Shown piece by piece: positions 1 to 32,304 of a stretch of 32,304 nucleotides of DNA (position 1 is its first letter; each line of letters starts with the position of its first letter). This DNA comes from Candidatus Rokuibacteriota bacterium (GTDB taxonomy: Bacteria; Methylomirabilota; Methylomirabilia; Rokubacteriales; CSP1-6): the NCBI GenBank assembly GCA_003221515.1, contig QHSI01000142.1, positions 23,723 through 56,026 of the forward strand. The letters are read 5' to 3'. The position numbers and the translations under genes are program-made. The notes below the pieces were generated by a model. It was not told the origin of the DNA, made no database searches, and saw only the letters and a list, made by a program, of their open reading frames with translations.

Positions 1-28
1 CGGGGCGGTACTTTACCTCAGCTTGCGT

Positions 29-34
29 TAGAAT
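29..34 (+). promoter_or_regulatory. Putative -10 box (TAGAAT) for a leaderless DUF35/thiolase mRNA
   Basis: TAGAAT lies 8 nt before the ATG at 43, and there is no Shine-Dalgarno sequence between them. RNA polymerase normally starts about 7 nt after the -10 box, so the transcript would begin at or next to the start codon. No clear -35 box is visible in the few bases available. The same arrangement recurs at several other genes in the window, which is the main support. Confidence 0.4.
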
Positions 35-42
35 CCTCGCCC

Positions 43-471
43 ATGGACCTCGAACGCCCGCTCCCAACTCCGATCACGCCCGAGTGCCGGCCCTACTGGG
101 AAGGCGCGCGGGACGGCAAGCTCATGATCCCCAAGTGCCGCGCGTGCGGGAAGCCGTTCATGTACCCGCGCGTCGCGTGCCCGTTCTGCGCCTCGCGGGA
201 CGTCGGCTGGGTGCAGGCGACCGGTCGCGGCAAGCTCTTCTCCTTCGAGATCGCCCACCAGATCCTGAACAAGGCGTTCAAGGTGAAGACGCCGGTGGTG
301 CTCGCGATGGTCGAGCTCGAAGAAGGCCCGCGCATCCTGACCAATCTGGTCGGCGTGGCACCGGACCCGAAGCAGATCCGCTGCGACATGCCGGTCGAGG
401 TCTGCTTCGAGAAGCTGACGGATCAGGTCAGTCTCCCGATGTTCCGGCCCGTCGGGGGAGGTGCGCGATGA
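43..471 (+). CDS. DUF35 / Zn-ribbon OB-fold protein, partner of the thiolase-like enzyme
   Basis: This 142-residue protein has the DUF35 layout: an N-terminal helical segment, a rubredoxin-like zinc ribbon with Cys32, Cys35, Cys46 and Cys49 (two CxxC pairs), then an OB-fold C-terminal half. DUF35 proteins bind thiolase-superfamily partners (acetoacetyl-CoA thiolase/HMG-CoA synthase in archaea, Ltp2-type steroid aldolases in actinobacteria) and help to position or channel acyl-CoA. The stop overlaps the start of the thiolase-like gene (ATGA, 468-471), so the two are translationally coupled and probably form a complex. The ATG at 43 is preceded by a -10-like TAGAAT and no ribosome site, so the mRNA may be leaderless. 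The family call is firm; the substrate is unknown. Confidence 0.9.
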   Translation: MDLERPLPTPITPECRPYWEGARDGKLMIPKCRACGKPFMYPRVACPFCASRDVGWVQATGRGKLFSFEIAHQILNKAFKVKTPVVLAMVELEEGPRILTNLVGVAPDPKQIRCDMPVEVCFEKLTDQVSLPMFRPVGGGAR

Positions 472-1631
472 GCGACCTGGCGAAGATGCGCGAGCTCAGC
501 AGCTCCGTCTGCATCGTCGGCGTGGACGAGAGCGACGAGCTCGGCACGCTGCCCGGCAAGAGCCAGCTCAGCCTGCACGTCGAGGCGATCACCAACGCCG
601 TGCGGGACGCCGGGCTCAAGGTGTCCGACGTCGACGGCATCTTCACCGCGGGCCAGCACTCGCCGGCGACGATCGGCGAGGCGATCGGCGTGGTGCCGCG
701 CTACGTCGACGGCACGACCGTCGGCGGCTGCTCGTTCATCATCATGGTGGGTCACGCGGTGCTGGCGCTCCACCACGGCCTCTGCGACGTCGCGGTGGTC
801 AGCCACGGCGAGTCCGGGCGCTCGGGCGTCGGCGTCTCACCCCGGCGCGACACCGCGCTGCCGGGCCAGTTCGAGTTCCCCTACGGCTTCGGCGGCGCGC
901 CGACCTACTTCGGCCTGATCACCACGCGCCACATGCACGAGCACGGCACCACGCTCGAGCAGTGGGCGCAGGTCGCCGTCTCCACGCGCAAGTGGGCGGC
1001 GCTGAACCCGAAGGCGCGCAATCGGGATCCGCTCACCGTGAGGGACGTGCTCGACTCGCGCCCGGTGGTCTGGCCGTTCAACATCCTCAACATCTGCCTG
1101 GTCACCGACGCCGGCGGCGCCGTGGTCCTGACGCGAGCGGACCGCGCGAAGGACTGCGCCAAGCGGCCGGTCTACGTGCGTGGCGCCGGCGAGGGCAGCG
1201 AGCACGTCATGCTGACGCAGATGCGCGACCTCACGTTCAGCGAGGCCACGCGGCGGTCGGGCGAGAAGGCGTTCGCGATGGCCGGCGTCAAGGGCACGGA
1301 CTTCGACCACATCATGCTCTACGACGCCTTCACCTCCGGCCCGCCGCTCATGCTGGAGGCGCTGGGCCTCGCCAAGCGCGGCGAGGGCGTGCACTTCTTC
1401 GCGGAGGGGCGCTCGACCCCGGGCGGCAAGCTTCCCATCAACACCAACGGCGGCGGGCTCTCGTACACCCACAGCGGCATGTACGGGATCTTCCCGATCA
1501 TCGAGGCGACGCGGCAGCTGCGCCACGAGTGTGGAGCGCGCCAGGTGCCGAACACGAAACTCTCCCTCGTGAACGGGATGGGCGGCATGCTCTCGGCCGC
1601 CGGCACGCTCGTTCTCTCGAACGAGCGCTAG
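468..1631 (+). CDS. Thiolase-like protein (SCP-x / Ltp2-type acyl-CoA thiolase or retro-aldolase)
   Basis: A 387-residue thiolase-fold protein. The start at 468 was chosen because ATG overlaps the DUF35 stop; the open frame further upstream is antisense/overlap noise. The nucleophile-loop position carries Cys88 in a VGGCS context. His335 lies in the conserved NGGGLSYTH segment, but the C-terminal catalytic Cys of true thiolases (CxG) is replaced by NGMGG. Tyr285 (LYDAF) and Tyr333 (LSYTH) sit 48 residues apart, much like the two tyrosines that I recall as catalytic in the Ltp2 aldolase of steroid side-chain breakdown (Tyr294, Tyr344). Together with the DUF35 partner, this suggests acyl-CoA C-C bond cleavage, either thiolytic or retro-aldol. 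Fold and partnership are well supported; the reaction is inferred. Confidence 0.87.
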   Translation: MSDLAKMRELSSSVCIVGVDESDELGTLPGKSQLSLHVEAITNAVRDAGLKVSDVDGIFTAGQHSPATIGEAIGVVPRYVDGTTVGGCSFIIMVGHAVLALHHGLCDVAVVSHGESGRSGVGVSPRRDTALPGQFEFPYGFGGAPTYFGLITTRHMHEHGTTLEQWAQVAVSTRKWAALNPKARNRDPLTVRDVLDSRPVVWPFNILNICLVTDAGGAVVLTRADRAKDCAKRPVYVRGAGEGSEHVMLTQMRDLTFSEATRRSGEKAFAMAGVKGTDFDHIMLYDAFTSGPPLMLEALGLAKRGEGVHFFAEGRSTPGGKLPINTNGGGLSYTHSGMYGIFPIIEATRQLRHECGARQVPNTKLSLVNGMGGMLSAAGTLVLSNER

Positions 1632-1651
1632 GGGCGGCTGAGCCGCCCTTT
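1632..1651 (+). terminator. GC-rich hairpin with short T-run after the thiolase-like gene
   Basis: Immediately after the stop, GGGCGGC (1632-1638) pairs perfectly with GCCGCCC (1642-1648) around a TGA loop, followed by TTT. This resembles a short intrinsic terminator for the plus-strand operon. It lies between two convergent genes, but only the plus-strand side carries the T-run. Confidence 0.6.
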
Positions 1652-1661
1652 CGATTCCGAG

Positions 1662-2312
1662 CTAGGACTGCGCAGCGATCGAAAGTTGCGTGGCGAGATC
1701 TTGGACCAGGGGGGCGGCGCAGGCCGAGATCTGGGTGCGCGCCGTGGTGACCCACTCGCGTACCGCCAGTTCCGCAGCGTCGTCCAGGGCCAGGCGCGGC
1801 CGGTCGGCGAGGGCCCGCCGCACGCGTCCCGCCACGACGTCAGGCGCGATGTCGCCGACGATCGCGCCACGCTCCCGCAGCCGCTCGCGCAGGTGATCGA
1901 ACCGCACGCTCTGATCGTCGGAGGCCCAGGTGACGTGGCGCCCGAGCTCGCGCGGCGCGGCGGCGTCGATCGCCGCCAGGTAGGCCTGCTGCGCCAGCGC
2001 GTCGCCGGCCAGCGCGGCGTCGAGCAGGATCTCGACGCCGACGTGCGCCGCCGCCAGCGCGCTGCCGCTCCGCACCCCGCGCGCCGACAGCCACGTGACC
2101 GCCGCGTGGGTCAGAGCGCCGAACGCCGGCGAGCGGTGGAAGGCGTCGTCCGTCCTCCAGTGAAACCGCATGCCCAGGTCGATCGCCGTGTGCTCGGTCA
2201 ACGGCGGGCGCGCGCCGATCATCGTGGCGAAGTCCGGCAGCATCGCGCCCAGCACGAACGCGGGGTCGGCGCTCCGCCGGATCGCCAGCACGGCGTGCCC
2301 GAAGAAGTTCAC
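1662..2312 (-). CDS. AcpH-like (acyl-carrier-protein phosphodiesterase family) protein
   Basis: The 216-residue product starts MNFFGHAVLA and continues with a GAMLPDF segment (Asp27) and an RFHWRTDDAFH segment (His51, Asp55/Asp56, His59). This matches the N-terminal metal-site layout of ACP phosphodiesterase, an HD-like hydrolase that removes 4'-phosphopantetheine from acyl carrier protein (E. coli AcpH begins MNFLAHLHLA and has a similar HRRID segment). Length is close to the family norm of about 190-200. The start overlaps the stop of the upstream dehydrogenase by 4 nt, so it is co-translated with that gene. The family call is reasonably good, but the substrate could differ because the C-terminal half is divergent. 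Confidence 0.7.
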   Translation of the reverse strand: MNFFGHAVLAIRRSADPAFVLGAMLPDFATMIGARPPLTEHTAIDLGMRFHWRTDDAFHRSPAFGALTHAAVTWLSARGVRSGSALAAAHVGVEILLDAALAGDALAQQAYLAAIDAAAPRELGRHVTWASDDQSVRFDHLRERLRERGAIVGDIAPDVVAGRVRRALADRPRLALDDAAELAVREWVTTARTQISACAAPLVQDLATQLSIAAQS

Positions 2313-3379
2313 GCGGTGACTCGCTCGAGCAGCGCGGCGATCGCCTGGCCGACTTCGGACGTCGTCGCCCGGCCCCCGAGATCGCGCGTGACGGTCTTGC
2401 CCTCTTCGACGATGCGCTCCACCGCCGCGACGACCGCGCGCGCCGCGTCCGCGTGGCCGAGGTGTTCCAGCATCATCGCGCCCGTCCAGATCTGAGCAAC
2501 CGGATTCGCGAGCGCCTTGCCGGCGATGTCGGGCGCCGAGCCGTGCACCGGCTCGAACATCGAGGGGTACGCGCGCTCGGGGTTGATGTTGCCGCCCGGC
2601 GCCAGCCCGATGGAGCCGGCGATGGCCGGACCGAGATCGGAGAGGATGTCGCCGAAGAGATTTGAGCCGACGACCACGTCGAACCAGTCGGGGTGCTGCA
2701 CGAAGTGGGCGGTCAGGATGTCGATGTGGAACTGCGCGGTCTTGACGTCCGGGTAGTCCTTCGCGACCGCCGCGAAGCGCTCGTCCCAGTACGGCATGCT
2801 GTGGATGATCCCGTTCGACTTGGTCGCCGACGTCACGTGCCGCCGCGGCCGCTTCATCGCGAGCTCGAACGCGTAGCGCATGATCCGGTCACAGCCCGTG
2901 CGCGTGAAGACCGACTGCTGGACGGCCAGCTCTTCCGGCGTGCCCCGGTAGAGCCGCCCGCCGATCTCCGAGTACTCGCCCTCGTTGTTCTCGCGCACGA
3001 TCAGCATGTCGATGTCGGCCGGCCCGCGGCCGGCGAGCGGTGACTTGACGCCCTTGAGCAGACGGACCGGACGCAGGTTCACGTACTGGCGGAAGCCCCG
3101 GCGGATCGGGATCAAGAGCCCCCACAGCGACACGTGGTCCGGCACGCCGGGAAAGCCTACCGCGCCGAGAAAGATCCCCTCGAACAGCCTGAGCTGGTCG
3201 AGGCCGTCCTCGGGCATCATCCGGCCGGTCTGCGCGTAGCGCTCGCAGCTCCAGTCGAAGGTCGTCCACTCGATCTCGAACCCGAAGCGACGCCCGGCGG
3301 CGTCGAGTACGCGCATGCCCTCGGGCACGACTTCCTTGCCGATTCCGTCGCCGGGAATCGCGGCGATGCGATGCTTCAT
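2309..3379 (-). CDS. D-malate / tartrate dehydrogenase (isocitrate/isopropylmalate dehydrogenase family)
   Basis: A 356-residue NAD-dependent beta-hydroxyacid oxidative decarboxylase. The PGDGIG motif is at residues 9-14, substrate-carboxylate arginines lie around 93-106, the RENNEGEYSE loop is at about 129-138, catalytic Lys187 is in ATKSNG, and metal aspartates are at 220, 244 and 248 in FHID and NLFGDILSD. The loop wording fits D-malate/tartrate dehydrogenases (DmlA/TtuC) better than leucine-pathway LeuB, and no leu genes are nearby. A strong Shine-Dalgarno GGAGG precedes the ATG at 3379. It is the first gene of a two-gene minus-strand operon with the AcpH-like gene. The class is certain; D-malate versus tartrate specificity cannot be settled here. 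Confidence 0.9.
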   Translation of the reverse strand: MKHRIAAIPGDGIGKEVVPEGMRVLDAAGRRFGFEIEWTTFDWSCERYAQTGRMMPEDGLDQLRLFEGIFLGAVGFPGVPDHVSLWGLLIPIRRGFRQYVNLRPVRLLKGVKSPLAGRGPADIDMLIVRENNEGEYSEIGGRLYRGTPEELAVQQSVFTRTGCDRIMRYAFELAMKRPRRHVTSATKSNGIIHSMPYWDERFAAVAKDYPDVKTAQFHIDILTAHFVQHPDWFDVVVGSNLFGDILSDLGPAIAGSIGLAPGGNINPERAYPSMFEPVHGSAPDIAGKALANPVAQIWTGAMMLEHLGHADAARAVVAAVERIVEEGKTVTRDLGGRATTSEVGQAIAALLERVTA

Positions 3380-3590
3380 CCGAACACCTCCGTGCGTTTC
3401 GTCCTGGGAAATCGAGGCTCTAGCCTATCAGGAAAGGGCCCCTGGACACACCCGCGGGGATGTGCTTGGATACCGGATACGTCGTCGTTGTCTCCTACCA
3501 CCCGGTAGGCGTTCGCGTCTCACCTGCGAAAAGTCCCGGCTTCAGGCGCGGGGCCTGGCTCTTGTAGCGATTCATCGCGACGGAGTCTTC

Positions 3591-3938
3591 ATGCTCATCC
3601 AGCGCATCGGCGAGCCCACGTTCGACGAGCGACGCTCGGACCATCGAGTGGTCGTCCGTTTCAGAGTGAATCGACAGCCGGACCAGGCCTGGATCACCAG
3701 CTTCAAGGGCCACGCGGCGTCGAGCGCCCTGGGCGCGACGAACGCCGTGTTCAACGGCAACGACGCCGCCGTCGAGCTCAAGACGCCGAAGAGCATGGCG
3801 GAGCTCTCCACCGCTCTGGATTGCTTCATCGAGTGCGCGAACCTCGGGCTCAGATCCTGGGGGACCTTCAACGGAACGCCGCGGACGATGTCCGCGTCGC
3901 CACGAAGCTTCCGGGGAAAGGCGCGCGACCGCGTCTGA
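3591..3938 (+). CDS. Small protein of unknown function
   Basis: A 115-residue reading frame starting at the ATG at 3591, which has a well-placed GGAG five bases upstream. The frame is open further 5' but would then overlap the dehydrogenase start, so the shorter form is preferred. The central part (VVVRFRVNRQPDQAW, then SALGATNAVFNG, KTPKSMAEL) reads like a genuine folded domain with alternating strands and a helix, while the last 25 residues are basic and low in complexity. There are no membrane segments, signal peptide or metal motif. It stands alone, about 210 bases from the divergent dehydrogenase and about 230 from the transglycosylase. I recognise no family; a minus-strand frame across the same interval looks less protein-like. 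Confidence 0.5.
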   Translation: MLIQRIGEPTFDERRSDHRVVVRFRVNRQPDQAWITSFKGHAASSALGATNAVFNGNDAAVELKTPKSMAELSTALDCFIECANLGLRSWGTFNGTPRTMSASPRSFRGKARDRV

Positions 3939-4166
3939 GGCTCCGCCGCTACTGAAAAGATGTCGCGGACCCGATGGCACTCGCGTGTCGGAGGGACGAC
4001 AGCGAGCGTCAGTGGTCGGCAAGTCGAACTGAGACGTAACCATATGAAAATAATGGCCTGGAAGCGCTTTCGGAGGCTGGCACCGGCGTTGCGTTCTCAG
4101 GGGGGTGCTGCGGTCAGATCCACCCCGAGCGATGTCGGCCAGGTCTCAAACCCGGAGGGAAAAGTC

Positions 4167-5021
4167 GTGAGCGAAATGGCAGCCACGAGCCAAAGCTTCA
4201 CGGAGCGAGAGACGCTGTCGCCAATGCTGCGGCACGCGCTCGGACTCGGTGTGCTTTTGCTGGTGATCGTTCCCGCCTATCTCACGGCGCGGCCGGCCGG
4301 ATCGCAGCCGGACAGCGAGATCATGAGGATGGCGCGGGAGACCCTCGACGCCGCGGAGTCGAGCAACGAGGCCGCGATCGCCCAGATCGTCGAGATCGAA
4401 GCGCACATCAGGGATGTGGCGGTCCGTTATGACATTCCGCCGATCCTGGTGGCGGCGATCGTCGAGGCGGAGTCCGAGTTCAACCCGCGGGCCGTCTCGC
4501 GGCGCGGCGCGCAGGGCTTGATGCAGCTGATGCCGGACACGGCCTCGAGTCTGCAAGTTTCAGACAGCTTCGATCCGTACGAGAACATCGAGGGCGGCGT
4601 GCGTCATCTGCGGCGCCTGATGGACCGGTATCGCGGCGATCTGCCCCTGGTGCTCGCGGCCTACAACGCCGGCGAGCAGGCGGTGCTGGTTTACCGGGGC
4701 GTCCCGCCGTTTCCCGAGACGCGGCGCTACGTCTCGCGGATCCTGCGGCGCATCGGCCGCCCGGACCTGATCCCGGTCTGGCGCCCGCGAAACGCCAGCA
4801 GTGGGCATGGGGTCGTCGTGCCCGTGAGCACGACCACGCTCGAGCCTGGATTCACTCTCGCGGTCGCGACGTCGTCCCGTTCGGGCTGGGCCGAGCGTCA
4901 GGCGCTCGAGCGCGGCGTTTCGGTACGCCCGGACCGTAGCAGCAGCACGCCGGCGCCGCTGAGCTCGGTGGGTCATGTCGAACCCGCCGCCAAGCCTACT
5001 CGCCCCGGCCAGGGCCCGTAG
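4167..5021 (+). CDS. Membrane-anchored lytic transglycosylase (SLT domain)
   Basis: Cuts the glycan strands of peptidoglycan, releasing 1,6-anhydromuramyl products, on the periplasmic side of the membrane. From the GTG at 4167 the product is 284 residues. That start is preferred over upstream in-frame ATGs because GGAGGG lies 7 nt before it. A single hydrophobic anchor spans residues 22-41. The SLT domain follows at about 80-195 with catalytic Glu102 (EAESEF), GLMQLMP at 117-123 and AYNAG at 165-169, all in normal order. The C-terminal 80 residues are Ser/Pro-rich and look disordered. It lies 48 bases upstream of a membrane protein gene, which is itself fused by overlap to a Mur ligase gene, suggesting a cell-wall turnover operon. 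Confidence 0.9.
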   Translation: MSEMAATSQSFTERETLSPMLRHALGLGVLLLVIVPAYLTARPAGSQPDSEIMRMARETLDAAESSNEAAIAQIVEIEAHIRDVAVRYDIPPILVAAIVEAESEFNPRAVSRRGAQGLMQLMPDTASSLQVSDSFDPYENIEGGVRHLRRLMDRYRGDLPLVLAAYNAGEQAVLVYRGVPPFPETRRYVSRILRRIGRPDLIPVWRPRNASSGHGVVVPVSTTTLEPGFTLAVATSSRSGWAERQALERGVSVRPDRSSSTPAPLSSVGHVEPAAKPTRPGQGP

Positions 5022-5069
5022 TCAGGGTCCCGCAGGTCACATGGCAGTACGAGGATATGGAGGACTCAG

Positions 5070-6281
5070 ATGATTGATCGGCTCGTCGCCAGATTGCCCG
5101 AGGCGTGGCGAGGGCTCGCGGAGCTGCTCGCGGCCCCCATCGCCTGGGTTCCCGCGTTGCAGCAGATGCTGCTGGCCTTTTTCCTCGACCCTCAGCCGAG
5201 CTGGCTGGCGGCGGTGAAGTACGCATTTCTCCTGTTCCCCGTGTTATTGGGCATCGTCGCCATCTGGTGCACGGGGCTGGGCGTCTACACGCTACCGTTC
5301 CGCTCTAGCCGCACGCGTTTCGTCTCGCTCTTTCTGCTGGCGTGGTGGGACGCCGCGATCATGGTGTGGATGTACTGGGTCGGCATCGTGCGCATCGCCC
5401 TGGTGGCCACGGGCTGGGCCCTGAGCCTCGCCCGGCTGACCGTCCGGCTGGTGGTCGGGTTCATCCGGGACGTGGTGGGCGCGCCGTTCGCCATGTCGAG
5501 CATGCTGGTACGGGCCTATTTCAGGCCGGGCGTGCCCTGGCTCGCCTTCGTGGCGCTGATCTTCTGGTGCGTGCTCGAGGCGGCCGTTTTCGCCTATACC
5601 CTGCACCCGCGGGTGGCCGTGCTGGTGGCCGACCTGGCCGGAGCCGACGACGTCGCGTGGCTCACGGCCCCGATCCTTTACCTGATGGTGCTGGCGCTGA
5701 CCCTGGCGAGCTTCGTCTGTGTGCAGGCGCTGGTCGACGCGGTCCGCAAGCACGACAACCGGTTCCTGGCCCAGATCATCTTCATCGAGACCTTCGCAAT
5801 ATTCTTCGAGGTCGCGTTCCTGTATCGTGGTTTGGTAGAAGTAACGATGCCGTGGATCGCCAGCGACAACGTGATCGCGATCGTGGCCGCCGTGGGGGCT
5901 TGGCTCGGCGTCCGCGGGCTCACGTGGTTCTTCTTCGGTCAGTACGGCACCCCCCCGCTGCTGGCCTTCATCGCGCGACACCCGCTCGTGGAGCCTGACA
6001 TGGCGCACGCGAACGGTCTGCCGTCGGGGGCGTGGTGGCGGCTCGCGCTGGACGGCGTCAAGCACGACGTCGATTGGCTCCACGGCAAGAGCGATGAGGC
6101 GCTCGAGCTGCTGGCGTTGCCCGTGATTCACCTGCTGGGGGCGGCGCTGAATTTCGCGATGATCCTGACCGCCTCGCGGCCGGTCTTCCACCTCCCGTTC
6201 CGTAGCCTGCGGGAGGTGACGGAGACGCGCGACGCCCAGGCGGCAATGCACTTCGATCCACACAAGCAGGTCAGCGTTTGA
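5070..6281 (+). CDS. Polytopic membrane protein of unknown function
   Basis: A 403-residue protein with about seven or eight hydrophobic segments (clear ones near residues 45-68, 82-110, 150-178, 195-220, 235-258, 265-290 and 350-375). A more hydrophilic loop occupies about 300-345, and the C-terminus is polar. GGAGG seven bases before the ATG gives a confident start. I recognise no transporter or enzyme signature. The segments hold few charged residues apart from acidic and His positions in loops (for example KHDVDWLHGK). It sits between a lytic transglycosylase (48 bases upstream) and a Mur-ligase-like gene (4-nt overlap downstream), so a role in envelope or muropeptide handling is a reasonable guess, but that is context only. 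Confidence 0.8.
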   Translation: MIDRLVARLPEAWRGLAELLAAPIAWVPALQQMLLAFFLDPQPSWLAAVKYAFLLFPVLLGIVAIWCTGLGVYTLPFRSSRTRFVSLFLLAWWDAAIMVWMYWVGIVRIALVATGWALSLARLTVRLVVGFIRDVVGAPFAMSSMLVRAYFRPGVPWLAFVALIFWCVLEAAVFAYTLHPRVAVLVADLAGADDVAWLTAPILYLMVLALTLASFVCVQALVDAVRKHDNRFLAQIIFIETFAIFFEVAFLYRGLVEVTMPWIASDNVIAIVAAVGAWLGVRGLTWFFFGQYGTPPLLAFIARHPLVEPDMAHANGLPSGAWWRLALDGVKHDVDWLHGKSDEALELLALPVIHLLGAALNFAMILTASRPVFHLPFRSLREVTETRDAQAAMHFDPHKQVSV

Positions 6282-7645
6282 CCATTCTCCGGTATCACTT
6301 CTCGGGCGTAGCGGGCGCCGGTATGGGCCCGCTCGCCTGTCTCATGCGCTCGCGGGGCCACGCGGTGCAAGGCTCCGATCGGGCGTTCGATCAGGGCAAG
6401 AAGGAAGAAGTCGCCGGGCCGCTCCGACGGCTCGGCATCGAGCTCGGCCCACACGACGGCTCGGCGGTCACCGCCGCGATCGATCGCTTCGTGTACTCCG
6501 CCGCCGTCGAGGCCGACACGCCGGAGATGCGGGCGGCGCGCGCGATGGGTATCGACTGCGTGCCGCGGCCGCGGCTGCTCGCCGAGGTCGTCAACTGCGC
6601 CACGCCGGGCGTCGCCGTCGCCGGCACGAGCGGCAAGAGCACGATCGTCGGCATGCTGGGCTGGCTCCTGCGCGAGGCCCGCGTGCCGTCCACCGTGCTG
6701 GGCGGCGCCGCGCTGGTCGGGGAGGGCGCCGGCGGATTCTTCGTCGCCGGTCCCGCCGCGGGGCCCGCGGTCGCCGAGGCGTGCGAGTCCGACGGCACGC
6801 TGGTGGGCTACCGTCCCGAGATCGGTCTCGTGCACAACATCAGCCGCGACCACGATGAGGTGCACGAGCTGCGTCACCAGTTCTCGGCGTTCGCCCAGAA
6901 CTGCACCCGCCTCTTCGTCAACGAGGAGTGCCCGGAGGCGGTGGCGCTCGGGCGCCGGTTCAAGGCGACGACCTACGGCACGCCGTCCAGCGCCGACGCG
7001 CGGCTGCGGGTCACGAGCGTGGGGCCGCATCGCGCGACCGGCGTGCTCCGCTACCTCGGCCGCGACCTGACCCTCGACGTCCCGCAGCCCGGTCTCCACA
7101 ACCTCGAGAACGCGACCGCCGCGGCGCTGGTCGCGTTCGAGCTGGGCGTGGCCACGTCGACCGTGGAGCTCCTGATGGCGCGCTTCCCCGGCGTCGCGCG
7201 CCGCTTCGAGGTGGTCGGGACCACGGCGAGCGGCATCCGGGTCGTCGACGACTACGCGCACAACGGCGAGAAGCTTCGCGCCGCCATCTCCACCGCGCAG
7301 GCCGGCGCTCCGCGCGTGGTCGTGCTCTTCCAGCCGCATGGCTTCGGTCCGGCGCGCTTCCTGCGCCCCGAGCTCAAGGCGCTGATCCCGACGCTGCTCC
7401 GCCCTCAAGACCGCTTCGCTTACAGCGAGATCTTCTACGCGGGCGGCACCGTCGCCCAGGACATCTCGGGCAAGGCGCTGGCGGACGATCTTCCACCGGC
7501 GGTGCGCTGCGGCTACGCCGCCGACCACGAGGCCGCGCGCCAGTGGATCGTGAGCGAGGCGCGCCCGGGCGACACCGTGCTCATCATGGGCGCGCGCGAT
7601 CCCGACCTGCCCCGTCTCGCCCGCGCCGTCTTGGGCGCGCTGTAG
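6278..7645 (+). CDS. Divergent Mur ligase (MurC/Mpl-like UDP-MurNAc-peptide ligase)
   Basis: A 455-residue ATP-dependent ligase with the three Mur domains. Residues 8-17 hold the N-terminal UDP-binding GVAGAGMGPL motif. The P-loop near 112-120 reads GTSGKST (usually GTxGKTT). An ESDGTLV segment and NISRDHDEVHEL stand for the central catalytic region, and VVDDYAHN plus FQPHGFGPARF for the C-terminal domain. MurC joins L-Ala, and Mpl joins recycled tripeptide, to UDP-MurNAc. The start is TTG at 6278, overlapping the upstream stop (TTGA) with AGG seven bases ahead. Position behind a lytic transglycosylase favours peptidoglycan recycling (Mpl-like). The DDYAHN box differs from the usual DDxxHHP, so specificity may be changed. 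The stop abuts the convergent kinase stop exactly. Confidence 0.85.
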   Translation: MTILRYHFSGVAGAGMGPLACLMRSRGHAVQGSDRAFDQGKKEEVAGPLRRLGIELGPHDGSAVTAAIDRFVYSAAVEADTPEMRAARAMGIDCVPRPRLLAEVVNCATPGVAVAGTSGKSTIVGMLGWLLREARVPSTVLGGAALVGEGAGGFFVAGPAAGPAVAEACESDGTLVGYRPEIGLVHNISRDHDEVHELRHQFSAFAQNCTRLFVNEECPEAVALGRRFKATTYGTPSSADARLRVTSVGPHRATGVLRYLGRDLTLDVPQPGLHNLENATAAALVAFELGVATSTVELLMARFPGVARRFEVVGTTASGIRVVDDYAHNGEKLRAAISTAQAGAPRVVVLFQPHGFGPARFLRPELKALIPTLLRPQDRFAYSEIFYAGGTVAQDISGKALADDLPPAVRCGYAADHEAARQWIVSEARPGDTVLIMGARDPDLPRLARAVLGAL

Positions 7646-8614
7646 TCAGAGCGTCTCGGCGATCTGGACGAGCTCCTCGTATTCCTGGTTCCAGTAGTTG
7701 TGGTTGCGGAACATCGGGAAGGCGGGCGGAAACGACGGATCGTCCCAGCGCCGTGCGATCCAGCCGGACATGTGAATGATGCGCATCGCGCGCAGGGGTT
7801 CGCAGAGGGCCAGCGTCGAGCGGTCGAACTCGCGGAAGAGCTGGTAGCCCTCCAGGAGATCCTCTCGAAGATTCCGCGCCTCTTCGGAGTTGCCGCGCGC
7901 CAGGAGCCACAGGTCCTGGACCGGCGGGCCGACCGCGCAGTCGTCGAAGTCGACGAGCAGCGGATCGGGCGTCCAGAGGATGTTGCCCCAGTGCAGATCG
8001 CCGTGGATCCGTTGCACGCGCGCCGCGGCGAGCGGCTTGGCGACGGCGTCGGCGATGCGCAGGGCCAGATCGCGGTACCGCGGCGCCAGCCCTTCGGGAA
8101 CGAACTTGCCCTGCATGATGACGTCGAGCGGCTCCACGATGTAGCGCTTCTCGTCGAGCCGCCGGCGGTGGGGCGCGTCGCGCGCGGCCCCCACCGCGTG
8201 CATCCGGCCGATGGTGCGGCCGATCCGCCGGCGATTCTCGGCGTCGAGCTCGTCGAGCGACCGCCCGCGCACCTTCGGGAACGCCGCGTAGAGGATCCCT
8301 TCGATCTCGCTCAGCGTCCCGCCGTTGCCCAGGTCGATCGGCGCGACCGCCGGCACCTCGGCGGCGACCAGATCGGCGAGGAACGCGTGCTCGTCGAGGA
8401 TCGTGGCGCGCGACCAGCGGCCGGGGCGGTAGAACTTCACGACGAGCCGCCGCTCGTCCTCCAGCTCGACCTCGTAGACGCGGTTCTCGAACGCGCGCAG
8501 CGGCATGCAGCGGCCGGTGCAGCGAAGGCCTCCCACCTCGACCGCGTCCAGGACCCGGTCGGGGGTCAGAGCGAAAAACGACGATACGGGCTCACCGGCC
8601 ACGCCTGATACCAT
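7646..8614 (-). CDS. srkA: SrkA/YihE-type stress-response Ser/Thr protein kinase
   Basis: A 322-residue aminoglycoside-phosphotransferase-fold kinase that closely follows the E. coli SrkA pattern: YENRVYxxx-like (FENRVYEVE at 42-50), VVKFYRPGRW at about 58-67 with the ATP lysine, the catalytic loop HGDLHWGNILW (His204, Asp206, Asn211) and the metal site VDFDD (222-225). The C-terminus ends in the family-typical MRxxHxxxWxxRRWxDPSFP region and NYWNQE. SrkA dampens stress-induced death by phosphorylating unknown proteins. The start is uncertain. I give ATG 8614, but a -10-like TATGGT (8615-8610) overlaps it and would instead place a leaderless start at GTG 8602 (318 residues). No Shine-Dalgarno is visible for either. 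Confidence 0.88.
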   Translation of the reverse strand: MVSGVAGEPVSSFFALTPDRVLDAVEVGGLRCTGRCMPLRAFENRVYEVELEDERRLVVKFYRPGRWSRATILDEHAFLADLVAAEVPAVAPIDLGNGGTLSEIEGILYAAFPKVRGRSLDELDAENRRRIGRTIGRMHAVGAARDAPHRRRLDEKRYIVEPLDVIMQGKFVPEGLAPRYRDLALRIADAVAKPLAAARVQRIHGDLHWGNILWTPDPLLVDFDDCAVGPPVQDLWLLARGNSEEARNLREDLLEGYQLFREFDRSTLALCEPLRAMRIIHMSGWIARRWDDPSFPPAFPMFRNHNYWNQEYEELVQIAETL

Positions 8615-8615
8615 A
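8606..8615. promoter_or_regulatory. Overlapping divergent -10 boxes between srkA-like and cyclase genes
   Basis: Plus strand: extended -10 TGATACCAT (8606-8614) would start the cyclase transcript near 8621, leaving about 42 nt of leader with a good ribosome site. Minus strand: TATGGT (8615-8610) lies 7 nt before GTG 8602 of the kinase gene. The two hexamers occupy almost the same bases. There is no convincing -35 on either side, and the reading is by eye only. Confidence 0.35.
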
Positions 8616-8662
8616 GCGCGCCGTCGGCAAACAATCATCAGCCGCCATAGACGGAGGCCACG

Positions 8663-9592
8663 ATGCCCGAACGCGCACTGCCCTCGGAGCAGGAAGTCCT
8701 CGGCTGGATCCGCCAGCGCCGCAACTGGGGGCGCTGGGGCAAGGACGACCAGATCGGCGCGTTGAATCTGGTCACGCCGGCCAAGCGCGCCGCCGCCGCC
8801 CGGCTCGTACGCAGCGGGCGCAGCCTCTCGCTGAGCCGGCCGTTTCCCAAGGAGCCGGGGCCCAGCAACGCGCTGCCCGCGCACCACTTCATGCGGACGC
8901 ACCCACGCGGCAAGGGCGGGTTCGCCGCCGACTACTACGGCATCTACTACCACGGCGTCGCCTCGACCCACATCGACGCGCTCTGCCACACGTGGGACGA
9001 GGAGGCGATGTGGAATGGGCGCGATCCCAAGAAAGAGATCACGTTCGACGGCGCCCGCTTCGGCTCGGTCGAACACTGGGCCGACGGCATCATCACGCGC
9101 GGCGTGATGCTCGACGTCCCGCGGCATCGCGGCGTGCCGTGCGTGACGCACGAGCGGCCGGTGCACGGCTGGGAGCTCGACGACATCCTGACGAAGCGCG
9201 GCATCCGGCTCGAGCCGGGCGACGCGGTCTGCGTCTACTCCGGGCGCGAGGCGTGGCAGGCGCAGGACCCCGAGAAGCCCTACGGCCGCCCGTTCGGACC
9301 GCCGCTCCAGCGCCCGGGGCTCCACGTCTCCTGCCTGCCGTTCCTGCGCGACCACGACGTCAGCGTGCTGGTGTGGGATATGCTTGATCACCTCCCGGTC
9401 GGCTACGACATCCCGTGGGCGGTCCACGCCGCGCTCTTCGCGTACGGCGTCGCGCTGGTAGACAACGCGCTCCTCGAGCCGCTGGCGCGTGCGTGTGCGG
9501 AGGAAGGGCGGGACGACTTCATGCTGGTCGTGTCGCCGCTGCCGGTGACCGGCGGCACGGGCTCGCCGGCGAATCCGCTGGCCGTGTTTTGA
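8663..9592 (+). CDS. Cyclase-family (kynurenine-formamidase-like) metal-dependent hydrolase
   Basis: A 309-residue member of the cyclase family (PF04199), whose best-known members hydrolyse N-formylkynurenine or cyclic amides/lactones using Zn or Mn. The metal motif is visible as HGVASTHIDALCH (His97, His103, Asp105, His109), equal to the family HxGTHxDxxxH with small changes. The N-terminal NWGRWGKDDQIGALN segment and the C-terminal VSPLPVTGGTGSP segment are typical of the long (about 300-residue) bacterial subgroup rather than the 210-residue KynB. GGAGG five bases before ATG 8663 fixes the start. No kynurenine-pathway genes are adjacent, so the substrate is unknown. It is divergent from the srkA-like gene and converges with the sensor kinase 12 bases away. 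Confidence 0.88.
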   Translation: MPERALPSEQEVLGWIRQRRNWGRWGKDDQIGALNLVTPAKRAAAARLVRSGRSLSLSRPFPKEPGPSNALPAHHFMRTHPRGKGGFAADYYGIYYHGVASTHIDALCHTWDEEAMWNGRDPKKEITFDGARFGSVEHWADGIITRGVMLDVPRHRGVPCVTHERPVHGWELDDILTKRGIRLEPGDAVCVYSGREAWQAQDPEKPYGRPFGPPLQRPGLHVSCLPFLRDHDVSVLVWDMLDHLPVGYDIPWAVHAALFAYGVALVDNALLEPLARACAEEGRDDFMLVVSPLPVTGGTGSPANPLAVF

Positions 9593-9604
9593 CCGGGAGG
9601 GGAA

Positions 9605-12427
9605 CTAGCCGAGCACCCGACGCAGGGCGTGACGCACTTCGGCAGCCATGAACGGCTTCGCCAGCGCCGGTCGTTGTGTACGCTCCAGGAACTCGCGCGT
9701 CTCCGCGCTGATCACGTCGCCGGTGATGAAGACGAAGCGATCACACAGCGGATGGTTGGTCGCCTTGAGGGCCTGGTACAGGCCGGGGCCGTCGAGCTCC
9801 GGCATTCGGACATCGCTGAAAATGACGTCTGGGCTGCCCTCGCCGCCGAGTCGCCGAAGCGCGATGGCGCCGTTCGCGGCGACGTCGGTGCGGTGACCGT
9901 CGATCGCCAGGATCTCCGCGAGGATCCCGGCGACTTCCTCTTCGTCGTCGACGACGAGGATTCGTAAACCGGGAATCGGTCGGTCCTCGGCAGCCGCCGT
10001 CGTGGACACGGCCGGCGCCTCGACCACCGGGAGTTCGACGGTGAACAGCGCGCCGCCCTTCGGAACGTTGTCGACGGCGATGACCCCGCCGTGTGACTCG
10101 ACGATCCCCCGGCAGAGCGAGAGGCCGAGACCCGTGCCCTGGCCGACCGGCTTCGTCGTGAAAAACGGCTCGAAGAGTCGGTTCCGGACGACCGACGGAA
10201 TGCCGTGACCCGAGTCCGCAACGCTGAAACCGATCGTCCGGCCACCCGGCCCCGACCAGGTCCTCACCGTGATGTGGCGCTCCGAGGGCTTCGCGCGGAG
10301 CGCATGGTGCGCATTCGTGAGCAAGTTCAGGACGACCTGCTGGAGCTGGTGCGGGTCGGCCCACAGTGGCGGCAGCTCGGACGCGAGGTTCAGCGCGAGG
10401 ACGACGCCGTCCACGCGCAGGCCGTAGGTGACGAGCTCGACGGTCTCCCGGACGACCTCGTTCAGCGACACCTGCTGCCGCTCGGGTGGATGCTGGCGAG
10501 CCAGGGCGAGAAAATTCTTCACGAGACGCGCGCAGCGCTCGGCGGCGTTCAGGATCTTCTTGCCACGCTCCTCGAGACCCGGCGCGTGACTCTGTATGAG
10601 AAGGGTGCTGTGGCCGAGAATCACCGCGAGCGGATTGTTCAGCTCATGCGCGACGCCGGCAACGAGTGAGCTCAGCGCGGCGAGCTTCTCGCTCTGCCGG
10701 AGCCCCTCCTCCGCACGCTTCCGCTCGGTGATTTCTTCCAGATTGCCTTCGTAGTGTAGGAGGCCGCCGGCCTGGTCGCGAATCGCGCGCAGGCTCTGCG
10801 ACACCCAGATCTCGCTGCCATCCTTTCGACGGGCCCGGGATTCGAAACGGGACACGACAGGTTGCCGATCCAGGAGCCTCAGGAGCTCGTGCCGGTCCTC
10901 TGGGTTCGCATACGTTTGCTCCGGGATGTTCGTGACCAGCGTCCTCATTTCTTCCGGTGAGGCGTAGCCGTAGATCCTGGCCATGGCCGGGTTCACGAGG
11001 AGGAACCGTCCGTCGCGCGTCGTACGGAAGATGCCCTCGACCGCGTTCTCGAAGATCCCACGATACTGCTGCTCGGCCGCCGTCACCCGCTCACGGAGCC
11101 TCGCCTGAGCAATCGCGATGGCCAGCTGGATGGCGACTTCCTTGGCGATCACGACGTGCTCGGGCGGAAACTCGGCCGGCTCGCCGCCGAAGCTCAGCCC
11201 GCCGAGGAGCTCGCCGTCGGCGATCATCGGCACGACCATGAACCAGCGCACCCCCGATTGGAGCAGCGCGTCCACGTGGCGGCTCGACGGCTGGGCCACG
11301 ACGTCGATGACCTGGGCCTCCCCGCGCCGCAGGGCAGCGACCTCCCCCAGGAGCGACAGCGGATAGCGGAAGCCTGGCTCGAGGTAGCTGCGACGGCGCC
11401 CGACCGCCACCAGCCACTCCGCTTCGCCGGCCTCCAGATCGAACAAATTCACGATCACGCGGGGAACACCCAAGAGATCCCGCAGCGCAAGGAGCGCCCC
11501 CTCGGCGATCGCGGCGGGCGCCTTCGCGGCGATGATCGCCCGGTCGATTTCATGCAGGATTCTCAGGCGCTCGGTGGCCGTGGCCAGGGAAGCGGTCGCG
11601 CCCTGGCGCCGAATGTCGCTGCCGTGCAGGAGAGCGGCGGTCGTCCAGACGAGGACAACGAGCACGACGGTGCACGAAAAGACCATGAGCGCGAGCCCGA
11701 AGCTCGTTCCGTAGAAGCCGGCCTCCTCTCCCTTCCACCGGAGCCAGCCGAGGATCAGCGGCGTCAGGACCCCGGCGGGCACCAGCCGACGCGCGACCTG
11801 GCCGCCGGCGCTACGCGCCATGACAATGCGCATCGGGCCCACATCCGGGCGCATCAAGAGGATCGCAATGCCCAGGAGCACAAGGGCCGCCGCGGTGTGC
11901 AGGGCCACCGACCCGTAGAGGAAGACCCCGTACATCTCCGGAACACCGTAGAGATAGCCGAGCAGCGGCAGCAGTGACGTCAGGCCGATCATCAGGGCGA
12001 GGACCTGTGCCGCGACCAGACATCTCGGCATCACCGACATCTGGAGAAGAAGCGCGAGGCTCGCCACGACAAAGCTCAACGCGGTGGCCGGCGACATGCG
12101 CCCGGGATAGACGCTGTGCGGTCCACTCCCAGAGTCGTGGAACGAGATCTCGTCGATGCCGATGCTCCAGCCGACCAGGTACTCGAACAGCGTCAGCCCG
12201 GCCATGAGCCCCACGACGACCGCGCTGGCTCGTGCGACGCCGCGCGAAGGACGACCGGAGAAGCCGTGATCCTGAAGGACGACGGACAGTGACGCAAGCA
12301 GGAATGCGGCGGCCGTGTTGGGCTTCATCGTCGCCAGCCCGGGTAGGACTGACTTCAAGCTGGTGATATCGCTCGCCCATCCGACGAGGACCAGCACTCC
12401 GGTGAGGCCGACCGCGAGGGCGAGCAA
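9605..12427 (-). CDS. Membrane hybrid sensor histidine kinase (TM-GAF-PAS-HisKA-HATPase-REC)
   Basis: A 940-residue signalling protein. Residues 1-270 hold about eight membrane segments; a GAF domain follows at about 285-440 and a PAS domain at about 455-575. The HisKA box has His594 in VAHELNNPL. The ATPase domain has an N-box near 699-708 (LLTNAHHAL), the DSGHGIP box near 738, and FEPFFTTK and GTGLGL to about 770. A C-terminal receiver runs from 820 to the end with DD at 827-828, Asp872 as phosphoacceptor (FSDVRMP) and Lys923. It should autophosphorylate His594 and pass phosphate to its own Asp872; no separate output regulator is adjacent. The only available start is TTG at 12427, without a ribosome site, so the exact N-terminus is uncertain. 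The ligand is unknown. Confidence 0.92.
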   Translation of the reverse strand: MLALAVGLTGVLVLVGWASDITSLKSVLPGLATMKPNTAAAFLLASLSVVLQDHGFSGRPSRGVARASAVVVGLMAGLTLFEYLVGWSIGIDEISFHDSGSGPHSVYPGRMSPATALSFVVASLALLLQMSVMPRCLVAAQVLALMIGLTSLLPLLGYLYGVPEMYGVFLYGSVALHTAAALVLLGIAILLMRPDVGPMRIVMARSAGGQVARRLVPAGVLTPLILGWLRWKGEEAGFYGTSFGLALMVFSCTVVLVVLVWTTAALLHGSDIRRQGATASLATATERLRILHEIDRAIIAAKAPAAIAEGALLALRDLLGVPRVIVNLFDLEAGEAEWLVAVGRRRSYLEPGFRYPLSLLGEVAALRRGEAQVIDVVAQPSSRHVDALLQSGVRWFMVVPMIADGELLGGLSFGGEPAEFPPEHVVIAKEVAIQLAIAIAQARLRERVTAAEQQYRGIFENAVEGIFRTTRDGRFLLVNPAMARIYGYASPEEMRTLVTNIPEQTYANPEDRHELLRLLDRQPVVSRFESRARRKDGSEIWVSQSLRAIRDQAGGLLHYEGNLEEITERKRAEEGLRQSEKLAALSSLVAGVAHELNNPLAVILGHSTLLIQSHAPGLEERGKKILNAAERCARLVKNFLALARQHPPERQQVSLNEVVRETVELVTYGLRVDGVVLALNLASELPPLWADPHQLQQVVLNLLTNAHHALRAKPSERHITVRTWSGPGGRTIGFSVADSGHGIPSVVRNRLFEPFFTTKPVGQGTGLGLSLCRGIVESHGGVIAVDNVPKGGALFTVELPVVEAPAVSTTAAAEDRPIPGLRILVVDDEEEVAGILAEILAIDGHRTDVAANGAIALRRLGGEGSPDVIFSDVRMPELDGPGLYQALKATNHPLCDRFVFITGDVISAETREFLERTQRPALAKPFMAAEVRHALRRVLG

Positions 12428-12494
12428 TCGCGAAACCGCGCTGAGCCGCCGCTCGAGGAGAGGATGAAAGGCCGAGATCGACGAACCCCCTTGC

Positions 12495-12513
12495 GGTTCG
12501 GGAGATCCGAACC
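12495..12513 (-). other. Perfect 7-bp hairpin in the sensor kinase 5' leader
   Basis: GGTTCGG (12495-12501) pairs with CCGAACC (12507-12513) around a 5-base loop, 68 bases upstream of the TTG start of the histidine kinase. A -10-like TATGAT on the minus strand (about 12535-12530) would put this hairpin inside the kinase mRNA leader. There is no T-run on either side, so it does not look like an intrinsic terminator. A regulatory role is possible but unsupported. Confidence 0.35.
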
Positions 12514-12586
12514 CCTCACACGATCATACGGGAGGCGCCGATGATCTCGGCCCAGGTTACTTCAGCGCGCGCTCACCCGATTGCGG

Positions 12587-13126
12587 CTACGGGGTCGAAT
12601 AGGGGATGGGGCCGGCGTAGTCGGTCCGCAGCGGGGCCCAGCGCGTCGCCCAGAGGCGCGCGAGCGTCGCCGCCAGCTGAGCCAGGTGCAAGCGATCGTG
12701 CTCGACCCAGGCGACCAGCAGATCGAGCCCTGAGAGCGCGCCGGCGCGTGGATGGTCGACCGCAGCCGAGAGGCGCGCGGGAGCGATCGCGTCGAGCGAG
12801 CCGAGACTCGTGACGCGGCGGTCGCGGAAGGCCGCCAGCGCCTGCGGCCCGTCGGTTTCCAGGTAGCGTCGCTCCGCCGCCCAGCGCTCCGGGTCGATCG
12901 GCGAGAAGGCGGCGCCCCCCTCGAGCACGATCTTGATGCGCGCGCCGAAGTCCTCGACTTCCTCGTCGCGCAGGTGGCAGACGATCTCGACCGGCGCCCA
13001 CTCGGCGGGCGTCGGACGCGCGCGCCAGGTCGCCGCGTCGAGGTCCTTCAAGAGGGCCTCGAGCACCGGGGGGAACCGCGCCAGCTCGCGTCGAACGCTC
13101 GACAGGACGTCGCGCGGTGCCGTCAT
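12587..13126 (-). CDS. DinB-superfamily putative metal-dependent protein
   Basis: A 179-residue four-helix-bundle protein with the DinB metal triad visible: His51 in VCHLRDEE, and His143 and His147 in VEHDRLHLAQL. DinB/YfiT-like proteins include bacillithiol and mycothiol transferases and many of unknown role; this one fits the general DinB-like group (DUF664 style) by length and spacing. The ATG at 13126 is chosen because it is 8 nt after a minus-strand extended -10 box (TGATAGCAT), giving a leaderless mRNA. An alternative start 11 codons upstream would sit inside the promoter. It is divergent from an SDR gene with only 26 bases between start codons. Confidence 0.8.
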   Translation of the reverse strand: MTAPRDVLSSVRRELARFPPVLEALLKDLDAATWRARPTPAEWAPVEIVCHLRDEEVEDFGARIKIVLEGGAAFSPIDPERWAAERRYLETDGPQALAAFRDRRVTSLGSLDAIAPARLSAAVDHPRAGALSGLDLLVAWVEHDRLHLAQLAATLARLWATRWAPLRTDYAGPIPYSTP

Positions 13127-13134
13127 CGGCCCTG

Positions 13135-13144
13135 ATGCTATCAT
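13135..13144. promoter_or_regulatory. Bidirectional promoter: overlapping extended -10 boxes, two leaderless genes
   Basis: The bases 13136-13144 read TGCTATCAT on the plus strand (extended -10, TGn + TATCAT), ending 8 nt before the SDR ATG at 13153. The same DNA reads TGATAGCAT on the minus strand (13143-13135), ending 8 nt before the DinB-like ATG at 13126. Both strands therefore carry TGnTAnnAT with identical spacing to a start codon, and neither gene has a convincing Shine-Dalgarno. Confidence 0.55.
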
Positions 13145-13152
13145 CCACGCGC

Positions 13153-13911
13153 ATGGCACGGCTCGACGGCCGCGTGGCGCTGGTGACCGGAGCGGGTCGC
13201 GGTTTCGGCCGCGCGATCGCGCTCGCCTTCGGGCGCGAGGGCGCCGACGTGGCGGTGAACTTCAACGTCAGCGCCGCCGGCGCCAAGGAAGTCGTCGCCG
13301 AGCTCGAGGCGCTCGGCCGGCGCGCCGAAGCGGTGCGCGCCGACGTCGCGAACGGCGACCAGGTGCGCGGGATGGTCGATCGCGTGCTGGCCCGCTTCGG
13401 TCGGCTCGACATCCTCGTCAACAACGCGGGCATCATGACGCGCGGCCAGTTCCTCGACGTCCCGATCCCGGACTACCAGTCGATGTTCGCCATCAACGTG
13501 ACCGGCACGTTCCTCTGCACCCAGCACGCGCTGCGCCCGATGGTGGCGGCGCGCTACGGGCGCATCATCAACTTCTCGACCCAGCTCGTGCGCGCCTCCG
13601 TCGGCACCGGCGGCTTCGCCGCCTACGCGGCGACCAAGGGCGCGGTCGAGGCCTTCACCCGCGCGATGGCCCACGAGTTCGGCCAGCACGGCGTCACCGT
13701 CAACGCGATCGCGCCCGGCGGCATCGACACCGACATGAGCCGCGCGGTGATGACGCCCGAGTATCGCGCGCGGCGCATCAGCGAGCTCCCGGTGCGCCAT
13801 CTGGGCCAGGTGGAGGACGTCGCCTACTGCGCGGTCTTCCTGGCCGCCGAGGACGCGCACTACCTCACGGGACAGGTGCTCCAGCCCAACGGCGGCTGGG
13901 TCATGGCCTGA
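13153..13911 (+). CDS. Short-chain dehydrogenase/reductase (classical SDR)
   Basis: A 252-residue classical SDR that reduces or oxidises a hydroxyl/ketone with NAD(P). The cofactor motif TGAGRGFG is at 12-19, NNAG at 90-93, and the catalytic set is Asn115 (INVTG), Ser142, Tyr158 and Lys162 (YAATKG). The C-terminal VAYCAVFLAAEDAHYLTGQVLQPNGG segment is the usual SDR ending. The closest general pattern is FabG-like 3-oxoacyl-ACP reductase, but many catabolic dehydrogenases share it, so the substrate is open. ATG 13153 is preferred over the upstream in-frame start because it fits a leaderless promoter and normal SDR length. The downstream HD-domain gene is 71 bases away with its own possible promoter. 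Confidence 0.9.
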   Translation: MARLDGRVALVTGAGRGFGRAIALAFGREGADVAVNFNVSAAGAKEVVAELEALGRRAEAVRADVANGDQVRGMVDRVLARFGRLDILVNNAGIMTRGQFLDVPIPDYQSMFAINVTGTFLCTQHALRPMVAARYGRIINFSTQLVRASVGTGGFAAYAATKGAVEAFTRAMAHEFGQHGVTVNAIAPGGIDTDMSRAVMTPEYRARRISELPVRHLGQVEDVAYCAVFLAAEDAHYLTGQVLQPNGGWVMA

Positions 13912-13920
13912 TCGCGTAGC

Positions 13921-13950
13921 TTGACAGCCGAGGGCCCGGAGGCCGATCAT
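13921..13950 (+). promoter_or_regulatory. Possible sigma70 promoter for the PhnZ-like HD gene
   Basis: TTGACA (13921-13926) is a perfect -35 box. GATCAT (13945-13950) lies 18 bases downstream as a weak -10. It would give a leader of about 25 nt that includes the GGAGGG ribosome site of the gene at 13983. Confidence 0.35.
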
Positions 13951-13982
13951 CACTCAACGGTCGATTTTCCGGAGGGACAGCG

Positions 13983-14726
13983 ATGGCGATGACGTCGATG
14001 GAACGGGCCGAGGCTGCTGAGCATGCGATGAGCCAGGAGCTCGATCGCATCGTCGTGAAGTCGGTCATCTACACTTCAGGCGAGCGCGATCCGAGAACGC
14101 CGCTTCCACCGCAGCAGGCCCAGGGCAAGCTCTACATGATGGGGCCCGATCCGCGGCTGCCCCGCATGCCCGAGAAGCCCACGCTGTTCGACTTCTTCAA
14201 GTATCGCTTCGGGCCCTCCGCCCACGTGATGCAGAGCGCGCGCCTCGCCAAGAAGAACGGGGTCAGCGAGAAGATCGTGCTGGCGTGCCTGCTGCACGAC
14301 ATCTCGGTCCTGGGATTCATTCGCGGCGATCACGGCTACTGGGGCGCGCAGCTGGTCGAGCCCTACGTCGACGAGGAAGTGAGCTGGGCGATCCGCCACC
14401 ATCAGGTGCTGCGCTTCTTCCCCGATGAGGCCTTCGGCTACAAGTACCCCGACTCCTACATCCGCCTCTTCGGGGCGGACTACAAGCCGGAGCCCCATCT
14501 CCAGGAAGCCTACCGGTTGGCGCGCGAGCACAAGTGGTACGAGTCCTCGCGCCAGATCACGGTGAACGACCTCTACTCCTTCGATCCCAACGTGCGCGTG
14601 GAGCTCGAAGAGTTCACCGACATCGTCGGCCGTCACTTCAAGCAGCCGAAGGAAGGGCTCGGCTTCGATCAGAGCCCGTCGGCGCACATGTGGCGGACGA
14701 TGAATCATCCGACGAAATACCTGTAA
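13983..14726 (+). CDS. PhnZ-like HD-domain protein, likely diiron enzyme
   Basis: A 247-residue HD-domain protein. Candidate metal ligands can be placed at His81, His105-Asp106 (LLHDIS), His117, His140 and Asp196 (VNDLYSFD). The His81-His105 spacing (24) equals His34-His58 of PhnZ, and His140-Asp196 (56) is near PhnZ His104-Asp161 (57). PhnZ, TmpB and myo-inositol oxygenase are mixed-valence diiron oxygenases that use this six-ligand HD site, PhnZ and TmpB cleaving C-P bonds of hydroxyphosphonates. The N-terminal 70 residues (VIYTSGERDPRTP, GPDPRLPRMPEKP) are an extra, proline-rich part. GGAGGG six bases before ATG fixes the start. HD family membership is firm. Oxygenase activity is inferred, as other HD proteins are phosphohydrolases. 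Confidence 0.78.
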   Translation: MAMTSMERAEAAEHAMSQELDRIVVKSVIYTSGERDPRTPLPPQQAQGKLYMMGPDPRLPRMPEKPTLFDFFKYRFGPSAHVMQSARLAKKNGVSEKIVLACLLHDISVLGFIRGDHGYWGAQLVEPYVDEEVSWAIRHHQVLRFFPDEAFGYKYPDSYIRLFGADYKPEPHLQEAYRLAREHKWYESSRQITVNDLYSFDPNVRVELEEFTDIVGRHFKQPKEGLGFDQSPSAHMWRTMNHPTKYL

Positions 14727-14733
14727 GCGCGAC

Positions 14734-15222
14734 CTAGGTCAGCCGGCGTTCCATCAGGACCCAGGTCGGCTCGCTGAAGCCCTCGTGGCTTCGGAATTCC
14801 TTGTCCTCGAAGCCGCAGGACTTGAAGAGCCGGCGGTTGTCGTCGAGCTCGAGCCTCACCCCGAGCGTCATTCGCGTGAATCCCAGTCGGCGCGCCGCGT
14901 GCTCGGCTTCGGCGACGAGGGCCCGCGCGAAGCCGCGCCGCCGGTGCTCCGGATGGATCGAGAGCCGGCCGATGTAGAGCGCGCCGTCCTCTTCGTTCCA
15001 CAGGACCGCGCCGACCATGACGCCGTCCACTTCCAGAACGGCCCCCCCGCCGGCGGCGAAGTGCGCGGCGATCGTCGCCGCGGTCTCCCCCAGGGCGCTC
15101 GACGGCGGATTGGTGGGCCGTGATTGCGTCGAGAACGCGAGCCGTACCAGATCGGCGATCGCGGCGGCGTCGCCGACTCCGGCGGCGCGAGTCAATGGAT
15201 CACGATCGCGCGTCACACCCAC
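14734..15222 (-). CDS. GNAT-family N-acetyltransferase
   Basis: A 162-residue GNAT protein that would move an acetyl group from acetyl-CoA to an amine. The acetyl-CoA binding motif A is clear (LSIHPEHRRRGFARAL), with the preceding strand ALYIGR and the later LGFTRMTLGVR and NRRLFKSCGFE segments typical of RimI/ribosomal-type acetyltransferases. The likely start is GTG 15222 or the GTG two codons later; an AGGA lies just ahead, better spaced for the second. It follows the nitroreductase gene by 5 bases and is surely in the same operon. It converges with the PhnZ-like gene 7 bases away. The substrate is unknown. Confidence 0.88.
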   Translation of the reverse strand: MGVTRDRDPLTRAAGVGDAAAIADLVRLAFSTQSRPTNPPSSALGETAATIAAHFAAGGGAVLEVDGVMVGAVLWNEEDGALYIGRLSIHPEHRRRGFARALVAEAEHAARRLGFTRMTLGVRLELDDNRRLFKSCGFEDKEFRSHEGFSEPTWVLMERRLT

Positions 15223-15227
15223 TCGTC

Positions 15228-15848
15228 CTAGAGCGCCTGGCCCCAGCGGTCGGCGAACGCCACCTCACGCAGCGGCCGGCGCGGCGGTCGACCGAACTTC
15301 CCGAGCGGGTAGCCCAGCGGAATCAGCGCGGCGGTCTCGACGTCGGGCGGAATGCGAAGCAGCTCCTTCACCTGCGTGTCGCGGAACTTGTGGATGGTCG
15401 TGATGCAGCTGCCGATGCCGAGCGCGCGCGCCGCCAGCATGATGTTCTGGACGGCCGGATAGATCGACGCGCCGGTCGTGATCGTCGGCTTGACGCCGGG
15501 GTCGAGCGCGATGCACGCCAGGATGAGCACCGGCGCCTCGCCCAGGTGCTCGCCGAGATGCCGGGCCGAGGCGAGCATCTTGCCGGCCGGGCTATCGGGC
15601 GGGGCCTGCGCGGCGCCGGCGTAGTACGGCACCGTCATCAGCTCGCCCCACGCCTCGCGATAGAGATCGCCGAGGCGCTTCCGCGTGGCCGCATCGCGGA
15701 CGACCAGGAAGCTCCAGCCCTGGCGGTTGCCGCCGCTCGGCGCGCAGATGGCCGTTTCCATGATCTGCCGCACCGTGGCGTCGGGAATCGGATCGGCCTT
15801 GAGCCGGCGGATGGCCCGCTGCGTCGTCGTGACATCGAAGAAGTCCAT
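15228..15848 (-). CDS. Nitroreductase-family FMN oxidoreductase
   Basis: A 206-residue nitroreductase-fold flavoprotein. FMN-contact segments are visible: TTTQRAIRRLK at 7-17, CAPSGGNRQGWSF at 35-47, an inserted flap around 70-95, NIMLAARALGIGSCI near 133-147 and PLGYPLGKFGRPPRRPL near the C-terminus, where a conserved Arg binds FMN phosphate. Family members reduce nitro compounds, quinones or enones with NAD(P)H, and a few cleave flavin (BluB) or dehalogenate. A GGGAGG ribosome site precedes ATG 15848. It is first in an operon with the GNAT gene and divergent from the enoyl-CoA hydratase gene, with a near-palindromic 45-bp space between them. Confidence 0.9.
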   Translation of the reverse strand: MDFFDVTTTQRAIRRLKADPIPDATVRQIMETAICAPSGGNRQGWSFLVVRDAATRKRLGDLYREAWGELMTVPYYAGAAQAPPDSPAGKMLASARHLGEHLGEAPVLILACIALDPGVKPTITTGASIYPAVQNIMLAARALGIGSCITTIHKFRDTQVKELLRIPPDVETAALIPLGYPLGKFGRPPRRPLREVAFADRWGQAL

Positions 15849-15896
15849 GGGTCCTCCCGTGTATAGTCAAGGTCCTATATACAGGAGAGGACCATG
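15846..15896. promoter_or_regulatory. Near-palindromic divergent promoter/operator spanning both start codons
   Basis: From the nitroreductase start (15846-15848) to the hydratase start (15894-15896), the sequence is almost its own reverse complement: both ends read CATGG(G)TCCTC, and the inner arms are GTGTATAG (15859-15866) and CTATATAC (15875-15882) around an 8-base centre. Plus-strand TATAGT (15862-15867) and minus-strand TATATA (15881-15876) would act as -10 boxes, each leaving about 20 nt of leader with its own ribosome site. The promoters overlap, so simultaneous occupancy is unlikely. GGTCCT (15871-15876) can also pair with AGGACC (15888-15893) just before the hydratase ATG. Confidence 0.5.
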
Positions 15897-16694
15897 ACCG
15901 ACTACAAGTGCTTGCTCTACGAGGTGAAGGACGCGGTCGCGACGCTGACGCTGAACCGGCCCGAGCGCCTCAACGCCCTCGGCGACACGCTGCGCGACGA
16001 TCTCTACGCCGCCGTGCTCAGGGCCAGCGGCGACGCCGACGTGCGCGTGATGATCGTGACTGGCGCCGGCAAGGGGTTCTGCGCGGGCGGTGACGTGAAG
16101 GCCATGAACGACACCAAGGAAGGTCGCGCCCCCGCGCGTCCGCTCGAGGACAAGGTGGCGCCGCTGCGCGACCGGGTGCTGCTCGCCATGCGCGACGCGC
16201 CGAAGCCGGTGATCGCGGCGGTGAACGGCGCCGCCGCCGGCGCCGGCATGAACCTGGCGCTCGGCTGCGACATCCGGCTGGCCTCGACCGCGGCGAAGTT
16301 CACCCAGGCGTTCGTCAAGCGCGGCCTGCATCCCGACTGGGGCGGGACGTATTTCCTGCCGCGCCTGGTCGGCATGGCGAAAGCGTGCGAGCTCATCTTC
16401 ACCGGCGAGATCATCGACGCCCAGGAGGCGCTCCGGCTCGGGATCGTGAACGCGGTCTACCAGCCCGAGGAGCTCCTGCCGGCCACCTACGAGCTGGCGC
16501 GGAAGATCGCGGCCGGCCCGCCCGTGGCGATCCGCCTGGCCAAGCGCGCGCTCTACCACAGCGAGGAGTCGGACCTGCGCGGCGCGCTGGAGTTCGAGAC
16601 GTTCGCCCAGAACGTGTGCTCGGAGACGGAGGACGCGCGCGAGGGCATCAAGGCGTTCGTCGAGAAGCGCGCGCCCCAGTTCAAGGGGCGCTAG
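15894..16694 (+). CDS. Enoyl-CoA hydratase/isomerase (crotonase family, PaaG-like)
   Basis: A 266-residue crotonase-fold enzyme acting on acyl-CoA. The oxyanion-hole segments are GFCAGGDVKAM (61-71) and NGAAAGAGMNLALGCD (111-126). The catalytic acid position carries Asp148 in LHPDWGGTYFLPRLVG, as in PaaG-type isomerases (2-(1,2-epoxy-1,2-dihydrophenyl)acetyl-CoA isomerase) and related hydratases rather than the Glu/Glu pair of classic hydratases. The C-terminal SETEDAREGIKAFVEKRAPQFKGR tail is the usual family ending. AGGAGAGG just upstream fixes ATG 15894. It is a single gene, divergent from the nitroreductase and converging with the dehalogenase-like gene. The fold is certain; the substrate is open, with no paa genes nearby. 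Confidence 0.92.
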   Translation: MTDYKCLLYEVKDAVATLTLNRPERLNALGDTLRDDLYAAVLRASGDADVRVMIVTGAGKGFCAGGDVKAMNDTKEGRAPARPLEDKVAPLRDRVLLAMRDAPKPVIAAVNGAAAGAGMNLALGCDIRLASTAAKFTQAFVKRGLHPDWGGTYFLPRLVGMAKACELIFTGEIIDAQEALRLGIVNAVYQPEELLPATYELARKIAAGPPVAIRLAKRALYHSEESDLRGALEFETFAQNVCSETEDAREGIKAFVEKRAPQFKGR

Positions 16695-16711
16695 GGGATC
16701 GTCGCGCCTGC

Positions 16712-17590
16712 TCAGCGCTTGAAGAACTCGTCGAGCTCCTGGTACGTCAGGTCCGGCGCCTCCTCCATCGGATAGTGCGCGCACGGCAGCATGCGCATCT
16801 TGTAGATGTTCGAGCAGTAGTGCGGCCACACCTCGCGCGCGTTGAACTCGCGCTGGGTATGGCTCTTCTCCGCCCAGAGGATGAGCGACGGGCACTCGAT
16901 CTTGCGGCCGGCGTCGTAGTCGGCGGTGTCCATCGGGAAGTCGACCGCCAGCGTGGCGCGATAGTCCGAGCAGACGCCGTGGATCTGCTCCGGCGTGCAG
17001 CAGCGCAGGTATTCCTTCATCGTCTCGTCGCTGATCTTGCCCTCGCCCTGCTTGGCGAACTTCTTCCGCATGTAGTACTCCTCGTTCCCCCGCAGCAGCG
17101 TCTCGGGAAAGTCGTAGGGCTGCGCCAGGAAGAACCAGTGGTACGAATACGCGGCGTACGTCCACTTCATGTTGGTCAGCTGCCAGTGCGTCGGGATGAT
17201 GTCGATACTGCAAAATTTGGCCACACGCTCGGGATGGTCGAGCGCCATGCGAAACGCCGTGCGCGCGCCTCGATCGTGCCCGGCCACGTAGAACCGCTCG
17301 AAGCCGAGATGCTTCATCACCTCGACCTGGTCCTGGGCCATGCGGCGGAACGTGTAGTTGCTGTGATCCGCCCTGCCGCGCGGCTTCCCGCTGTCGCCGT
17401 AGCCGCGCAGGTCGGCACAGACGACCGTGAAGTCCTTCGCGAGCCGCGGCGCGATCAGGTACCACGTCACCAGTGTCAACGGATTCCCGTGCAGCAAGAG
17501 CACCGGCGGCCCGCTGCCACCGTATCTGAGGTTGATCGCGCACTCGGGATCGCTGGTCTGGACCTGGATGTGCTTGAACCCTTCGAACAT
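16712..17590 (-). CDS. Alpha/beta hydrolase resembling fluoroacetate/haloacetate dehalogenase
   Basis: A 292-residue alpha/beta hydrolase. The nucleophile elbow is GHDRGAR, with Asp106 as nucleophile and Arg107/Arg110 placed to bind a carboxylate. Asp130 and His272 (AHYPMEEAP) complete the catalytic set. A YHWFFLAQP segment supplies His151 and Trp152, and SDYRA supplies Tyr210. These match, in order and nearly in spacing, the Asp110, Arg111, Arg114, Asp134, His155, Trp156, Tyr219 and His280 of the Rhodopseudomonas fluoroacetate dehalogenase as I recall them, including the fluoride pocket. The start at ATG 17590 has an AGGA ribosome site. It lies 59 bases after a cupin gene. Other haloalkanoates or an epoxide remain possible substrates, but the carboxylate arginines favour a haloacid. 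Confidence 0.85.
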   Translation of the reverse strand: MFEGFKHIQVQTSDPECAINLRYGGSGPPVLLLHGNPLTLVTWYLIAPRLAKDFTVVCADLRGYGDSGKPRGRADHSNYTFRRMAQDQVEVMKHLGFERFYVAGHDRGARTAFRMALDHPERVAKFCSIDIIPTHWQLTNMKWTYAAYSYHWFFLAQPYDFPETLLRGNEEYYMRKKFAKQGEGKISDETMKEYLRCCTPEQIHGVCSDYRATLAVDFPMDTADYDAGRKIECPSLILWAEKSHTQREFNAREVWPHYCSNIYKMRMLPCAHYPMEEAPDLTYQELDEFFKR

Positions 17591-17649
17591 GGTCGTCCTC
17601 TCTCCAGCAAGGGGTTGCGGCGGGAGCGGCCGGCGGCGTCGGTAGAGCG

Positions 17650-18138
17650 CTAGGTCTTCATGCCGTGGTCGCGATCGAGCGCGCGCTCGTTCTCGGGTCG
17701 CGCGAACGGCGCGGGCGCCGGCTCGCCCGGGGTGCGCGGCCGGCCGATCGCCTCGAAGAAGTCCTCGAGCCCGGCCGGTGAGACCAGCCAGAGCATCACG
17801 AGCTCCTCGTCGGTCTCGTTGATGATCTCGTGCTTGACGTCGTAGCCGAGGAAGCACGCGGTGCCCGGCACCAGCGGATGGCTCACGCCGTCCACGACCA
17901 CGCGCCCGCGCCCGCTGAAGCAGATCTGCAGCTCGATCTGGTCGCCGTGCGAGTGTTCGCGCACACGGCTGCGCGGCGCGATGGTCTGGTAGCCCATCGA
18001 GAGGTCGCCGTATCGTGTATTAGCGGGCGTGAGCTTCGGATCCGCGTGGCCGTTGGCCGGCACCGGCTGCCAGAACGACGCGCCCTCGGTCGGCTGGATC
18101 ACGGTCGCACGCCCCCGGACGGTCTCGGCTGAGCTCAT
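17650..18138 (-). CDS. Single-domain cupin protein
   Basis: A 162-residue cupin. Metal residues of cupin motif 1 are visible as EHSHGDQIELQICFSG (His62, His64, Glu69), and motif 2 has His103 (VKHEIINE) in a PGTACFLGYDVKHE context. The tail (residues 135-162) is Pro/Ala-rich and charged. Such proteins are often small-molecule dioxygenases, isomerases or metabolite-binding sensors; no DNA-binding domain is attached. Its ATG is 6 bases after the glnS stop, with AGGGG at suitable spacing, so it is in the glnS operon, and the dehalogenase-like gene follows by 59 bases. The function is unknown; a pairing with the dehalogenase is only contextual. Confidence 0.83.
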   Translation of the reverse strand: MSSAETVRGRATVIQPTEGASFWQPVPANGHADPKLTPANTRYGDLSMGYQTIAPRSRVREHSHGDQIELQICFSGRGRVVVDGVSHPLVPGTACFLGYDVKHEIINETDEELVMLWLVSPAGLEDFFEAIGRPRTPGEPAPAPFARPENERALDRDHGMKT

Positions 18139-18144
18139 CGTCGT

Positions 18145-19821
<1,677 letters not shown>

Positions 19822-19828
19822 CCGCTAA

Positions 19829-19834
19829 ATCCTA
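19829..19834 (-). promoter_or_regulatory. Extended -10 box of glnS
   Basis: On the minus strand TGTTAGGAT (TGn + TAGGAT) ends 7 nt before the glnS ATG, consistent with transcription starting at the start codon. The same bases contain an AGGA that could serve as a weak ribosome site if transcription began further upstream, so this reading is not exclusive. Confidence 0.4.
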
Positions 19835-19865
19835 ACATCTCGCACGGTCCCGAGCGCGGACGATA

Positions 19866-19880
19866 GCCGGCGCCGCCGGC
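19866..19880 (-). terminator. GC hairpin just after the pilin-like gene
   Basis: GCCGGC (19866-19871) pairs with GCCGGC (19875-19880) around a 3-base loop, directly downstream of the pilin stop. It has no T-run, so it may be only a stable 3' end structure rather than an efficient intrinsic terminator. Confidence 0.3.
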
Positions 19881-19881
19881 G

Positions 19882-20235
19882 TCAACAACGGGAGTCGTCG
19901 GTGATCGTGAGGTTGAGCGCGCCGGTGACCGGCTCGTAGTTGAAGTCGTTGCCCGGGCACTGGAACTTCGGCGCCGACACCAGGAGGCCGAGCACGGCGG
20001 CCTTGTCGGACGGCCACTGCCCCTTCTCCGCCTGGTAGTTGCGCACGAGCCCCTGCACCGACGCGAGCGTGGCCTGGTCGGCCGCCAGCCGGGTGCGGGC
20101 GAGCGGCCGTTCCTGCTGCAGCTTCTCGACGGTCTTCGCCGTCGAGGTGAAGTACTGCATGATCAGGAATCCGGCGACCGCCACCACCGCCACCACGATG
20201 ACGATCTCGATGAAGCCGAAGCCCCGGTGATTCAT
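19882..20235 (-). CDS. Type IV pilin-like / prepilin N-methylation protein
   Basis: A 117-residue protein with a class III signal: a short basic leader MNHRG, then FGFIE, so cleavage by prepilin peptidase after Gly5 would leave Phe1 and the canonical Glu5. A hydrophobic helix follows (about residues 6-27), then an amphipathic helix and a small C-terminal domain whose Cys93 and terminal Cys117 could form the pilin D-loop disulfide. A PSDKAAVLGLL segment resembles that of minor pilins and pseudopilins. AGGAGG five bases upstream fixes the ATG. It is exported to the inner membrane and may assemble into a pilus or a type II secretion pseudopilus, but no assembly genes are in the window, so its machine must be elsewhere. 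Confidence 0.85.
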   Translation of the reverse strand: MNHRGFGFIEIVIVVAVVAVAGFLIMQYFTSTAKTVEKLQQERPLARTRLAADQATLASVQGLVRNYQAEKGQWPSDKAAVLGLLVSAPKFQCPGNDFNYEPVTGALNLTITDDSRC

Positions 20236-20314
20236 CGCTGCCTCCTGTCAATTCCCGTCGAATGGGGGGCGCGGCGGCGCGAGTGCGATCACGTCTTCGA
20301 TCCTAGCAGACGGG

Positions 20315-20344
20315 TTGACGCCGGCGCGCATGGTCGCATAGAGT
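20315..20344 (+). promoter_or_regulatory. Sigma70-like promoter for the MFS transporter
   Basis: TTGACG (20315-20320) and TAGAGT (20339-20344) are separated by 18 bases. Transcription would start near 20351, giving a leader of about 30 nt that contains the GGAGG ribosome site at 20368-20372. Confidence 0.45.
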
Positions 20345-20382
20345 GACGCGCCCGCGAGGGCCAGATCGGAGGCGTGAGCGCG

Positions 20383-21579
20383 GTGTTCTACGGCTGGGTG
20401 ATCGTCGCGGCCCTCTCGATCACCGAAACGATCTCCTGGGGCATCCTCTACTACGGCTTCCCGGTCATGCTCCGGCCGATGGAAGCCGACCTCGGCTTCT
20501 CCCGCGTCGAGATCACGGGTGCGCTCTCGCTGGGCCTGGCCACCTCGGCGCTGGCCGCGCTGCCGGTCGGGCGCTGGATCGACCGGCACGGCGCCCGCGG
20601 CCTCATGACCCTCGGCTCGTGCCTGGCGACGGCGCTCGTGCTGGCGTGGTCGCGGGTCGAGAGTCTCGGCGCGCTCTACGCCGCGTGGTTCCTGATGGGC
20701 CCGGCGCTGGCGACCACCCTCTACGAGCCGGCGTTCGCCGCGGTCGTCGGCTGGTTCCCCGTCGAGAACCGCGACCGGGCGCTGCTCGTCGTCACGCTGA
20801 CCGCGGCGCTGGCCAGCACGATCTTCATGCCGCTCGAGGCGTGGCTGGTCGATCGCCTCGGCTGGCGCAAGGCGCTCGTCGCGCTCGCCGTCATCCTGGC
20901 GGTTCCGACGATCCCCATCCACGCGTTCCTGCTGCGGCGCCCGCCTCGGCTCGCCGCCCGCAGGGCGAGCGACGAGCGCGCCGGCGCCGACGTGCCCGGC
21001 CTCACGCTCGGCCAAGCGGTGCGGACCAGCGTCTTCTGGGTCCTGGTGCTCGCGTTCCTCGTCGGCAACTTCACGACGAACACGGTCACCGTCCACCTGA
21101 TCCCGTACCTCGGCGATCGCGGCTACACGCCCGCGCTCGCCGCCGCGATGGTCGGCTGGATGGGCGCCATGCAGCTGCCGGCGCGGCTGGTCTTCGCGCC
21201 GATCGCCGCGCGGTTCGGTCACCGCGTCGTCACGGCCACGATCTTCTTCGTGCAAGCGGCCTCCGTCGCGCAACTCGCGCTGGTCCGGCGCCTGCCCACG
21301 CTGGCGCCGATGGTGGTCATGCTGGGCGCCGCCAACGGCATGGCCACGCTCGCCCGCGCCACGATGATCGCGTCGTCGTTCGGACCGCGGCACTACGGAT
21401 CGATCAGCGGCGCGGTGGCGCTCGCCGCCAACGGCGCTCGCGCGGGCGCGCCGGTTGTCGCCGCCTCGCTCCAGGTGGCCCTCGGCGGCTACGAGCGCGT
21501 GTTCTGGCTGCTGACCGTCGCGCTCCTCGTGGTGGGCGTCGGGCTCCTGGCGGCGCCCGCGCGCCTCCGCGGGCGATGA
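20383..21579 (+). CDS. Major facilitator superfamily transporter
   Basis: A 398-residue protein with about twelve membrane helices. The opening FYGWVIVAAL and the GRWIDRHGAR loop after helix 2 are typical of the monocarboxylate/oxalate-type MFS group, whose members carry organic acids with protons. A central polar loop at about 190-210 (RRPPRLAARRASDERAG) separates the two six-helix halves. The second half repeats the pattern with PARLVFAPIAARFGHR. GTG 20383 is chosen because GGAGG lies 10 bases upstream; the other in-frame GTG at 20374 is only one base from that site. A promoter-like TTGACG/TAGAGT pair precedes it. The substrate is unknown. The next gene begins 14 bases downstream. Confidence 0.9.
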   Translation: MFYGWVIVAALSITETISWGILYYGFPVMLRPMEADLGFSRVEITGALSLGLATSALAALPVGRWIDRHGARGLMTLGSCLATALVLAWSRVESLGALYAAWFLMGPALATTLYEPAFAAVVGWFPVENRDRALLVVTLTAALASTIFMPLEAWLVDRLGWRKALVALAVILAVPTIPIHAFLLRRPPRLAARRASDERAGADVPGLTLGQAVRTSVFWVLVLAFLVGNFTTNTVTVHLIPYLGDRGYTPALAAAMVGWMGAMQLPARLVFAPIAARFGHRVVTATIFFVQAASVAQLALVRRLPTLAPMVVMLGAANGMATLARATMIASSFGPRHYGSISGAVALAANGARAGAPVVAASLQVALGGYERVFWLLTVALLVVGVGLLAAPARLRGR

Positions 21580-21581
21580 GG

Positions 21582-21587
21582 TAGTGT
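21582..21587 (+). promoter_or_regulatory. Possible -10 box (TAGTGT) before the HIT-like gene
   Basis: TAGTGT ends 6 nt before the ATG at 21594, matching the leaderless spacing seen elsewhere in the window. GAGGG also occurs here, but only one base before the ATG, too close to work as a normal ribosome site. Read-through from the MFS gene is equally possible. Confidence 0.25.
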
Positions 21588-21593
21588 GAGGGC

Positions 21594-21926
21594 ATGAGCG
21601 AGCCGCCGGAGGCTTCCCAGTTCACCCGCGAGAAGGATTGCGATCTGTGCAAAGCCCTGAAGCTCACGCCCTGGTTCTGGGAGGACGACATCTGCTGGAT
21701 CGCCGAGTGCGAGATCTGCGAGACGCCCATGGTCGTCTGGCGCTACCACGGCACCGCGCCGCCGGCCGACCACGTCGCGCACATGCGTGAGCGGTTGGCC
21801 GAGGTCGCCACGGCCCAGCTCGGCGAGTTCTGGGTCGACGGGCACATGCGGAATATCCCGGACCACTTCCATGCGCACGCGCGGCCGAAGGACGGATTCT
21901 TCGGCTACGATCGCAAGCGGCGGTGA
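21594..21926 (+). CDS. Small Cys/His protein, HIT-like, coupled to UdgX
   Basis: A 110-residue protein with two CxxC pairs (CDLC at 16-19, CEIC near 39-42), each with a Trp-rich context (TPWFWEDDICWIAECEIC). A C-terminal RNIPDHFHAHARP segment resembles the HxHxH box of HIT-family nucleotide hydrolases and transferases. HIT proteins such as GalT-like enzymes also carry an N-terminal CxxC zinc site, so a diverged, minimal HIT fold is plausible, but the usual PxxH strand region is not clear. The stop overlaps the UdgX start (GTGA, 21923-21926), so the two are co-translated. That hints at a role in nucleotide or DNA-end processing beside uracil repair. The function is not established. Confidence 0.7.
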   Translation: MSEPPEASQFTREKDCDLCKALKLTPWFWEDDICWIAECEICETPMVVWRYHGTAPPADHVAHMRERLAEVATAQLGEFWVDGHMRNIPDHFHAHARPKDGFFGYDRKRR

Positions 21927-22879
21927 CCCGGACCGTCGAGATCGCGCCGACCTTCGAGGACTGGCAAGCGGCGGCCCGTACGCTCCTCCATGACGGCGTC
22001 CCGCCAGCCGAAGTCCGCTGGCGGGAGACCGCGCGCGCCGAGCAGCCATCACTCCTCACCGAGCCGTCGGCGCCGCCACCGCGCGGCGGTGCACGAGTCC
22101 CGCGGCAGTTCCTCGACCTCGCCCGCAACGCGGCCGCCGCGGCTGACCCCGCGCGGTGGCAAATCCTCTACGAAGTCCTCTGGCGTCTCGTCCACGAAGA
22201 CCACGAGCTCCTCGAGGCCGAGGGAGACCCGACCATGCGCCGGCTCAAGTCACTTGCGAAGCGCGAGGGCGAGGGCGCGGCGCAGTTCGTTCCGCCGGGC
22301 GCCGGCCTGGCCGAGCTCCGCGCCGCCGCCGCGCGATGCACCGGGTGCGAGCTCTATCGCCACGCCACCCAGACCGTCTTCGGCCGTGGGCCAGCTGACG
22401 CGCGGATCGTGTTCGTGGGCGAGCAGCCGGGGGATCAGGAAGATCGCAAAGGCGCGCCGTTCGTCGGTCCGGCCGGCGACGTCTTCGACCGCGCGATGAC
22501 CGAAGTCGGGCTCGACCGCACGCGAGTCTACGTCACGAACGCCGTGAAGCACTTCAAGTTCGTCGAGAAGGGCAAGCGCCGGATCCACCAGACGCCCGGC
22601 ATGAGCGAGCTCACCGCCTGCCGGCCGTGGCTCGAGGCCGAGCTGGCCCTGATCAAGCCGGGCGTGCTGGTGTGTCTCGGCGCGACCGCGGCGCACGCGG
22701 TGTTCGGCGCCGACTTCCGGTTGATGAAAGACCGCGGCCGTTTCGCGCCGACGCGCTGGGCGGACAAGACGATCGCCACGCTCCATCCTTCCGCCGTGCT
22801 GCGCGGCGAGGACGAGACCCAGCAAGCGCGCCTCTACGGGATTCTGCTCGAGGACTTGCGGCTGATCGCCGGCGTCTGA
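21923..22879 (+). CDS. UdgX-type uracil-DNA glycosylase with N-terminal half of DUF4130
   Basis: A 318-residue fusion. Residues about 135-315 form a family-4-like uracil-DNA glycosylase with GEQPGDQED at 166-174, VTNAVKHFKF at 204-213 and LHPSAVLR at 287-294. The UdgX-specific loop GKRRIHQTP (217-225) contains His222, equivalent to the histidine that forms a covalent bond with the abasic site. Cys139/Cys142 and Cys233 are Fe-S ligand candidates; the position that is Cys in family-4 enzymes (KCRP) is His210. Residues about 9-118 match only the first half of DUF4130 (FEDWQAAARTLL, VPRQFLDLARN, WQILYEVLWRLVH). The rest of that domain is missing. The start is GTG 21923, overlapping the HIT-like stop. 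The UdgX call is strong. Confidence 0.9.
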   Translation: MTRTVEIAPTFEDWQAAARTLLHDGVPPAEVRWRETARAEQPSLLTEPSAPPPRGGARVPRQFLDLARNAAAAADPARWQILYEVLWRLVHEDHELLEAEGDPTMRRLKSLAKREGEGAAQFVPPGAGLAELRAAAARCTGCELYRHATQTVFGRGPADARIVFVGEQPGDQEDRKGAPFVGPAGDVFDRAMTEVGLDRTRVYVTNAVKHFKFVEKGKRRIHQTPGMSELTACRPWLEAELALIKPGVLVCLGATAAHAVFGADFRLMKDRGRFAPTRWADKTIATLHPSAVLRGEDETQQARLYGILLEDLRLIAGV

Positions 22880-22889
22880 AGGGGCGCGG

Positions 22890-23155
22890 TCACTCGGCGC
22901 GGCGCCTCCTGGCCTGCGTGATCGCCCGCGCGTCGCCGATGAAGAACGAAAAGGCGCCGGCCTTCTCATCGTCGATGACGAGGTCGAGCGTCCAATCCCC
23001 GGGAAACGCCTTCAGGTCCTTCATCGCGAACTCCTCGATGGTCGGGTACTGCGAACGCGTGCCGGGATGCCTCTCCACGACTTCTCGCCTGAAGTCAGTG
23101 TGCGGTGTGGAATCCGGACCAGACACACGATGACGAGGAAGGCGCGGGCGATCAT
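22890..23155 (-). pseudogene. Small secreted-protein gene, apparently frameshifted
   Basis: Two minus-strand frames seem to belong together. The ATG at 23155 overlaps the carboxylesterase stop (ATGA) and encodes a signal-peptide-like MIARAFLVIVCLV with strongly G/C-ending codons for about 14 codons; this frame then degrades and stops after 44 residues. From about 23102 the neighbouring frame takes over with coding-like codons (TDFRREVVERHPG, YPTIEEFAMKDLKAFPGDW, LDLVIDDEKAGAFSFFIGDA) and ends at 22890. Read alone, that second frame would need a GTG start at 23159 with an atypical, T-ending N-terminus. The simplest explanation is a one-base loss (real or sequencing error) between about 23113 and 23100. 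I recognise no family. Confidence 0.4.
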
Positions 23156-23823
23156 CCACCCAGCACTGTCCCGAGCCAGGCGGAGATGTCGCGAATCTCC
23201 TCGATGCACACGGAGTGGCCCATTCGGTACTCGTGCCACTCCACGCGATAACCGAGCTCGACGAGCACCGAGCGCGCGCGGAGCGCCCGGGCCGGCGGGA
23301 TCATCTCGTCGTCGGCGCCGTGCGCCATGAAGATCGGCGTCGTGCGATTGGCGGGCGCGGCCTCGGCGGCCAGCGTGTCGGCCAGCGGCAGGGAGCAGGA
23401 GAGCGCCATGATCCCGGCGAGACGCTCGGCGTGGCGCGGGCCGGTGTGGAGCGCCATCGCGCCACCCTGCGAGAAGCCGGCCAGCACGATCGCCGACGCT
23501 TGGATGCCGCGCGATTTCTCGCGCTCGATCAGCGCCTCGATCGACTTCTGCGAGGCGCGCACGCCGTCGGGGTCTTCGCGTCGCTGGCCGTGGTCGTCGC
23601 GGATGTCGTACCACGCGCGCATCACGTAGCCCCCGTTGATCGTCACCGGCCGCATCGGCGCGTGGGGGAACACGAAGCGCACGCCGGTGCCCGCGGGCAG
23701 CGCGAGCGCGGGCACGATGTCGACGAAGTCGTGGCCGTCGGCGCCGAGCCCGTGCATCCACACGATGCTGGCGCGCGGCGCCGGTGCCGTCTCGATCTCG
23801 ATCGCCTCGAGTAGATCGGGCAT
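23152..23823 (-). CDS. Carboxylesterase / acyl-protein thioesterase-like hydrolase
   Basis: A 223-residue alpha/beta hydrolase of the carboxylesterase/phospholipase (EstB/APT-like) family that cleaves short-chain carboxylic or thioester bonds. The MHGLGADGHDF oxyanion region is at about 23-33, the nucleophile Ser in GFSQGGAM near 117, acid Asp in HGADDEMIP near 172 and His in MGHSVC near 204, followed by the usual short C-terminal helix. The length is typical. ATG 23823 is chosen because it is 2 bases after the stop of the upstream phosphoesterase gene and matches the family N-terminus; the longer frame overlaps that gene. No signal peptide, so it is cytoplasmic. The downstream small gene overlaps its stop. 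Confidence 0.92.
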   Translation of the reverse strand: MPDLLEAIEIETAPAPRASIVWMHGLGADGHDFVDIVPALALPAGTGVRFVFPHAPMRPVTINGGYVMRAWYDIRDDHGQRREDPDGVRASQKSIEALIEREKSRGIQASAIVLAGFSQGGAMALHTGPRHAERLAGIMALSCSLPLADTLAAEAAPANRTTPIFMAHGADDEMIPPARALRARSVLVELGYRVEWHEYRMGHSVCIEEIRDISAWLGTVLGG

Positions 23824-23825
23824 GG

Positions 23826-25223
23826 TCAGGGCGCCTTCGGCAGCGGAACGGGCCCGCGCGGAGGCTGCGAGAAGTCGAACGCCTCCAGCGGTGCGGCGGC
23901 GTGCCGGTCGCGCTCCGTCAAGGGCTCGAGGCCGAAGCGCCATTCGATCAGCTTCAGCACCGAGGCGTGGTCGTACGCGCGACGGCCGATGACGCCGCGC
24001 CGGGCATAGGGGGAGACGATCAGCGTCGGCACGCGCGTGCCGAGCCCGAAGCGATCGATGACCGGCGGGCGGACGTGGTCGAACCAGCCGCCGCCCTCGT
24101 CGTAGGTGATGACGACCGCGACGCGCGGCCAGTAGCGGCTCGCCATCACCTTTCCGACGATCTCGCCGATCCAGCGATCGCCGGCGCCGACCGTCGAGGA
24201 CACCGCGTGGGCGTTCTGCTTCCAGTGCGGCTTCACGAACGAGACCGCCGGCAGGCCGCCGTCACGCAGGGCGCGGCTGAACTCGGACGCGTCGCGGATG
24301 TGCGTGCGGCCCTCCGCGGTCTCCATGATGCGCTTCACGTACTGGAACGGGTTGTGGTGCGGCGTCAGGCCTTGTTTCACCGCGTTGGCGCCGCCGCCCC
24401 AGCCCGTCGCGTACCACGCCCACGACACGCCCGCCGCGTCGAGACGGTCGGCGATCGTCGGAGCCGTCTGCGGCTCGTGGAGGATCCGCGTCACGCGTTG
24501 CGGCGGATAGGGGGGATCGAGGTTGTTGACGACCCAGCCCTCGGGGTCGACCTCGCCGTCCTCGTCGACGCGTCCATCGGGCCCGACGCCGAGGGCGCGC
24601 TCGGCGGCGGGCGCCTCGCGGTAGCGCGCCACGCCTCCGGAGATCAGATAGAAGTGATTCGGAAACGAGCCGCCGTGAATCCCCTGGAACCAGTGGTCGA
24701 GCAGCACGAACTCGTCGGCCAGCCGCCACTGCACCGGGCTCGCGACGCGATCGTAGTAGCCCATCGTGACGCCGCCGCTCGTGCCTTCGGCCACCCATCG
24801 GCCCATCGGAATGCCGTCGGCGCCGACGCCGTACTGCCGTTGCATGTGATAGAAGCGGTGGACCGGATTGTTGGTCTCGTCGAGCGGTCCCACGAAGCGC
24901 AGCATCGCGAACGGCGCGTTCGGCAAGTCGGCGGGGAAGCGCTGATCGGGCTTGCCCTCGCGGCCCAGCGCCGCCGGGAGTGTCGGATACGCCGCGCCGT
25001 TCTGGTCGGCCTGCCGGCCACGGTACCCGGCGAGCCCGGTCGCGCCGGGATATGTCCCGAAGAGATGATCGAACGAGCGGTTCTCCAGGAAGAGCACGAC
25101 GATGTGATCGATCGGCGCGCGCGCGCCGGCCGACGGCTCGCCGCCGCCGAGCCCGGCCGCGCACGCCGCCAGGACGGCGCCGACGAGGACGAGCGCGACG
25201 AGTCCTGGACGGCGACCGAGCAT
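23826..25223 (-). CDS. Secreted lipoprotein phosphoesterase (phospholipase C / acid phosphatase family)
   Basis: A 465-residue exported protein. A basic start and hydrophobic stretch lead to the lipobox LAAC with Cys21, so it is probably an anchored lipoprotein. The phosphoesterase (PF04185) domain begins with HIVVLFLENRSFDHLFGTYPG, whose Glu-Asn metal residues are typical, and continues through DHWFQGIHGGSFPNHFYLISGG near the middle, YDEGGGWFDHVRPP and DHASVLKLIEWRFGLEPLTERD near the end. Family members hydrolyse phospholipids or phosphomonoesters. The frame stays open far upstream, antisense to the next gene, but ATG 25223 gives the signal peptide and lies just after a -10-like TAGAAT. It is first of a minus-strand operon with the carboxylesterase. 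The substrate is unknown. Confidence 0.9.
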   Translation of the reverse strand: MLGRRPGLVALVLVGAVLAACAAGLGGGEPSAGARAPIDHIVVLFLENRSFDHLFGTYPGATGLAGYRGRQADQNGAAYPTLPAALGREGKPDQRFPADLPNAPFAMLRFVGPLDETNNPVHRFYHMQRQYGVGADGIPMGRWVAEGTSGGVTMGYYDRVASPVQWRLADEFVLLDHWFQGIHGGSFPNHFYLISGGVARYREAPAAERALGVGPDGRVDEDGEVDPEGWVVNNLDPPYPPQRVTRILHEPQTAPTIADRLDAAGVSWAWYATGWGGGANAVKQGLTPHHNPFQYVKRIMETAEGRTHIRDASEFSRALRDGGLPAVSFVKPHWKQNAHAVSSTVGAGDRWIGEIVGKVMASRYWPRVAVVITYDEGGGWFDHVRPPVIDRFGLGTRVPTLIVSPYARRGVIGRRAYDHASVLKLIEWRFGLEPLTERDRHAAAPLEAFDFSQPPRGPVPLPKAP

Positions 25224-25227
25224 GCGG

Positions 25228-25234
25228 TATTCTA
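25228..25234. promoter_or_regulatory. Shared divergent -10 boxes in an 18-bp intergenic space
   Basis: TATTCT (25228-25233, plus) ends 8 nt before the molybdopterin-enzyme ATG at 25242. TAGAAT (25234-25229, minus) ends 5 nt before the phosphoesterase ATG at 25223. They share five base pairs. The whole space between the two start codons is 18 bp and has no Shine-Dalgarno on either strand, so both mRNAs are probably leaderless or nearly so. Confidence 0.45.
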
Positions 25235-25241
25235 CCTGACC

Positions 25242-27554
25242 ATGGCGACTCCACGACTGATGGGTGCGGAAGTCCGGCGCAAGGAAGATCCCCGACTGAT
25301 CACGGGCAGCTCCACCTACGTGGGCGACATCACGCTGCCCGGGATGCACTACGTCGCGTTCGTGCGCAGTCCCCACGCGCACGCGCGCATTCGGGGGATC
25401 GACACCTCGGCGGCATCGAAGCGCCCGGGCGTGTTCGCGGTGGTGACCGGCAACGACATCCGCGGGCTCTGCGCGCCGTTGCCGATCGTTAGCGGTGGCG
25501 AGGGCGGCACCGGCGACGCCGCGGCCAGCGGCGGGCGCAAGCACTACTCGCTCTCGATCGACCGCGTGCGCCACGTCGGCGAGGCCGTCGCCGCCGTCAT
25601 CGCCACGTCGGAAGCGGCCGCGGTCGATGCCGCGACTGAGGTCGTCGTCGACTGGCAACCGTTGCCGGCCGTCACGGACGTCTTCGCGGCCATGGCCAAG
25701 GGCGCGCCTCAGATTCACGACGACGCGCCGAACAACATCGAGCACCAGACCCCGATCAAGGCAGGCGATCCCGACGCCGCGTTCGCGAAGGCCAAGCGTG
25801 TCGTGAAGCAGCGGATGAACAGTCAGCGGCTCTGCGGGGTGCCGCTCGAGGGGCGGGCCACGCTGGCGGCGCCCGATCCCGCGTCCGGCGGGCTTGTCAT
25901 GTGGGCGACCAACCAGGCGCCGCACGGCCTGCGCAACGACCTGGCGACGGCACTCGGCCTGCCGCAGAACCTCATCCGGGTGATTGCCCCTGAGGTCGGC
26001 GGCGGCTTCGGCGTGAAGTTCGGCTGCTACCCGGAGGACGCGACGCTCGCCGTCCTGGCGCGACGCTACAAGCTGCCGCTGCGCTGGACCGAGACGCGGC
26101 TCGAGCACATGATGGCGACGACGCACGGCCGCGCGCAGATCACCGATCTCGAGGCTGCCGTCGAGGACGACGGCACCATCACGGCGCTGCGTATGCGGGT
26201 CACCGCCGACATCGGCGCGTACCCGGTCTTTACGTTCATCCCCGATCTCACGCTGTCGATGGGCATCGGCGTCTACAAGGTCGCGAACGTCGACCTGCAG
26301 TCGACCTGCGTGTTCACCAACTCGACCTCCGTCGCCGCCTACCGTGGCGCCGGCCGTCCGGAAGCCGCGTACTACCTCGAGCGGCTGATGGACGTGATCG
26401 CGGCGGAGCTGGGCCGGGCCCCCGAGGAGATTCGGCGGAAGAACTTCATCCCGCCGAGCGCGTTCCCGTACGCGGCGCCGACCGGCCAGAACTACGACAG
26501 CGGCGAGTACGATCGCGCGCTGACCAAGGCGCTCGAGACCGCCGGGTATGCGAAGCTCCGCGCCGAGCAAAAGGAGCGCGTGCAGCGCGGCGATCGCAAG
26601 CTGCTCGGCATCGGCATGGCGTGCTACGTCGAGATGTGCGGCTTCGGTCCCTTCGAGAGCGCGGTCGTGCGCGTCGAGCCCGGCGGGACGGTGACCGCGT
26701 ACACCGGCACCTCGGCCCACGGTCAGGGCCACGAGACCGCCTTCTCGCAGATCATCTCCGACCACCTCGGCGTGCCGTTCGACAAGATCGTGGTGCGGCA
26801 CGGCGACACGCTGAACACGCCGATGGGCAACGGCACCGGCGGCAGCCGCAGCCTCGTGGTGGGCGGCTCGGCGATCCTCGGCGCGACGCTCAAGGTCCAG
26901 GAAAAGGTCCGCCGACTCGCAGCCCACATGCTGGAGGCGGCGGCGGACGACGTCGTCTTCGCCGCGGGGCGCTATCAGGTGAAGGGCGTGCCCGGCAAGG
27001 CGCTCACGCTCGAGGCGATCGCGCCCAAGGCCTACGGCGAAGGCCTCCCCGACGGCATCGAGTCGGGCCTCGAGGCGACCGAGTTCTTCCGCCCGCCGAA
27101 CCTCGTCTATCCCTTCGGCGCCCACGTCGCCGTAGTCGAAGCCGATCGCGACACCGGCCGCGTGACCGTGCGCAACTTCATCTCGGTCGACGACTGCGGC
27201 GTACGCATCAGCCCTACGCTGGTGGCGGGACAGGTGCACGGCGGCCTCGCGCAGGGGATCGCGCAGGCGCTGCTCGAGGAGCTGGTGTACGGCGCGGACG
27301 GACAGCTCGTGACCGGCACGCTGATGGACTACGCGGTGCCGCACGCCGATGATCTGCCGTCGTTCGTGATCGGCGAGACGGTCACGCCCACGCCGCGCAA
27401 TCCGATGGGCGCCAAGGGCATCGGCGAGGCGGCGACGATCGGCTCCACGCCCGCGATCGTGAACGCGGTCGTGGACGCGCTGCGCCCGTTCGGCGTGCGG
27501 CATCTCGACATGCCGCTGCGCCCCGAACGGGTGTGGAAGGCGGCCGCGAAGTAG
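25242..27554 (+). CDS. Xanthine/CO dehydrogenase-family molybdopterin-binding large subunit (form II CoxL-like)
   Basis: A 770-residue molybdenum hydroxylase large subunit. The N-terminal RRKEDPRLITGSSTYVGDI segment, the VGGGFGVKFG molybdopterin loop and the AYRGAGRPEA active-site loop at 366-375 mark form II; form I CO dehydrogenase has AYRCSFR. The catalytic base is Glu729 in AKGIGEAAT. These enzymes hydroxylate aldehydes, purines or aromatic and aliphatic substrates with water, passing electrons through separate FeS and FAD subunits. Neither partner is adjacent here, which is unusual, so the other subunits must lie elsewhere or the enzyme works differently. ATG 25242 lacks a ribosome site but is 8 nt after TATTCT. 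The open frame further upstream is antisense to the phosphoesterase and was discarded. Confidence 0.93.
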   Translation: MATPRLMGAEVRRKEDPRLITGSSTYVGDITLPGMHYVAFVRSPHAHARIRGIDTSAASKRPGVFAVVTGNDIRGLCAPLPIVSGGEGGTGDAAASGGRKHYSLSIDRVRHVGEAVAAVIATSEAAAVDAATEVVVDWQPLPAVTDVFAAMAKGAPQIHDDAPNNIEHQTPIKAGDPDAAFAKAKRVVKQRMNSQRLCGVPLEGRATLAAPDPASGGLVMWATNQAPHGLRNDLATALGLPQNLIRVIAPEVGGGFGVKFGCYPEDATLAVLARRYKLPLRWTETRLEHMMATTHGRAQITDLEAAVEDDGTITALRMRVTADIGAYPVFTFIPDLTLSMGIGVYKVANVDLQSTCVFTNSTSVAAYRGAGRPEAAYYLERLMDVIAAELGRAPEEIRRKNFIPPSAFPYAAPTGQNYDSGEYDRALTKALETAGYAKLRAEQKERVQRGDRKLLGIGMACYVEMCGFGPFESAVVRVEPGGTVTAYTGTSAHGQGHETAFSQIISDHLGVPFDKIVVRHGDTLNTPMGNGTGGSRSLVVGGSAILGATLKVQEKVRRLAAHMLEAAADDVVFAAGRYQVKGVPGKALTLEAIAPKAYGEGLPDGIESGLEATEFFRPPNLVYPFGAHVAVVEADRDTGRVTVRNFISVDDCGVRISPTLVAGQVHGGLAQGIAQALLEELVYGADGQLVTGTLMDYAVPHADDLPSFVIGETVTPTPRNPMGAKGIGEAATIGSTPAIVNAVVDALRPFGVRHLDMPLRPERVWKAAAK

Positions 27555-27558
27555 CTAG

Positions 27559-28221
27559 CTAGCGGCTCGGCGTGGCCTCGAGGAGCCCGGTGGGGCAGGC
27601 GACACCGGTGCCGCCGAGCCCGCAGTAGCCGCCGGGGTTCTTGGCGAGGTACTGCTGGTGATAGTCCTCGGCGTAATAGAACTCCGGCGCGTCGAGGATC
27701 TCCGTGGTGATCGTGCCGAAGCGCGCCTTCGAGAGCATCTTCTGGTACGCGTCGCGTGAGGCCTCGGCCTGTCGCCGCTGCTCGGGGGAGTGCACGTAGA
27801 TCCCCGAGCGATACTGCGTGCCGACGTCGTTGCCCTGGCGCATCCCCTGCGTCGGATCGTGGCTCTCCCAGAAGACCTTCAGGAGCACGTCGTAGCCGAC
27901 GCGCTTGGGATCGAACACGACGAGCACGACCTCGTTGTGGCCGGTGAGGCCGCTGCACACTTCCTCGTAGGAGGGGTTCGGCGTGAAGCCGGCCGCGTAG
28001 CCGGCCGCCGTCGTGAAGACGCCCGGCGTCTCCCAGAATTTGCGCTCAGCGCCCCAGAAGCAGCCGAGACCGAACAACGCCTGCTCGAGCCCCGTTGGAA
28101 ACGGCGGCGTCAGCGGATGACGGTTCACGTAGTGAGCGGCGGGGACCGGCATGCGCTCGGCGCGGCCGGGCAACGCCTTGTCTCTGGTCGGCATCACGAG
28201 CTTCTTCGACGCGCCCCACAT
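27559..28221 (-). CDS. msrA: Peptide methionine sulfoxide reductase A
   Basis: A 220-residue MsrA that reduces the S-epimer of methionine sulfoxide in proteins and free form. Catalytic Cys54 lies in [10 protein letters not shown], followed by [41 protein letters not shown] and [11 protein letters not shown], all as in E. coli MsrA. Recycling cysteines are at 200 (GYCGLGG) and 209 (ACPTG). The long N-terminal part ([18 protein letters not shown]) also matches the E. coli type. AGGAGG six bases before ATG 28221 fixes the start; the longer frame upstream is not needed. A possible promoter lies at 28251-28278. It converges on the molybdenum enzyme gene with 4 bases between stops, and is divergent from the DUF1344 gene. 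Confidence 0.96.
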
Positions 28222-28250
28222 GGTGTTCCTCCTGGTGGCGATCTGGTCAC

Positions 28251-28278
28251 ATCTTACCAAGGAGATCGCACTGTTGAA
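28251..28278 (-). promoter_or_regulatory. Possible msrA promoter
   Basis: Minus-strand TTCAAC (28278-28273) and TAAGAT (28256-28251) are 16 bases apart. The -10 is good and the -35 weak. The leader would be about 25 nt and include the AGGAGG site. Confidence 0.35.
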
Positions 28279-28380
28279 CTTTGACACGTCTTATGTGGCT
28301 CTTTGCGACGACGCGCCCCGTCCCGATCTTCAAGTACCCGTAATCACGAGCCGGCAACGGACGATGGACCGGCACGCGAT

Positions 28381-28410
28381 TTGCATTACCCACAGGTAGA
28401 CCCATACTAA
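28381..28410 (+). promoter_or_regulatory. Possible promoter of the DUF1344-like gene
   Basis: TTGCAT (28381-28386) and TACTAA (28405-28410) are spaced by 18 bases. The start point would fall near 28417, at the edge of the GGAGG ribosome site, giving an unusually short leader of about 9 nt. Confidence 0.3.
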
Positions 28411-28425
28411 TTTCCGGAGGAATCA

Positions 28426-28725
28426 ATGCGAAAGATTCTAGGGCTCACGATTGCGATGGCGCTCGCGCTGTCGCTCCCGGCCGCGGCTGGGGAGAGGTTG
28501 GGGACGATTCGGTACTTCGACACCGCGAACCATGCGATCGTCCTGGACGACGGCACCCGGCTCTGGGTGTCCGAGGGCCAGATGAGCGGCCTGTCGCAGG
28601 GGGACTCGGTGAAGGCTTCGTACGAGATGAAAGGCGAACGTAGCGTCGTCACGAGCATCGTGCACAGTCCGGTGGGACCGGACGGCACGGTCGACCCGCT
28701 CGACTCGATTCAATCGCCGGACTAG
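28426..28725 (+). CDS. Small exported DUF1344-like protein
   Basis: A 99-residue protein with a clear Sec signal peptide (MRKILGLTIAMALALSLPAAAG, cleavage near AAA-GE at about 20-22). The mature part of about 78 residues (GTIRYFDTANHAIVLDDGTRLWV, then LSQGDSVKASYEMKG) is a small beta-barrel like DUF1344 proteins of proteobacteria, which are periplasmic and of unknown role. The strong site CCGGAGG before ATG 28426 gives the start. It stands alone: divergent from msrA with about 200 bases between, and converging on a methyltransferase gene with which it shares the CTAG at its stop (28722-28725). Confidence 0.8.
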   Translation: MRKILGLTIAMALALSLPAAAGERLGTIRYFDTANHAIVLDDGTRLWVSEGQMSGLSQGDSVKASYEMKGERSVVTSIVHSPVGPDGTVDPLDSIQSPD

Positions 28726-29411
28726 TCGACTCGTCGTTTCTGCAACACGGCTTCCCACTGGGCCCAGGTGCCGGTCTTCGGCGGCGCGCGGCGCGTGACA
28801 ACTTCACGCGGCCCGGCCAGGAGACGGAACTGGTCGCGAGTAAGATCGCGAAGCTCGTCGGCCGAGTAGAAGTGCACGCACAGGCCGGCCTTGGGCCCAT
28901 CGGAGTACCTCACGGTCAGTCCGCCGAACGGGTTCCGCTCGACCACGGTGTGTCCGAAGTAGACCTCGGTCGTCGCCGCGTTGACCCTCACGAAGAGGAG
29001 ACCCCCGGGGCGCAGCGCCGCCGCCGCCTGCGCGAAGTACGCCGACGCGTCGACCTCGACACCATGTTGAAAGACCTGGATCGCGACGAGGTAGTCGAAG
29101 GCCCGGTCGAAGGCGAGGTCGCGAAAATCGGCGCGAGTGAGCCGGGGCGCCAGCTCGGGTCGGCGCGCGGCGAGCTGGTCGAGGGCTTCACCGGAGATGT
29201 CGAGTCCGTGGAGGTTCAGCCCCGCGTCGACGAGCGGCAGGTAGTTCCGGCCGTTGCCGCAGCCGACGTAGAGTCCGACGCCGGCGAGGGCCTCGGGATG
29301 GGCCCGCAGCGTGGCGACGACCTCGCCCACGAACGGCAGCGGCGGCTCGGCCACGTACCGTCCCTCACGATACTCCGCGTCCCAGCGGGCGGCGACGGGG
29401 CCTCCGCTCAC
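28722..29411 (-). CDS. Class I SAM-dependent methyltransferase
   Basis: A 229-residue Rossmann-fold methyltransferase. Motif I is VGLYVGCGNGRNYLPL near 44-59, with HGLDISGEAL (acidic loop, Asp) near 69-78, RADFRDL near 93-99 and ALRPGGLLFVRV near 135-146. The C-terminal part (FYSADELRDL, QFRLLAGPREVVTRR) resembles TehB/thiopurine-type and tellurite-resistance methyltransferases, but no specific substrate can be named. Its ATG overlaps the stop of the VOC gene by 4 nt, so the two are translationally coupled. It converges with the DUF1344 gene. The fold is certain. Confidence 0.88.
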   Translation of the reverse strand: MSGGPVAARWDAEYREGRYVAEPPLPFVGEVVATLRAHPEALAGVGLYVGCGNGRNYLPLVDAGLNLHGLDISGEALDQLAARRPELAPRLTRADFRDLAFDRAFDYLVAIQVFQHGVEVDASAYFAQAAAALRPGGLLFVRVNAATTEVYFGHTVVERNPFGGLTVRYSDGPKAGLCVHFYSADELRDLTRDQFRLLAGPREVVTRRAPPKTGTWAQWEAVLQKRRVD

Positions 29412-29779
29412 ACTTCGCCTTTCTCCCGCATGGTCTTCTCGTCCCAGAGCCAGATCCGGTAGCTGTCGGGATCCTTCAGCTCGGCGCCGTAGCCCCAGAA
29501 CGTCTTCTGGGGTCCGTGGACGAACTGCACCCCGGCCTTGGACAGATCGCGATACATGCCCTCGACGTCGCCGACCTGGAACGTCAGGACGCAGCTCGGC
29601 CGGCCCGGCCCGCCGGGCGTCTCGGCGAGGAACAGCGTGAAGTCGAACTCGTCTTGCACCGCGATCGTGTGACGCTCGGGAATCTCGAACTCGATCTTCA
29701 GCCCGAGTGTCGTGACGTACCAGTCACGTGATTTCTCGCAGTCACTCACGGCAATCGTGAGGTGGTCGAGCTTGATCAT
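29408..29779 (-). CDS. VOC (glyoxalase/bleomycin-resistance/dioxygenase) family protein
   Basis: A 123-residue protein with two beta-alpha-beta-beta-beta repeats: IKLDHLTIAVSDCEKSRDWY (His6 metal position) opens the first, CVLTFQVGDVEGMYRDLSKAG the second, and ELKDPDSYRIWLWD holds the C-terminal Asp/Glu region. Members are glyoxalases, extradiol dioxygenases, epimerases or drug-binding proteins; the short length suits a glyoxalase-like or binding role. ATG 29779 is preferred over the long upstream frame, which is antisense to the zinc-ribbon gene. Only a G-run precedes it as a possible ribosome site. It heads a two-gene operon with the methyltransferase. Confidence 0.87.
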   Translation of the reverse strand: MIKLDHLTIAVSDCEKSRDWYVTTLGLKIEFEIPERHTIAVQDEFDFTLFLAETPGGPGRPSCVLTFQVGDVEGMYRDLSKAGVQFVHGPQKTFWGYGAELKDPDSYRIWLWDEKTMREKGEV

Positions 29780-29892
29780 GCGCCCCCCCGTTTTGGCCCT
29801 GACAGGATACGCCATGCCGCGGCAAACCGTCACGAAACGCTGAAGTCGCCATGGCGGTCCATCCAGCCCGCGCCGATCGTCGGACTCTGCTG

Positions 29893-29898
29893 TACAAT
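29893..29898 (+). promoter_or_regulatory. Putative -10 box (TACAAT) for the zinc-ribbon gene
   Basis: TACAAT ends 10 nt before the ATG at 29909. Transcription near 29905 would leave a leader of about 4 nt. No Shine-Dalgarno is present. An in-frame ATG at 29897 lies inside the box and so is a less likely start. Confidence 0.4.
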
Positions 29899-29908
29899 GA
29901 CGGCGCTC

Positions 29909-30184
29909 ATGAAGCTGGCGAAAGCGAAGAAAGCCAAGGCGAAGCCTGTGCCCGAGTCGGCCACCGTGATCCGGCTCACCGCCGAGCACACGCTGCAGCG
30001 GACCGCGAAGCGCTTCGTCTCCGGCGCGCCGACGCGGTGTCCCAAATGTGACAGCACGTACATCGGCCGCGAACCCGCGTTCATCCACTGTCGCCTCTGC
30101 GGCAAGCTGGCGCGTATCGCCGACGCGTCGCTCGAGCTGCAGGAGCTCTGGGAGCTCCGCTCCGGCCTCCGCATCGCCTCCTGA
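29909..30184 (+). CDS. Small zinc-ribbon protein with basic N-terminus
   Basis: A 91-residue protein. The N-terminus is Lys/Ala-rich (KLAKAKKAKAKP), suggesting contact with nucleic acid or with a ribosome or membrane surface. Residues about 43-62 hold two CxxC pairs (CPKCDSTYIG ... HCRLCG) forming a zinc ribbon, followed by a helix (SLELQELWELRSGL). ATG 29909 is chosen because the upstream ATG overlaps the -10 box and the longer frame runs into the VOC gene. The M20 peptidase gene begins 11 bases after its stop, so they are probably co-transcribed. I know no specific family. Confidence 0.65.
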   Translation: MKLAKAKKAKAKPVPESATVIRLTAEHTLQRTAKRFVSGAPTRCPKCDSTYIGREPAFIHCRLCGKLARIADASLELQELWELRSGLRIAS

Positions 30185-30195
30185 GGGTCCGCACG

Positions 30196-31620
30196 ATGGC
30201 GCTCGACTCCGGCAAGCTCCGCGGTTTCGTCCAGAAGACGTGGGACGACAGCATTGTTCCCACCCTCACCGAGTACATCAAGATCCCCGCGAAGTCGCCG
30301 ATGTTCGACGGCCGGTGGCGGGAGCACGGTCACATCGACCGCGCCGTCGAGCTGCTGCGCGACTGGGCGTCCACGCGGCCGATCGAAGGGCTGCGCATCG
30401 AGGTCGTCCGGCTCGAGGGGCGCACGCCGCTCCTGCTGCTGGAGGCGCCCGGCACGGGCACCGACACCGTGCTGCTCTATGGCCATCTCGACAAGCAGCC
30501 GGAGATGGTCGGCTGGGCCGAGGGCACCGGACCGTGGACGCCGGTGCGCCGCGACGACAAGCTCTACGGCCGCGGCGTCGGCGACGACGGCTACGCGACC
30601 TTCGCCGCGCTCACCGCGATCCAGGCGCTGCAGGAACAGCGCGCGCGACACGCGCGCTGCGTCGTGCTCATCGAGGCGTGCGAGGAGAGCGGGAGCGCGG
30701 ACCTGCCGTACTACGTCGACGCGCTCGCGGCCAAGCTCGGCTCGCCGAGCCTCGTCGTGTGTCTCGACTCCGGCTGCGGCAACTACGAGCAGCTCTGGGG
30801 GACGACGTCGCTCCGTGGCGTGGTCGGCGGCGTGCTCACCGTCGAGGTGCTGACCGAAGGCGTGCACTCCGGCGCCGCCAGCGGCATCGTGCCCTCGAGC
30901 TTCCGCATCCTGCGCCAGCTCCTCGACCGCGTCGAGGACTCGCGCACCGGGGCGATCATCCCGCGCGACTTCCACGTCGACATCCCGCGCGAGCGCATCG
31001 CCGAGGCGCGCGCGGTCGCGACGGCGCTCGGCGCCGAGGTCTACGATCGCTTCCCCTTCCCGTCGGGCATGCGGCCGGTGAGCGCGGATCCGCACGAGCT
31101 GATCCTCAACAACACGTGGCGGCCCGCGCTGGGGATCACCGGCGCCGCCGGGCTGCCGCTGCCGGCCGACGGCGGCAACGTGCTGCGCCCGAAGACCTCG
31201 CTCAAGCTCTCGCTTCGCCTGCCGCCCACGTGCGAGGCGCCGCAGGCGGTGCGGAAGCTCAAGGAGATCCTAGAGGCCGATCCGCCGTACGGCGCGCGCG
31301 TCACCCTCGACACCTACGGCGACGCCGGCAACGGCTGGAACGCGCCGGCGACGGATCCGAAGCTGCTCGAGTCGATCAACCGCGCATCGGTCACGCACTT
31401 CGGCAAGCCGGCGATGTTCGCGGGCCTCGGCGGCTCGATCCCGTTCATGAGCATGCTCGGCGAGCGCTTCCCGCAGGCCCAGTTCCTCATCACCGGCGCG
31501 ATGGGCCCGGGCTCCAACGCCCACGGGCCCAACGAGTTCCTCCACCTGCCGACCGGCGCGCGGGTCACGGCGTGCGTCGCCGAGGTGGTCGGGGACCACT
31601 CCGAGCGAAGCCGACGCTAG
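30196..31620 (+). CDS. M20-family metallopeptidase (dipeptidase / carboxypeptidase-like)
   Basis: A 474-residue dizinc amidohydrolase. Metal and catalytic residues are in place: His97 and Asp99 (YGHLDKQP), bridging Asp130 (GRGVGDDGY), Glu163-Glu164 (EACEESGS), Asp near 191 (CLDSGC) and His443 (SNAHGPNE). The dimerisation lid domain lies at about 205-360, beginning at GVVGGVLTVEVLTEGVHSG. Length and wording resemble the carnosinase/dipeptidase type (M20.A/F). Such cytoplasmic enzymes cut dipeptides or remove acyl groups from amino acids. GAGGG about 8 bases upstream supports ATG 30196. It follows the zinc-ribbon gene by 11 bases. The family is certain; the substrate is not. Confidence 0.93.
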   Translation: MALDSGKLRGFVQKTWDDSIVPTLTEYIKIPAKSPMFDGRWREHGHIDRAVELLRDWASTRPIEGLRIEVVRLEGRTPLLLLEAPGTGTDTVLLYGHLDKQPEMVGWAEGTGPWTPVRRDDKLYGRGVGDDGYATFAALTAIQALQEQRARHARCVVLIEACEESGSADLPYYVDALAAKLGSPSLVVCLDSGCGNYEQLWGTTSLRGVVGGVLTVEVLTEGVHSGAASGIVPSSFRILRQLLDRVEDSRTGAIIPRDFHVDIPRERIAEARAVATALGAEVYDRFPFPSGMRPVSADPHELILNNTWRPALGITGAAGLPLPADGGNVLRPKTSLKLSLRLPPTCEAPQAVRKLKEILEADPPYGARVTLDTYGDAGNGWNAPATDPKLLESINRASVTHFGKPAMFAGLGGSIPFMSMLGERFPQAQFLITGAMGPGSNAHGPNEFLHLPTGARVTACVAEVVGDHSERSRR

Positions 31621-32002
31621 CGGAGCTCGCCTGGCTTCGCCTCAAGGCTCCTGAATCCCCGCCGCAGTTCTTGACGGCGACGCCGTATCGCCATCAAACA
31701 GCCGCCAGCAACTACTGCGCAAATGAGGCGCGATCGCCAATTCGCTCTGTCTCGCTCCGAACGACGTTCAGCATCGCTCCCGACCGGCGTCGACGATTTC
31801 GATGTCGGCGCGGATCCGCTCCAGGAGCTCGGCCTGGCGCTCACCCGGAAGATAGAAGACGAGCAAGTCGTCGTGAGTCGGCGCGGGCGCAATATCTGGC
31901 GCGATGGCTCCCCGGACTACGAGAAAGCCATTCGCACAGAAGTCGCCAATGGATGTCGCCATCTCGCATACCGACCGGCGCGCCGGCCCAAGACGACAGA
32001 AA
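31621..32002 (-). other. 382-base stretch with no convincing gene; possible gene remnant
   Basis: Lower in G/C than its surroundings. The only reading with coding-like codons is a 64-residue minus-strand frame (31768-31962) containing GFLVVRGAI and HDDLLVFYLPGERQAELLERI. That resembles the middle of a VOC-type protein, but both ends are missing and no ribosome site is present. Checking the other two minus-strand frames downstream did not recover a continuation. I see no promoter, repeat or terminator here. Confidence 0.25.
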
Positions 32003-32304
32003 CTACGCGATCGAGCGGCGCTTGTTGTTGACGTAGTCGACGAGGATGTACTCGCCGAGGTGCTCGGGGCGGGAGAAGAAAGCGCGCCCGCGGTTGATGC
32101 GCGTGATCTGCTCGACGAACGCCGTCAGCATGCGACTCTGCTCGAGCATGAAGGTGTTGATGGTGATGCCCTCGCGCGTGCAGCGCTGCACTTCCTTCAG
32201 CGTCTCGTCGAAGGTGCGCTTGGTCGGGGGGTACGAGAAGGCCGCCTCGAGCCCTTCCATGTGGGCGGTCGGCTCGCCGTCGGTGATCATGATGATCTGC
32301 TTGT
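32003..32304 (-). CDS. VWA-domain protein, 3' part only (gene runs off the window)
   Basis: About 100 C-terminal residues are visible; the 5' end lies beyond the right edge, as the frame is open to the last base. The segment KQIIMITDGEPTAH is a beta-strand followed by the TDGEP metal-site loop of von Willebrand factor A domains. It is followed by TLKEVQRCTREGITINTFML, a helix and strand, and by RAFFSRPEHLGEYILVDYVNNKRR, a C-terminal ending common in the CoxE/MoxR-partner type of stand-alone VWA protein. These usually act with a MoxR AAA+ ATPase as metal-dependent chaperones or remodelers; such a gene would be expected outside the window. Confidence 0.85.
   Translation of the reverse strand, partial: KQIIMITDGEPTAHMEGLEAAFSYPPTKRTFDETLKEVQRCTREGITINTFMLEQSRMLTAFVEQITRINRGRAFFSRPEHLGEYILVDYVNNKRRSIA

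Follow-up and report, generated by a model that had tools for sequence, protein, structure and literature searches.

A gene for an α/β hydrolase of the fluoroacetate dehalogenase (FAcD) branch lies in the stretch of DNA analyzed here, which comprises 32,304 nucleotides from the metagenome-assembled genome of a soil Candidatus Rokuibacteriota bacterium (the window). The prospects seem about even that this protein uses an aspartate nucleophile on a natural substrate that is polar, probably a larger α-substituted acid, and that is not fluoroacetate. The first-pass annotation had taken a set of eight active-site residues as the mark of a fluoroacetate-cleaving enzyme. The residues are indeed there, but they do not prove the substrate, because the wall of the pocket differs at positions critical in the enzyme FAcD-H1 (H1) and the gene neighbors of relatives suggest hydroxy-dicarboxylates. 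Fluoroacetate is unlikely to be the natural substrate. Some activity on fluoroacetate or chloroacetate in vitro is plausible as promiscuity, and indeed quite possible, because several diverged FAcD members show such turnover.

Attack by the aspartate on the α carbon of a carboxylate held by arginine is well supported by analogy with characterized members of the family. In the scheme that we favor for this presumably cytoplasmic enzyme, Arg107 and Arg110 would clamp the substrate carboxylate while Asp106 attacks the α carbon in an SN2 reaction and displaces a leaving group stabilized by His151, Trp152, and Tyr210. Water activated via His272 and Asp130 would then hydrolyze the ester intermediate to release a 2-hydroxy acid. 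The leaving group would be a halide, or possibly an epoxide oxygen. Perhaps the substrate is dicarboxylic, and the product would be a hydroxy acid resembling malate or tartrate.

The features of the gene and its neighbors are collected in Table 1. The segment AGAGAGGA, located 5′ of the ATG, is likely a ribosome-binding site. The gene is under purifying selection, with dN of 0.14, dS of 0.88, and dN/dS of about 0.16 in comparison with its nearest relative (L009). Its G+C content of 63.5% is below that of most neighbors (about 70%).

Table 1. Features of the hydrolase gene and adjacent genes, in window coordinates.
Feature	Position	Strand	Basis or remark
FAcD-like α/β hydrolase gene, 292 aa	16712–17590	−	Intact ORF; stop codon ends at 16712, ATG at 17590
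HGNP motif, H34-G35-N36-P37	17480–17491	−	Alignment; coordinates derived from residue numbers
DRGARTAFR: Asp106 nucleophile, Arg107 and Arg110 carboxylate-binding, third Arg114	17249–17275	−	Alignment to RPA1163 D110/R111/R114/R118
Asp130, charge-relay acid (= RPA1163 D134)	17201–17203	−	Alignment
His151-Trp152, halide pocket (= RPA1163 H155/W156)	17135–17140	−	Alignment; role: PMC11022551
Gln181 at RPA1163 Trp185 / H1 Trp180 position	17048–17050	−	Alignment, gap-free match to NOS0089
Tyr210, halide pocket (= RPA1163 Y219)	16961–16963	−	Alignment
Ser243-His244-Thr245 loop, clade-conserved	16856–16864	−	Alignment
His272, catalytic base (= RPA1163 H280)	16775–16777	−	Alignment
Small cupin, upstream of hydrolase	17650–18138	−	Pfam Cupin_2
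glnS, glutaminyl-tRNA synthetase	18145–19821	−	Pfam tRNA-synt_1c
Enoyl-CoA hydratase, convergent with hydrolase	15894–16694	+	Pfam ECH_1

The evidence that the protein belongs to the FAcD-type α/β hydrolases is strong. It is 48% identical to NOS0089/Alr0039, 43% to FA1, 41% to RPA1163, 40% to DeHa4/9C9F, and 38% to DAR3835, and phmmer returns E values of 1.3e-82 to 3QYJ and 2.2e-69 to 1Y37. FAcDs form homodimers with coupled protomers; the AlphaFold2 model, made of a monomer, has a pLDDT of 89.9, weaker at residues 151-190, and its top Foldseek matches (3QYJ, 1Y37, 3R3U, and 9C9F, each with a TM of about 0.92) are all FAcDs or close homologs. The DRxxRxxxR signature, which separates FAcDs from epoxide hydrolases (PMC7429986), is present as D106, R107, R110, and R114. 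Among the papers searched, none tied HGNP to FAcD, or Rokubacteria to FAcD.

All eight residues named in the first-pass annotation are found at the expected numbers, and each pairs with its RPA1163 counterpart: D106/D110, R107/R111, R110/R114, D130/D134, H151/H155, W152/W156, Y210/Y219, and H272/H280. Thus, by alignment, the Asp-His-Asp triad (D106, H272, and D130) and the halide-binding residues (H151, W152, and Y210) are in place, as is Arg114, the third arginine of the signature. At this level, His151 and Trp152 fall inside the halide pocket rather than outside it. The reference sequences used (RPA1163, FA1, NOS0089, DAR3835, and DeHa4) were taken from PDB search outputs. According to its PDB title, the Pseudomonas aeruginosa reference 4BAT carries the mutation T131D, and therefore its apparent full set says nothing about the wild type.

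The presence of this core is far above chance, yet it is a family trait and nothing special to the window gene, since 45 of 66 aligned rows have all of it, among them a paralog from the same genome (L003). Rarity of the residue set is not supported; the set is widespread, with homologs at E≤1e-40 in 24 of 59 relatives and at E≤1e-30 in 358 plasmid records. Likewise, the spacing of 45 between nucleophile and halide-pocket histidine is real, but it is invariant in 65 of 65 homologs and so does not discriminate.

Several homologs depart from this pattern or are of interest in their own right. L003 (G000:C48:12819-13604) and its orthologs are found across many of the family's genomes, where they are better conserved than the window gene. 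Another homolog in the same genome, L002 (G000:C92:32440-33273), has Asn at the Asp134 position and Pro at the His155 position. Proline in place of the halide-pocket histidine, with the Trp and Arg residues kept, is a feature of L002, L045, L046, L048, L049, and L063. The betaproteobacterial orthologs L010-L018 have Glu as the relay residue at the Asp134 position as well as HGNP, both of which are features of LinB-type haloalkane dehalogenases. Some Rokubacteria orthologs (L043/L068 in genome G007 and L044/L072 in G003) appear to be broken or truncated, in that the match stops at residue 221 or about 40 internal residues are missing, by decay or assembly error.

The pocket wall is where the protein differs from characterized FAcDs. 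Asn36 replaces Phe40 of RPA1163, giving HGNP where characterized FAcDs carry HGFP, HGYP, or HGHP. The position of RPA1163 Trp185 is occupied by Gln181, in a stretch that aligns without gaps to NOS0089. Where a loop of H1 has Gln245-Met246, the window protein has His244-Thr245, and at Ser243-His244-Thr245 the characterized enzymes have Gly plus mostly apolar residues. Therefore, although the eight residues are present, the set that had been called complete lacks the tryptophan (RPA1163 W185 / H1 W180) and the methionine (H1 M246), having Gln181 and Thr245 instead. The new wall is a property of a clade. HGNP is kept in all members, the Trp is replaced by a polar residue, Met, or Pro, and the loop reads Ser-His-Thr or Ser-His-Cys in those members that were inspected, which come from Rokubacteria, Betaproteobacteria, and plasmids of rhizobia. 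An Acetobacteraceae group has HGNP without the Ser-His-Thr/Cys loop, and support for the clade defined by the wall signature is 99/93 with this group and 100/99 without it.

These substitutions bear on whether the protein is a genuine fluoroacetate or haloacetate dehalogenase, with conversion of fluoroacetate to glycolate and fluoride as its physiological or main activity, which we consider unlikely. When FAcD-H1 was subjected to selection on 2-fluoropropionate, Trp180 and Met246 were retained almost exclusively and were reported to be critical for growth (PMC12955510), whereas the corresponding residues here are Gln and Thr. Yet these two residues are not universal in the family. DeHa4 (9C9F) is regarded as a fluoroacetate-cleaving enzyme (PMC12184663) and is active despite lacking an equivalent of Trp185 and having HGHP, and therefore changes in the wall do not exclude fluoroacetate. 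Also consistent with dehalogenation is the presence of every catalytic, carboxylate-binding, and halide-pocket residue, including Trp152, whose equivalent is required for defluorination in FA1 (PMC11022551), and the fact that NOS0089, the best solved relative, defluorinates. A gene for the CrcB fluoride channel is found in the genome, but CrcB is nearly universal (10 of 14 control genomes) and hence uninformative. Moreover, no glycolate or fluoride genes lie near the hydrolase gene, and the failure to find a fluoride riboswitch in the window's genome also counts against this possibility.

The gene neighborhoods of relatives point to other substrates. Among the nine betaproteobacterial loci L010-L018, an Ldh_2 dehydrogenase gene is divergent from the hydrolase gene in eight (in the ninth, this position is beyond the contig end), TctC follows in all nine, and a GntR/FCD regulator and an SMP-30-like gene are located farther along. 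A LEU3-type dehydrogenase gene is directly downstream in the nearest relative (L009, positions 1234-2298) and at a distance of up to about 4 kb in L013, L016, and L018. In two rhizobia, Phyllobacterium zundukense and Neorhizobium sp. NCHU2750, the plasmid-borne homolog is flanked by genes for a tartrate dehydrogenase, which in both cases exceeds the TIGR02089 cutoff, and a LEU3-type dehydrogenase; PdxA, MmgE/PrpD, and TctA are encoded nearby as well. These tartrate- and isopropylmalate-type genes suggest hydroxy-dicarboxylate metabolism. Together, the remodeled wall and the hydroxy-acid dehydrogenases beside relatives make a polar α-substituted acid a likelier substrate than fluoroacetate. However, the association with dehydrogenases must be discounted because each beta genome carries 6-9 LEU3-family genes, and the proximity of TctC is weaker evidence than it appears because TctC is abundant in Burkholderiales. 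The context is also not constant, which is a point against our preferred explanation. The Rokubacteria orthologs that are 60-63% identical to the window protein are accompanied by genes for an α/β hydrolase, a luciferase-like monooxygenase, a GSDH protein, and a methyltransferase, and in the window the neighbors are glnS and the cupin gene.

The window itself encodes a tartrate dehydrogenase at 2312-3379 on the minus strand (TIGR02089 score of 565 bits versus a cutoff of 470) that shares 62% identity with the tartrate dehydrogenase encoded next to the homolog on the Phyllobacterium plasmid. It is about 13 kb from the hydrolase gene, and no operon is implied.

The tartrate dehydrogenases that accompany homologs on the two rhizobial plasmids also fit an epoxide hydrolase specific for carboxylates, acting for example on 2,3-epoxysuccinate to give tartrate, but we find this possibility doubtful. 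Asp106 would open the ring at the α carbon, with one carboxylate held by the two arginines, and the His and Tyr of the halide pocket would be putative ring-opening acids; the likeness of His151 and Tyr210 to the Cif pair is likewise putative. The polar pocket wall agrees with such a role, and there is a precedent in the L(+)-cis-epoxysuccinate hydrolases, which are approximately 30% identical to L-2-haloacid dehalogenase (PMC6429283). However, no member is known to act on an epoxide. In addition, α/β epoxide hydrolases have an aromatic X in HGXP, an aromatic residue after the nucleophile, and no DRxxRxxxR (PMC7429986), and the window protein breaks all of these rules, with a nonaromatic residue in HGNP, Arg107 after the nucleophile, and DRGARTAFR.

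Perhaps the clade with HGNP and Ser-His-[Thr or Cys] uses the FAcD scaffold for a function of its own, namely the hydrolysis of α-halo or 2,3-epoxy dicarboxylates, although we regard this as unlikely. Halosuccinate, epoxysuccinate, or a similar compound would be converted to a malate- or tartrate-type acid. Tripartite tricarboxylate transporters might take up the acid, and tartrate/isopropylmalate-type dehydrogenases might oxidize it. If true, the clade would be an α/β-fold equivalent of the cis-epoxysuccinate hydrolases described so far, whose ancestries are different.

A lactonase-family (SGL) gene near the betaproteobacterial orthologs raises the question of whether the protein is an esterase, lactonase, or broad hydrolase in which an FAcD-like core has simply been retained. 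A hydrolase from Serratia exemplifies such breadth by combining esterase, dehalogenase, and deformylase activities (PMC13230308). Its nucleophile, however, is Ser rather than Asp, and the S101D change reduced its esterase activity. Because Asp106 and the Arg clamp favor alkyl-enzyme chemistry, we consider this explanation very unlikely.

The position of the gene behind glnS and a cupin gene had been described as an odd operon placement for a catabolic gene. The gene does lie there, but the position carries no operon meaning and reflects a lineage-specific arrival behind a conserved pair. The glnS and cupin genes are adjacent in six sampled genus members, among which only the window's genome and G002 (98% identical over 93 residues before the contig end) have the hydrolase gene 3′ of the cupin gene. 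In G003, G005, G006, and G007, this site holds 2.0-4.7 kb of unrelated genes, including those for HATPase, L-PSP, and BON proteins, and collinearity resumes at the convergent enoyl-CoA hydratase gene. Because the pair is conserved without the hydrolase gene and the slot holds other genes, the position is accidental and uninformative about function, and an operon logic joining glnS, cupin, and hydrolase can be dismissed. A misbinned betaproteobacterial contig can also be set aside because on both sides the gene order follows that of other genus members, at about 75-86% DNA identity. The gap between the cupin and enoyl-CoA hydratase genes is a variable spot whose occupants (HATPase, L-PSP, BON, or the FAcD-like hydrolase) differ by species (window 16700-17650; L084 5683-8677; L085 1272-5964; L086 5138-7176; L087 5778-9356).

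In the phylogenetic tree, the window protein groups with L009 (80% identical) and nine betaproteobacterial or related metagenome-assembled sequences (support 100/100), apart from the more distant Rokubacteria orthologs noted above. This grouping suggests transfer of the gene between phyla, probably toward the Rokubacteria lineage of the window, with the caveat that binning errors are possible in short contigs such as that of L009 (3.4 kb).

Among known systems, the Nostoc enzyme NOS0089 (3QYJ) is the best solved relative, its 48% identity extending over the whole length, sharing the eight-residue core, the arginine signature, and the fold, but it has HGYP, the Trp, and a G-I-I loop rather than HGNP, Gln181, and S-H-T. 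RPA1163 (3R3U), FA1 (1Y37), and FAcD-H1 have the same catalytic, carboxylate, and halide residues and differ in the wall (Phe40 to Asn36, Trp185 to Gln181, and H1 Met246 to Thr245) and in gene context, which is tartrate/isopropylmalate-like for relatives of the window protein. DeHa4, from Delftia acidovorans D4B, shares the core and the lack of a Trp185 equivalent, but has HGHP and a G-V-V loop. HGNP suggested a haloalkane dehalogenase, and Asn36 would supply half of the halide-binding pair of those enzymes. We rejected this candidate on its NF002938 score (62 bits versus a cutoff of 241), identity, and Arg107. LinB (1CV2) has HGNP and an Asp nucleophile, and the Glu at its E132 position is also seen in the betaproteobacterial orthologs, but it is only 22.6% identical, and its halide-binding Trp after the nucleophile is Arg in the window protein. 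Closer are the product of dehH (AYD03661.1) on the Neorhizobium plasmid and its Phyllobacterium homolog, which are 52-54% identical and share HGNP and the absence of Trp at 181, with an S-H-C loop, but are encoded in a cluster with TctA, tartrate dehydrogenase, and LEU3-type dehydrogenase genes rather than behind glnS. As with dehH, genes of the FAcD type routinely receive the name haloacetate dehalogenase and are counted as capacity for C-F cleavage. If the core recurs in most homologs while wall and context differ, then residue lists overstate the defluorination potential of metagenomes. The clade of the window protein is one in which a switch of substrate on this scaffold can be tested.
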